A DNA stretch of 41,601 nucleotides, from NCBI GenBank assembly GCA_001800605.1, contig MGVS01000052.1:7095-48695 (forward strand), in the 5' to 3' direction. Below the pieces are notes generated by a model. That model saw only the letters and a list, made by a program, of their open reading frames with translations, was not told where the DNA came from and ran no database searches. A program made the position numbers and the translations under genes. Shown here piece after piece: positions 1 through 41,601 of this stretch. Source of the stretch: Elusimicrobia bacterium RIFOXYD2_FULL_34_15. Lineage in GTDB: Bacteria > Elusimicrobiota > UBA8919. Positions within the stretch are counted from its first letter, which is position 1, and every line of letters starts with the position of its first letter.

Positions 1-933
1 AAAAAGTGCGTATATCCGATAATAGAGGATATTCCAATATTACTATGCCCTGAAAAGTTGGTTAGCGTTAATGAAAGGAGAAGAATTGATGTAAAAGACA
101 TAAAATACCGTGAAGCATATGAAGAAATGGCTCATTATAACAACCGCGGTCTTGAAAGTATAAATATTGCTGAAAAATCAGATATTTGCAGACAGATAGA
201 TGAAATAAAGGATAATGGTAATAAATATGTCGATTCTTTTCCTAACCCCAAAAAAATATGGATAGATGCTTTACATGATTGTTTGGGGCAATGGGACGCA
301 TATAATTTTATATCTCTAGTAAAAGGAAAACGAATTCTTCAATTAGGCGGAAGCGGTTCCCATGCTGTAAAATTTCTTCTGGCAGGCGCTTCCGAGGCAT
401 GGTTATTGACACCTATGTTAGGCGAAATAAAAATGGCAATACATTTGGCGAAAAAAGCCGGTGTTAAGGATAGGCTCAAATGCGTAGTTGGTATTGCGGA
501 AGAAATCCCTTTTAAAGATAATTCATTTGATGCAATATATTCCGGTGGATGCGCCCATCATTTTTATATGGATTTAGCAATGAATGAATGTTCCCGTGTT
601 TTAAAAGAAGGCGGAAAAATTGCCACGGTGGACCCTTGGAAACACCCTTTATACAGTTTTGGAATTAAGTTGTTCGGAAAAAGGGAAGCCGATGTGCATT
701 GCAAACCTTTTACAGATACGAGGATAAAATCTTTCAGAAATAATTTCAGTAAAACGGATGTTATCCACCACGGGCACATATTAAGGTATTTGTTTATTGC
801 TGCTTCAAAATTCAAATTAGTGCTAAATTTGTCCACAATGTGGAAGATTCATAAATTGGACGATATTTTATTTTCCTGGCTGCCGTATTTGAAAAGGAAC
901 GGCGGCAGTGTCACATTATTAGGAGAGAAATAA
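1..933 (+). CDS. SAM-dependent methyltransferase with Trm112-like N-terminus, 5' partial
   Basis: A class I methyltransferase, probably acting on a sugar or lipid of the polysaccharide encoded downstream. The track starts at a TTG at 58, but the frame is open to base 1 and reads K-K-C-V-Y-P-I-I-E-D-I-P-I-L-L. That resembles the tail of Trm112/YbaR zinc-ribbon domains (YPI.dGIP.LL), so the gene very likely begins outside the window. The SAM-binding motif I is ILQLGGSGSHA, followed by EEIPFKDNSFDAIYS (motif II region) and a typical post-II segment, CSRVLKEGGKIATVDPW. The C-terminal part (FGIKLFGKREADVHCKPF onward) is family-specific and its substrate is unknown. The next gene starts 49 bases on, after a short degenerate AGGTAGAA-like repeat. 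The methyltransferase fold is secure; the substrate is a guess. Confidence 0.85.
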   Translation, partial: KKCVYPIIEDIPILLCPEKLVSVNERRRIDVKDIKYREAYEEMAHYNNRGLESINIAEKSDICRQIDEIKDNGNKYVDSFPNPKKIWIDALHDCLGQWDAYNFISLVKGKRILQLGGSGSHAVKFLLAGASEAWLLTPMLGEIKMAIHLAKKAGVKDRLKCVVGIAEEIPFKDNSFDAIYSGGCAHHFYMDLAMNECSRVLKEGGKIATVDPWKHPLYSFGIKLFGKREADVHCKPFTDTRIKSFRNNFSKTDVIHHGHILRYLFIAASKFKLVLNLSTMWKIHKLDDILFSWLPYLKRNGGSVTLLGEK

Positions 934-982
934 TAAAAGGTAAAGAGGTAGAAAGGTAGAAAGCTAATATTACTGATATATT

Positions 983-2209
983 ATGAAGGTTTTAATTGTT
1001 TCACATTATTTTTGGCCGGAAAATTTACGTGTAAATGACTTAGCGCTGGGTTTAATTGAAAGAAATCATTCAGTTACCGTTCTTACGGGTATACCAAATT
1101 ATCCTGAAGGTGAATTTTATAAAGGATACGGATTTTTTAAAAAACTAAGACAGAATTATAGTAATATTAAGATAATAAGGGTGCCGGTAATACCGCGTGG
1201 CAAAGCAAGGAAAATAGATATGATATTAAACTATATGTCATTTCCGTTTATGGGCAGTTTATTGGGTCCTTTTTTTTGTAGAGATAAATATGATGTAATT
1301 TTTGTTCCGCAGTATTCACCTTTTACTGTAGGAATACCTGCAGTAGTTTTAAAGTGGTTCAAGCAAATACCCATTTTTTTTTGGGTCCAGGATTTATGGC
1401 CTGAAAGTGTCCTTACCGCAAAGGATTCAATAAAATCACCTTTTATATTGAATCTTATTGAGAAAATGGTAAGATTTGTGTATAAAAATTGTGATAAAAT
1501 TTTAATACAATCAAAGGCATTTGTAGATAATATGAGAAAAATGGATGTTGCTCAGGAAAAAATTTATTATTTTCCTAATTGGGCCGGTGAGTTTTCTCAA
1601 CAGAATTCAGTATCTGAAAAAAAAGAAATAATACCTGATTTGCCAAAAGGTTTTCGCTTGATGTATGCCGGCAATATTGGAACAATTCAGGATTTTGAAA
1701 CTATATTAAGTTCAATGGAAAAACTGAACAATTATTCTGATATACATTTAATTATCATAGGAGAAGGACGGAATAGCGGGTGGGTAAGGGAACAGGTAAA
1801 ACTTAGAAATTTGGATAAGAATGTTCATTTATTAGGAAGAAAACCTTTGAATGAAATGCCGTATTTCTATTCACAAGCGAATGCTATGCTGGCAACGCTT
1901 AAGACTGAACCGATTTTTGCTTTGACTATTCCTAATAGAGTCCAGTCATATCTTGCGAGCGGCAGGCCTATTATTGCTGCATTGGACGGTGAAGGAGCAA
2001 GAGTTATTAATGAAGCCGGAGCGGGATTAACATGCCCTAGTTCAAGACCGGAAGAATTAAAGGATATTATTTTAAAACTTTACAAAAAAACACCGGCAGA
2101 ACGGACTGAAATGGGGTCCAAGGGTTTGGATTATTATAAAAAAAATTTTGATTATGATATGTTGATGGATAGATTAGTAAATTTGATGTCTTCTTGTTGT
2201 AATAATTAA
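983..2209 (+). CDS. wbuB: WbuB-type GT4 glycosyltransferase (L-FucNAc/L-QuiNAc transferase-like)
   Basis: A retaining GT-B glycosyltransferase, cytoplasmic or peripheral to the inner membrane. It probably adds a 2-acetamido-2,6-dideoxy-L-hexose to the lipid-linked repeat unit. The N-terminus MKVLIVSHYFWPENLRVNDL, followed by LTGIPNYPEGEFYKGY, is characteristic of WbuB/WbjE-like enzymes. The C-terminal Rossmann half begins near FRLMYAGNIGTIQDFETIL and carries the donor-site region (ALTIPNRVQSYLASGRPI). The usual EX7E loop is diverged, as is common in this family. At 408 aa it has the normal family length. It is followed after 4 bases by the RmlD-like reductase, then the FnlA and FnlC homologues, which would make its donor sugar. 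WbuB homologues occur in both L-FucNAc and L-QuiNAc clusters, so the sugar is not settled by this gene. Confidence 0.85.
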   Translation: MKVLIVSHYFWPENLRVNDLALGLIERNHSVTVLTGIPNYPEGEFYKGYGFFKKLRQNYSNIKIIRVPVIPRGKARKIDMILNYMSFPFMGSLLGPFFCRDKYDVIFVPQYSPFTVGIPAVVLKWFKQIPIFFWVQDLWPESVLTAKDSIKSPFILNLIEKMVRFVYKNCDKILIQSKAFVDNMRKMDVAQEKIYYFPNWAGEFSQQNSVSEKKEIIPDLPKGFRLMYAGNIGTIQDFETILSSMEKLNNYSDIHLIIIGEGRNSGWVREQVKLRNLDKNVHLLGRKPLNEMPYFYSQANAMLATLKTEPIFALTIPNRVQSYLASGRPIIAALDGEGARVINEAGAGLTCPSSRPEELKDIILKLYKKTPAERTEMGSKGLDYYKKNFDYDMLMDRLVNLMSSCCNN

Positions 2210-2213
2210 AAAT

Positions 2214-3083
2214 ATGAGAATAATTATTTTAGGTGGGACTGGATTACTCGGTCATACTCTTTGGGAATATTTTTCCTTAAAATATCCGGATACTTTTACT
2301 ACCGTAAGATTGGCTCGTACAACGTATGAAAATCATAAAATATACAAAAATGATAAGGTTATAGATAATGTTGATATAACTGATATTGAAAACGTTGAAA
2401 AGGTACTTTATAAAGTAAAACCTGACTTCGTTTTTAACTGTACAGGTGTAACTAAGCGAAGGGAAAATATAGATGATTATCAGTATCTGGGCATTCTTTT
2501 GAATGCTTTGTTTCCGATAAAATTATCAAAGTGGGCTAAAAAAAATAATTCAAAAGTAATCAATTTTAGTACTGATTGTGTTTTTGACGGAAAAACCGGA
2601 AACTATTCCGAAGATAGTCCTACAAACGCAACGGATATATATGGAAAAACGAAATCACTCGGAGAAATTAGGGATGATAATTCTCTTACACTACGTTCTT
2701 CGTTTATTGGCTTTGAACTTTATAATAAGACAGAATTATTAGAATGGTTTCTATCGCAAAAAGGAACAGTGAAAGGTTTTAAGAATGCGATATATACAGG
2801 ATTAACCACTTTGGAATTAAGCAAAGTAGTTGAGAATATATTATTATCATATACTAAAATGACCGGACTTTACAATATCTCAAGCGAGCCGATAAATAAA
2901 TATGATTTATTAATGCTGATTAAAAAGAAATTTAAACTTAATACGGAAATAATTCCTGATGAGTCGTTTCATTGTGATAGGAGTTTAGATTCCACAAAGT
3001 TTAGAAAAGAATTTAATTATATCCCGCCGTCGTGGGAAACAATGGTTGATGAATTGGCTGAGGAATATAACAGGGGGAAATAA
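2214..3083 (+). CDS. RmlD-like NAD(P)-dependent 4-ketohexose reductase
   Basis: An extended short-chain dehydrogenase that probably reduces the 4-keto-L-sugar nucleotide made by the FnlA homologue. The cofactor motif GGTGLLGH is at residues 7-14, and the active-site Tyr-Lys pair is Y143-G-K-T-K147. FSTDCVFDGKTGNYSED is a typical RmlD segment. At 289 aa it matches RmlD/WbvR reductases and lacks the C-terminal cupin domain of FnlB/WbjC/CapF (about 370 aa), which produces UDP-L-FucNAc. This favours an L-RhaNAc/L-QuiNAc route over L-FucNAc. Its stop overlaps the next start as TAATG, so the two genes are translationally coupled. The fold is clear; the exact product is inferred. Confidence 0.85.
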   Translation: MRIIILGGTGLLGHTLWEYFSLKYPDTFTTVRLARTTYENHKIYKNDKVIDNVDITDIENVEKVLYKVKPDFVFNCTGVTKRRENIDDYQYLGILLNALFPIKLSKWAKKNNSKVINFSTDCVFDGKTGNYSEDSPTNATDIYGKTKSLGEIRDDNSLTLRSSFIGFELYNKTELLEWFLSQKGTVKGFKNAIYTGLTTLELSKVVENILLSYTKMTGLYNISSEPINKYDLLMLIKKKFKLNTEIIPDESFHCDRSLDSTKFRKEFNYIPPSWETMVDELAEEYNRGK

Positions 3084-4150
3084 TGATTTTTGAAGGAAAA
3101 ACGATATTAGTAACCGGTGGGACAGGATCTTTTGGTAAAATATTTGTCCGCCGTGTTTTGACAGGAGAAATGGGTACACCAAAAAAGGTCATTGTTTTGT
3201 CAAGAGACGAAGCTAAGCAACATGATATGAGAATGGCTTATTTGCATAAGCTGGTAGCAACAGACGAAGTTATTTACCGCAATTTTATGAACGTGCTTGA
3301 ATTCAGAATAGGGGATGTAAGAAGCTATCCGGATGTTTGTTCTGCGATAAAAAATGCCGATATAGTTATAAATGCCGCAGCGTTGAAGCAGGTCCCTGCA
3401 TGTGAATATTTCCCGACACAGGCTGTTATGACAAACTGTATAGGGGTTGCTAACATAGTCCGTGCAATAGAAGAAAATAGTTATTCCGTTGAAACTGTTA
3501 TTGCTATAAGCACGGATAAAGCGTGCAAACCTGTAAATGTTATGGGTATGACAAAATCAATCCAGGAAAGGATTGTAATAGCCGCAAATATTCTTAATCC
3601 TAAAACCCGTTTTATATGTGTTAGATATGGTAATGTTCTGGCATCACGTGGTTCGGTTATACCATTATTTCATGATCAGATTAAAAACGGCGGGCCGGTT
3701 ACTATTACTGTTCCGGATATGACGCGGTTTCTTTTAAGTTTAAATCAGGCTGTTGATACCGTATATGCTGCATTAAAATATGGAAAAAGAGGGGAAACAT
3801 ATATACCCAATGCAGCTTCTGCCACCGTTTTAGATATAGCAAAAGCTTTGATAGAAAAAAGAAATATTAAAATTAAAGTCACAGGGATTCGTCCAGGTGA
3901 GAAAATGCATGAAATAATGGTTTCAGAAGAAGAAGCAAACCATTGTATAAAACGGGGCGATTATTATGCAATATTACCGATGCTTCCTGAATTGCGCGAT
4001 AAGAATGAGAAGGCGATAAATGCGTTGAAAAAAGAATTTAGTTCAGCAGACAATGTATTAAATTTTAAAGACACGATTTCTCTACTGAAGAAACACAATT
4101 TAATGATTGGTGAATCAATACCGCAGGAAGATGGTGAGTTGCTCAGATAA
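3083..4150 (+). CDS. fnlA: UDP-GlcNAc 4,6-dehydratase/5-epimerase, FnlA/WbjB/CapE type
   Basis: Soluble SDR enzyme that converts UDP-GlcNAc to UDP-2-acetamido-2,6-dideoxy-4-keto-L-hexoses, the first step to UDP-L-FucNAc or UDP-L-QuiNAc. The Rossmann motif TGGTGSFG lies at residues 11-18, and NAAALKQVPACEYFP is a family hallmark. The catalytic pair is M154-G-M-T-K158, with Met replacing the usual SDR Tyr as in FnlA and WbpM relatives. RPGEKMHEIMVS is the conserved C-terminal substrate motif. At 355 aa it is the short, soluble form, unlike the membrane-anchored WbpM homologue at 7364. A GGGGG ribosome site lies just before the start, and the TAATG overlap couples it to the reductase upstream. 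Confidence in the family is high. Confidence 0.93.
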   Translation: MIFEGKTILVTGGTGSFGKIFVRRVLTGEMGTPKKVIVLSRDEAKQHDMRMAYLHKLVATDEVIYRNFMNVLEFRIGDVRSYPDVCSAIKNADIVINAAALKQVPACEYFPTQAVMTNCIGVANIVRAIEENSYSVETVIAISTDKACKPVNVMGMTKSIQERIVIAANILNPKTRFICVRYGNVLASRGSVIPLFHDQIKNGGPVTITVPDMTRFLLSLNQAVDTVYAALKYGKRGETYIPNAASATVLDIAKALIEKRNIKIKVTGIRPGEKMHEIMVSEEEANHCIKRGDYYAILPMLPELRDKNEKAINALKKEFSSADNVLNFKDTISLLKKHNLMIGESIPQEDGELLR

Positions 4151-4238
4151 ATCATAGTTATAGAGTTTTAGAGTTATAGGGTTTTAGTGTTTTAACTCTA
4201 TAACTCAACGAACTCTAAAACACTATAAACTCTTTTAG
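4151..4238. repeat. Degenerate palindromic AT-rich intergenic repeat
   Basis: The gap before the epimerase gene is built from variants of GTTATAGAGTTTTAG and their inverse. For example, GTTATAGAGTT near the left is matched by AACTCTATAAC in the middle, and GTGTTTTA by TAAAACAC. It can fold as one or more long AT-rich stem-loops within the operon mRNA. No T-run typical of a terminator follows. I see no function beyond a possible mRNA structure. Confidence 0.7.
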
Positions 4239-4250
4239 TTGGGAGAATTT

Positions 4251-5393
4251 ATGAAGAAGACGAAAGTAATGACGATAGTCGGAACAAGGCCTGAAATAAT
4301 TAAACTTAGTAGAATAATGCATGAATTGGAAAAGTACACAGAACATATACTTGTTCATACAGGGCAGAATTTCGATTATGAATTGAACGAGATATTTTTC
4401 AAGGAAATGGAAATAAGAAAGCCTGACTATTTTTTAAATTCTGTCGGTAAAAATGTTGCAGAAACAATAGGGAATATAATTTCTAAATCTGATGAAATAA
4501 TGGAAAAAGTAAAACCGGATGCGATAGTTCTTTACGGGGATACGAACAGTTGTCTTTCTATTATTTCAGCAAAGCGAAGAAAAATACCAGTTTTTCATTT
4601 AGAAGCCGGTAATCGTTCTTTTGACCAGCGGGTACCTGAGGAACTAAATAGAAAGATAGTAGATCATTTAAGTGATATTAATATGACGCTTACCGAGCAT
4701 GCCCGCAGATATTTAATAAATGAAGGAATAAAACCGGAAACAGTTATAAAAGTCGGTTCTCCTATGAAAGAAATTTTGGATTTTTATATGCCAAGGATAT
4801 TGAAATCAGATGTTCTAAGGCGTTTAAAATTAAAAGATAATGATTATTTTGTTATTAGTGCACATAGGGAAGAAAATATAGATTCTGAACAGAATTTTAA
4901 TGATATGTTAGATTCTCTTAATGCTATAGCGAAAAGATACAATAAAAAAATGATTGTTTCTACACATCCAAGGACAAGAAAGAAATTAGAAAAAGTAAAT
5001 AAAAAATTTCATTCTTTAATAAGTTTTATGAAACCTCTTGGTTTTAGCGATTATGTTAAGCTTCAGCTTAATGCTGCATGTGTTATTTCTGACAGCGGAA
5101 CCATTACCGAGGAATCTTCGATATTGAATTTCCCTGCTGTGACAATTAGGCAGGCACATGAACGTCCGGAGGGAATGGACGAAGGTACACTTATAATGTG
5201 CGGTTTGAAAAGTGAGCGTATTATTGAGGCTATGGATATAGTTATGTCACAATATTCTAAAAGAAACAGGCAGTTTAGAATAATACCTGACCATGATGTA
5301 AATAACGTTTCAAAGAAAGTTACTAGAATTATTATGAGTTATATTGATTATATAAATCGTGTAGTATGGCAGAAGAACTCGTGTGTAAAATAA
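4251..5393 (+). CDS. fnlC: UDP-N-acetyl-hexosamine 2-epimerase, FnlC/WbjD/CapG type
   Basis: A non-hydrolysing GT-B-fold 2-epimerase that inverts C2 of the UDP-6-deoxy-L-hexosamine intermediate. It completes UDP-L-FucNAc or UDP-L-QuiNAc. Conserved blocks in order are GTRPEIIKLSR, HTGQNFDYELNEIFF, YGDTNSCL, HLEAGNRSFDQRVPEE, SAHREEN, THPRTRKK and SDSGTITEESS. HERPEGMDEGTLIMCG is typical of the FnlC/CapG branch rather than housekeeping WecB. The track starts at a TTG (4239), but ATG 4251 is preceded five bases upstream by GGGAG and gives the standard N-terminus MKKTKVMTIVGTRPE, so I take 4251 (380 aa). It belongs to the same operon as fnlA and the reductase. Confidence 0.92.
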   Translation: MKKTKVMTIVGTRPEIIKLSRIMHELEKYTEHILVHTGQNFDYELNEIFFKEMEIRKPDYFLNSVGKNVAETIGNIISKSDEIMEKVKPDAIVLYGDTNSCLSIISAKRRKIPVFHLEAGNRSFDQRVPEELNRKIVDHLSDINMTLTEHARRYLINEGIKPETVIKVGSPMKEILDFYMPRILKSDVLRRLKLKDNDYFVISAHREENIDSEQNFNDMLDSLNAIAKRYNKKMIVSTHPRTRKKLEKVNKKFHSLISFMKPLGFSDYVKLQLNAACVISDSGTITEESSILNFPAVTIRQAHERPEGMDEGTLIMCGLKSERIIEAMDIVMSQYSKRNRQFRIIPDHDVNNVSKKVTRIIMSYIDYINRVVWQKNSCVK

Positions 5394-5394
5394 T

Positions 5395-6381
5395 ATGAAT
5401 GTTGCGGTAACGGGCGGGACAGGTTGTTTAGGTCAGCCATTAATTAAAAGGTTGCAGCAAAATAATTATAAAGTTAAATTATTGGTTGAACCTGCAGATA
5501 AAAGAGTATTTCTATTTGAGGGTATTGAAATAATAAGAGGGACAATAGATGATAAAAAAGCTTTAGAAAATCTATTGGAAAATGTAAATGTTCTGTTTCA
5601 CCTGGCCGGCAAAGTTCATGATTTTTCGAAGAATACTGATGAAGAGGATTTTTTTCGGATTAATACTGAAAGTACAAGGCAGCTTTTAGAGATAGCAAAA
5701 ATTAAAAAAGTAAGAAGAATTATTTTTTATTCAACGGTAAGCGTTTATGGTAAAGACAGTGATTTTCATGCTGATGAGGATACTATGTGTAATCCAAAAA
5801 CACCGTACGGAAAGAGTAAATATGAAGCAGAAAAGTATATTTTAGAATCTTCTAAAAATGGAGGGCCCGAAGGTGTAGTTCTAAGGTTTCCTGTTGTGTA
5901 TGGACCTTTTGATAGGGGAAACGTTGCTAGTTTAATAAAAGCGGTATATAAAAAACAGTTCATGTATCTTGGTGACGGAAAAAATTCGAGAAGTATGATT
6001 TCATCTGAAAATACGGCAGCCGCGGCAGTGCTTGCGGCAATTACTAATAATTCAGCTAACCAGATTTTTTGCGTAACCGATGGAATTGATTATTCAATGG
6101 AATATATAATAAATACTATTTGTAAAATACTTAACACTTCGTGGATGCCTATACATTTACCAATGTTTATTTCAAAACTTCTAGGTAGCATCGGGGATGT
6201 TTTAGAAAAAATAACTAAACGCACAATGCCTGTCAATTCAGACAGAGTTAGAAAACTTTCCACTCCTATGACGCTTTCTTGTACTAAAGCTAAAAAAATA
6301 TTGAACTATAAAGCAGAGAAAACGCTTGAAGAAGGTATGAGAAACGAAATTGATTGGTTAAGAAACAATAAAAACAGTTAA
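5395..6381 (+). CDS. wbpV: WbpV-like NAD-dependent epimerase/reductase (UDP-D-QuiNAc synthesis)
   Basis: An extended SDR enzyme with the cofactor motif TGGTGCLG at residues 6-13 and the active-site pair Y138-G-K-S-K142 after STVSVYG. In P. aeruginosa O6, WbpV reduces the 4-keto group of the WbpM product to give UDP-D-QuiNAc. Here the gene sits directly before the WbpL and WbpM homologues in the same order (one base after fnlC, eight before wbpL), which supports the same role. The C-terminal region contains a membrane-like patch around LPMFISKLLGSIGDVL that is common in this subgroup. A 4-epimerase giving a D-FucNAc-type sugar is the main alternative. Confidence 0.78.
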   Translation: MNVAVTGGTGCLGQPLIKRLQQNNYKVKLLVEPADKRVFLFEGIEIIRGTIDDKKALENLLENVNVLFHLAGKVHDFSKNTDEEDFFRINTESTRQLLEIAKIKKVRRIIFYSTVSVYGKDSDFHADEDTMCNPKTPYGKSKYEAEKYILESSKNGGPEGVVLRFPVVYGPFDRGNVASLIKAVYKKQFMYLGDGKNSRSMISSENTAAAAVLAAITNNSANQIFCVTDGIDYSMEYIINTICKILNTSWMPIHLPMFISKLLGSIGDVLEKITKRTMPVNSDRVRKLSTPMTLSCTKAKKILNYKAEKTLEEGMRNEIDWLRNNKNS

Positions 6382-6389
6382 AAGGTATT

Positions 6390-7358
6390 ATGTATTTTTT
6401 ATTTATTATTAGTCTTATATTAGCCGCAGCTGGGGCTTTTTTTATCAATAAGTTTGGTGCAAAATTGGGATTGGTTGATTATCCGAATTACCGCAGTTCA
6501 CATTCAATTCCTATCCCAAAAGGCGGAGGTATCGGTATCCCGTCAGGGTTTCTACTTATTAGTATTTTGAGTAAGTCACACATAAGCATTTGGCTGCCTG
6601 CGGTACTTATTGCATTTTTAAGCTTTATTTCAGATAAAATGGAAATTCCTCCCAGACGGCGATTTTTATTGCAATTATTAATTGCTTTATTATTTTTGAA
6701 TCTAATAAATAGATATTATTTATTCACTACCGAAAATATTATAATTTTTGTTTTTTTAACATTATTTATTGTTGCAACGACTAATTTTTTTAATTTTATG
6801 GATGGAATAAACGGTATCGCCGGGATTACAGCTTTGATTGCATTTAGTTTTATTGCTTTTTTTTCATTTTATATAATGGATGATAAAAATACTGCTTTGA
6901 TGAGTTTGGTTTTAGTTATGGGTTGTTTTGGTTTTCTGCCTTTTAATTTTCCTAAAGCTAAAGTTTTTTTGGGTGATGTAGGTAGTATTTTTTTAGGGTT
7001 CGTATTTGCTGTTTTTGTAGTAAAATTATCAATAACAATAAACATTTTTCTTTGTGTAATAATGTTTTTAAGTACTTTTTATGCTGATGCCATAATAACC
7101 ATTTTTTATAGATTAAAAAATGGGGAGAATTTAACTAAGGCCCATAGAAGTCATTTATATCAGTATTTAAGTAACGAATTGAATTACCCTCATTGGAAAG
7201 TAACAGTAATATATGCGTTAGTTCAAATTGTATGTGGATTTTTAGCAATAATTTTGTATAATAAAACGATTAGTTTTCAATTGATATTGATTTTTGTATT
7301 TGGATTGGCGTTTATAATAGTTTACAACAATATAAAAAAAGATTACCAAATTAGTTGA
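6390..7358 (+). CDS. wbpL: WbpL/WecA-family polyprenyl-phosphate N-acetylaminosugar-1-phosphate transferase
   Basis: Integral inner-membrane enzyme of the MraY/WecA superfamily. It starts glycan assembly by placing a HexNAc-type sugar-1-phosphate (probably D-QuiNAc or D-FucNAc) on undecaprenyl phosphate. About ten hydrophobic helices span the 322 residues. Signature pieces are DYPNYRSSHSIPIPKGGG near the N-terminus, NFMDGINGIAG, FLGDVGSIFLGF and, in the last cytoplasmic loop, AHRSHLYQ, which is typical of the WbpL branch. It lies between the WbpV and WbpM homologues, whose product it should use. The stop TGA overlaps a possible TTG start of the next gene. Confidence 0.9.
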   Translation: MYFLFIISLILAAAGAFFINKFGAKLGLVDYPNYRSSHSIPIPKGGGIGIPSGFLLISILSKSHISIWLPAVLIAFLSFISDKMEIPPRRRFLLQLLIALLFLNLINRYYLFTTENIIIFVFLTLFIVATTNFFNFMDGINGIAGITALIAFSFIAFFSFYIMDDKNTALMSLVLVMGCFGFLPFNFPKAKVFLGDVGSIFLGFVFAVFVVKLSITINIFLCVIMFLSTFYADAIITIFYRLKNGENLTKAHRSHLYQYLSNELNYPHWKVTVIYALVQIVCGFLAIILYNKTISFQLILIFVFGLAFIIVYNNIKKDYQIS

Positions 7359-7363
7359 ATAAT

Positions 7364-9214
7364 ATGATTAAAAGTGTAATTTTAAAATACCGGCGGTTGC
7401 TGATTATTGTTCTTCATTTTATATTTATTGTTTTATCATATATTACAGCATTTTATATAAGATTTGATTTTACATTTCCTAAAGAATACTTACAAGTTGT
7501 AGAAAGAACCATCCCGCTTTTAATTTTAATTAAATTATTATTCTTTTATTCTTTTGGTTTATTTGTCGGGCTATGGCGATATGTAAGTATCGGAGATATT
7601 TGGAAAATTTTGCTTGCAAATATGTTGTCTTCTGTTACTTTTTTTGGCGGAGTTGTATTCTACCGCGGTTTAGTAGGATATCCGCGTTCTGTTTTTATAC
7701 TTGATTTTATTTTATGTGTAGCTATTGTATCAGGTGTTAGATTTCTTACAAGATTAATAAGAGAAAAATCCAAAATTGATCTTTCTGAAAAAAGGAAGAA
7801 AGTACTTATTGTAGGAGCCGGAGATGCAGGTGTCCTGACATTAAAAGAATGCCAAAATAATATTAATATGGATGTTGAGGTAGTTGGTTTTATCGATGAT
7901 GACCCGATTAAAAAAGGACATAATATTTATGGTGTTAAAGTATTTGGTGGAAGGAAACTTATTCCGGATATCGTTGATGGTTATGGTGTTGAAGAAATAA
8001 TTTTAGCGATACCCTCAGCAAGCGGCGATGTGATACGCGAGATACTTTACTATTGTGAATTAACAGATGCGAGGATTAAGACAATTCCCGGGTTAGATAA
8101 AATTTTAGAAGGAAATTTGGAAGTAAAACCCCGTGCAGTTAAACCGGAAGATCTTTTGGGAAGAAAATCGGTAAAAATAGATAAAAAAGAAATAAGTTCT
8201 TGCATAATGGGAAGGACAATTTTAGTTACAGGAGCCGGCGGTTCTATTGGTTCAGAATTGTGCCGTCAAATTGCAAGTTTTTCTCCGGAAAATATAATAT
8301 TAGTAGATAATCATGAGAACTATGTATATTTTTTGGGTATAGAATTCAAGTCAAAATATCCTCAGCTTAAGTTTGATACAATAATTGGTGATATAAAAGA
8401 TATTGGTTTTTTGAGATATGTATTTTCTACTTATAAACCGCAAGTAATATTCCATGCAGCAGCTCACAAGCATGTTCCTTTAATGGAAGAAAATCCTTCG
8501 GCGGCTGTAAAGAACAACGTTGTAGGCACGCGAAATATTATTTATGCCTCGAGTCATTATAAAGCCGAAAGGTTTATTTTGATTTCTACAGATAAGGCAG
8601 TGAATGCTAGTAGTGTAATGGGAGCTACCAAACGAATAGCTGAAAAAATATTACAAGCAAAATCTAAAAATAGTAAAACAAAATTTATGGCGGTTAGATT
8701 TGGTAATGTATTAGGTTCTTCGGGAAGTGTTATTCCGCTTTTTAAAAAACAAATAGAAGAAGGCGGTCCTGTAACTGTTACGCATCCGGATGTTAAAAGG
8801 TATTTCATGAGTATTTCTGAAGCATCACAATTGGTGCTGCAAGCGGGAGCGATAGGTACGGGTGGTGAAATATTTGTACTTGATATGGGTGAACAAATAA
8901 AAATTGTGGATATAGCAAAAAACTTAATTGCATTTTCTGGGCTTAAATTAGGAAGAGATATTTCTATTGAATATGTAGGTTTAAGACCCGGTGAAAAACT
9001 TTTCGAAGAGATTTTATTAAATACGGAAGAAGATAAAGTTACAAAAAATGATAAAATTTATATAACTAAACCCGGTGATTTTGATTCAGCAAAGATAAGG
9101 AAACAAATAAGAGAATTGGAAAAATATGCGAATAATTTTGATGATGATAAAATAACTGATATGATAAAACGAATGGTTCCTTCATATAAACCCGAATCTA
9201 AAAGTAAAGATTAA
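7364..9214 (+). CDS. wbpM: WbpM-type membrane UDP-GlcNAc 4,6-dehydratase (inverting/retaining CapD family)
   Basis: Membrane-anchored nucleotide-sugar dehydratase producing UDP-2-acetamido-2,6-dideoxy-4-keto-D-hexose for the WbpV homologue. The N-terminal ~130 residues form four membrane helices with the conserved FYIRFDF and GLWRYVS segments. A first Rossmann (CoA-binding-like) domain starts at VLIVGAGDAGVL, and the catalytic SDR domain begins at TGAGGSIGSE near residue 290. The catalytic pair is M419-G-A-T-K423 in the S-M-K arrangement described for WbpM. GLRPGEKLFEE is the C-terminal substrate motif. The track start is TTG 7355; ATG 7364 is also possible and is used here (616 aa), although neither has a strong ribosome site. 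Confidence 0.92.
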   Translation: MIKSVILKYRRLLIIVLHFIFIVLSYITAFYIRFDFTFPKEYLQVVERTIPLLILIKLLFFYSFGLFVGLWRYVSIGDIWKILLANMLSSVTFFGGVVFYRGLVGYPRSVFILDFILCVAIVSGVRFLTRLIREKSKIDLSEKRKKVLIVGAGDAGVLTLKECQNNINMDVEVVGFIDDDPIKKGHNIYGVKVFGGRKLIPDIVDGYGVEEIILAIPSASGDVIREILYYCELTDARIKTIPGLDKILEGNLEVKPRAVKPEDLLGRKSVKIDKKEISSCIMGRTILVTGAGGSIGSELCRQIASFSPENIILVDNHENYVYFLGIEFKSKYPQLKFDTIIGDIKDIGFLRYVFSTYKPQVIFHAAAHKHVPLMEENPSAAVKNNVVGTRNIIYASSHYKAERFILISTDKAVNASSVMGATKRIAEKILQAKSKNSKTKFMAVRFGNVLGSSGSVIPLFKKQIEEGGPVTVTHPDVKRYFMSISEASQLVLQAGAIGTGGEIFVLDMGEQIKIVDIAKNLIAFSGLKLGRDISIEYVGLRPGEKLFEEILLNTEEDKVTKNDKIYITKPGDFDSAKIRKQIRELEKYANNFDDDKITDMIKRMVPSYKPESKSKD

Positions 9215-9220
9215 TTTTTC

Positions 9221-9226
9221 AAGGAG
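9221..9226 (+). promoter_or_regulatory. Ribosome binding site deciding a TTG start
   Basis: AAGGAG lies nine bases before TTG 9236. The next in-frame residues, NIAIDARSVNN, are the conserved beginning of this GT4 subfamily, so the TTG is very likely the true start. Confidence 0.75.
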
Positions 9227-9235
9227 TCAAAATCA

Positions 9236-10324
9236 TTGAATATAGCTATAGATGCCAGGTCGGTGAATAATAATAAAACCGGCATAGGAAATTATATTGT
9301 AAACTTAGTAGATGGTTTAAAAGCAGCTGATAAAGGAAATAATTATGTTGTTTATACAGAGAAAGTAAGACATAGTATAAAAAAAATACCAATAATATCT
9401 GCTATAAGCAGAATATTTTATTTGTTTTATGATAATCTTGTATTTCCGTTTGTTTTGCTTGTAAATAAAATAGACGTATATCATTGTCCGGCATTTATTT
9501 TGCCGTTGTTTAATTTTAAGTATAAAAAAGTTATCACGATCGCTGATTTGGGTTTTTATGTGTTTGGTAATAACTTTTCAAAGAAATGGCATGCACGGCA
9601 TCTTAAATTCATGCTCCCGATTTCAGTAAAAAAAGCAGATAAGATAATAGCAATAAGTGATTCAACGAAAAAACAGATTGTAGAGATTTTCGGTGTTCCG
9701 GAAGAAAAAGTGAAAACTATTTATCTTGGGGTTTCGGAGAAATACAAAGTTATTGAAGATAAAAAAGTAATAGAATCTTTATTGGAAAAATACCAAATAA
9801 AAAAACCTTTTATTTTATTCGTAGGTAATATGGACCCTCGGAAAAATTTGAAAAGGCTCATATCCGCATTTCGTAAATTAAAGGTAAATAAAAGTAATTT
9901 ACAATTGGTGATAATTGGAAGAAAAGGAGAATTGTTCCAGCAAGACATTTTAGAAGAAGTAAAAAGAGGGGATATTGTTTTAACCGGATATTTAGATGAG
10001 GATGCAGTTATTTGTTTATATAATGCTGCTTCGGTATTTGTGTTTCCTTCCTTATATGAAGGTTTTGGCTTGCCGATTCTTGAGGCGATGGCATGTGGTT
10101 GTCCGGTTGTAACCTCGAAAGTTTATTCTATGCCGGAAGTAGCCGGTAATGCTGCAATTCTAATAAATCCGGAAAAAGTTGATGAAATTTCGGAGGCTGT
10201 ATTAAATATAATGGATGATAATAAATTGCGGGAAAATTTAATAGCCAAAGGTTTTGAGAGAGCTAAGAAATTTAATTGGGAAAAAACCGCTTTAGAAACA
10301 ATGGAAGTATTTAAAACAATATAA
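9236..10324 (+). CDS. GT4 glycosyltransferase
   Basis: A retaining GT-B glycosyltransferase of the 'DARxxxxxxTGIGNY' type that transfers a sugar, often mannose or a deoxyhexose, to a lipid-linked oligosaccharide at the cytoplasmic membrane face. The N-terminal acceptor domain opens with MNIAIDARSVNNNKTGIGNY. The donor half starts near FILFVGNMDPRKNLKRL and contains [19 protein letters not shown], the EX7E donor-site motif. The length (362 aa) is normal. It is paralogous to the genes at 12351 and 16199, which share the same N-terminal and donor motifs. Donor and linkage cannot be read from sequence. Confidence 0.9.
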   Translation: MNIAIDARSVNNNKTGIGNYIVNLVDGLKAADKGNNYVVYTEKVRHSIKKIPIISAISRIFYLFYDNLVFPFVLLVNKIDVYHCPAFILPLFNFKYKKVITIADLGFYVFGNNFSKKWHARHLKFMLPISVKKADKIIAISDSTKKQIVEIFGVPEEKVKTIYLGVSEKYKVIEDKKVIESLLEKYQIKKPFILFVGNMDPRKNLKRLISAFRKLKVNKSNLQLVIIGRKGELFQQDILEEVKRGDIVLTGYLDEDAVICLYNAASVFVFPSLYEGFGLPILEAMACGCPVVTSKVYSMPEVAGNAAILINPEKVDEISEAVLNIMDDNKLRENLIAKGFERAKKFNWEKTALETMEVFKTI

Positions 10325-10330
10325 AAATTT

Positions 10331-11608
10331 ATGCTAAATTTTACAGATCCTGTAACATATATCTTCTTATCAGTATTTTTTACTGCCCTGGGCGGAATTT
10401 CTCTGTACAATATAGGACCAATCCATTTTAGGCCTTACCAAATACCGTTAATAATAGCTTTACTTCTATTAATATTTAAATTTTTAATATCTAATAAGAA
10501 AATAGTATTACCGATACAATTTTTTCTTGTATTACTGATATTTTATATTACTATAATTATTTCTTTTTTAAATGCTCCTTTTCCAATTCTGACATTAAAA
10601 CAATCTATACTTTTATTTCTATATGTAATTTTATACTTTTTAATAATCAATGTCTGCACTAATAAAAAAAATATTCTTCAACTTCACAAAGTAATAATAT
10701 TTTCATGTTTTGTAGCTTGCGTATATGGTGTTATAATGTTAGTTTTGACAAATTTGCCAAATCACGGGAGGGAAGGGGGGTATTTTTACAGCAGACCGCG
10801 TTCTTTTTTTGTTGAACCTAATGAATTTGGAGAATATCTTGTTTTTGTATTCGGTTATATTTTTTCCGAATATGCTTCTCGTAAAAAAATAGTAAATAGA
10901 AGAATATTTTGGATTACATTTTACTTAATACTGATTTTATTGGTTCCTAATATGAGCAGGGGTTCCTGGTTGGGTTGTGTTGTTATTATGTTTCTTGTTT
11001 TTTATTATCAAGATAAATTAAAATTAATTAAAGTAAATTTTGCGAAAAAAATAAAGACAGTATTTTTTATATTTTGTTTTTCTGTAATAACATTGTTAGT
11101 TGTATCAAAATTTATTCCGAAAAGATGGAATATGTCAGTTGCAGAAGTTGTTACTTCAAGGATATCTTCTTTATTTAGCGGTACAGATGCAACGAGTTCA
11201 ATACGTATTGATAGTAATAAAAAGGCGTTCAAAACGATGTTTGAATATCCATTTACCGGAATAGGTTTGGGAAATGCTTTTACTGTCATGCAAGATGTAA
11301 AAAAGAATGACGGAAAATTACCCAATGTAATAGTAGCTACATCATCTAATTTTATTGCTGATCTAGGTATGGAGTTGGGATTATTCGGATTAGGAAGTTT
11401 CATTTTATTCCTTTTCTTTGTTTTTTTTAAAGGGATATTTAGTCTTAAAAAGATAAAAGATACAGATCTGCTTGTTGTTTATATAGGTGCTTTTGCCTCG
11501 TATATAGGATTATTAATAAATAGTTTAACATACTCAAGTTATTTATTGCCATTCCTTTGGATTTCGGCCGGAATTATTTCTGCAGGGGTTATTAATGACG
11601 AGTTGTAA
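10331..11608 (+). CDS. O-antigen polymerase/ligase-like membrane protein (Wzy/WaaL superfamily)
   Basis: A polytopic inner-membrane protein of 425 aa with about 10-12 hydrophobic segments. It is probably the periplasmic polymerase (Wzy) or a ligase for the cluster's repeat unit. Support comes from the long periplasmic-loop segment GREGGYFYSRPRSFFVEPNEF and the following P-N-M-S-R-G-S-W motif. These match the Wzy_C 'sRP.g.f.nPN..g...' and 'SRg.wl' patterns. It sits six bases after a GT4 gene and overlaps the next gene by 14 bases. No Wzx flippase or ABC transporter is visible in the window, so the export route of the glycan must lie elsewhere. Confidence 0.82.
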   Translation: MLNFTDPVTYIFLSVFFTALGGISLYNIGPIHFRPYQIPLIIALLLLIFKFLISNKKIVLPIQFFLVLLIFYITIIISFLNAPFPILTLKQSILLFLYVILYFLIINVCTNKKNILQLHKVIIFSCFVACVYGVIMLVLTNLPNHGREGGYFYSRPRSFFVEPNEFGEYLVFVFGYIFSEYASRKKIVNRRIFWITFYLILILLVPNMSRGSWLGCVVIMFLVFYYQDKLKLIKVNFAKKIKTVFFIFCFSVITLLVVSKFIPKRWNMSVAEVVTSRISSLFSGTDATSSIRIDSNKKAFKTMFEYPFTGIGLGNAFTVMQDVKKNDGKLPNVIVATSSNFIADLGMELGLFGLGSFILFLFFVFFKGIFSLKKIKDTDLLVVYIGAFASYIGLLINSLTYSSYLLPFLWISAGIISAGVINDEL

Positions 11609-12335
11609 AGAATTAAGTGAGTTGTATGAAGCTGCTATTTCCGGTATTCTATTAGGCAATAAAGATTTGTCGCATTTATCCAATAAGGTTGGAATTAAAA
11701 ATTATATTAAAATTGCAGATGAAATAAAGAAAATAATTAAAAAAGGTAAGATTCTTGATTGGGGTTGTGGTTATGGACATATGACTTATTTGCTTAGAAA
11801 CAGGGATATAGAATCTATGCCGTATGAAGTTGAAAAGCGTGATAACCTTGAAAAATTTCAAATATTTTCAAAATTAAATATAATTTTTGGTGATAATGAG
11901 CATAGATTACCCTTTGAGACTGGATTTTTTGATGGCGTGCTATCCTGCGGAACTCTTGAGCATGTTTCCGATATAAATTCTTCCTTAATTGAAGTTAGCA
12001 GGATACTTAAAAAGGATGGGTTTTTTTTTATTTATATGCTGCCTAACAAACGGTCTTATGCGGAATGGATAGCAGAAAAAAGAGGTAAAAGCATACATCC
12101 CGTTAAATATAATATTAAAGAAATTTCGAAAATTCTAGGGAATTTTGGTTATAAAATAATCACAATAAGAAGGAGCAATTTACTTCCAAAGAATTTGACT
12201 GACTTGCCTTTTATTATAAAAAAAATATACGGAAGTTTATCTTTTTTGATAATTCCAATAGATAGTCTTCTCTCTAAAATTCCTTTATTAAATCAATTTT
12301 GCGGTGTATTCGAAATTGTAGCTAAAAAAAAATAA
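11595..12335 (+). CDS. Class I SAM-dependent methyltransferase
   Basis: A 246-aa methyltransferase of the Methyltransf_11/23 type. Motif I is ILDWGCGYGHMT, the acidic post-I region is YEVEKRDNLEKF, and SCGTLEHVSDINSSLIEVSRILKKDGF is the typical motif II/III region of enzymes acting on sugars or lipids. The C-terminus has hydrophobic stretches (LSFLIIPIDSLLSKI) that may bring it to the membrane. It overlaps the polymerase-like gene by 14 bases and is followed 15 bases later by a GT4 gene, so it probably modifies the same glycan. The metK-ahcY pair downstream would recycle its cofactor. The substrate is unknown. Confidence 0.85.
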   Translation: MTSCKELSELYEAAISGILLGNKDLSHLSNKVGIKNYIKIADEIKKIIKKGKILDWGCGYGHMTYLLRNRDIESMPYEVEKRDNLEKFQIFSKLNIIFGDNEHRLPFETGFFDGVLSCGTLEHVSDINSSLIEVSRILKKDGFFFIYMLPNKRSYAEWIAEKRGKSIHPVKYNIKEISKILGNFGYKIITIRRSNLLPKNLTDLPFIIKKIYGSLSFLIIPIDSLLSKIPLLNQFCGVFEIVAKKK

Positions 12336-12350
12336 GAATAAATAATTAAT

Positions 12351-13457
12351 ATGAAAATATTGTTAGATTCAAGGATGATAAATAATTCCGGAGTTGGAAC
12401 ATATATTAGAAATTTATTAAAAAATTATGAAAAATCAAATGAAAATATCTATGTATATGCATTGACAAATAATTCTGTCTATGAAATATCAGGAAAAAAA
12501 TCTAAAATTGAAATTGTAGAAGTAAAGTATTCTACTCCGATTTATTCAATTAGAGAACAGATTGTTTTACCCTATTATATTAACAAAATAAAACCGGATT
12601 TGGTTCATTTTCCGAATTTCAATGTATCATATTTTTTAAAAACACCTTTTGTCGTTACAATACATGATTTAATTTATTATCTTCATGCCGATGCATGTCC
12701 AAATAAAATAGGGTATTTATATGCAAGGGTTATGATGAAACATGCGGCTCGAAAGGCAAAATTAATTATAACGGACTCGATGTATAGTAAAAAAGATATT
12801 GTTCAAAATTTAAATGTTTCTGAAGAAAAAGTTCATGTAATTAATCCGGGGATAAATAAAAATTATTTACATGTAGAGAATAGTCAGAATATTTTAAAAA
12901 AATATAAATTACCGGCTAATTATATATTCTATATTGGTAATCATGAGCCGCGAAAAAATATAATGGGAATAATAACGGCATATTCAAAAAGTAAATATCG
13001 TAATGATTATTTTTTAGTAATCGGCGGAAAGAAGGATTTAAGAAGGAAAGATATTTATAATATTATAGAAAATCTAAAATTAGAAAAACGTGTAATTTTT
13101 ACTGATTATATTGAAGAGGAAGATTTGCCTGCAATTTATAGTGCAGCAAAGTTATTTATATTTCCTTCGTTTTACGAAGGATTTGGTTTGCCGCCTTTAG
13201 AAGCAATGGCTTGCGGAACTCCGGTAATTTCTTCAAATGCTTCTTCATTACCTGAAATTTTGGGAGATGCATCAATTTTTGTTAATCCTACTAATATTGA
13301 TGAATTAACCGGGGCAATAGATAATATATTAAATAATAAAAATTTAGCTGATGATCTTATTAAAAAAGGATATGAGCAAGTAAAAAAATATTCTTGGGAT
13401 ACGGCTGCAATTAAAACAATAGATATTTATAAAAACGCTTTGGGATATATAAAATGA
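12351..13457 (+). CDS. GT4 glycosyltransferase
   Basis: GT-B family 4 enzyme, 368 aa, opening with MKILLDSRMINNSGVGTYIRN. HFPNFNVSYFLKTPFVVTIH lies in the acceptor domain, followed by the donor half with YIGNHEPRKNIMGI and the EX7E motif [19 protein letters not shown]. It shares the sequence around YSTPIYSIREQIVLP with the gene at 16199 ([10 protein letters not shown]), so these two are the closest paralogues in the window. It probably adds one sugar of the repeat unit on the cytoplasmic membrane face. The stop overlaps the next start as ATGA, consistent with translational coupling to the radical SAM gene. Confidence 0.9.
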   Translation: MKILLDSRMINNSGVGTYIRNLLKNYEKSNENIYVYALTNNSVYEISGKKSKIEIVEVKYSTPIYSIREQIVLPYYINKIKPDLVHFPNFNVSYFLKTPFVVTIHDLIYYLHADACPNKIGYLYARVMMKHAARKAKLIITDSMYSKKDIVQNLNVSEEKVHVINPGINKNYLHVENSQNILKKYKLPANYIFYIGNHEPRKNIMGIITAYSKSKYRNDYFLVIGGKKDLRRKDIYNIIENLKLEKRVIFTDYIEEEDLPAIYSAAKLFIFPSFYEGFGLPPLEAMACGTPVISSNASSLPEILGDASIFVNPTNIDELTGAIDNILNNKNLADDLIKKGYEQVKKYSWDTAAIKTIDIYKNALGYIK

Positions 13458-14893
13458 GATTCAATCGCATATTATTAGTTTTTCCGGAATACAAACATAC
13501 CCAGTTTGGTGCCACTCATCCGCCGGTTGGGTTAGGTTATCTTTCTGAAATCCTAAAAGTTAATAATATCGTCCATGAAGTTGTTGATATGCGATTAGGA
13601 TGCGATTTAAAAGGCTTAAAGCAGAAAATACAGAAATTTAATCCTGATGCGGTTGCCATAAGTATGATGACACTCATGCATAAAGAGACATATGGGATAA
13701 TAGAAGAAATAAAAAAATCATTTTCAAATATTAAAATAATAGTAGGTGGTCCGCATATTTCTACATTCAGAGAACGGGCGTTGGAACAATGTAAATCAAT
13801 AGATTTTGGAGTAACAAGAGAAGGCGAAATAACTTTGATTGAGTTGTGTCAAGGGTTGGATTATGAAAAAATAAAAGGACTTATATTTAGAAAAAATGAT
13901 GAGGTTGTTTACACGGGTGAGAGGGAATTTATATTAGATTTGGATTCAATACCTTTTCCAAAGTATGAAAAGTTTGACTTAAAAAAATATATAACTGAAG
14001 AGATAGCAATACTAACTTCAAGGGGCTGTCCGTATAGTTGTATTTACTGTCCGGTAAAGACAGCAATTGGCAGGAAATTTAGAGTAAGAAGCCCCAAAAA
14101 TGTTGTCAAAGAAATCCAATATTGGTATGAAAATGGAAGACGGTCATTCGGAATAGTTGATGACAATTTCATGATGATAAAGGAAAGAGTTCTAAATATT
14201 TGCAGTGAAATAGAAAATCAATCATTAACTAAGCTTGAATTAAGATGTCCTAATGGTATAAGGGCAGATCAGTATGACCATGAGCTTTTAAGTAAAATGA
14301 AAAAGATTGGTTTTGAATATTTAGCAATAGGTGTTGAAGCTGGTAATAATAAAATTTTAGAAAATATAAAAAAGGGTGAAAAAATAGAAGTTATAAAAAA
14401 AGCGATTGAAGATGCATGTAATTTGGGTTATGAAGTAATTCTTTTTTTTCTTGTTGGTTCTCCCGGGGAAACATGGATGGATATTGAAGATTCAGTGAAA
14501 GTGGCGCTTGCATATCCTGTTTTTGACGCAAAATTTTACAATCTAATACCTTTTCCAGATACCGAATTATTCACTTTGGTCAGTGAAAAAAAATATTTTA
14601 TCAGAAATCCTGATGATTATTTGAACGATGCTTCACATTGGGATGTTAATCCGGTTTTTGCAACGCCTGAGCTATCCTTTGAACAGAGGGTCAATGCACT
14701 TAAATATACAAATAAAATAAGAAAGCGTATTAGAAAAAATGCAATGGAAAGAAAACTTAAAAAATTAGGATTTATGTCAAAATTTTTAGCAAATATTTTT
14801 GTTTTAGACTTTGTCCAGTATCAACTTTTGCATAATTGGTTTTTACGTAAGTTAAGTACGAGTATATTTCGTCGAATTAACAAAAAACATTAG
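13454..14893 (+). CDS. B12-binding-domain radical SAM protein
   Basis: A 479-aa radical SAM enzyme. The N-terminal ~150 residues form a cobalamin-binding-like Rossmann domain (GATHPPVGLGYLSEIL, IIVGGPHIS). I see no DxHxxG lower-ligand motif, which is common in this class (base-off binding). The radical SAM core begins at TSRGCPYSCIYCP, which contains CxxxCxxC for the 4Fe-4S cluster. IGVEAGNNKILENIKKG and FFLVGSPGETWMDIE are typical core strands. A tail of about 80 residues is basic. Relatives carry out methylations or oxidative rearrangements on lipids, hopanoids, phosphonates and antibiotics. Embedding in a glycan operon by an ATGA overlap suggests modification of a glycan or its lipid carrier, but the reaction cannot be assigned. 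Confidence 0.85.
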   Translation: MRFNRILLVFPEYKHTQFGATHPPVGLGYLSEILKVNNIVHEVVDMRLGCDLKGLKQKIQKFNPDAVAISMMTLMHKETYGIIEEIKKSFSNIKIIVGGPHISTFRERALEQCKSIDFGVTREGEITLIELCQGLDYEKIKGLIFRKNDEVVYTGEREFILDLDSIPFPKYEKFDLKKYITEEIAILTSRGCPYSCIYCPVKTAIGRKFRVRSPKNVVKEIQYWYENGRRSFGIVDDNFMMIKERVLNICSEIENQSLTKLELRCPNGIRADQYDHELLSKMKKIGFEYLAIGVEAGNNKILENIKKGEKIEVIKKAIEDACNLGYEVILFFLVGSPGETWMDIEDSVKVALAYPVFDAKFYNLIPFPDTELFTLVSEKKYFIRNPDDYLNDASHWDVNPVFATPELSFEQRVNALKYTNKIRKRIRKNAMERKLKKLGFMSKFLANIFVLDFVQYQLLHNWFLRKLSTSIFRRINKKH

Positions 14894-15031
14894 AGAGCGT
14901 GAAAGTGTCTTATTAATTCAATTAAAATGCAAAATTTTCGCAACTGATACTTTGTTATAAAAATCTTTGATTTAGTGACAGAAAAAAATTAGGTGTTTAT
15001 ATTATTAAAAGCAATTAATAAGATTTTAACA

Positions 15032-15093
15032 TTAATTTTTCATTTTTAATCCCGCAACTATCTCGGGACAAGTTTTTAAATTTTGAATTGTTT
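15032..15093. repeat. 62-bp dispersed repeat, copy 1
   Basis: Matches 22092-22153 at 61 of 62 positions. Its centre holds the hairpin TCCCG-CAACTATCT-CGGGA. It ends 12 bases before ATG 15106, so it occupies the leader of a glycosyltransferase gene. The rest of the gap (14894-15031) is AT-rich with no recognisable site. Confidence 0.85.
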
Positions 15094-15105
15094 ATTTTAA
15101 AAAAT

Positions 15106-16191
15106 ATGAAATTAGCAATTGTACATGATTATCTTAATCAATATGGTGGAGCAGAAAAAGTTATAGAAGCATTAAATGAAGCATTTCCAACGGCTCCAAT
15201 ATATACTTCTATTTATGTTCCTGCTGATATGCCTGAGAGTTTTAAGAAAATGGACATAAGGACTTCGTTTATGCAAAAATTGCCATTTATAAAGAAACGT
15301 TTTAAAGAGTATTTCTTACTTTATCCGTTTGCATTTAAAAGTTTTAATTTTAATGATTATGACGTTATTTTATCTTCAAGCAGTGCATACGCAAAGGGGA
15401 TAAAAATCCCGAAAAATGTTTTACATATATGTTATTGTTACACTCCTACAAGATTTATATGGAGATTCGAGCAATATGTGGAAAATGAAAAACTCAGTAA
15501 TATAAAGAAAAAAATTCTGTTTTATCTTACCCGCATATTGAAGAATTGGGATATTAAAACTGCAGAAAATGTAAACTTTTTTATATCAACATGTGAGAAT
15601 ATTCGGGATAGGATAAAAAATATTTATAAAAAAGAATCCGAGGTAATTTACCCGCCGGTTGAGACTTGTAAATTTTCTATTTCAAAAAATATAGATAAGT
15701 ATTTTTTAGTAGTTTCAAGGCTAAATGCGTATAAAAAAATAGATTTTGTAGTTGAGACATTTAATAATTTAAAATTACCGTTAAGAATAATTGGTGATGG
15801 ACCTCACCGCAAGTACTTAGAAAATATTGCAGAATCAAATATAGAATTTCTGGGTAAGGTTAACGAGAAAGTCTTAGCAGAAAATTATGCAAATTGTCAG
15901 GCTATTATATTTCCTGGGGAAGAAGATTTCGGTATAGTACCTGTTGAAGCTATGGCTTGCGGCAGGCCGGTTATTGCATACGGGGCTGGGGGAGCTTTGG
16001 AAACGGTAATTAATGAAAAAACAGGTATATTTTTTAAAGAACAAAGTGTTTCTTCTTTAAAAGAGGCGGTTAATCACATAACAACAATATCGTTTGATAG
16101 CGATTACATAAAAAAACATACAGAAAAATTTAATAAAGAGAGATTTAAAGAAAAAATAATAAAATTCATAAATAAAAAATATAAGGGATAG
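15106..16191 (+). CDS. WbaZ-like GT4 glycosyltransferase
   Basis: GT-B family 4 enzyme whose N-terminus MKLAIVHDYLNQYGGAEKV and segment HICYCYTPTRFIW are typical of WbaZ-like mannosyl/rhamnosyltransferases. The donor half has YFLVVSRLNAYKKIDFVVE and FPGEEDFGIVPVEAMACGRPV, the EX7E equivalent. The track starts at TTG 15088, adding MFILKN; I prefer ATG 15106, which gives the canonical N-terminus (361 aa). It is paralogous to the gene at 19400 (same HDxLxxxxGGEK opening and HICYCYTP motif). It heads a tight five-gene block that runs to 20509 and is preceded by a repeat-filled gap. Confidence 0.9.
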   Translation: MKLAIVHDYLNQYGGAEKVIEALNEAFPTAPIYTSIYVPADMPESFKKMDIRTSFMQKLPFIKKRFKEYFLLYPFAFKSFNFNDYDVILSSSSAYAKGIKIPKNVLHICYCYTPTRFIWRFEQYVENEKLSNIKKKILFYLTRILKNWDIKTAENVNFFISTCENIRDRIKNIYKKESEVIYPPVETCKFSISKNIDKYFLVVSRLNAYKKIDFVVETFNNLKLPLRIIGDGPHRKYLENIAESNIEFLGKVNEKVLAENYANCQAIIFPGEEDFGIVPVEAMACGRPVIAYGAGGALETVINEKTGIFFKEQSVSSLKEAVNHITTISFDSDYIKKHTEKFNKERFKEKIIKFINKKYKG

Positions 16192-16198
16192 TTTGAAT

Positions 16199-17278
16199 AT
16201 GAGAATTGGACTAGATGCCAGAATGATCGACCATTCCGGCATAGGTACATACATAAAGAATCTTTTATATTTTCTTCCAAAAATAAGTAATTATGAATAT
16301 GTATTATTTGGAAATACCGAAAGGCTTAAAATGTATAATATTCCGGTATATGAATCGAAAGCACCAATATACAGCATACAAGAACAAATAATGTTTCCTA
16401 ATATAATAAAAAAAAGCAATATTGATCTGTTTCATTCACCTCACTATATAACTCCGATTTTGTATAACGGAAAAATGGTAGCTACAATACACGATCTGAT
16501 ACATTTAATATTTCCTGAGTATTTATCGTCAAAAATGGCTAATTTATATTCAAAGTATATGGTAAAAAGTGCTTGTAAGAAATCCAAGAGAATTATTACT
16601 ATTTCAAGAAATACAAAGAAAGATATTATAAACCATTTTAATGTTGATGAATCAAAAATAAAGATTACGTATTTAGCTGCAAGCGAGATATTTAAACCAT
16701 CGTCAGTTACTGCAGAAGATATGAGAATAAAATACGGCAAATATCTATTATATGTTGGAGCTATCCGACCTCATAAAAATATATTATTTCTGTTAGATTT
16801 ATTTAAAAAGCTGAAAAAAGAAAAAAAAATAACACATAAACTTATCTTGATAGGTAAAGGTAAGGTTCCATATATTAATGAAGTTAGGAGAAAAATATAT
16901 GATTACTCTATGCAAAACGATGTTTTAATAATAGAAGAAATAAAACAGGAACAAATTGCAGAATTTTATTGCGGTGCTGATTTGTTTGTATTTCCGTCTT
17001 TATATGAAGGTTTTGGTTTGCCGCCGTTAGAAGCGATGGCTTGCGGTTGTCCGGTTGTTAGTTCGCAAGCTTCATCTTTACCGGAAGTTATCGGAGATGC
17101 AGGTATTCAGGTTAATCCTGCAGATAAAGAACAGTTTTTAAATTCTGTTTATATTGTTCTGACTGATGAAAAAATAAGAAAAGAACTAATAGAAAAAGGT
17201 TACAAAAGAGTGAAACTTTTTTCATGGGAAAAAACTGCTAAGGAAACATTAAGTGTATACGAAGAGGTCTTGCAATGA
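16199..17278 (+). CDS. GT4 glycosyltransferase
   Basis: GT-B family 4 enzyme opening [41 protein letters not shown] lies in the acceptor domain, with [18 protein letters not shown] and [19 protein letters not shown] in the donor half. The track uses TTG 16193 (two residues earlier); ATG 16199 gives the usual start and has AAGGG eleven bases upstream. It is closely related to the gene at 12351. The final ATGA overlap couples it to the GT2 gene. It probably adds a hexose to a lipid-linked glycan; donor unknown. Confidence 0.9.
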
Positions 17279-17970
17279 AATCTCTAATAATTATTCCTAC
17301 CTATGATGAAAAAGAAAATATTGAAAAGCTGGTTAAACAGATAACTGATTTGGGATTTTTTATATTAGTTATTGATGATAACTCGCCTGACGGGACCGGC
17401 GAAATACTCGAAAAATTAAAATTGAGTAATGAAAGACTAAGTGTAATCCACCGTGAAAAAAAACTTGGACTGGGAACTGCATATATACAGGGTTTTAAAT
17501 GGGCGTTGAAAAGAGATTTTGATTATATTTTTACTATGGATGCCGATTTTTCACATAATCCTGAATATTTAAGAAGTTTTGTTGAAAAACTTTCTGAATT
17601 TGATTTGGTTGTTGGAGCCCGCTATGTAAAAGGCGGCGGTGTAGTTAATTGGCCGTTCCATCGAAAGATAATATCCCGGTGCGGTAGTTTATATGCCAGG
17701 ACTATATTAGGTTTTCAGGTTAAAGATTGTACTTCTGGTTTTATGGGATTTCGAAGAAAAGTTTTAGAAAAAATTGATTTAGATGATATAAAATCTGAGG
17801 GATATGGTTTTTTAATAGAAATGAAATATAGAACGTTTAAATTAGGTTTTAGAATTTATCAGAATCCAATTATATTTGTAGATAGAACGGCGGGGAAATC
17901 CAAAATATCTAAAAATATTATTTGGGAAGCAATTTTTCTTGTTTGGAAATTAAAATTTACAATTAAATGA
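17275..17970 (+). CDS. Polyprenol-phosphate mannose synthase-like GT2 (DPM1 family)
   Basis: A 231-aa GT-A glycosyltransferase. Its motifs IPTYDEKENI, IDDNSPDGTGE, TMDADFSHNPE, GARYVKGGG and CTSGFMGFRR define the dolichyl/polyprenyl-phosphate mannose synthase family. It should move mannose (or glucose) from the nucleotide sugar to polyprenyl phosphate on the cytoplasmic side. There is no C-terminal membrane domain, so it is the short bacterial form. It overlaps its neighbours by ATGA on both sides. The next gene encodes a GT-C membrane transferase that uses polyprenyl-phosphate sugars, so the two probably work as donor synthase and user. The mannose module at 22170-25045 could supply GDP-mannose. 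Confidence 0.9.
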   Translation: MKSLIIIPTYDEKENIEKLVKQITDLGFFILVIDDNSPDGTGEILEKLKLSNERLSVIHREKKLGLGTAYIQGFKWALKRDFDYIFTMDADFSHNPEYLRSFVEKLSEFDLVVGARYVKGGGVVNWPFHRKIISRCGSLYARTILGFQVKDCTSGFMGFRRKVLEKIDLDDIKSEGYGFLIEMKYRTFKLGFRIYQNPIIFVDRTAGKSKISKNIIWEAIFLVWKLKFTIK

Positions 17971-19403
17971 AAAACAAATCGGTATACATACTTCTCTCAA
18001 TAGTCCTGTTTAGTATCATTATGCATTTAAAAGGAATTACCAGTCCTTTGCTTGATTTTCATGCATGGCGACAAACACAAACTGCTATGATAGCTAGGAA
18101 TTATTATGAGAATGGCTTTAAATTTTTTAATCCTCAGGTAGATTGGTATGGACAGGAATCAAATAAAAGGGCAGGTACAGAATTTCCGGTATTTTCATTT
18201 ATCATAGCTTTGTTATATAAAATGTTTGGAATGCACGATATCCTTGGAAGATTTCTTGCTGTATTTTTTTCAGCAATGAGTTCTGTTTATCTATTTTTGC
18301 TTTTAAGAAAATATTTTGAGTTTTGGTATGCGTACATCTCAACATTAATTTTTATTATTCTACCGATCAATATTTACTTTACCAGAACAGTTCAACCGGA
18401 ATCCATTATGTTGTTTTCTATAATTTCCGGACTATATTACTTTATAAATTATCTTGAAAATCCGAGCAAAATATTACAACTCATATTTTCATTTGTTCTT
18501 TTAACAATAGCACCGTTGGTAAAATTACCTTCATTATATGTTTTACTGCCCATAGGATTTCTTGCTTATAATAAATGGGGCTGGAAAGTGATATACAGAA
18601 TAGAAATATGGTTGTTTAATATTTTTTTGGTTTCTAATGTCTTTTTGTGGTATAGATTTGCAAAAACCGGAATGGATGTTTTACCTTTAAAAATAAACGA
18701 TTATATTTATATGTTGAAAATATTGGGACAACCAAAGTTTTGGATTATGCATTTTTTATCAAGATTTGTAGAATTAACAACTACTTATGCAGGTTTGTTA
18801 TTTTTTATAATCGGGTTTTGGTTCATTGTTTTAAAAAAGCATTTATATTTTTTCGGAGTTTGGTTTATATCGGTAGTTATTTATATAATTGCGATAGGGG
18901 AATACGGCTATATTCATCAGTATACAGCACTTCCATATGCACCAATAAATGCAGTATTTATTGGTGGCGGAATAGTTTATGCTTGGAATAAATACAGTTT
19001 AGTTAAAATAAATAAAATATTATTGATATTATTAATAATATCTATACCTTTACATAGTTTACTTAGAATTCGTAATTGGTATAAGTTGAGTGATTTATGG
19101 TTGCTGAATGCAAAAGAAGATGTAAGCAGAATAAGTGAAAAAAATGATTTGTTTTTATGTAATTCAAAAACAATACCAATACAATTATATCATATAGATC
19201 GTAAAGGATTCTCAATAGACATACTAAAATCTGATTTAAACGAAGTTAAATATCTGATTAAGAAAGATATGAGTTTTTTTCTAACTGCTAACGATAAAAG
19301 ATGGTCTGATGATAATGAAATCGGAAAATATTTTATTAAAAACTACAAGGTAGTATGTGAAAATGAAGATTATAAAATATTCGATTTGAGAAAGAAGATA
19401 TGA
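17967..19403 (+). CDS. GT-C membrane glycosyltransferase (ArnT/PMT-like, GT39/GT83)
   Basis: A polytopic membrane protein, 478 aa, with about ten hydrophobic helices. The first outside loop contains LDFHAWRQTQTAMIARNY, followed by TEFPVFSFIIALLYKMFG. This is the layout of ArnT/PMT-type GT-C transferases, where an Asp in the first periplasmic loop takes part in catalysis. These enzymes move a sugar from polyprenyl phosphate to an acceptor on the periplasmic face. The preceding gene encodes a polyprenyl-phosphate sugar synthase, and the stop overlaps the next start by ATGA. The acceptor could be the glycan, lipid A or a protein; sequence does not decide. Confidence 0.82.
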   Translation: MKNKSVYILLSIVLFSIIMHLKGITSPLLDFHAWRQTQTAMIARNYYENGFKFFNPQVDWYGQESNKRAGTEFPVFSFIIALLYKMFGMHDILGRFLAVFFSAMSSVYLFLLLRKYFEFWYAYISTLIFIILPINIYFTRTVQPESIMLFSIISGLYYFINYLENPSKILQLIFSFVLLTIAPLVKLPSLYVLLPIGFLAYNKWGWKVIYRIEIWLFNIFLVSNVFLWYRFAKTGMDVLPLKINDYIYMLKILGQPKFWIMHFLSRFVELTTTYAGLLFFIIGFWFIVLKKHLYFFGVWFISVVIYIIAIGEYGYIHQYTALPYAPINAVFIGGGIVYAWNKYSLVKINKILLILLIISIPLHSLLRIRNWYKLSDLWLLNAKEDVSRISEKNDLFLCNSKTIPIQLYHIDRKGFSIDILKSDLNEVKYLIKKDMSFFLTANDKRWSDDNEIGKYFIKNYKVVCENEDYKIFDLRKKI

Positions 19404-20509
19404 AAGTAGCTATTATTCATGATTGGCTTACCGGTATGCGCGGTGGTGAAAAATGTTTGGAGGTGTTTTGTGAACTTTTTCCGGAAGCCACTGTTTTTAC
19501 GTTATTGCATAAAAGAGGTTCCATGTCTAAAATAATAGAAAATATGGAAATCAGGACATCTTTTTTGCAAAAATTTCCGAATATAGAAAAAAGATATAGA
19601 TATTACTTACCGTTAATGCCTATTGCGATTAAGCAATTTAATCTGCAAGGATATGATTTGATTTTATCATCAAGTCATTGTGTTGCTAAGGGTATTAAAA
19701 TTCCTAAAGGTTCTTTGCATATATGTTACTGTTACACACCGATGAGATATGTTTGGGATATGTACAATCAATATTTTGATAATTCAAGATTTTATATAAA
19801 ATATAGCATGAAATGGCTAAGAAAATACTTACAAAAGTGGGATGTCAAAAGTTCTGTGAATGTACATCATTTTATAGCGATTTCTGAATATATAAGAGAA
19901 CGGATAAAAAAACATTATAACCGGGATTCTTTAGTTATTTATCCTCCTGTAGATACAATTTTTTTTAAATCAGAAGATTTGACTCCCGAAAAATCGATTC
20001 ATCCATATTATCTTGTTGTTTCAAGTTTTGCACCGTATAAAAAAATCGATTTAGCTATAGAAGCATTTAATAAATTAGGTTATTCTCTTAAGATTATCGG
20101 TAATGGGCAGGACGAAAAAAAATTGAGAAAAATTGCAAAAGATAATATTGAATTTCTTGGTTGGCGTAATAATGACGAATTGCGGATATATTATAATAAT
20201 TGTAAAGCACTAATATTTCCTAGCGAAGAAGATTTTGGAATCGTGCCTGTAGAAGCTCAGTCAATGGGTAGACCGGTGATTGCATATAAAAAAGGCGGGA
20301 GCTCTGAAACGATAGTTGAAGGTGTGACCGGCATTTTTTTTGAAGAGCAAAATGTAAGTTCACTAATTGATGCTGTTAAAAAATTAGAGAATATGAAGTT
20401 TAATTCAAACAATGCTGTTGAAAATGCAAGAGGATTTAATAAAATAATATTTAAAAATAAAATAAAAAATTTTATTGATGAAAAAGTAAAAATAATGTAT
20501 AATATATGA
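19400..20509 (+). CDS. WbaZ-like GT4 glycosyltransferase
   Basis: Paralogue of the gene at 15106, with the same opening (MKVAIIHDWLTGMRGGEKCL), the HICYCYTPMRYVWDMY segment, and the donor-half motifs YYLVVSSFAPYKKIDLAIE and FPSEEDFGIVPVEAQSMGRPV. The 369-aa length is normal. It is coupled to the GT-C gene by ATGA and is the last gene of its block. Its TGA stop codon forms the first bases of a copy of the 120-nt structured repeat, so the extreme C-terminus (YNI) abuts the element. It is probably a mannosyl- or rhamnosyltransferase for the repeat unit; donor unproven. Confidence 0.9.
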   Translation: MKVAIIHDWLTGMRGGEKCLEVFCELFPEATVFTLLHKRGSMSKIIENMEIRTSFLQKFPNIEKRYRYYLPLMPIAIKQFNLQGYDLILSSSHCVAKGIKIPKGSLHICYCYTPMRYVWDMYNQYFDNSRFYIKYSMKWLRKYLQKWDVKSSVNVHHFIAISEYIRERIKKHYNRDSLVIYPPVDTIFFKSEDLTPEKSIHPYYLVVSSFAPYKKIDLAIEAFNKLGYSLKIIGNGQDEKKLRKIAKDNIEFLGWRNNDELRIYYNNCKALIFPSEEDFGIVPVEAQSMGRPVIAYKKGGSSETIVEGVTGIFFEEQNVSSLIDAVKKLENMKFNSNNAVENARGFNKIIFKNKIKNFIDEKVKIMYNI

Positions 20510-20643
20510 TTGTTAAAAAAAACAATCACTGATTAAAATGATTAAGAACACAGATTACACAGATTAGAGCGTGTCGTTAAATCTGTGTAATCGTCTTTCA
20601 AAATCTGTGTAATCAAGAGCGGGGATGACTTTTTCAACGCTCT
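20507..20643 (-). repeat. Structured dispersed repeat, copy 1 (inverted)
   Basis: Read on the minus strand, this 137-nt copy runs AGAGCGTTGAAAAAG, CCGCTCTTGATTACACAGAT, then a doubled ATCTGTGTAATC section, and ends in a GATTGTT/AACAATC hairpin. It matches copies at 23195 and 35756 in the same order, but its middle is longer. Six-base AT-rich flanks AATATA occur on both sides, which could be chance. On the plus strand the AT hairpin comes straight after the stop codon at 20509, but no T-run follows. Confidence 0.85.
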
Positions 20644-20656
20644 CAATATATAACTT

Positions 20657-22024
20657 ATGAATTTAAAAATTAGAAAAATTTTGTTTCCAGTCGCACTTTT
20701 AATAACGGATATAATTGCGATATATATATCTTTTATTTTTGCATATTGGATAAGATTTTCTTCTACTCTTATTCCGATTATAAAAGGAATACCGCCTTTT
20801 AAATTATATCATACTGCAATTTTGGTGGTTATATTTCTCTGGATTATTATATTTTTATATACAGGTTTTTATGAAGAAAAGAAAACCGATGGGTTTAGCG
20901 AGTTTCTAAAAATTTTTAAAGGTGTGTTTTTAGGCACGATTGTGATTGCTGCGATTACTTTTATTTATAGAGATTTCACTTTTTCAAGAATGATGTTGTT
21001 TATCGCTTCAGTTGTGAGTACATTCGTTATTTTTATTTTTCATGAAATTATAAGAATTATAGATATGTATGCAGGAAATTTTTTATTAGGAACACACAAA
21101 ATTCTAATTTTGGGCAGCGGTAACATAGCAGAAGATATTAAAAAGACATTGAGGCATAGGAAAAAGTTTGAGGTTCATATTTCGCATTTCACTGATTCTG
21201 AACATTTAAAAAATTTTATAAACGAAAATCAAATAAATGAAGTTATATTTTCGAAAAGCCAGATTGCTCATAAAGAAATTCTTAAAATTGCTTCAGTTTG
21301 CGAAGATTTGAATGTTGAGTTTAGATTTGTACCGGATGTGTTGGAATTAACTCGAGGGGAAATTATAATAGACGAATTTATAGGAATTCCAGTTTTTAGA
21401 TTTAAATCGATATCATTGTATGGCTGGAATTTTATGCTTAAACGGTTAACAGATATAGTGGTATCGTTAATAATTATTACTTTTTCTATTATACCTTTAT
21501 TGATTTTAGTATTACTTATTAAGCTTGAAGATGGAGGTCCTGTATTTTACACACATAGAAGGAAAGGATATAAAGGTAAGGACTTTGAGTTTATAAAATT
21601 CAGGACTATGGTTGCTAATGCGGATAAAATGCTGGGTAATTTAAAGATTTTAAATGAAAGAAGCGGACCTGTCTTTAAAATGAAAAATGATCCGCGGATG
21701 ACTAAGATAGGAAAGTTTATAAGAATGTTTTCTATAGATGAGGTGCCACAGTTTATTAATGTATTAAGAGGTGAAATGTCGATAGTGGGACCAAGGCCTC
21801 AGGTGCTTTGGGAAGCTGCGCATTATGATGAGATTGCAATGCGCCGTTTAAAAGTTTTACCGGGAATTACGGGAATTTGGCAGATTCGCGGTAGAAGTGA
21901 TTTGTCATATGAAGAAATGATACGCCTGGATATTTATTATCTTGAAAATTGGTCAATTGCATTAGATATAAGGATAATGTTAGGTACTATACCTGCGGTT
22001 TTATCAAAAAAAGGCGCATACTAA
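20657..22024 (+). CDS. Polyisoprenyl-phosphate hexose-1-phosphate transferase (WcaJ/WbaP family)
   Basis: A membrane initiating enzyme that transfers a sugar-1-phosphate (commonly glucose or galactose) to undecaprenyl phosphate. The first ~130 residues form four hydrophobic helices. A central Rossmann-like domain starts at HKILILGSGNIAEDI. The C-terminal catalytic domain begins with the membrane-inserted segment near residue 262 and carries GGPVFYTHRRKG, FEFIKFRTM, DEVPQFINVLRGEMSIVGPRP and LPGITGIWQIRGRSD, the full bacterial sugar transferase signature. Length 455 aa is usual. It stands alone between two repeat-filled gaps. It is the second initiating transferase in the window, after the WbpL homologue, implying two glycans or a mosaic locus. 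Confidence 0.93.
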   Translation: MNLKIRKILFPVALLITDIIAIYISFIFAYWIRFSSTLIPIIKGIPPFKLYHTAILVVIFLWIIIFLYTGFYEEKKTDGFSEFLKIFKGVFLGTIVIAAITFIYRDFTFSRMMLFIASVVSTFVIFIFHEIIRIIDMYAGNFLLGTHKILILGSGNIAEDIKKTLRHRKKFEVHISHFTDSEHLKNFINENQINEVIFSKSQIAHKEILKIASVCEDLNVEFRFVPDVLELTRGEIIIDEFIGIPVFRFKSISLYGWNFMLKRLTDIVVSLIIITFSIIPLLILVLLIKLEDGGPVFYTHRRKGYKGKDFEFIKFRTMVANADKMLGNLKILNERSGPVFKMKNDPRMTKIGKFIRMFSIDEVPQFINVLRGEMSIVGPRPQVLWEAAHYDEIAMRRLKVLPGITGIWQIRGRSDLSYEEMIRLDIYYLENWSIALDIRIMLGTIPAVLSKKGAY

Positions 22025-22091
22025 TAAATGCAATTAAAAATGCAAAATGCAAAATTATAAATTTTTGTAAATAACTTTAATAAAATAATCC

Positions 22092-22153
22092 TTAATTTTT
22101 CATTTTTAATCCCGCAACTATCTCGGGACAAGTTTTTAAATTTTTAATTGTTT
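22092..22153. repeat. 62-bp dispersed repeat, copy 2
   Basis: One mismatch to 15032-15093, including the TCCCG/CGGGA hairpin. It ends five bases before an AAGGAG ribosome site and 16 bases before ATG 22170. As with copy 1, it sits in the immediate leader of a glycan gene. The DNA between 22025 and 22091 is AT-rich, with ATGCAAAATGCAAAAT-like words. Confidence 0.85.
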
Positions 22154-22169
22154 TTTGCAAGGAGTTAAT

Positions 22170-23195
22170 ATGAAAGCGATGATTTTAATAGGTGGATTTG
22201 GTACCAGGTTGAGACCTTTGACGTGTAACACTCCAAAACCTCTTTTACCGGTTATAAATAAGCCATTTTTACTTTATCAGATAGAACTTATTAAGAAGCA
22301 TGGCATTAAAGATATTATTTTGTGTATGGCTTACTTGCCTTTGGAGTTCAAGAAATTTTTCGGTGACGGTAAAAAATTCGGTGTAAATATATCTTATGCA
22401 ATTGAAAAGATGCCTTTGGGTACCGGTGGGGCATTAAAAAATGCAGAAAAATTCGTTGATTGTCCTGTTTTAGTATTCAATGGAGACGTTTTGACAGATC
22501 TTGATTTAACCGAGCTTATAAAATTTCATAAGCAAAAGAAGTCCAAAGCTACCATAACATTAGTAGAAGTGGCTGATCCTACTAGTTTTGGTTTAGTTGA
22601 AACAAATAAAAATGGCAATATCCTTCAATTTTTGGAAAAACCATCGTTAAGCCAAATTACCTGTAATACAATAAATGCCGGAACTTATATTTTTGAACCT
22701 GAAATTTTAAAGGAAATACCTGAAAATACTGTTTATTCCGTAGAAAGAGGGCTTTTTCCCAATTTATTAAATAAAAAGTTTCCATTTTATGGATTTGTCT
22801 ATTCAGGTTATTGGATAGATATAGGTACTACCGAGAAATATTTTCAGGTTCATCACGATTTAATGAACAAAATGAAAAAAAATATTATAGGCAAAGATTC
22901 TAAATTAAGTAAGACTGTAAAAATAGAAGAAGGAAGATTAGTAATTGGAGATAACTCAACACTTGGTGAATCAACAATAATTGAAGGAAATGTTTGTATT
23001 GGTAACAATGTCGATATAGAAAATAATTGTAGTCTTATAGACTGTATAATTTTAGACGGAACGAAAGTGCAGGAAGGCAGTAAAATAGAAAAATCATTGA
23101 TAGGTAAAAACTGTTTAGTGGAAACGAATTCTATTCTAAGCAGCGGTTGCGCAATAGGCGATAATACTATAATAAGGAGTTACAGCAGATTATAA
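22170..23195 (+). CDS. Mannose-1-phosphate guanylyltransferase-like sugar nucleotidyltransferase
   Basis: A sugar-1-phosphate nucleotidyltransferase with the N-terminal signature MILIGGFGTRLRPLTCNTPKPL. VFNGDVLTDLDL provides the metal-binding Asp, and NAGTYIFEPEIL and YSGYWIDIGTTEKYF are family blocks. From about residue 245 a left-handed beta-helix tail begins (hexapeptide-like IIGKDS..IGDNS.., IEGNVCIGNNV). The arrangement is like eukaryotic/archaeal-type GDP-mannose pyrophosphorylase (GMPPB). The track begins at TTG 22155; AAGGAG at 22159 followed five bases later by ATG 22170 fixes the start (341 aa). Followed by a mannose-6-phosphate-isomerase-like cupin and a phosphomannomutase, it most likely makes GDP-mannose; a GlmU/RmlA-like specificity is possible. 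Confidence 0.85.
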   Translation: MKAMILIGGFGTRLRPLTCNTPKPLLPVINKPFLLYQIELIKKHGIKDIILCMAYLPLEFKKFFGDGKKFGVNISYAIEKMPLGTGGALKNAEKFVDCPVLVFNGDVLTDLDLTELIKFHKQKKSKATITLVEVADPTSFGLVETNKNGNILQFLEKPSLSQITCNTINAGTYIFEPEILKEIPENTVYSVERGLFPNLLNKKFPFYGFVYSGYWIDIGTTEKYFQVHHDLMNKMKKNIIGKDSKLSKTVKIEEGRLVIGDNSTLGESTIIEGNVCIGNNVDIENNCSLIDCIILDGTKVQEGSKIEKSLIGKNCLVETNSILSSGCAIGDNTIIRSYSRL

Positions 23196-23341
23196 GAGCG
23201 TTGAAAAAATACTTACCGCTCTTGATTAGACAGATGTTTAAGTCATGCCTTAATCTGTGTAATCTGTGTTTTTAATCGTTTTAATCAGTGATTGTTGGAT
23301 TTTTCAACAATCACATAATAAGGAGCTACAGTAGATTATGA
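23169..23341 (+). repeat. 27-base direct repeats flanking structured repeat copy 2
   Basis: 23169-23195 and 23315-23341 agree at 24 of 27 bases. The left one is the last codons of the nucleotidyltransferase gene. The right one supplies the AAGGAG ribosome site and ATG of the cupin gene. Read in the upstream gene's frame, the right copy would also encode IIRSYSRL and stop, as TGA within ATGA. All three differences are synonymous or stop-for-stop. This points to a former ATGA gene overlap that was split by the element with duplication of the junction. Confidence 0.8.
23195..23314 (+). repeat. Structured dispersed repeat, copy 2
   Basis: A 120-nt copy in direct orientation. It contains AGAGCG...CGCTCT (hairpin 1, with TTGAAAAA in its loop), ACAGAT...ATCTGTGTAATC (middle) and TGATTGTTG-GATTTTT-CAACAATCA (hairpin 3). 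It lies exactly between two near-identical 27-base sequences (23169-23195 and 23315-23341), as expected for an insertion. Confidence 0.88.
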
Positions 23342-23670
23342 AAATTGTGAAAAAGCCCTGGGGGCAAGAAACTTGGTTTGCGTTTACTAAATATTATGTA
23401 GGGAAAATACTTTTTATAAAAAAAGGACATCGTTTAAGCAGACAGTTTCACAGAGTAAAGCATGAAACCATTTATACTCTTAAAGGAAAATATATAATGG
23501 AATTAAGAAATAGTAAAAAAATAATGAAAGAAGGCTCGGTAATAGTTATCCCGCCTAAAAAGATACATAGAATGTATGCAAAGTATGGTGATATAACTTT
23601 AGTTGAAGCATCAACACCTCAGGTTGAAGATGTTGTGCGTTTGGAAGATGATTATGGAAGAAATAAATAA
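23338..23670 (+). CDS. Mannose-6-phosphate isomerase-like cupin (type II)
   Basis: A 110-aa single-domain cupin resembling the C-terminal isomerase domain of type II phosphomannose isomerase/GDP-mannose pyrophosphorylase fusions such as WbpW/AlgA. The segments KPWGQETWFAF, QFHRVKHETIYTLKG (metal-binding histidines and Glu) and VIVIPPKKIHRMYA are the standard cupin motifs of that family. It should interconvert fructose-6-phosphate and mannose-6-phosphate in the cytosol, feeding the next gene's phosphomannomutase. The start ATG and its ribosome site lie within a duplicated copy of the upstream gene's 3' end. It overlaps the downstream gene by 17 bases. A regulatory or other sugar-isomerase role is possible for such short cupins. 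Confidence 0.82.
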   Translation: MKIVKKPWGQETWFAFTKYYVGKILFIKKGHRLSRQFHRVKHETIYTLKGKYIMELRNSKKIMKEGSVIVIPPKKIHRMYAKYGDITLVEASTPQVEDVVRLEDDYGRNK

Positions 23671-25045
23671 AATCAAATTTGGTACTGATGGCTGGCGAGG
23701 TATAATAGCGAAAGATTTTACATTCAGCAATATAAGAATTGCTTCGCAGGCAGTATCGGATTATATTAATTCAGAATTATACGATTCTAAATATGCTAAA
23801 TCTGTTATTATCGGTTATGATAACAGGTTTCTTTCTGAGAAATTTGCAAGTGAGGTAGCAAGAGTTATAATGGCGAATAATATTGAGGCTAAGGTTTCTA
23901 AAACAGCCGTAACTTCGCCTTCTATTTCTTTATTCTGCAAAGAAAATAATTGCTTGGGTATAATGATAACCGCAAGCCATAATCCTCCTATTTGGAATGG
24001 CTTGAAAGTTAAACTTCAATATGGCAGTTCGGTGTCTCAGGAAGTAATCAATAAGATTTCAGATTTTCTTTATAAAAATAGTGTTAATACCGGAAATAAA
24101 GAAATTATATTTGTGGATGTATTGAATTCTTACAAAAAATATCTTAAATCAATGGTTAGTATTAAATCGCTTTTAAAATTGAAAATTGTCATAGATTCTA
24201 TGAATGGCAGCGGTGCAGGGATTTATGAGAGTTTTTTTAAGAAAGAAAAAATATATTCAGTTAGAAATTACAGGGATCCTATGTTTTCAGGTGTGAATCC
24301 TGAACCGATAGAGAAAAATCTAAACGAACTGAAAAAAGAGATATTAAAAAACAATGCAGATGTGGGTTTTGCTTTTGATGGTGATGCGGATAGATTAGGT
24401 GTGATAGATGATAGAGGGCGTTATTTACCGCCGCATATCGTATTTCCTTTAATATTATTATATTTGATTGAGGGTAGAAAGTTAAAAGGAAACATTGTGC
24501 AAACTATTTCATTGGGTTACATATCCGAAAGAATTGCTAAAAAATATTCTATACCGCTTGAAGAGGTTTCCGTCGGATTTAAATATGTTTGTGAAAAAAT
24601 GCTAATAAAAGACGTTTTACTTGGCGGTGAAGAATCTGGCGGATATGGCTGGAAAGGCGGAATTCCGGAAAGAGACGGAATATTGAATGCGCTTCTATTG
24701 ACAGAAATGCTGATAAAAACAAAAAAGAAATTATCATTCTTAGTTGATGATATGCAGAAAAAATTTGGAAAATCTTGTTATATGAGAAAGGATATAAAAT
24801 TAAAACAACCTGTAGATAAAGAAAAATTTACTAATAAAGTTAAAGAAATAATAAGTAAAGAAAAAAATATAAAAGAAATCAGAGCTTATGATGGAATAAA
24901 AATAGTTTTTGACAATGATAGCTGGCTATTACTAAGGCCATCCGGTACTGAACCGGTTCTAAGGACTTATTCTGAGACGGAATCAGTTAACAATACAAAA
25001 AAACTTCTTGATTTTGCGGAAGAAATTTGTTTAAATCTTTTATAA
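23654..25045 (+). CDS. manB: Phosphomannomutase/phosphoglucomutase
   Basis: An alpha-D-phosphohexomutase interconverting hexose-6- and hexose-1-phosphates, here probably mannose. The four family sites are present: the phosphoserine loop TASHNPPIWNGLK (near residue 106), the Mg2+ loop FDGDADRLGVID, the sugar loop GGEESGGYGWKGG, and the phosphate loop RPSGTEPVLRTYSET. The track start at 23603 lies inside the cupin gene and adds an unrelated MKHQHLRLKML leader. ATG 23654 (or ATG 23648, two residues earlier) gives MEEINKIKFGTDGWRGI, the normal N-terminus, and a usual length of 463 aa. With the preceding cupin and nucleotidyltransferase it forms a three-step route from fructose-6-phosphate to GDP-mannose. 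Confidence 0.92.
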   Translation: MEEINKIKFGTDGWRGIIAKDFTFSNIRIASQAVSDYINSELYDSKYAKSVIIGYDNRFLSEKFASEVARVIMANNIEAKVSKTAVTSPSISLFCKENNCLGIMITASHNPPIWNGLKVKLQYGSSVSQEVINKISDFLYKNSVNTGNKEIIFVDVLNSYKKYLKSMVSIKSLLKLKIVIDSMNGSGAGIYESFFKKEKIYSVRNYRDPMFSGVNPEPIEKNLNELKKEILKNNADVGFAFDGDADRLGVIDDRGRYLPPHIVFPLILLYLIEGRKLKGNIVQTISLGYISERIAKKYSIPLEEVSVGFKYVCEKMLIKDVLLGGEESGGYGWKGGIPERDGILNALLLTEMLIKTKKKLSFLVDDMQKKFGKSCYMRKDIKLKQPVDKEKFTNKVKEIISKEKNIKEIRAYDGIKIVFDNDSWLLLRPSGTEPVLRTYSETESVNNTKKLLDFAEEICLNLL

Positions 25046-25183
25046 GAAACGATTAAGATTGATAAAGGGAAAAGGAGCGTCTTGTAGTTAGTTTGAGTAG
25101 TTAGTAGTTAGGGATAAATTTTTCGTTGAATTAGTAAAATTATTACCTAGTGCTAATTACAAAATACTAATTACTAATTACTT

Positions 25184-25218
25184 AAATTTTGGAGGTCGCC
25201 GCGGCGACCGAAAAATTT
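25184..25218. repeat. Perfect GC-rich palindrome in the metK leader
   Basis: GGTCGCCGCGGCGACC (25194-25209) is a perfect 16-base palindrome in otherwise very AT-rich DNA. It is bracketed by AAATTTT and AAAATTT, which extend the stem. It ends about 18 bases before the metK start. The region upstream (25046-25183) contains degenerate TAGTTAG and CTAATTACT words but no riboswitch or clear promoter. Confidence 0.8.
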
Positions 25219-25235
25219 ATAATGGGGGGTAGAAT

Positions 25236-26429
25236 ATGTTTTGTGGTGATTATGTTTTTACGTCGGAGTCAGTGACAGAAGGGCATCCGGATAAGGTTTG
25301 TGACCAAATTTCTGATGCGGTGTTGGACGAAGTTTATAGGCAGGATTCGCCTTTAAAAAATAATTTTACATGCCGGGTTGCTTGCGAGACTTATGTCACA
25401 GCCGGACTTTTAATTGTTGGTGGTGAGATAACAACAAAAGCATATATAGATGTGCCTGTTATAGCCAGAAGAGTTATTAAAGATATCGGTTATACAGATG
25501 TAAAATATGGTTTCAATTATCAGACTTGCGGGATACTTAACGCAATCGGCCGTCAGTCACCAGATATTTCTCAGGGTGTATCAAGAGGTAAGGAAATCGG
25601 TGCCGGAGACCAGGGATTAATGATAGGTTATGCATGTACCGAAACAAAAGAGCTTATGCCGCTTCCTATAACACTCGCGCAGGAATTAACTATGCGTCTT
25701 GCTGAAGTAAGGAAGAAAAATATATTGAAATATGTCGGACCTGACGGAAAATCACAGGTTACAGTAAAATATGTTGATGGAAGACCTGTTGAAGTTGATA
25801 AAATTGTTATATCAACCCAGCATACAGAAGATTCTGTTGATAAAAAAACCGGAAATCTTGCTAAATGGGCGAAAGACGAATTGATTGAAACGGTAATAAT
25901 GCCAACTATTCCAAAAAATCTTTTAAAGAATTTTAGTTTTAAAAATGATTGTTTTGTTAATCCAACAGGAAGATTTGTTGTCGGTGGTCCGCAGTCAGAT
26001 ACCGGTATGACCGGCAGGAAGATTATAGTTGATACATACGGCGGTATGGCTCCACATGGCGGCGGTGCATTTTCAGGAAAAGATCCGACGAAAGTTGATC
26101 GTTCTGCATGTTACATGGCAAGATATATTGCAAAGAATATTGTCGCGGCAGGTCTTGCTGAAAAATGCATGGTTCAACTTGCATATGCAATCGGAGTTGC
26201 TGAACCGGTATCAATAATGGTTGATACACTTGGAACCGGTAGAACAGACGGCAGACTTGAAAAAGTAGTAAGAAAAGTTTTTTCATTGACTCCAAAAGGT
26301 ATAATTGATTCACTTGAACTCCATAGACCGATTTACCAAAAGACAGCAGCCTACGGTCATTTTGGAAGAAAAGAATTTACATGGGAAAGAACTGATAAAG
26401 CCGCTCAATTGAAATCGGAATTAAGATAG
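25236..26429 (+). CDS. metK: S-adenosylmethionine synthetase
   Basis: Cytosolic enzyme making S-adenosylmethionine from methionine and ATP. The three-domain MetK signature is complete: [19 protein letters not shown] (ATP/Met site) near the start, [12 protein letters not shown] near residue 120, and [17 protein letters not shown] (glycine-rich P-loop-like motif) near residue 270. At 397 aa it is slightly longer than the E. coli enzyme (384). GGGGGG lies just before the ATG. No SAM riboswitch fold was recognised upstream; the leader instead has a GC-rich perfect palindrome. It is paired with ahcY downstream, and the two supply and recycle methyl donor for the methyltransferases and radical SAM enzyme of the glycan cluster and for the cell generally. 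Confidence 0.97.
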
Positions 26430-26443
26430 AGGGAAAAGGGTAT

Positions 26444-26506
26444 CCCGCCACTGAATCATTGGCGGGTCCGCCAAATTCGCCACCTGGCGAATTTGTAGCG
26501 GAAAAG
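26444..26506 (-). repeat. Palindromic CCGCCACTGA/TCAGTGGCGG-type repeat, copy i
   Basis: Located between metK and ahcY. On the minus strand it reads CCGCTACAAATTCGCCA..., then TGGCGGACCCGCCA, then TCAGTGGCGGG. It is the same family as the copies at 28037 and 30003 but carries an extra nested palindrome, AAATTCGCCAGGTGGCGAATTT. The rest of this gap holds degenerate purine repeats (GGAGAAAGGTGGAAAG) and GCACAATCGCACTATCGCACC words. Confidence 0.8.
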
Positions 26507-26616
26507 GTAAAAAGGGAGAAAGGTGGAAAGTGGGATATTGGTGGATAGATGTTCCATCATTGCACAATCGCACTATCGCACCAACTTACGACCTTATCAC
26601 CTAAATACTTTTATAG

Positions 26617-27891
<1,275 letters not shown>

Positions 27892-27985
27892 AAGACAAGT
27901 TAAAAGTATAAATTAAAATAAAAAAACAGAAAGACTTAATTTTAACTTTTGATTTAAATTTTGATTGCCTTTATTGGGGGGTATT

Positions 27986-29857
27986 ATGAAAAAAAACAGT
28001 TTATTACTTGTTTCTATTTTAACTTTTATAACTTTTCCGCCACTGATTTTATGGCGGACCCGCCAACGGCTCAGTGGCGGGTTACTTTTCACCCCGTTTA
28101 GAAAATTAACAGAGAGAATAAATAAAATATTTAAACCTGTAGAAAATAAAATATATCATTGTTTTATAGTAATTACATTTTTGTATTTTCTAACGGGGTT
28201 AACTTGCCTCTATTGCGAGTCTTTTAAAATTCTTGGAACTCGACCTTTGGGAATGGGCGGTGCATATGTTGCCATAGGTGAAGATGCTATTACTCAATAT
28301 TGGAATCCAGCCGGTCTTGGTATTGGTTCTGATGTTGATGTACAATTACCTTTTACCGTTCAAGCGGAATTAACAGGTGACATTCTTGGTTCTGCAGATC
28401 GTCTTTCAGAGCTTGCCGAGCAATATTCACAGATATCAACTGCTCAAAAATCAGGAAAAGCAATATCGCTAAGTCAGTTAAGTGCGTTTATTAAGGGTAT
28501 TAAAGAATTAGAAGACCTTAATGACCCCAAAAAAGGAGTACTTATAAATGCAGGTGCAGGTGGAAATATAAGGATAAAGAATTTAGCGTTTTCGGTAAAC
28601 AATTTTACTTCAATTAGCACAGATCCGAGCGTAGATATAAAAAATTTGGGTTTGGGTGCCGGAAGTTTTTCTCCGGAGATGAAACGTGCAATTTATAGAG
28701 CTGAAAGTTACAGCGGAGTGGATTTAGGTGAAATTGTGGATAGTTATAATACTACATATGCAGCAGAACATCCCGGACAGAATATTTTTGATGCTCCTAC
28801 TGACCCTACGCTTCAAACATCAGCAAATACTTTATCAACAGGAATTTTAACAGATATTACAGCAAATCTTACAAACCTTGGAATTGATACGACAATAACT
28901 GCAACTATCCCTCTAGGAATGACAGTCGAACAGGCTCTTGCAAATGCAATTGTAAAAGCCGCCACAGATCCTACAATTGCTGCACAATTAGGTTCTACAG
29001 TTTTAACTCCTGCAGAGGTTGCAGATTATGTTCAGCAGATTGAAGATATTAGGCCATTAGTAGTTAGCATCTTAACAGGTGCTACGTCAGGTTCATCATA
29101 TGCAAAAAACCAGTCTAACTTTACAATTCGCGGAGCATCAACATTTGAAGCATCTTTGGGATATGGCAGAGAGGTTCCGTATGTACAGACAGAAACATTT
29201 CTAAAAGGTATTTTAAAAGGACTTTATGCAGGTATAAATATCAAATATATAAAAGGTTATGTTGCATATCAAAAAATAGAGGTTCTTAGAGATACTGATA
29301 CAGATTTATTGGCAGATTTTAGAAATAATCAGCAAGCTTCCAATTCTTTTGGTTTGGATTTAGGTTTCTTATTGCAAAAAAGGTTTTTTGATAGAAAAAC
29401 TAATTTTGGAATTTTAGTGAGAAATATCAATCAGCCAACATTAGATATGCCGGTAGCTGCTACTAATAACGGAGAAGGTTCAAAATATGAAATTGATCCA
29501 CAGGTAAGGGGTGGAATAGCAGTTTGGCCGTTTAACTGGTGGACAGTATCAACAGACATTGATTTAACAAATAATTTTACAGCACTTCCAAAATATAAAT
29601 CCCGTTTGTGGGGTTTGGGTAACGAATTTAATCTTGTGAATAAGCCATGGCTTAACTTTGCATTGCGTGCCGGTTTAATGAAAAATATGGCAGAATCTAC
29701 ATCAAAACTTGCTTATACAGGCGGTTTTGGAATAAATATTATGCATTTCGTTATCGATGCCGGAGTTGCTATGTCTTCCGATAGGGTTGAAATAAGTGAT
29801 GGCACAAAAGTACCTTCTTCAGCAGCCGGCGCAGTAACAATATCATTCGATTTCTAA
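27986..29857 (+). CDS. PorV/TraF-like outer-membrane beta-barrel protein
   Basis: A predicted outer-membrane barrel of about 620 aa. The block RPLGMGGAYVAIGEDAITQYWNPAGLG is the hallmark of the PorV/UPF0164/TraF_2 group (FadL-like barrels). The region LSELAEQYSQISTAQKSG and the later strands ending in VTISFDF (terminal Phe for BAM recognition) fit that fold. The track starts at TTG 27965; ATG 27986 with GGGGGG upstream is better. The N-terminus is odd: a first hydrophobic stretch (MKKNSLLLVSILTFITF), then about 45 basic residues encoded by a palindromic repeat, then a second signal-peptide-like segment (FIVITFLYFLTGLTCLYC). The second part aligns with the signal peptide of the M6 protease, where a start codon exists. 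Here that start position reads GTAG, so the true signal peptide may have become fused to a leader ORF. Role unknown; PorV relatives assist T9SS. Confidence 0.8.
   Translation: MKKNSLLLVSILTFITFPPLILWRTRQRLSGGLLFTPFRKLTERINKIFKPVENKIYHCFIVITFLYFLTGLTCLYCESFKILGTRPLGMGGAYVAIGEDAITQYWNPAGLGIGSDVDVQLPFTVQAELTGDILGSADRLSELAEQYSQISTAQKSGKAISLSQLSAFIKGIKELEDLNDPKKGVLINAGAGGNIRIKNLAFSVNNFTSISTDPSVDIKNLGLGAGSFSPEMKRAIYRAESYSGVDLGEIVDSYNTTYAAEHPGQNIFDAPTDPTLQTSANTLSTGILTDITANLTNLGIDTTITATIPLGMTVEQALANAIVKAATDPTIAAQLGSTVLTPAEVADYVQQIEDIRPLVVSILTGATSGSSYAKNQSNFTIRGASTFEASLGYGREVPYVQTETFLKGILKGLYAGINIKYIKGYVAYQKIEVLRDTDTDLLADFRNNQQASNSFGLDLGFLLQKRFFDRKTNFGILVRNINQPTLDMPVAATNNGEGSKYEIDPQVRGGIAVWPFNWWTVSTDIDLTNNFTALPKYKSRLWGLGNEFNLVNKPWLNFALRAGLMKNMAESTSKLAYTGGFGINIMHFVIDAGVAMSSDRVEISDGTKVPSSAAGAVTISFDF
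28033..28107 (+). repeat. Palindromic repeat copy ii, inside the 5' end of the PorV-like gene
   Basis: CCGCCACTGA (28037) pairs with TCAGTGGCGG (28071-28080) around an inner TGGCGG-ACC-CGCCA. It is followed by ACCCCGTTTAGAAAATT, whose complement ATTTTCTAACGGGGTT occurs at 28185-28200 within the signal-peptide codons. The repeat is read through in frame here, adding a basic linker to the protein. Confidence 0.8.
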
Positions 29858-29887
29858 CCCAATTTTTTAAAATAGTAAAAATGGGTT
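29856..29887. other. Stem-loop after the PorV-like gene
   Basis: AACCCAATTTTT and AAAAATGGGTT can pair (one bulged base) right after the stop codon. No T-run follows on the plus strand, so it is at best a weak terminator or an mRNA 3'-end stem. Confidence 0.4.
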
Positions 29888-29962
29888 AAAAAAATCTTAC
29901 CATATTAAGAATCCAATCAATATAATATTGCATCATAATATATATAAGAAAGAAAATATTTA

Positions 29963-30106
29963 ATGAAAAAAATAAATGCTTTAATAACTATTATAACTTT
30001 TTCCGCCACTACTTCTATGGCGGACCCGCCAACGGCTCAGTGGCGGGAACTTTTTTATCCCGTTAGAAAATTAAATAATATCATTTATAATCACTTGGAT
30101 ATTTAA
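29963..30106 (+). CDS. Small leader ORF (47 aa) coupled to the M6 protease gene
   Basis: Not in the ORF track. It begins ATG AAA AAA ATA AAT and encodes a short hydrophobic start (MKKINALITIITFSATTSM), then a basic tail produced by the palindromic repeat (ADPPTAQWRELFYPVRKL). Its TAA stop overlaps the ATG of the metalloprotease as TAATG, so reinitiation is possible. The corresponding segment upstream of the PorV-like gene is fused in frame to the gene instead. It could be a real leader peptide, a duplicated signal-peptide fragment interrupted by the repeat, or chance. The arrangement is seen directly; translation is unproven. Confidence 0.35.
   Translation: MKKINALITIITFSATTSMADPPTAQWRELFYPVRKLNNIIYNHLDI
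29999..30072 (+). repeat. Palindromic repeat copy iii, upstream of the M6 protease gene
   Basis: CCGCCACT (30003) pairs with AGTGGCGG (30039-30046), with TGGCGGACCCGCCA inside. CCCGTTAGAAAAT (30059-30071) is the perfect inverse of ATTTTCTAACGGG (30149-30161) in the protease signal-peptide codons. The start codon at 30106 therefore lies in a 77-base loop between these arms. It has the same layout as copy ii. Confidence 0.85.
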
Positions 30107-31968
30107 TGAAAAAAAAATATGGTTATTATGTAATTGTAATTTTTATGTATTTTCTAACGGGACTTACCTACCTTCATTCTGTTCCACACATAAATGGCAG
30201 AAACCCTGGTCCCAAAGAATACGTTAGAAGAACAAAACAAATAAAAACAGTTAAAGGTGCGGTTTCAAAAACAATAACCGCAACTGGTGCGCGAAAAATT
30301 GCTATCATAATGGTTAATTTTGCTTCAGCCGGTACAAGTACTTCAGGTAATGAAATAATGTCATCTGACGATATTAGAGGTCTCAATTATAATTTTTCAT
30401 ACTTAAGAAACTTTTATTTAGAAGCATCGTATAGAAAATTAGATATAGAAATAACATTTTTTTTCTCAACAGGTTCTGCATCTTCGCTTAGCGGAAATGA
30501 AACCCCTTTTACATTGTCTACTCCGATGTCGACATACGGGCAGGATACAGATGCCTCGCTTTCTCAACTTATAATGGATTCAATAAATATCTGCGGTCAA
30601 GTAAATTCAATAAACTTTGACGGTGTAATGGTTGTGCACGCCGGATACGGTAATGAATCAACGAGTAATGATGGCGATATATGGGCTGCGTATGTTGGAC
30701 CTTTTGCGAATACATACGGTTTTACCGAAGGTACAAATGTCCCTGTAAAAGAATCCGGTGCAAGTCCTATAGGGGTAACTTGCCATGAATTTGGTCATCA
30801 CATAGGTTTGTTTGATTTATATTCTACGGTTACTAGGGGAGCCACGCAGGTTGGGTTTTGGTCTTTAATGGATTATGGTGTTTGGCAGGGGAGTGTGCAG
30901 GGTTCAAATCCTACACATCCATCCGCCTGGGAAAAAAAATCGTTAGGATGGCTTGAATTTGTTGAAATATCTTCGGGAACACATAATTTAGAAAGTTTTG
31001 CTTTTGAAACAAGTTCAACATCGGTATACAAACTTAAATTAATTGATACCGAATCGGAATATTTCCTTGTTTATCAAACATCTAGAACCGCTTTTTCACC
31101 GGCACCTTCAGGGAACAACGGTATTTTGATATGGCACATTGATGAAGGAATAATTGACGGTACTACCCTTAGCGATAGAATGGCTACCAATTCTTTAAAT
31201 AATTTTTCTCACAGAACAGTTAGTGTAGTTCCGGCGAATGGTATCGATCCTTCGGCAAATTTTGGTGATTTTGGCAATTTGTGGCCTGGTAAAAAAGTAA
31301 TTTTTACAGCTCCGTTATCAAATAAATATAATGGACAAGAGACTATGTTAACAGTTTTTGATATTAATAACCTAATACAATCATCACAATTTAAAGCTTC
31401 TTATAAACCTTTTATACGAGGTTTTGTAAAAGATTCGGCTGGTGTTGGAATAGAAAGTATTAATGTTGCGTTAACCAAAACGAACTTTGTAGATGTTACA
31501 GTAACTGATAAAAACGGTTCGTATGTATTTGCTAATTTAGAAAATGGAATTTATGAAATTAGACCGGTAAATGCTAATCTAGAATTTGTTCCAACGAGCA
31601 AAATAATTTCTATAGTAGATTTGCCGTTAAGCAATAATAATTTTGCAGGAATTGCTGTAAATACTTTTGCAAACCTTACAGAAAAATCAAATAATATAAA
31701 AGCGGTTAATAATCTATTTGTCCCAGGACAAGAACTGTCTACGATATATTATAAGATAGCTAAAGATGGAAATGTTACTATAAAACTTTATACACTTGAC
31801 GGTAAATTTATAAAGACCCTGGTCGATGAATTTACGTCTGCAGGGATAAATTCTATAACTTGGGATGGAAAAAATCTTAAAGATAATGAGGTGGCTTCCG
31901 GGATCTATCTTGTTCATATCGAAGCTCCCGGTTTTAAATCAACAAAAAAAATATGTGTGATAAGATGA
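30106..31968 (+). CDS. Secreted M6-type metalloprotease with FlgD-like C-terminal sorting-type domain
   Basis: A 620-aa exported protease. Residues 1-25 form a signal peptide (YVIVIFMYFLTGLTYLHS). The catalytic domain contains the zinc motif HEFGHHIGLFDLY at 227-239 (HExxHxxGxxD) and the downstream WSLMDYG Met-turn, as in immune inhibitor A-like M6 proteases. EYFLVYQ and GILIWHIDEG are further family blocks. Residues ~435-515 form a carboxypeptidase-regulatory-like beta-sandwich (GFVKDSAGVGIESINVAL...GSYVFANLENGIYEI). Residues ~535-620 are a FlgD-Ig-like domain (VTIKLYTLDGKFIKTL, NSITWDGKNLKDNEVASGIYLV) ending in KKICVIR, which resembles T9SS type A C-terminal domains. With a SprA-family gene nearby it is a candidate T9SS cargo; that is inference. 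It is coupled to a leader ORF by TAATG. Confidence 0.88.
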   Translation: MKKKYGYYVIVIFMYFLTGLTYLHSVPHINGRNPGPKEYVRRTKQIKTVKGAVSKTITATGARKIAIIMVNFASAGTSTSGNEIMSSDDIRGLNYNFSYLRNFYLEASYRKLDIEITFFFSTGSASSLSGNETPFTLSTPMSTYGQDTDASLSQLIMDSINICGQVNSINFDGVMVVHAGYGNESTSNDGDIWAAYVGPFANTYGFTEGTNVPVKESGASPIGVTCHEFGHHIGLFDLYSTVTRGATQVGFWSLMDYGVWQGSVQGSNPTHPSAWEKKSLGWLEFVEISSGTHNLESFAFETSSTSVYKLKLIDTESEYFLVYQTSRTAFSPAPSGNNGILIWHIDEGIIDGTTLSDRMATNSLNNFSHRTVSVVPANGIDPSANFGDFGNLWPGKKVIFTAPLSNKYNGQETMLTVFDINNLIQSSQFKASYKPFIRGFVKDSAGVGIESINVALTKTNFVDVTVTDKNGSYVFANLENGIYEIRPVNANLEFVPTSKIISIVDLPLSNNNFAGIAVNTFANLTEKSNNIKAVNNLFVPGQELSTIYYKIAKDGNVTIKLYTLDGKFIKTLVDEFTSAGINSITWDGKNLKDNEVASGIYLVHIEAPGFKSTKKICVIR

Positions 31969-31976
31969 TAAAAATA

Positions 31977-32018
31977 AGTAACGAGTAACGAGTAATGGGT
32001 AATGGGTAAAGAGTAACT
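31977..32018. repeat. Heptanucleotide tandem repeat
   Basis: Six degenerate heptads (AGTAACG, AGTAACG, AGTAATG, GGTAATG, GGTAAAG, AGTAACT) fill the gap between the protease gene and the next barrel gene. Similar degenerate microsatellites with different words lie in other gaps of this window. Confidence 0.8.
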
Positions 32019-32030
32019 GATAAAAATGAA

Positions 32031-33443
32031 ATGAAAACTATTAAAATGTTTTATAAAATAATTATTATTCTTTCATGTTTATTAACTGGGTTTAATTGCC
32101 TTTATGCTAAGGGTGCCGGAAGCAATTCGGGCGAAAATATATTACAGTCACCGGGAGTAAGACAAATGGGGATAGGCGGCGGTGGAACTGCCGTCAGTGG
32201 CGATATATATTCAATCTATCAGAATCCGGCGGGTATTTCAATTATATCTGAAAAACAGGTGTCATCAGTTTTAGAAAACGGGCTAAGTAATGATTACAAA
32301 GCTTCAATTGTTTTTGGCCATGGTGTTAGTGGACAGAATAAGTATGGAATTGCTTTTGCCGTTTCATATTTTAACGGCGGACCCATGGAAATTAATTATA
32401 TCGACGGTACTTCTAAAAATGTTCTTTCTCAATCAGATTTTCTAGCTATGCTTGGCTGGAGTATGTATACAGCATCAAACATTTCCATGGGGTATAATAT
32501 AAAATATTTATCTTCACAACTTATAGAGAATTATAATTCTTCTGCAGTAGCTTTTGATGCCGGTATTATAGCAGAAAATACAACTAATAAAAGATTAAAG
32601 CTTGGGCTTGCTGCGCAGAATTTTGGAACTTCTTTAAAATATAGAAGTAAAAAGGAAACGCTACCGGCATTGATTAGGGGTGGTCTTTCATACATTATAC
32701 CTATAGATACTAAAAGTTCACTTCTTACTGTAATTGATGGTTTCTATTTGATTGATGAAAGTAATTTTTACAAATCTTTAGGTGCTGAATATTCTATGAG
32801 TGATAGATTTTTTTTAAGGGGTGGTTTGAAAATCTTACCAGATAGACGCAGTTTTACTTTTGGCATGGGTTTAAAATTGTATGAAAAATATAATATTGAT
32901 TTAGCGTCTGAACCCAATTCAATTAATAATATATATAAAGTTTCTTTTACAATGAAGTTTGGGGGTATTGAACATGCAGGGTCTAAAGTGATAGGGCAAA
33001 AGCAGGAGTTATCAAAACTTGAAGAAGAAAAAAAATATGAATATGAAAATATTATGGAAAAAATTGCGGTTGTAGATTTTGAAGGTAAAAGTGTTTCTCA
33101 CACAGATGCATCCATTGTTACGGATTTTCTGAGAACAGAACTTGTCAACATTGGTGCTTTTAATATAATCGAAAAGAATAATATGGATAAAATTTTAGCA
33201 GATGCTTTATTCCAGCAATCAGAGTGCTCAACTTCCGACTGTGCAGTTGTAATTGGCAAAATAGTGAATGTCAAAAAAATATTGATTGGTTCATTGTCGA
33301 AAACGGATGATGCGTATTTTTTAACAGTCAATCTAGTTGAGGTTGACACCGGTAAGGTAATAAAGTCTGAAGATTCTAAAGCATATTCAATCGAAGAATT
33401 CAAAGATATTAGTAAGAGTATAGCTCAGAGAATCAGCCAATAG
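32031..33443 (+). CDS. PorV-like barrel fused to a CsgG-like domain
   Basis: An exported 470-aa protein. The signal peptide (FYKIIIILSCLLTGFNCLYA) is followed by RQMGIGGGGTAVSGDIYSIYQNPAGIS, the PorV/TraF/UPF0164 hallmark. A series of amphipathic strands ends near YKVSFTMKFGG (residue ~312). A charged, coiled-coil-like linker (QKQELSKLEEEKKYEYENIMEK) leads to a CsgG-like domain: IAVVDFEGKSVSHTDASIVTDFLRTELVN, FNIIEKNNMDKILAD, and KILIGSLSKTDDAYFLTVNLVEVDTGKVI. CsgG relatives form or help outer-membrane export pores or act as periplasmic nucleotide-independent assembly factors. The fusion suggests an accessory of an outer-membrane export machine. Its signal-peptide codons resemble those of the two preceding genes. 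Exact function is unknown. Confidence 0.82.
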   Translation: MKTIKMFYKIIIILSCLLTGFNCLYAKGAGSNSGENILQSPGVRQMGIGGGGTAVSGDIYSIYQNPAGISIISEKQVSSVLENGLSNDYKASIVFGHGVSGQNKYGIAFAVSYFNGGPMEINYIDGTSKNVLSQSDFLAMLGWSMYTASNISMGYNIKYLSSQLIENYNSSAVAFDAGIIAENTTNKRLKLGLAAQNFGTSLKYRSKKETLPALIRGGLSYIIPIDTKSSLLTVIDGFYLIDESNFYKSLGAEYSMSDRFFLRGGLKILPDRRSFTFGMGLKLYEKYNIDLASEPNSINNIYKVSFTMKFGGIEHAGSKVIGQKQELSKLEEEKKYEYENIMEKIAVVDFEGKSVSHTDASIVTDFLRTELVNIGAFNIIEKNNMDKILADALFQQSECSTSDCAVVIGKIVNVKKILIGSLSKTDDAYFLTVNLVEVDTGKVIKSEDSKAYSIEEFKDISKSIAQRISQ

Positions 33444-33536
33444 TTTAAACAGTTCAAAGTATATAGTTCAAAGTTCATAGATAAAAAGAGTCCATAGTAA
33501 TTGGTTTAAGAAAAATATAATACCATGAACTATGAA

Positions 33537-33556
33537 CCTGCCTGCCGGTAGGTAGG
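33537..33556. repeat. CCTGCCTGCCGGTAGGTAGG palindrome between convergent genes
   Basis: A GC-rich near-palindrome in the gap between the CsgG-fusion gene and lptG. It is surrounded by degenerate GTTCAAAGT/ACTATGAAC words in direct and inverted order (33444-33575). The T-run near 33570 lies too far from the hairpin for a standard terminator, so no terminator is called for either gene. Confidence 0.65.
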
Positions 33557-33575
33557 CTCAAAACTATGAACTTTT

Positions 33576-34646
33576 TTATTTTTCGGTTCTGTAAATCAAT
33601 ATAGTAGCGAGGGTTAAAAAAATAACATTAGGTATCCATGCAGCCAAAATAGGACTCAGTGTTCTATTCATACCCAAAGCAAATCCAACCGATACGGCGC
33701 CCCAATAGATAAATCCTGTAAAAATTGAAATAGTAAATGAAAATATTTTAGCGGTTCTTGCTGTTTTTATTGCAAAAGGGATTCCTAGAAAAATCATTAT
33801 TAGATTTGCAAAAGGTTTTGCAAATTTAGAATATTTATGCACCGTCTCCTGATGCGAGGGGATTCCTGATTTTTTTAATCTTGAAATCAAAACTGAAATT
33901 TCCTTGTAAGACATTTCATCCGGATTTTTCTTTACATTAATAAATTCTGACGGTTTTTTTTCAAAAGTAATTTTCGTTATACGATATTTTTTTATTTCAA
34001 ATCTATTATTGTTGAAATTTCCTATTGAGGCATCTAGAAGTTCGAGCGAATTATCTTTCCAATGAGCTTCTTTGGCAGTTATTTTTTCAGTTATATTCAT
34101 TCCTTCATCCAATCTCATTATAATAAGACCCGTAATCCGCTGTGTATCACCGTCAATTATTTTTGCTGAGAAAATGCTGCCTTTTTCCATTTGAACAACA
34201 TTAAATCCTTTGTTGGGTTGTTCCTTCTGTTTTGTAATTTTGTAATTCCAAATTTTATTGAATTTTTTATTTGACTTGACCAAAAATGAGTCGTTAAAAA
34301 AAATGAAGAAAAGAGTTATAGCAATTCCGGCAATAATTATAGGTTTTGAAATTCGTAAAATACTGATTCCTGAGGTTCTTAATGCTGTGATTTCATTATT
34401 TCTTGCTAAATCACCTATAGAAAAAAGTGTTGCAAGCAATGCGGCTACGGGAAATATAAGTGAAATCCAGTTGGGCAATGAGTAGAAAAGTGATAAAAGG
34501 AAAATGGAGATTGAAGCATTATTTTTAAAGACAACATTAATTCTGTCGAAAATATAGGTTATACAAATAATAATTAAAAAAACTATCGATGCCATAATCA
34601 GCGATTTTAAAAATGTCTTTGAAAGATATTTATCTACAATTTTCAT
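33576..34646 (-). CDS. lptG: LPS export permease LptG/LptF family (second of pair)
   Basis: Inner-membrane permease subunit of the LptB2FG transporter that extracts lipopolysaccharide and passes it to the periplasmic Lpt bridge. It has the family layout: three N-terminal helices (KTFLKSLIMASIVFLIIICI..., FYSLPNWISLIFPVAALLATLF), the coupling segment GDLARNNEITALRTSGISILR, a periplasmic jellyroll of about 180 residues, and three C-terminal helices including FANLIMIFLGIPFAI. The track's start adds 21 residues lying inside lptF. ATG at 34646 (MKIVDKYLSKTFLKS) overlaps the lptF stop as ATGA and gives 356 aa. The assignment as G rather than F rests only on being second in the operon. Confidence 0.9.
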   Translation of the reverse strand: MKIVDKYLSKTFLKSLIMASIVFLIIICITYIFDRINVVFKNNASISIFLLSLFYSLPNWISLIFPVAALLATLFSIGDLARNNEITALRTSGISILRISKPIIIAGIAITLFFIFFNDSFLVKSNKKFNKIWNYKITKQKEQPNKGFNVVQMEKGSIFSAKIIDGDTQRITGLIIMRLDEGMNITEKITAKEAHWKDNSLELLDASIGNFNNNRFEIKKYRITKITFEKKPSEFINVKKNPDEMSYKEISVLISRLKKSGIPSHQETVHKYSKFAKPFANLIMIFLGIPFAIKTARTAKIFSFTISIFTGFIYWGAVSVGFALGMNRTLSPILAAWIPNVIFLTLATILIYRTEK

Positions 34647-35731
34647 TTTTTTGAAATATTTAACAACAATAGGATACCGGTAAACCCAACAATAATATTC
34701 GGGATCCAAACAGCTATCATGGGATTGATTGCACCTCTTTTTCCAAGTGTTGTTCCAGTGACCAATATTATATAATATATAAACATAATTATAATAACAT
34801 TTGTAATACCCAAACTTTTAGTTCTTTTTTTAGTGAAAGAAATAGAGAGAGGAACAGCAACAAATACAAAAATAAGTCCGGCAGAAGCAAGTACGTTTCT
34901 TAGGTGAAATTCGGTAAGATAGAAGTTTTTAAATTCAGGTGAACCGGTTCTAGCTTTATTTAAAAGTTCTTTTGATTTTAATTCCCGCATTCCTCCTTCT
35001 CTATTGGCAAGGAAATCTGTGTTTTGAATTATTTCAAGAAACATCTCGTTTTCGGAAAAGTTACATAAATTAAATTCGCCGCTTTTTTTAGGATTTTCCT
35101 GCAATATTTTACCATTATATAAACGGAATAATATACCTTTATCTTCTGCAACAGTCATCTCGGCTCTTTCTGCGGTAGTTATGGTTGGAAGATCATCTTT
35201 CCACTTATAAATAATAATTTTTTTTAATATATTATTTTTAGATATTTTTTTTACATAAATATCATAGTTTTGTATCTGAACAAAATTTTTCTCTGAAAAT
35301 TGCATAATAGGATTTTTATAAAGTATTTGGTAATAAAGTGTTTTAAATTTTGAATTTAATATAGGTATCAGAGAGGAATTAAAATAAAACATTATTAATG
35401 ATAAAAAAAGTGAAATTGTGATTATTGGTTTAATAATTGTTAGTATCTTTATTCCGGATGTGCGAATAGCTAAGATCTCATTATCTTCACTCAAACGGGA
35501 GAAGAGCAGTATTGTGCCGGAAAGTATTGACATCGGCATAGTGAACATAAAAAATGATGGTAAAATGTAAATAAAAAGCTTAATAGTATTTATCAATCCG
35601 GCACCTTTGTTTAACAGTAAATCAGATAAGTCAAAAAGTAAGTCCATAAGCAGGATAAATGTAAATACCAAGAGCGATGTTAAAAATTTGGGAATAAATT
35701 CTTTTATTAAGTAACGATTAATTATTTTCAT
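34643..35731 (-). CDS. lptF: LPS export permease LptF/LptG family (first of pair)
   Basis: Partner permease for LPS extraction, 362 aa, starting MKIINRYLIKEFIPKFLTSL. It has three helices, the coupling segment LFSRLSEDNEILAIRTSGIKIL, a periplasmic beta-jellyroll (from about residue 130 to 260, including ITTAERAEMTVAEDKG) and a C-terminal helix bundle (VAVPLSISFTKKRTKSLG). It is transcribed away from sprA and translationally coupled to lptG by ATGA. Its presence implies an LPS-bearing outer membrane, consistent with the O-antigen-type genes in the first half of the window. No LptB is visible here. Confidence 0.92.
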   Translation of the reverse strand: MKIINRYLIKEFIPKFLTSLLVFTFILLMDLLFDLSDLLLNKGAGLINTIKLFIYILPSFFMFTMPMSILSGTILLFSRLSEDNEILAIRTSGIKILTIIKPIITISLFLSLIMFYFNSSLIPILNSKFKTLYYQILYKNPIMQFSEKNFVQIQNYDIYVKKISKNNILKKIIIYKWKDDLPTITTAERAEMTVAEDKGILFRLYNGKILQENPKKSGEFNLCNFSENEMFLEIIQNTDFLANREGGMRELKSKELLNKARTGSPEFKNFYLTEFHLRNVLASAGLIFVFVAVPLSISFTKKRTKSLGITNVIIIMFIYYIILVTGTTLGKRGAINPMIAVWIPNIIVGFTGILLLLNISKK

Positions 35732-35755
35732 AAAAAAAACGGTATTGTTATTATA

Positions 35756-35875
35756 AGAACGTTGAAAAAGTACTAAATCGCTCTTGAGTACACAGATACT
35801 ATCGTCGTGCCTTAATCTGTGTAATCTTGTTTTTAATCGGTGTAATCAGAGATTGTTGTGTTTTTCAACAATCTC
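35756..35875 (+). repeat. Structured dispersed repeat, copy 3
   Basis: A 120-nt copy between divergent lptF and sprA. It runs AGAACGTTGAAAAAG, TCGCTCTTGAG, ACACAGAT, CGTGCCTTAATCTGTGTAATC, and ends in GAGATTGTTG-TGTTTTT-CAACAATCTC. It is closest to copy 2 and equal to it in length. ATTATA flanks both sides. A short ORF predicted across it (35784-35966) is not regarded as real. Confidence 0.87.
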
Positions 35876-35891
35876 ATTATATAAAAAGTCC

Positions 35892-35920
35892 TTGACAAAT
35901 ACAAGTTTTTTAGTTATAAA
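35892..35920 (+). promoter_or_regulatory. Consensus sigma70-type promoter upstream of sprA
   Basis: TTGACA (35892-35897), a 17-base spacer and TATAAA (35915-35920) form a near-perfect housekeeping promoter on the plus strand. It starts just after structured repeat copy 3. The predicted transcript start is near 35927, about 280 bases before the sprA ATG. Confidence 0.8.
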
Positions 35921-35926
35921 TATAAG

Positions 35927-36180
35927 AGTGGTATTGGTAACAAGCGGCAGTAATAAACATAGTTAAGAGTTCATTGTTTTAAGTCAGAAGCTATTATTAT
36001 TTACTAATTATTTATTGTAGACTATGAATATTAGTTTTTGCTATGTTACCGAAACGATAACAATTAAAAGTTAGTGATTGAAAATTGCGGTAATTATTTA
36101 CCTCATATTTTAATTTAATATTTTAATTTTTAATGACTTAACGTCCGAGTTTTGGTAGCATTACACTCGGTCTTTTTATT
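35927..36180 (+). ncRNA. Possible non-coding leader or small RNA before sprA
   Basis: The ~250 bases after the promoter hold no convincing ORF. GGTAAC and CATAG near the start (35936-35963) can pair with CTATG-TTACC near 36041-36050, leaving a 16-base bulge and enclosing AT-rich loops. The stretch ends in a terminator-like hairpin. It resembles a structured 5' leader with attenuation or a separate small RNA. No known RNA family was recognised. Confidence 0.35.
36145..36180 (+). terminator. Terminator-like hairpin in the sprA leader
   Basis: CCGAGT (36145-36150) pairs with ACTCGG (36165-36170), followed directly by TCTTTTTATT. The stem is short and the loop is 14 bases, so it is a moderate candidate. 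It lies 30 bases before sprA, where it would stop transcription from the promoter at 35892 unless relieved. Confidence 0.5.
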
Positions 36181-36210
36181 ATTTGTGTGTTTAAAGTTAG
36201 TTTAAATTAA

Positions 36211-39200
36211 ATGAAAAAATACCTTATTTTTATATCAATTTCCTTAATTCTATTAGCATCTGTATCCATATTATTTGCAGAAGAATCTTTTAGTGCTGGT
36301 GATTTTGATATTGATGATTGGCAACAGATCAGGAAAGAAAAAGAAGAAAAGACATTTAAAGAAGAGGAAATAAAAATTGCAGCACCTGAATCTCTTCAAG
36401 TAAGTTCAGCGACAAAAACTTCCGGACCTTCTCTGCGTTCGATACTTTCAGAGGGTATAGAATTCCCCTATGAGTCAAAGCTTGAGGTTACAGATTTTTC
36501 AGGGATATCAGGAATTTCAGGAAGAAAGTTTATAGGAATGAAATATTCTGTAACGAAATATCTTCATAAAGACGAAAATAATGTTTCCAGTAATAGAAAT
36601 TTAGGCACCAGCGGTTTTGAGTTAAATCAACAGCTTCAGGTTAGAGTAAAGGGAACAATTAAGAAAAAAATAACTGTAAATGTTGATTATGATGATACTG
36701 TTGAAAATAAAAAAGATATTTCAATTATGTACAGGGGTGATCCGGAAGAATTAGTTCAGGAGGCAGCATTTGGTGATATTACACTTTCGTTACCTGGTAC
36801 AGAGTTTGTATCGTATAATAAGGCAGCTTTTGGTGCTATGGGTAGGCTTAAGTACAGAAAAGCAAATTTATACGGTGTTTTTTCAAGAACAAAAGGTACA
36901 ACAGAAATAAAACGTTTTAGCGGAGCCACAACTTTTGAAAAAAGAGATATAAACGATACTTCTTATCTAAGAAGAAAATATTACCGATTGAATTTAGATT
37001 CGTCTCACCTTCCTATAAAACCGGGTACTGAAAAAATTTATATTGATGATAGAATTGCCACTAATAATACAATTCTTACTTCTACAATCACCGTATCAAT
37101 ATTTGGTGTGCCTAATTCTACTTTTTCAATAACGGCAGATCTTTTATATTCCGGAAGTGATTATACAATTGACTATGAAAAAGGTATTATTATTTTCAAG
37201 AAGTCTATAAATCAGAATTTTATAATTGCAGTTGATTATGAGAAAGAAGACGGCACAAGAGTTATTGATGACAATCCTTCAAGCACATATAAAATGATAA
37301 AAGATGAAAACGAGACCCTGGCATACGAATTAAAAAACTATTATTCTATTGGTCATACTAAAATTGTACGCGACGATAATAGGGGCAACTTTATTTTCAG
37401 AGTTTTAGATTTAAACAGGACGCAAGTTCTTATCATTGGAACTACCAATGTTGCATATCCTGGTTTTGTTGAAGTGGATTTTGAAGCAGGAACATTCAGG
37501 TTTACGGATGGCAAGGGTAATGATGTGGAGCCTTTTCCTTCAACAGTATATACAAATTCCCCGACAAGAAGTTTTATAATTTATATAGAATATAGATATA
37601 GAACAAAATCATATCTTGTAAGACCTAATATAATTCCGCAATCAGAGAAGATATTAATGGATGGTAGGACATTGATTAGGGACCAGGATTATTTTATGGA
37701 TTATGATTCCGGTTTCATTACATTTATGAATGAAGAAAAAATTAATGATTCAACATTAATAGAAATAACATATGAATGGGCACCTTTTGGCGGACAAATG
37801 GACCAAACGGTAGTTGGGGTTCGCAGCGAATACGCTCCGTTTGATAATATATCTATAGGCTCTACATTCTTATATAATTTTCCTGCAAAACCGCTTACTT
37901 CTCCCGATGTGCGTTCTACCCCGGAGAGCATTTCGGTTTACGAGGTAGATACAAGAGCATCATTTAACAATGTACCTTTACAACCGGTTATATCCGGAGA
38001 GTATGCGGGCAGCACAAGAGATCTTAATACGTTCGGAAACGCACTAATTGAAAATATGGAAGGTGTAAAGCAGGCAGATATTATGCCTACTGATAGGGAT
38101 TCATGGAAAATATCATCTAATCCTACATCTGATGTGACAACAAAAGATTCATTTGTATGGGGAAATATGGATGTAAAAAATGGTGATATAAATCCTTCCG
38201 TTCCGGAAAGGGAGCGTGATTCAACACAACAAGTGTTGAGTATTAATTATAAACTTAATGCCGGTAAAGAAGCATCTCTTATTTTTCCAATATCAAAAAT
38301 AGGTGTTGATTATACCAAAAAGCTATTTCTTGATTTCTGGATGTACGGCGATAATTCAGGCAATAATATTAATATAGCAGCCGGTTCTTTAAATGAAGAT
38401 TCAGATAATGACGGAATACTTGAAAGTGAAGATAAAAATTCAGATGGTATTTTAAATCCGGGTGAAGACATCGGAATTCTTTTTCACCATCCCGACGGTC
38501 AAATAACTATAATAGGAGCAAACAACGGCAAAATAGATACAGAAGACCTTGATGGCGATGGAGTATTAAGAAGAAATGATAATATATCAGGTAATTTTGA
38601 TATATCAAATTTTACTAATTCAGATGGTTCTATAGGATTTAAAGATGAATCAGGTATAGTTTATAACAGCATTTCCTGGACTGGTTGGAAACATTTCATA
38701 GTACCGCTTGGAGATGTTACAACTTGGGAGACTGTGAAACAAATAAGATTGACTATCAAATCAAACTTTGGTGATACTATACTTAGAAATATTGAATTTA
38801 CGCAATTGTCTTTTGTGGGAAATAAATGGGAAAAACCTACAATTTTTGGTACTGGCGAGATGACAGCAACCGGTATAAACAATATTGACAACACGGGTTA
38901 TGTTCCGTTGTATGCACAATTTCCGTCAGTTTATAAAGATTTGTATAATCTAGGAGCAATTGATTTAGACCAAAAAAAAGAGCAAGCATTAGCTTTAAGA
39001 TATACTCTTGACAGTGGTTCTACCGGCACTACTAAGGTCGTTTTCTCTAATTCTGCAGATTATTCCAAACATAAAGAACTTACATATTTTTTATGGGGGA
39101 ATGAGGCTAAGGGTGCTACATTTGCAATACAATTTGGTGCAGATTCGGCATATTATGAGCATAGAATAATACCTAATTGGATAGGTTGGAAAAAAATAAC

Positions 39201-41412
39201 CTTAAGATTAGTTGATATAAACAAGGATTCAAAACCTGATACCATCACAAGTGACGAAGGAATTATTAGCATCGTTGGTAATCCTTCGCTTACTAATATA
39301 TCACAAATAAAAATTCTTGTCCGGAACGATACCGCATTTCAAATCAAAGACGGTGAAATTTGGCTGGATGAAATATTTTTAGATCGGTCCTGGCAAATAA
39401 CAGGATTTGCAACCAGGGAAAATGTAGATTTTACCATTCCGGACTGGACAACTTTTGGCGGAAGATACAAATTTGTTAACCGTGATTTCCAGACACTTAC
39501 GACTCAAATATCAAACCAGGATAATGAAGAAATGTCTGCTTATTTTAATATGCCCCAGATTTGGGTTCTGAAACCTTCTTTTCTTAGCTGGATTTCCGTC
39601 CCTCTTAATACTTCAGTTTCAAAAACATTAACAACAACACCTTCATCTTTTCAGACAGGAGATCCAAATTTAGTTTCTATTCTATCTCAGGGAAAGGTTG
39701 TTTCAGTCTCAGGTAACGCTTCAACATCAGTTACAATCCCCTTATTACCCAGGGTGGGCGGATCTTATTCAAAATCGATAACAGATTCAAATAGTATATC
39801 ACAGCGTGATGAAACCAATACATTTAACGGGACTATTGATTATGTTAATCCAATAAAACTTTACATAACCCCGAACAATATATCCGGATCGATTTCAAGA
39901 ACTGATGCATACAGAGGAAAAACTCGGGAAAAGTTTTCTAATTTCAGGGATTTATTGCAAAAAACAACAGACTGGGAATTATTGACATATACTAATGAAT
40001 ATTCAGGGCAAACATCTTTCACACCATTAGGATGGACTGATTCTTGGTTTGGCATACAACAATTTTCAAATCTTTCCCTTGTACCAAACTATAAATTTAC
40101 AGTAATAAGAGAAAAAAAACGATTATCGATTGAAGAAGATACTGACTATCCAAAAAGTGATGCACAGTCAGCGTCTTTATCAACATCATTCAGTGTGTTC
40201 CCGTGGTTTCAGCCGTCAGCATCTTACAATACAACAATTAACCAATCTTACAACTTGAGCTCTTCAACATCTCAGCTTACAGGTCCTGCAACAGGTCAAA
40301 TTGAAGCTAAAACAAAAAATATAGAAAGAACTTCGGGAGGAAATGTATCAATTGCATTGACACCAAAAGATATAATAGATTTTAAACCTATTAACTCTCT
40401 TTCATTAAATTCATCGTATGAAATTTCTGATGGGGATTCGTATGAAAATGTTAGAAAACAATCATATATTTATAATAAACTTTGGATTAGAAAATCCTTA
40501 TCGTTGAATAATTTTGAGGCAAAAAGAAAGTCATTGACTATATCTGATACCTATAGGGTAAATGCCAGATGGCTGCCTTTTGAATTTATTAACTTTGGCG
40601 GAAGATTATCACCTATAAGTACAATCAATACATCGTCAGCCTTTTCAAAAACTGACAGAAATAGTGAAGTAACAGGTACAAGAAGCCGTTCAATAACAAG
40701 AAACTGGCCTGATGTTTCTGCCGGAATAACAGAAACTGAAAAAATATTATTTATTGAAAAAGTGATTTCTGATACCCAGGCAAATTTAAGATATACTAAA
40801 AGAACAAATAGTGATTTTTCTTTTGGTGAAGAAACTAAATTATCACGTTCGATTTCAAATTCTTATGATTACAGGTTTAATATTATAAAAAAATTCGACT
40901 GTTTTACCTCATATAGTGTTTCTACAGATTTCAATAAAGCTGTTCTACAAGATAAAGTTACAGGCGATGCAAAATCGCAAAGTGCGGCATTTCAGGTGGG
41001 TTATAGAATAAATGACCTTAGGTTTACTCCAAGGTATGACTGGAAAAAAGATTTTTCTGTAGATGGTACACCAACAATATTACAAGATGCTGTGAATCAT
41101 GCTTTTTCAATGGGAATTAATTATGATGTATCAAAGCCGATTACCTGGAAAATACCATTTACATCTACAATATTAGATCTAAAAAACAGACTAACAACTA
41201 CTACTAACATAAAATATGCAAGAAATATAGATAGACGTGAAGCAAACAATAATACTGATACCTATTCGCTATCTCTAAGCGGGGACTATACGATTTCAGA
41301 TAATCTCAGGGTAGACCTTGGCTCATCAGGATCGCTTTTTAAAAACCGTAACAGAAAAGAAGATGATTACTACACTTTAGAAATCTCCGCAGCACTTACC
41401 ATAACATTCTAA
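36211..41412 (+). CDS. sprA: SprA/Sov-family giant outer-membrane beta-barrel (T9SS translocon-like)
   Basis: A 1733-aa exported protein with a signal peptide (MKKYLIFISISLILLASVSILFAEE). In Bacteroidota, SprA forms the 36-strand T9SS outer-membrane channel. Family features in order are: SLPGTEFVSYNKAAFGAMGR with the following VFSRTKGTTEIKRFSG; SYLRRKYYRLN; VDFEAGTFRFTDG; LMDGRTLIRDQDYFMDYDSG; ITYEWAPFG; ALIENMEGVKQADIMP near residue 614 (matching SprA '(D)DFEG.....I'), then WKISSNP; acidic repeats DSDNDGILESEDKNSDGILN and DTEDLDGDGVLR; and a long C-terminal series of beta strands ending LTITF. Bacteroidota SprA is usually about 2400 aa, so this is a short version. It is preceded by a strong promoter and long leader. 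The family is well supported; that it works as a T9SS translocon here is inference. Confidence 0.87.
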   Translation: MKKYLIFISISLILLASVSILFAEESFSAGDFDIDDWQQIRKEKEEKTFKEEEIKIAAPESLQVSSATKTSGPSLRSILSEGIEFPYESKLEVTDFSGISGISGRKFIGMKYSVTKYLHKDENNVSSNRNLGTSGFELNQQLQVRVKGTIKKKITVNVDYDDTVENKKDISIMYRGDPEELVQEAAFGDITLSLPGTEFVSYNKAAFGAMGRLKYRKANLYGVFSRTKGTTEIKRFSGATTFEKRDINDTSYLRRKYYRLNLDSSHLPIKPGTEKIYIDDRIATNNTILTSTITVSIFGVPNSTFSITADLLYSGSDYTIDYEKGIIIFKKSINQNFIIAVDYEKEDGTRVIDDNPSSTYKMIKDENETLAYELKNYYSIGHTKIVRDDNRGNFIFRVLDLNRTQVLIIGTTNVAYPGFVEVDFEAGTFRFTDGKGNDVEPFPSTVYTNSPTRSFIIYIEYRYRTKSYLVRPNIIPQSEKILMDGRTLIRDQDYFMDYDSGFITFMNEEKINDSTLIEITYEWAPFGGQMDQTVVGVRSEYAPFDNISIGSTFLYNFPAKPLTSPDVRSTPESISVYEVDTRASFNNVPLQPVISGEYAGSTRDLNTFGNALIENMEGVKQADIMPTDRDSWKISSNPTSDVTTKDSFVWGNMDVKNGDINPSVPERERDSTQQVLSINYKLNAGKEASLIFPISKIGVDYTKKLFLDFWMYGDNSGNNINIAAGSLNEDSDNDGILESEDKNSDGILNPGEDIGILFHHPDGQITIIGANNGKIDTEDLDGDGVLRRNDNISGNFDISNFTNSDGSIGFKDESGIVYNSISWTGWKHFIVPLGDVTTWETVKQIRLTIKSNFGDTILRNIEFTQLSFVGNKWEKPTIFGTGEMTATGINNIDNTGYVPLYAQFPSVYKDLYNLGAIDLDQKKEQALALRYTLDSGSTGTTKVVFSNSADYSKHKELTYFLWGNEAKGATFAIQFGADSAYYEHRIIPNWIGWKKITLRLVDINKDSKPDTITSDEGIISIVGNPSLTNISQIKILVRNDTAFQIKDGEIWLDEIFLDRSWQITGFATRENVDFTIPDWTTFGGRYKFVNRDFQTLTTQISNQDNEEMSAYFNMPQIWVLKPSFLSWISVPLNTSVSKTLTTTPSSFQTGDPNLVSILSQGKVVSVSGNASTSVTIPLLPRVGGSYSKSITDSNSISQRDETNTFNGTIDYVNPIKLYITPNNISGSISRTDAYRGKTREKFSNFRDLLQKTTDWELLTYTNEYSGQTSFTPLGWTDSWFGIQQFSNLSLVPNYKFTVIREKKRLSIEEDTDYPKSDAQSASLSTSFSVFPWFQPSASYNTTINQSYNLSSSTSQLTGPATGQIEAKTKNIERTSGGNVSIALTPKDIIDFKPINSLSLNSSYEISDGDSYENVRKQSYIYNKLWIRKSLSLNNFEAKRKSLTISDTYRVNARWLPFEFINFGGRLSPISTINTSSAFSKTDRNSEVTGTRSRSITRNWPDVSAGITETEKILFIEKVISDTQANLRYTKRTNSDFSFGEETKLSRSISNSYDYRFNIIKKFDCFTSYSVSTDFNKAVLQDKVTGDAKSQSAAFQVGYRINDLRFTPRYDWKKDFSVDGTPTILQDAVNHAFSMGINYDVSKPITWKIPFTSTILDLKNRLTTTTNIKYARNIDRREANNNTDTYSLSLSGDYTISDNLRVDLGSSGSLFKNRNRKEDDYYTLEISAALTITF

Positions 41413-41601
41413 TTAATAAAAAGCAGTGCGATAGCGGGATGGTGGGATTGTGCTATAGTGCAAGGCATTTTCTATGAACTCTCAACCATGTACTTAATTT
41501 ACTATTTTAGGTCTGTCCCGCCAAAATGATAATGTCTTGTATGACCAAAGTAGAAATGTCCTGAAATAGCTATGGTATAATGCCTGTAACCAGGAGGGCA
41601 T
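41413..41601 (+). mobile_element. Possible left end of an insertion sequence, cut by the window edge
   Basis: After sprA come degenerate GTGCGATAG/GATTGTGC words. From about 41514 there is TGTCCCGCCAAAATGATAATG, with the direct repeat AATGTCTTG (41531) and AATGTCCTG (41555) around TGACCAAAGTAG. TATAAT (41576-41581) and AGGAGG (41592-41597) follow immediately before the window ends. A strong promoter and ribosome site behind short direct repeats is the layout of an IS left end ahead of an integrase-type transposase. The TGACCAAAGTAGAAATGTCC wording resembles IS481-like ends as I recall them. No transposase is visible. Confidence 0.38.

Follow-up and report, generated by a model that had tools for sequence, protein, structure and literature searches.

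Palindromic repeats within the codons for the signal peptides of unrelated exported proteins in an Elusimicrobia genome: a probable mobile composite that supplies part of the export signal

Two exported-protein genes with repeat-bearing leaders

The window, a stretch of 41,601 nt from Elusimicrobia bacterium RIFOXYD2_FULL_34_15, carries a type IX secretion-like locus with PorV-family proteins, an M6 protease bearing a T9SS-type sorting domain and an SprA-like protein, the SprA and M6-domain scores lying below curated cut-offs. Adjoining the protease gene, positions 32031-33443 encode a PorV/PorQ-family protein fused to an LpoB/CsgG-like C-terminal domain. The leaders of the PorV-like and M6 genes are the subject of this analysis (Table 1). 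In both, a palindrome (repeat A) is followed by a pair of inverted arms that bound a second repeat (B), just as an earlier reading based on the sequence alone had described.

Table 1. Features of the two leaders and their surroundings (window positions)
Feature	Position	Strand	Remarks
Intergenic copy of repeat A (part)	26443..26473	-	opposite orientation
PorV-like outer-membrane protein gene	27986..29857	+	Pfam TraF_2; NCBIfam PorV/PorQ family below cut-off
PorV-like gene, extended signal-peptide region	27986..28216	+	native start MKKNSLLLVSILTFITF, then A+B insert, then native-type end TCLYC followed by ESF
Repeat A in PorV leader	28036..28081	+	46-nt palindrome TCCGCCACT..TGGCGGACCCGCC..AGTGGCGGG; in-frame translation FPPLILWRTRQRLSGG
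Stretch identical to G001 ortholog	28082..28211	+	130 nt, 43 codons, no change
Repeat B in PorV leader	28092..28198	+	left arm 28092-28106, right arm 28185-28198; right arm read FLTG
Upstream ORF of protease	29963..30106	+	MKKINALITIITFSATTSMADPPTAQWRELFYPVRKLNNIIYNHLDI then stop, 47 codons; stop overlaps protease start (TAATG)
Repeat A in protease leader	30002..30047	+	
Repeat B in protease leader	30059..30161	+	arms 30059-30071 and 30149-30161, 77-nt loop
M6 family metalloprotease gene	30106..31968	+	C-terminal T9SS-type sorting / FlgD_ig domain
Protease signal peptide	30106..30180	+	MKKKYGYYVIVIFMYFLTGLTYLHS; encoded mostly by B
Signal peptide of next gene (PorV/LpoB-like)	32031..32108	+	MKTIKMFYKIIIILSCLLTGFNCLYA; same kind of end, no A or B

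In the PorV leader, the left arm CCCCGTTTAGAAAAT and the right arm ATTTTCTAACGGGG form a stem with a one-base bulge, while in the protease leader the arms CCCGTTAGAAAAT and ATTTTCTAACGGG form a perfect 13-bp stem that closes exactly 77 bases. The earlier reading had placed the start codon inside this loop. That is true of the protease, whose ATG (30106) falls there, but not of PorV, whose likely ATG (27986) precedes palindrome and stem alike, so that the structure is wholly inside the ORF. In the protease leader the reading frame through A and B is broken, leaving an upstream ORF whose stop overlaps the in-loop start. This ORF begins like a signal peptide and is probably the old start, together with the first half, of the protease signal peptide. 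The pattern is not due to chance. The PorV and M6 leaders fold with z-scores of -5.35 and -4.21 against dinucleotide shuffles (0 of 200 shuffles as good in either case), the genome contains 17 copies of the arm ATTTTCTAACGGG but none of its reversed sequence, and the succession of A and B is found at three more gene starts.

Repeat families A and B and their composite

Searches of the genome to which the window belongs (G000; 2.47 Mb), on which our copy counts are based, returned 44 matches to the 46-nt, GC-rich palindrome A. Some of these are one copy read on both strands, so the number of copies is about 40. Repeat A is also found in other genera and families of the phylum. Copies of A without B are mostly intergenic, but A alone also lies in frame in the middle of the genes for Lnt, HisH, FolC and LeuS (gene names assigned by reading the proteins). 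Outside the leaders, the arms of B terminate inverted-repeat elements of about 82 bp (CCCCGTACGAAAATGT...ACATTTTCTAACGGGG) that are of near-constant length and have unrelated interiors. A gapped-pattern genome search for CCCCGT...ACGGGG ends returned ten hits, which represent nine loci 79-83 bp in length; the inspected elements sit between genes or at gene ends, none within gene bodies. Since the arms also end intergenic inverted-repeat elements, they are not by themselves a leader signal. The sequence-only reading had expected the arms to keep to gene starts across the genome; arms alone occur away from gene starts as well, whereas the composite of A and B occurs only there.

This composite (A+B, about 165 nt), in which A precedes B at a near-fixed spacing, is present at five places on four contigs, and no full A+B was found elsewhere in the genome. 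Besides the PorV-like and M6 proteins of the window, its hosts are a FliG-domain protein (C3:18622), a small LysM protein (C9:22019) and an AhpC/TSA-redoxin, thioredoxin-like protein (C23:18854). All five copies lie within the signal-peptide codons of these unrelated exported proteins and are in frame with the mature protein; the corresponding number for inspected A-only copies is 0 of 25 (Fisher p = 7e-6). The composites are mutually 62-77% identical, and the right arm of B is read as F-L-T-G in every copy, directly before the cleavage region. Four of the copies (those of PorV, C3, C9 and C23) can be read through A and B without a stop from a start further upstream, and neither PorV nor C9 has an in-frame ATG in the loop.

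Judged from hydropathy and sequence alone, each B copy encodes a basic n-region and a hydrophobic stretch ahead of a small-residue cleavage site, and the features of a Sec signal peptide (basic n-region, hydrophobic core, small residue at -1) are present in all the leaders. Because B encodes basic residues and a hydrophobic stretch, insertion would rebuild an export signal beside the native cleavage codons. One might instead suppose that A+B encodes a specialised extended signal peptide or a sorting signal for one export route, given that the five unrelated hosts have the peptide K.Y..Y.IIIxMYFLTGLxCLYS in common, that the four read-through leaders are 76-90 residues long with two hydrophobic stretches, and that PorV and M6 are encoded in a type IX secretion-like locus. 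Such specialisation is hard to credit, however, as the mature proteins are very different (barrel, protease, thioredoxin-like, FliG-domain, LysM) and sister orthologs do the same job with plain signal peptides.

Empty sites in related genomes

Orthologs were taken from a genome of the same genus (G001, a UBA9627 MAG) and from six genomes of the same family (G002-G007). PorV has a plain signal peptide in G002, G003 and G004 and the composite in G001. The M6 protease of G001 has the plain signal peptide MKILNTILYTLILNFLLITCLYS followed by VPHING. In the thioredoxin-like protein, MKYKNIFLILTFNFLLFSCLYS directly precedes AD in G001, as against MKYKNIFFIFTF, A+B and YFLTGLTCLFS before AD in G000, and at this site ATGAAATATAAAAATATATTTTTTATTTTTACCTTTT and ACTTACCTGCCTTTTTTCCGCTGA flank A+B in G000 where G001 has ATGAAATATAAGAATATTTTTTTAATTTTAACTTTTAACTTTTTACTTTTTTCTTGCCTTTATTCCGCTGA. 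The FliG-domain gene is without the composite in G002-G007. The plain signal peptides of the sister-genome orthologs are about 22-36 residues in length. As these orthologs have ordinary signal peptides without A+B, we conclude that the composite was inserted into signal peptides that were already there. If gain rather than loss is assumed, the PorV copy was acquired before the split of G000 and G001, whereas the M6 and C23 copies, at the least, are younger than the split.

These comparisons also bear on the limits of the repeated unit. The view that the leader itself is what the two genes share applies to A+B, but not to the flanking signal-peptide ends, which are apparently native to each gene. 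We considered the codons 3′ of B as part of the cassette and dropped this idea, since repeat-less orthologs have the same xCLYS/A end. Had recombination between genes (gene conversion of their 5′ ends) spread the leaders, rather than transposition of A+B, one could understand why the codons right after B are alike in all copies, why the affected PorV and M6 genes adjoin and why the signal peptide of another gene of the cluster ends in a similar way with neither A nor B. We nevertheless think gene conversion very unlikely: the xCLYS/A end is common in the family without any repeat, the five loci are spread over four contigs, and at the M6, thioredoxin-like and PorV sites the native flanks survive on both sides. 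A LysM protein of G001 (C1:21868) has the signal peptide MLLFFIFMYFLTDFNCLHS, and the DNA encoding it is similar to B's right end but includes neither A nor the left arm; this may be a relic.

Conservation of the B stem and of the PorV copy

Inspection of the five stems showed that the B stem is kept in all copies with changes on both sides. The outer C-G pair is replaced by U-A in M6 and C23, and matched changes are found in the inner part of the stem in C3 and C9. The PorV leaders of a single ortholog pair, G000 and G001, are identical over a stretch covering B (Table 1). The PorV proteins of the two genomes are 78% identical, the neighbouring A has several changes, and in the mature part 189 of 423 conserved codons (45%) differ synonymously. 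The probability of 43 unchanged codons is about 9e-12; the rest of the gene has at most 11 unchanged codons in a row. Passive tolerance explains neither this unchanged copy nor the compensatory changes in the stem. The identity of the PorV leaders may reflect either selection on an RNA or DNA structure or a recent exchange of the leader between the two species.

Control of translation by the leader, which the sequence-only reading had proposed for envelope proteins, deserves consideration here. The A hairpin and the B stem might form a cis-acting RNA element, with the encoded peptide being secondary; the strong leader folds, the stem retained through compensatory changes, the unchanged PorV codons and the protease start within the loop all agree with such a role. 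However, inverted-repeat transposon subfamilies would also give symmetrical stems, and the arms end some ten extragenic elements as well. The loop is without an in-frame ATG in two hosts, PorV and C9, and in PorV the whole structure belongs to the coding region. The host genes have no obvious common regulation, their orthologs manage without the structure, A decays in G001, and no Rfam family matches the PorV or M6 leaders. On balance, we regard RNA-based control as unlikely.

An unrelated palindrome in signal peptides of sister genomes

A second palindrome (TCATTGCGAGG... / TCATTGCGAGGCGTAGCC...), unrelated to A and B, has 13 matches in G005 and 37 in G006. It lies in frame in the PorV signal peptide of G005 and, judged by translation, in that of G006. 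The same palindrome is in frame in the signal peptides of another PorV-type protein (G004) and of a lipoprotein (G007). Simple tandem repeats, such as ACTTACTCACTTACTCACTTACTC, are found in other signal peptides of these genomes.

Discussion

Taken together, the data are probably best explained by small mobile palindromes that accumulate in frame in signal peptides, this segment presumably being discarded, with A+B supplying a basic-plus-hydrophobic core of its own. According to this explanation, A and B would be small non-autonomous mobile palindromic repeats that were once joined into A+B. At least five unrelated genes for exported proteins would then have received a copy of the composite among their signal-peptide codons, in each case between the first basic-plus-hydrophobic codons and the codons of the cleavage site, leaving the mature protein untouched. 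As the signal peptide is presumably cut off, an in-frame insert at this position spares the mature protein. The right half of A+B would contribute basic residues and a hydrophobic core that are new to the host gene (consensus K-x-Y-x-x-Y-hydrophobic-M-Y-F-L-T-G), and an ATG of their own is present in some copies. A functional signal peptide could thus be rebuilt from either start, the old one or the ATG inside A+B. Signal peptides would in this way serve both as a tolerated landing site and as a place where the repeats get used. What the sequences show directly is the repeats with their copy numbers, positions and frames and the empty orthologous sites; transposition as the means of spread, and use of the new signal peptides in export with subsequent cleavage, we infer.

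The earlier suggestion of a mobile signal-peptide cassette comes close to this evidence, as all five A+B copies reside in signal peptides of unrelated genes whose orthologs lack them. A stronger version would make A+B a true mobile cassette, a non-autonomous element whose coding content (a start of its own, a basic region and a hydrophobic core) lets it persist because only landings in signal peptides are neutral or useful, and whose hairpin, once settled as in PorV, is strongly selected. We put this version forward tentatively, as a possibility rather than as our expectation.

What moves the repeats was considered as well. Like REP elements and their Y1 transposases (RAYT), repeat A is a short GC-rich palindrome, mostly intergenic, in a genome with five Y1_Tnp genes. 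Some copies are followed by CTAC (GTAG on the other strand), but this tag is inconsistent: CTAC directly follows 5 of 25 A-only copies, and near variants (CTAT, TTAC) follow 5 more. The core motifs of A and B are absent from the flanks (about 1.5 kb) of all five Y1_Tnp genes, and we therefore rejected these genes as the movers of A or B. To our knowledge, in-frame insertion in genes is not typical of REP elements. The B-type elements resemble MITEs, being dispersed, gene-free, intergenic elements of about 82 bp with inverted ends (CCCCGTACGAAAATG...CATTTTCTAACGGGG) and unrelated interiors. Unlike in MITEs, the search of this one transposase family found no autonomous partner, and no clean target-site duplication is readable at the A and B flanks, which consist of T-rich simple sequence; moreover, B as part of the composite is a coding sequence and, at about 105 bp, exceeds the B-type elements in length.

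The repeats are reminiscent of Rickettsia palindromic elements (RPE) and their Wolbachia equivalents, small palindromes that lie in frame in unrelated protein genes, including housekeeping ones (PMC10969869, PMC2229807). Both A within Lnt, HisH, FolC and LeuS and A+B within the five signal peptides fit this description. The differences are that here the phylum is another one, A lies mostly between genes, and the composite keeps to signal peptides, of which it seemingly supplies a functional part. A mobile sequence that forms part of a signal peptide has been described in Yersinia, where YPAL/RU-2 does so in YPO1552 (PMC2759123). That case concerns one detailed locus, whereas here there are five loci in one genome, empty sites, and a second family in sister genera. 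Among the papers searched, we came across no account of such repeats in Elusimicrobia.

What is known of in-frame palindromic repeats comes mostly from Rickettsia and its relatives, in which they have been described across protein genes at large. Their occurrence in a different phylum, with empty sites in sister genera and two unrelated families converging on the same segment, suggests that such insertions find a safe harbour in the cleaved signal peptide. It would offer selfish DNA a concrete route into exported proteins and would help to explain the wide variation of signal-peptide length in this family. It is also a warning that annotation may misplace the starts of genes for exported proteins in genomes of this kind.

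Other repeats

Several further repeats were observed in the course of the analysis. A 65-nt repeat is present twice in the window (15032-15096 and 22092-22156, 97% identical), and a similar stretch (AATCCC...GGGACAAG) lies on C3 just 5′ of its A copy. A repeat-derived stretch (DVIASETKQSRLKLDGHSCENRNP...LDSHLRGND) occupies the same position in a 646-aa reading frame found both in C41 of G001 and in C20 of G000, and the two proteins are identical across the 120 residues compared. An intergenic inverted-repeat family with AATCTGTGTAATC motifs occupies positions 20510-20643, 23195-23320 and 35749-35881 of the window.
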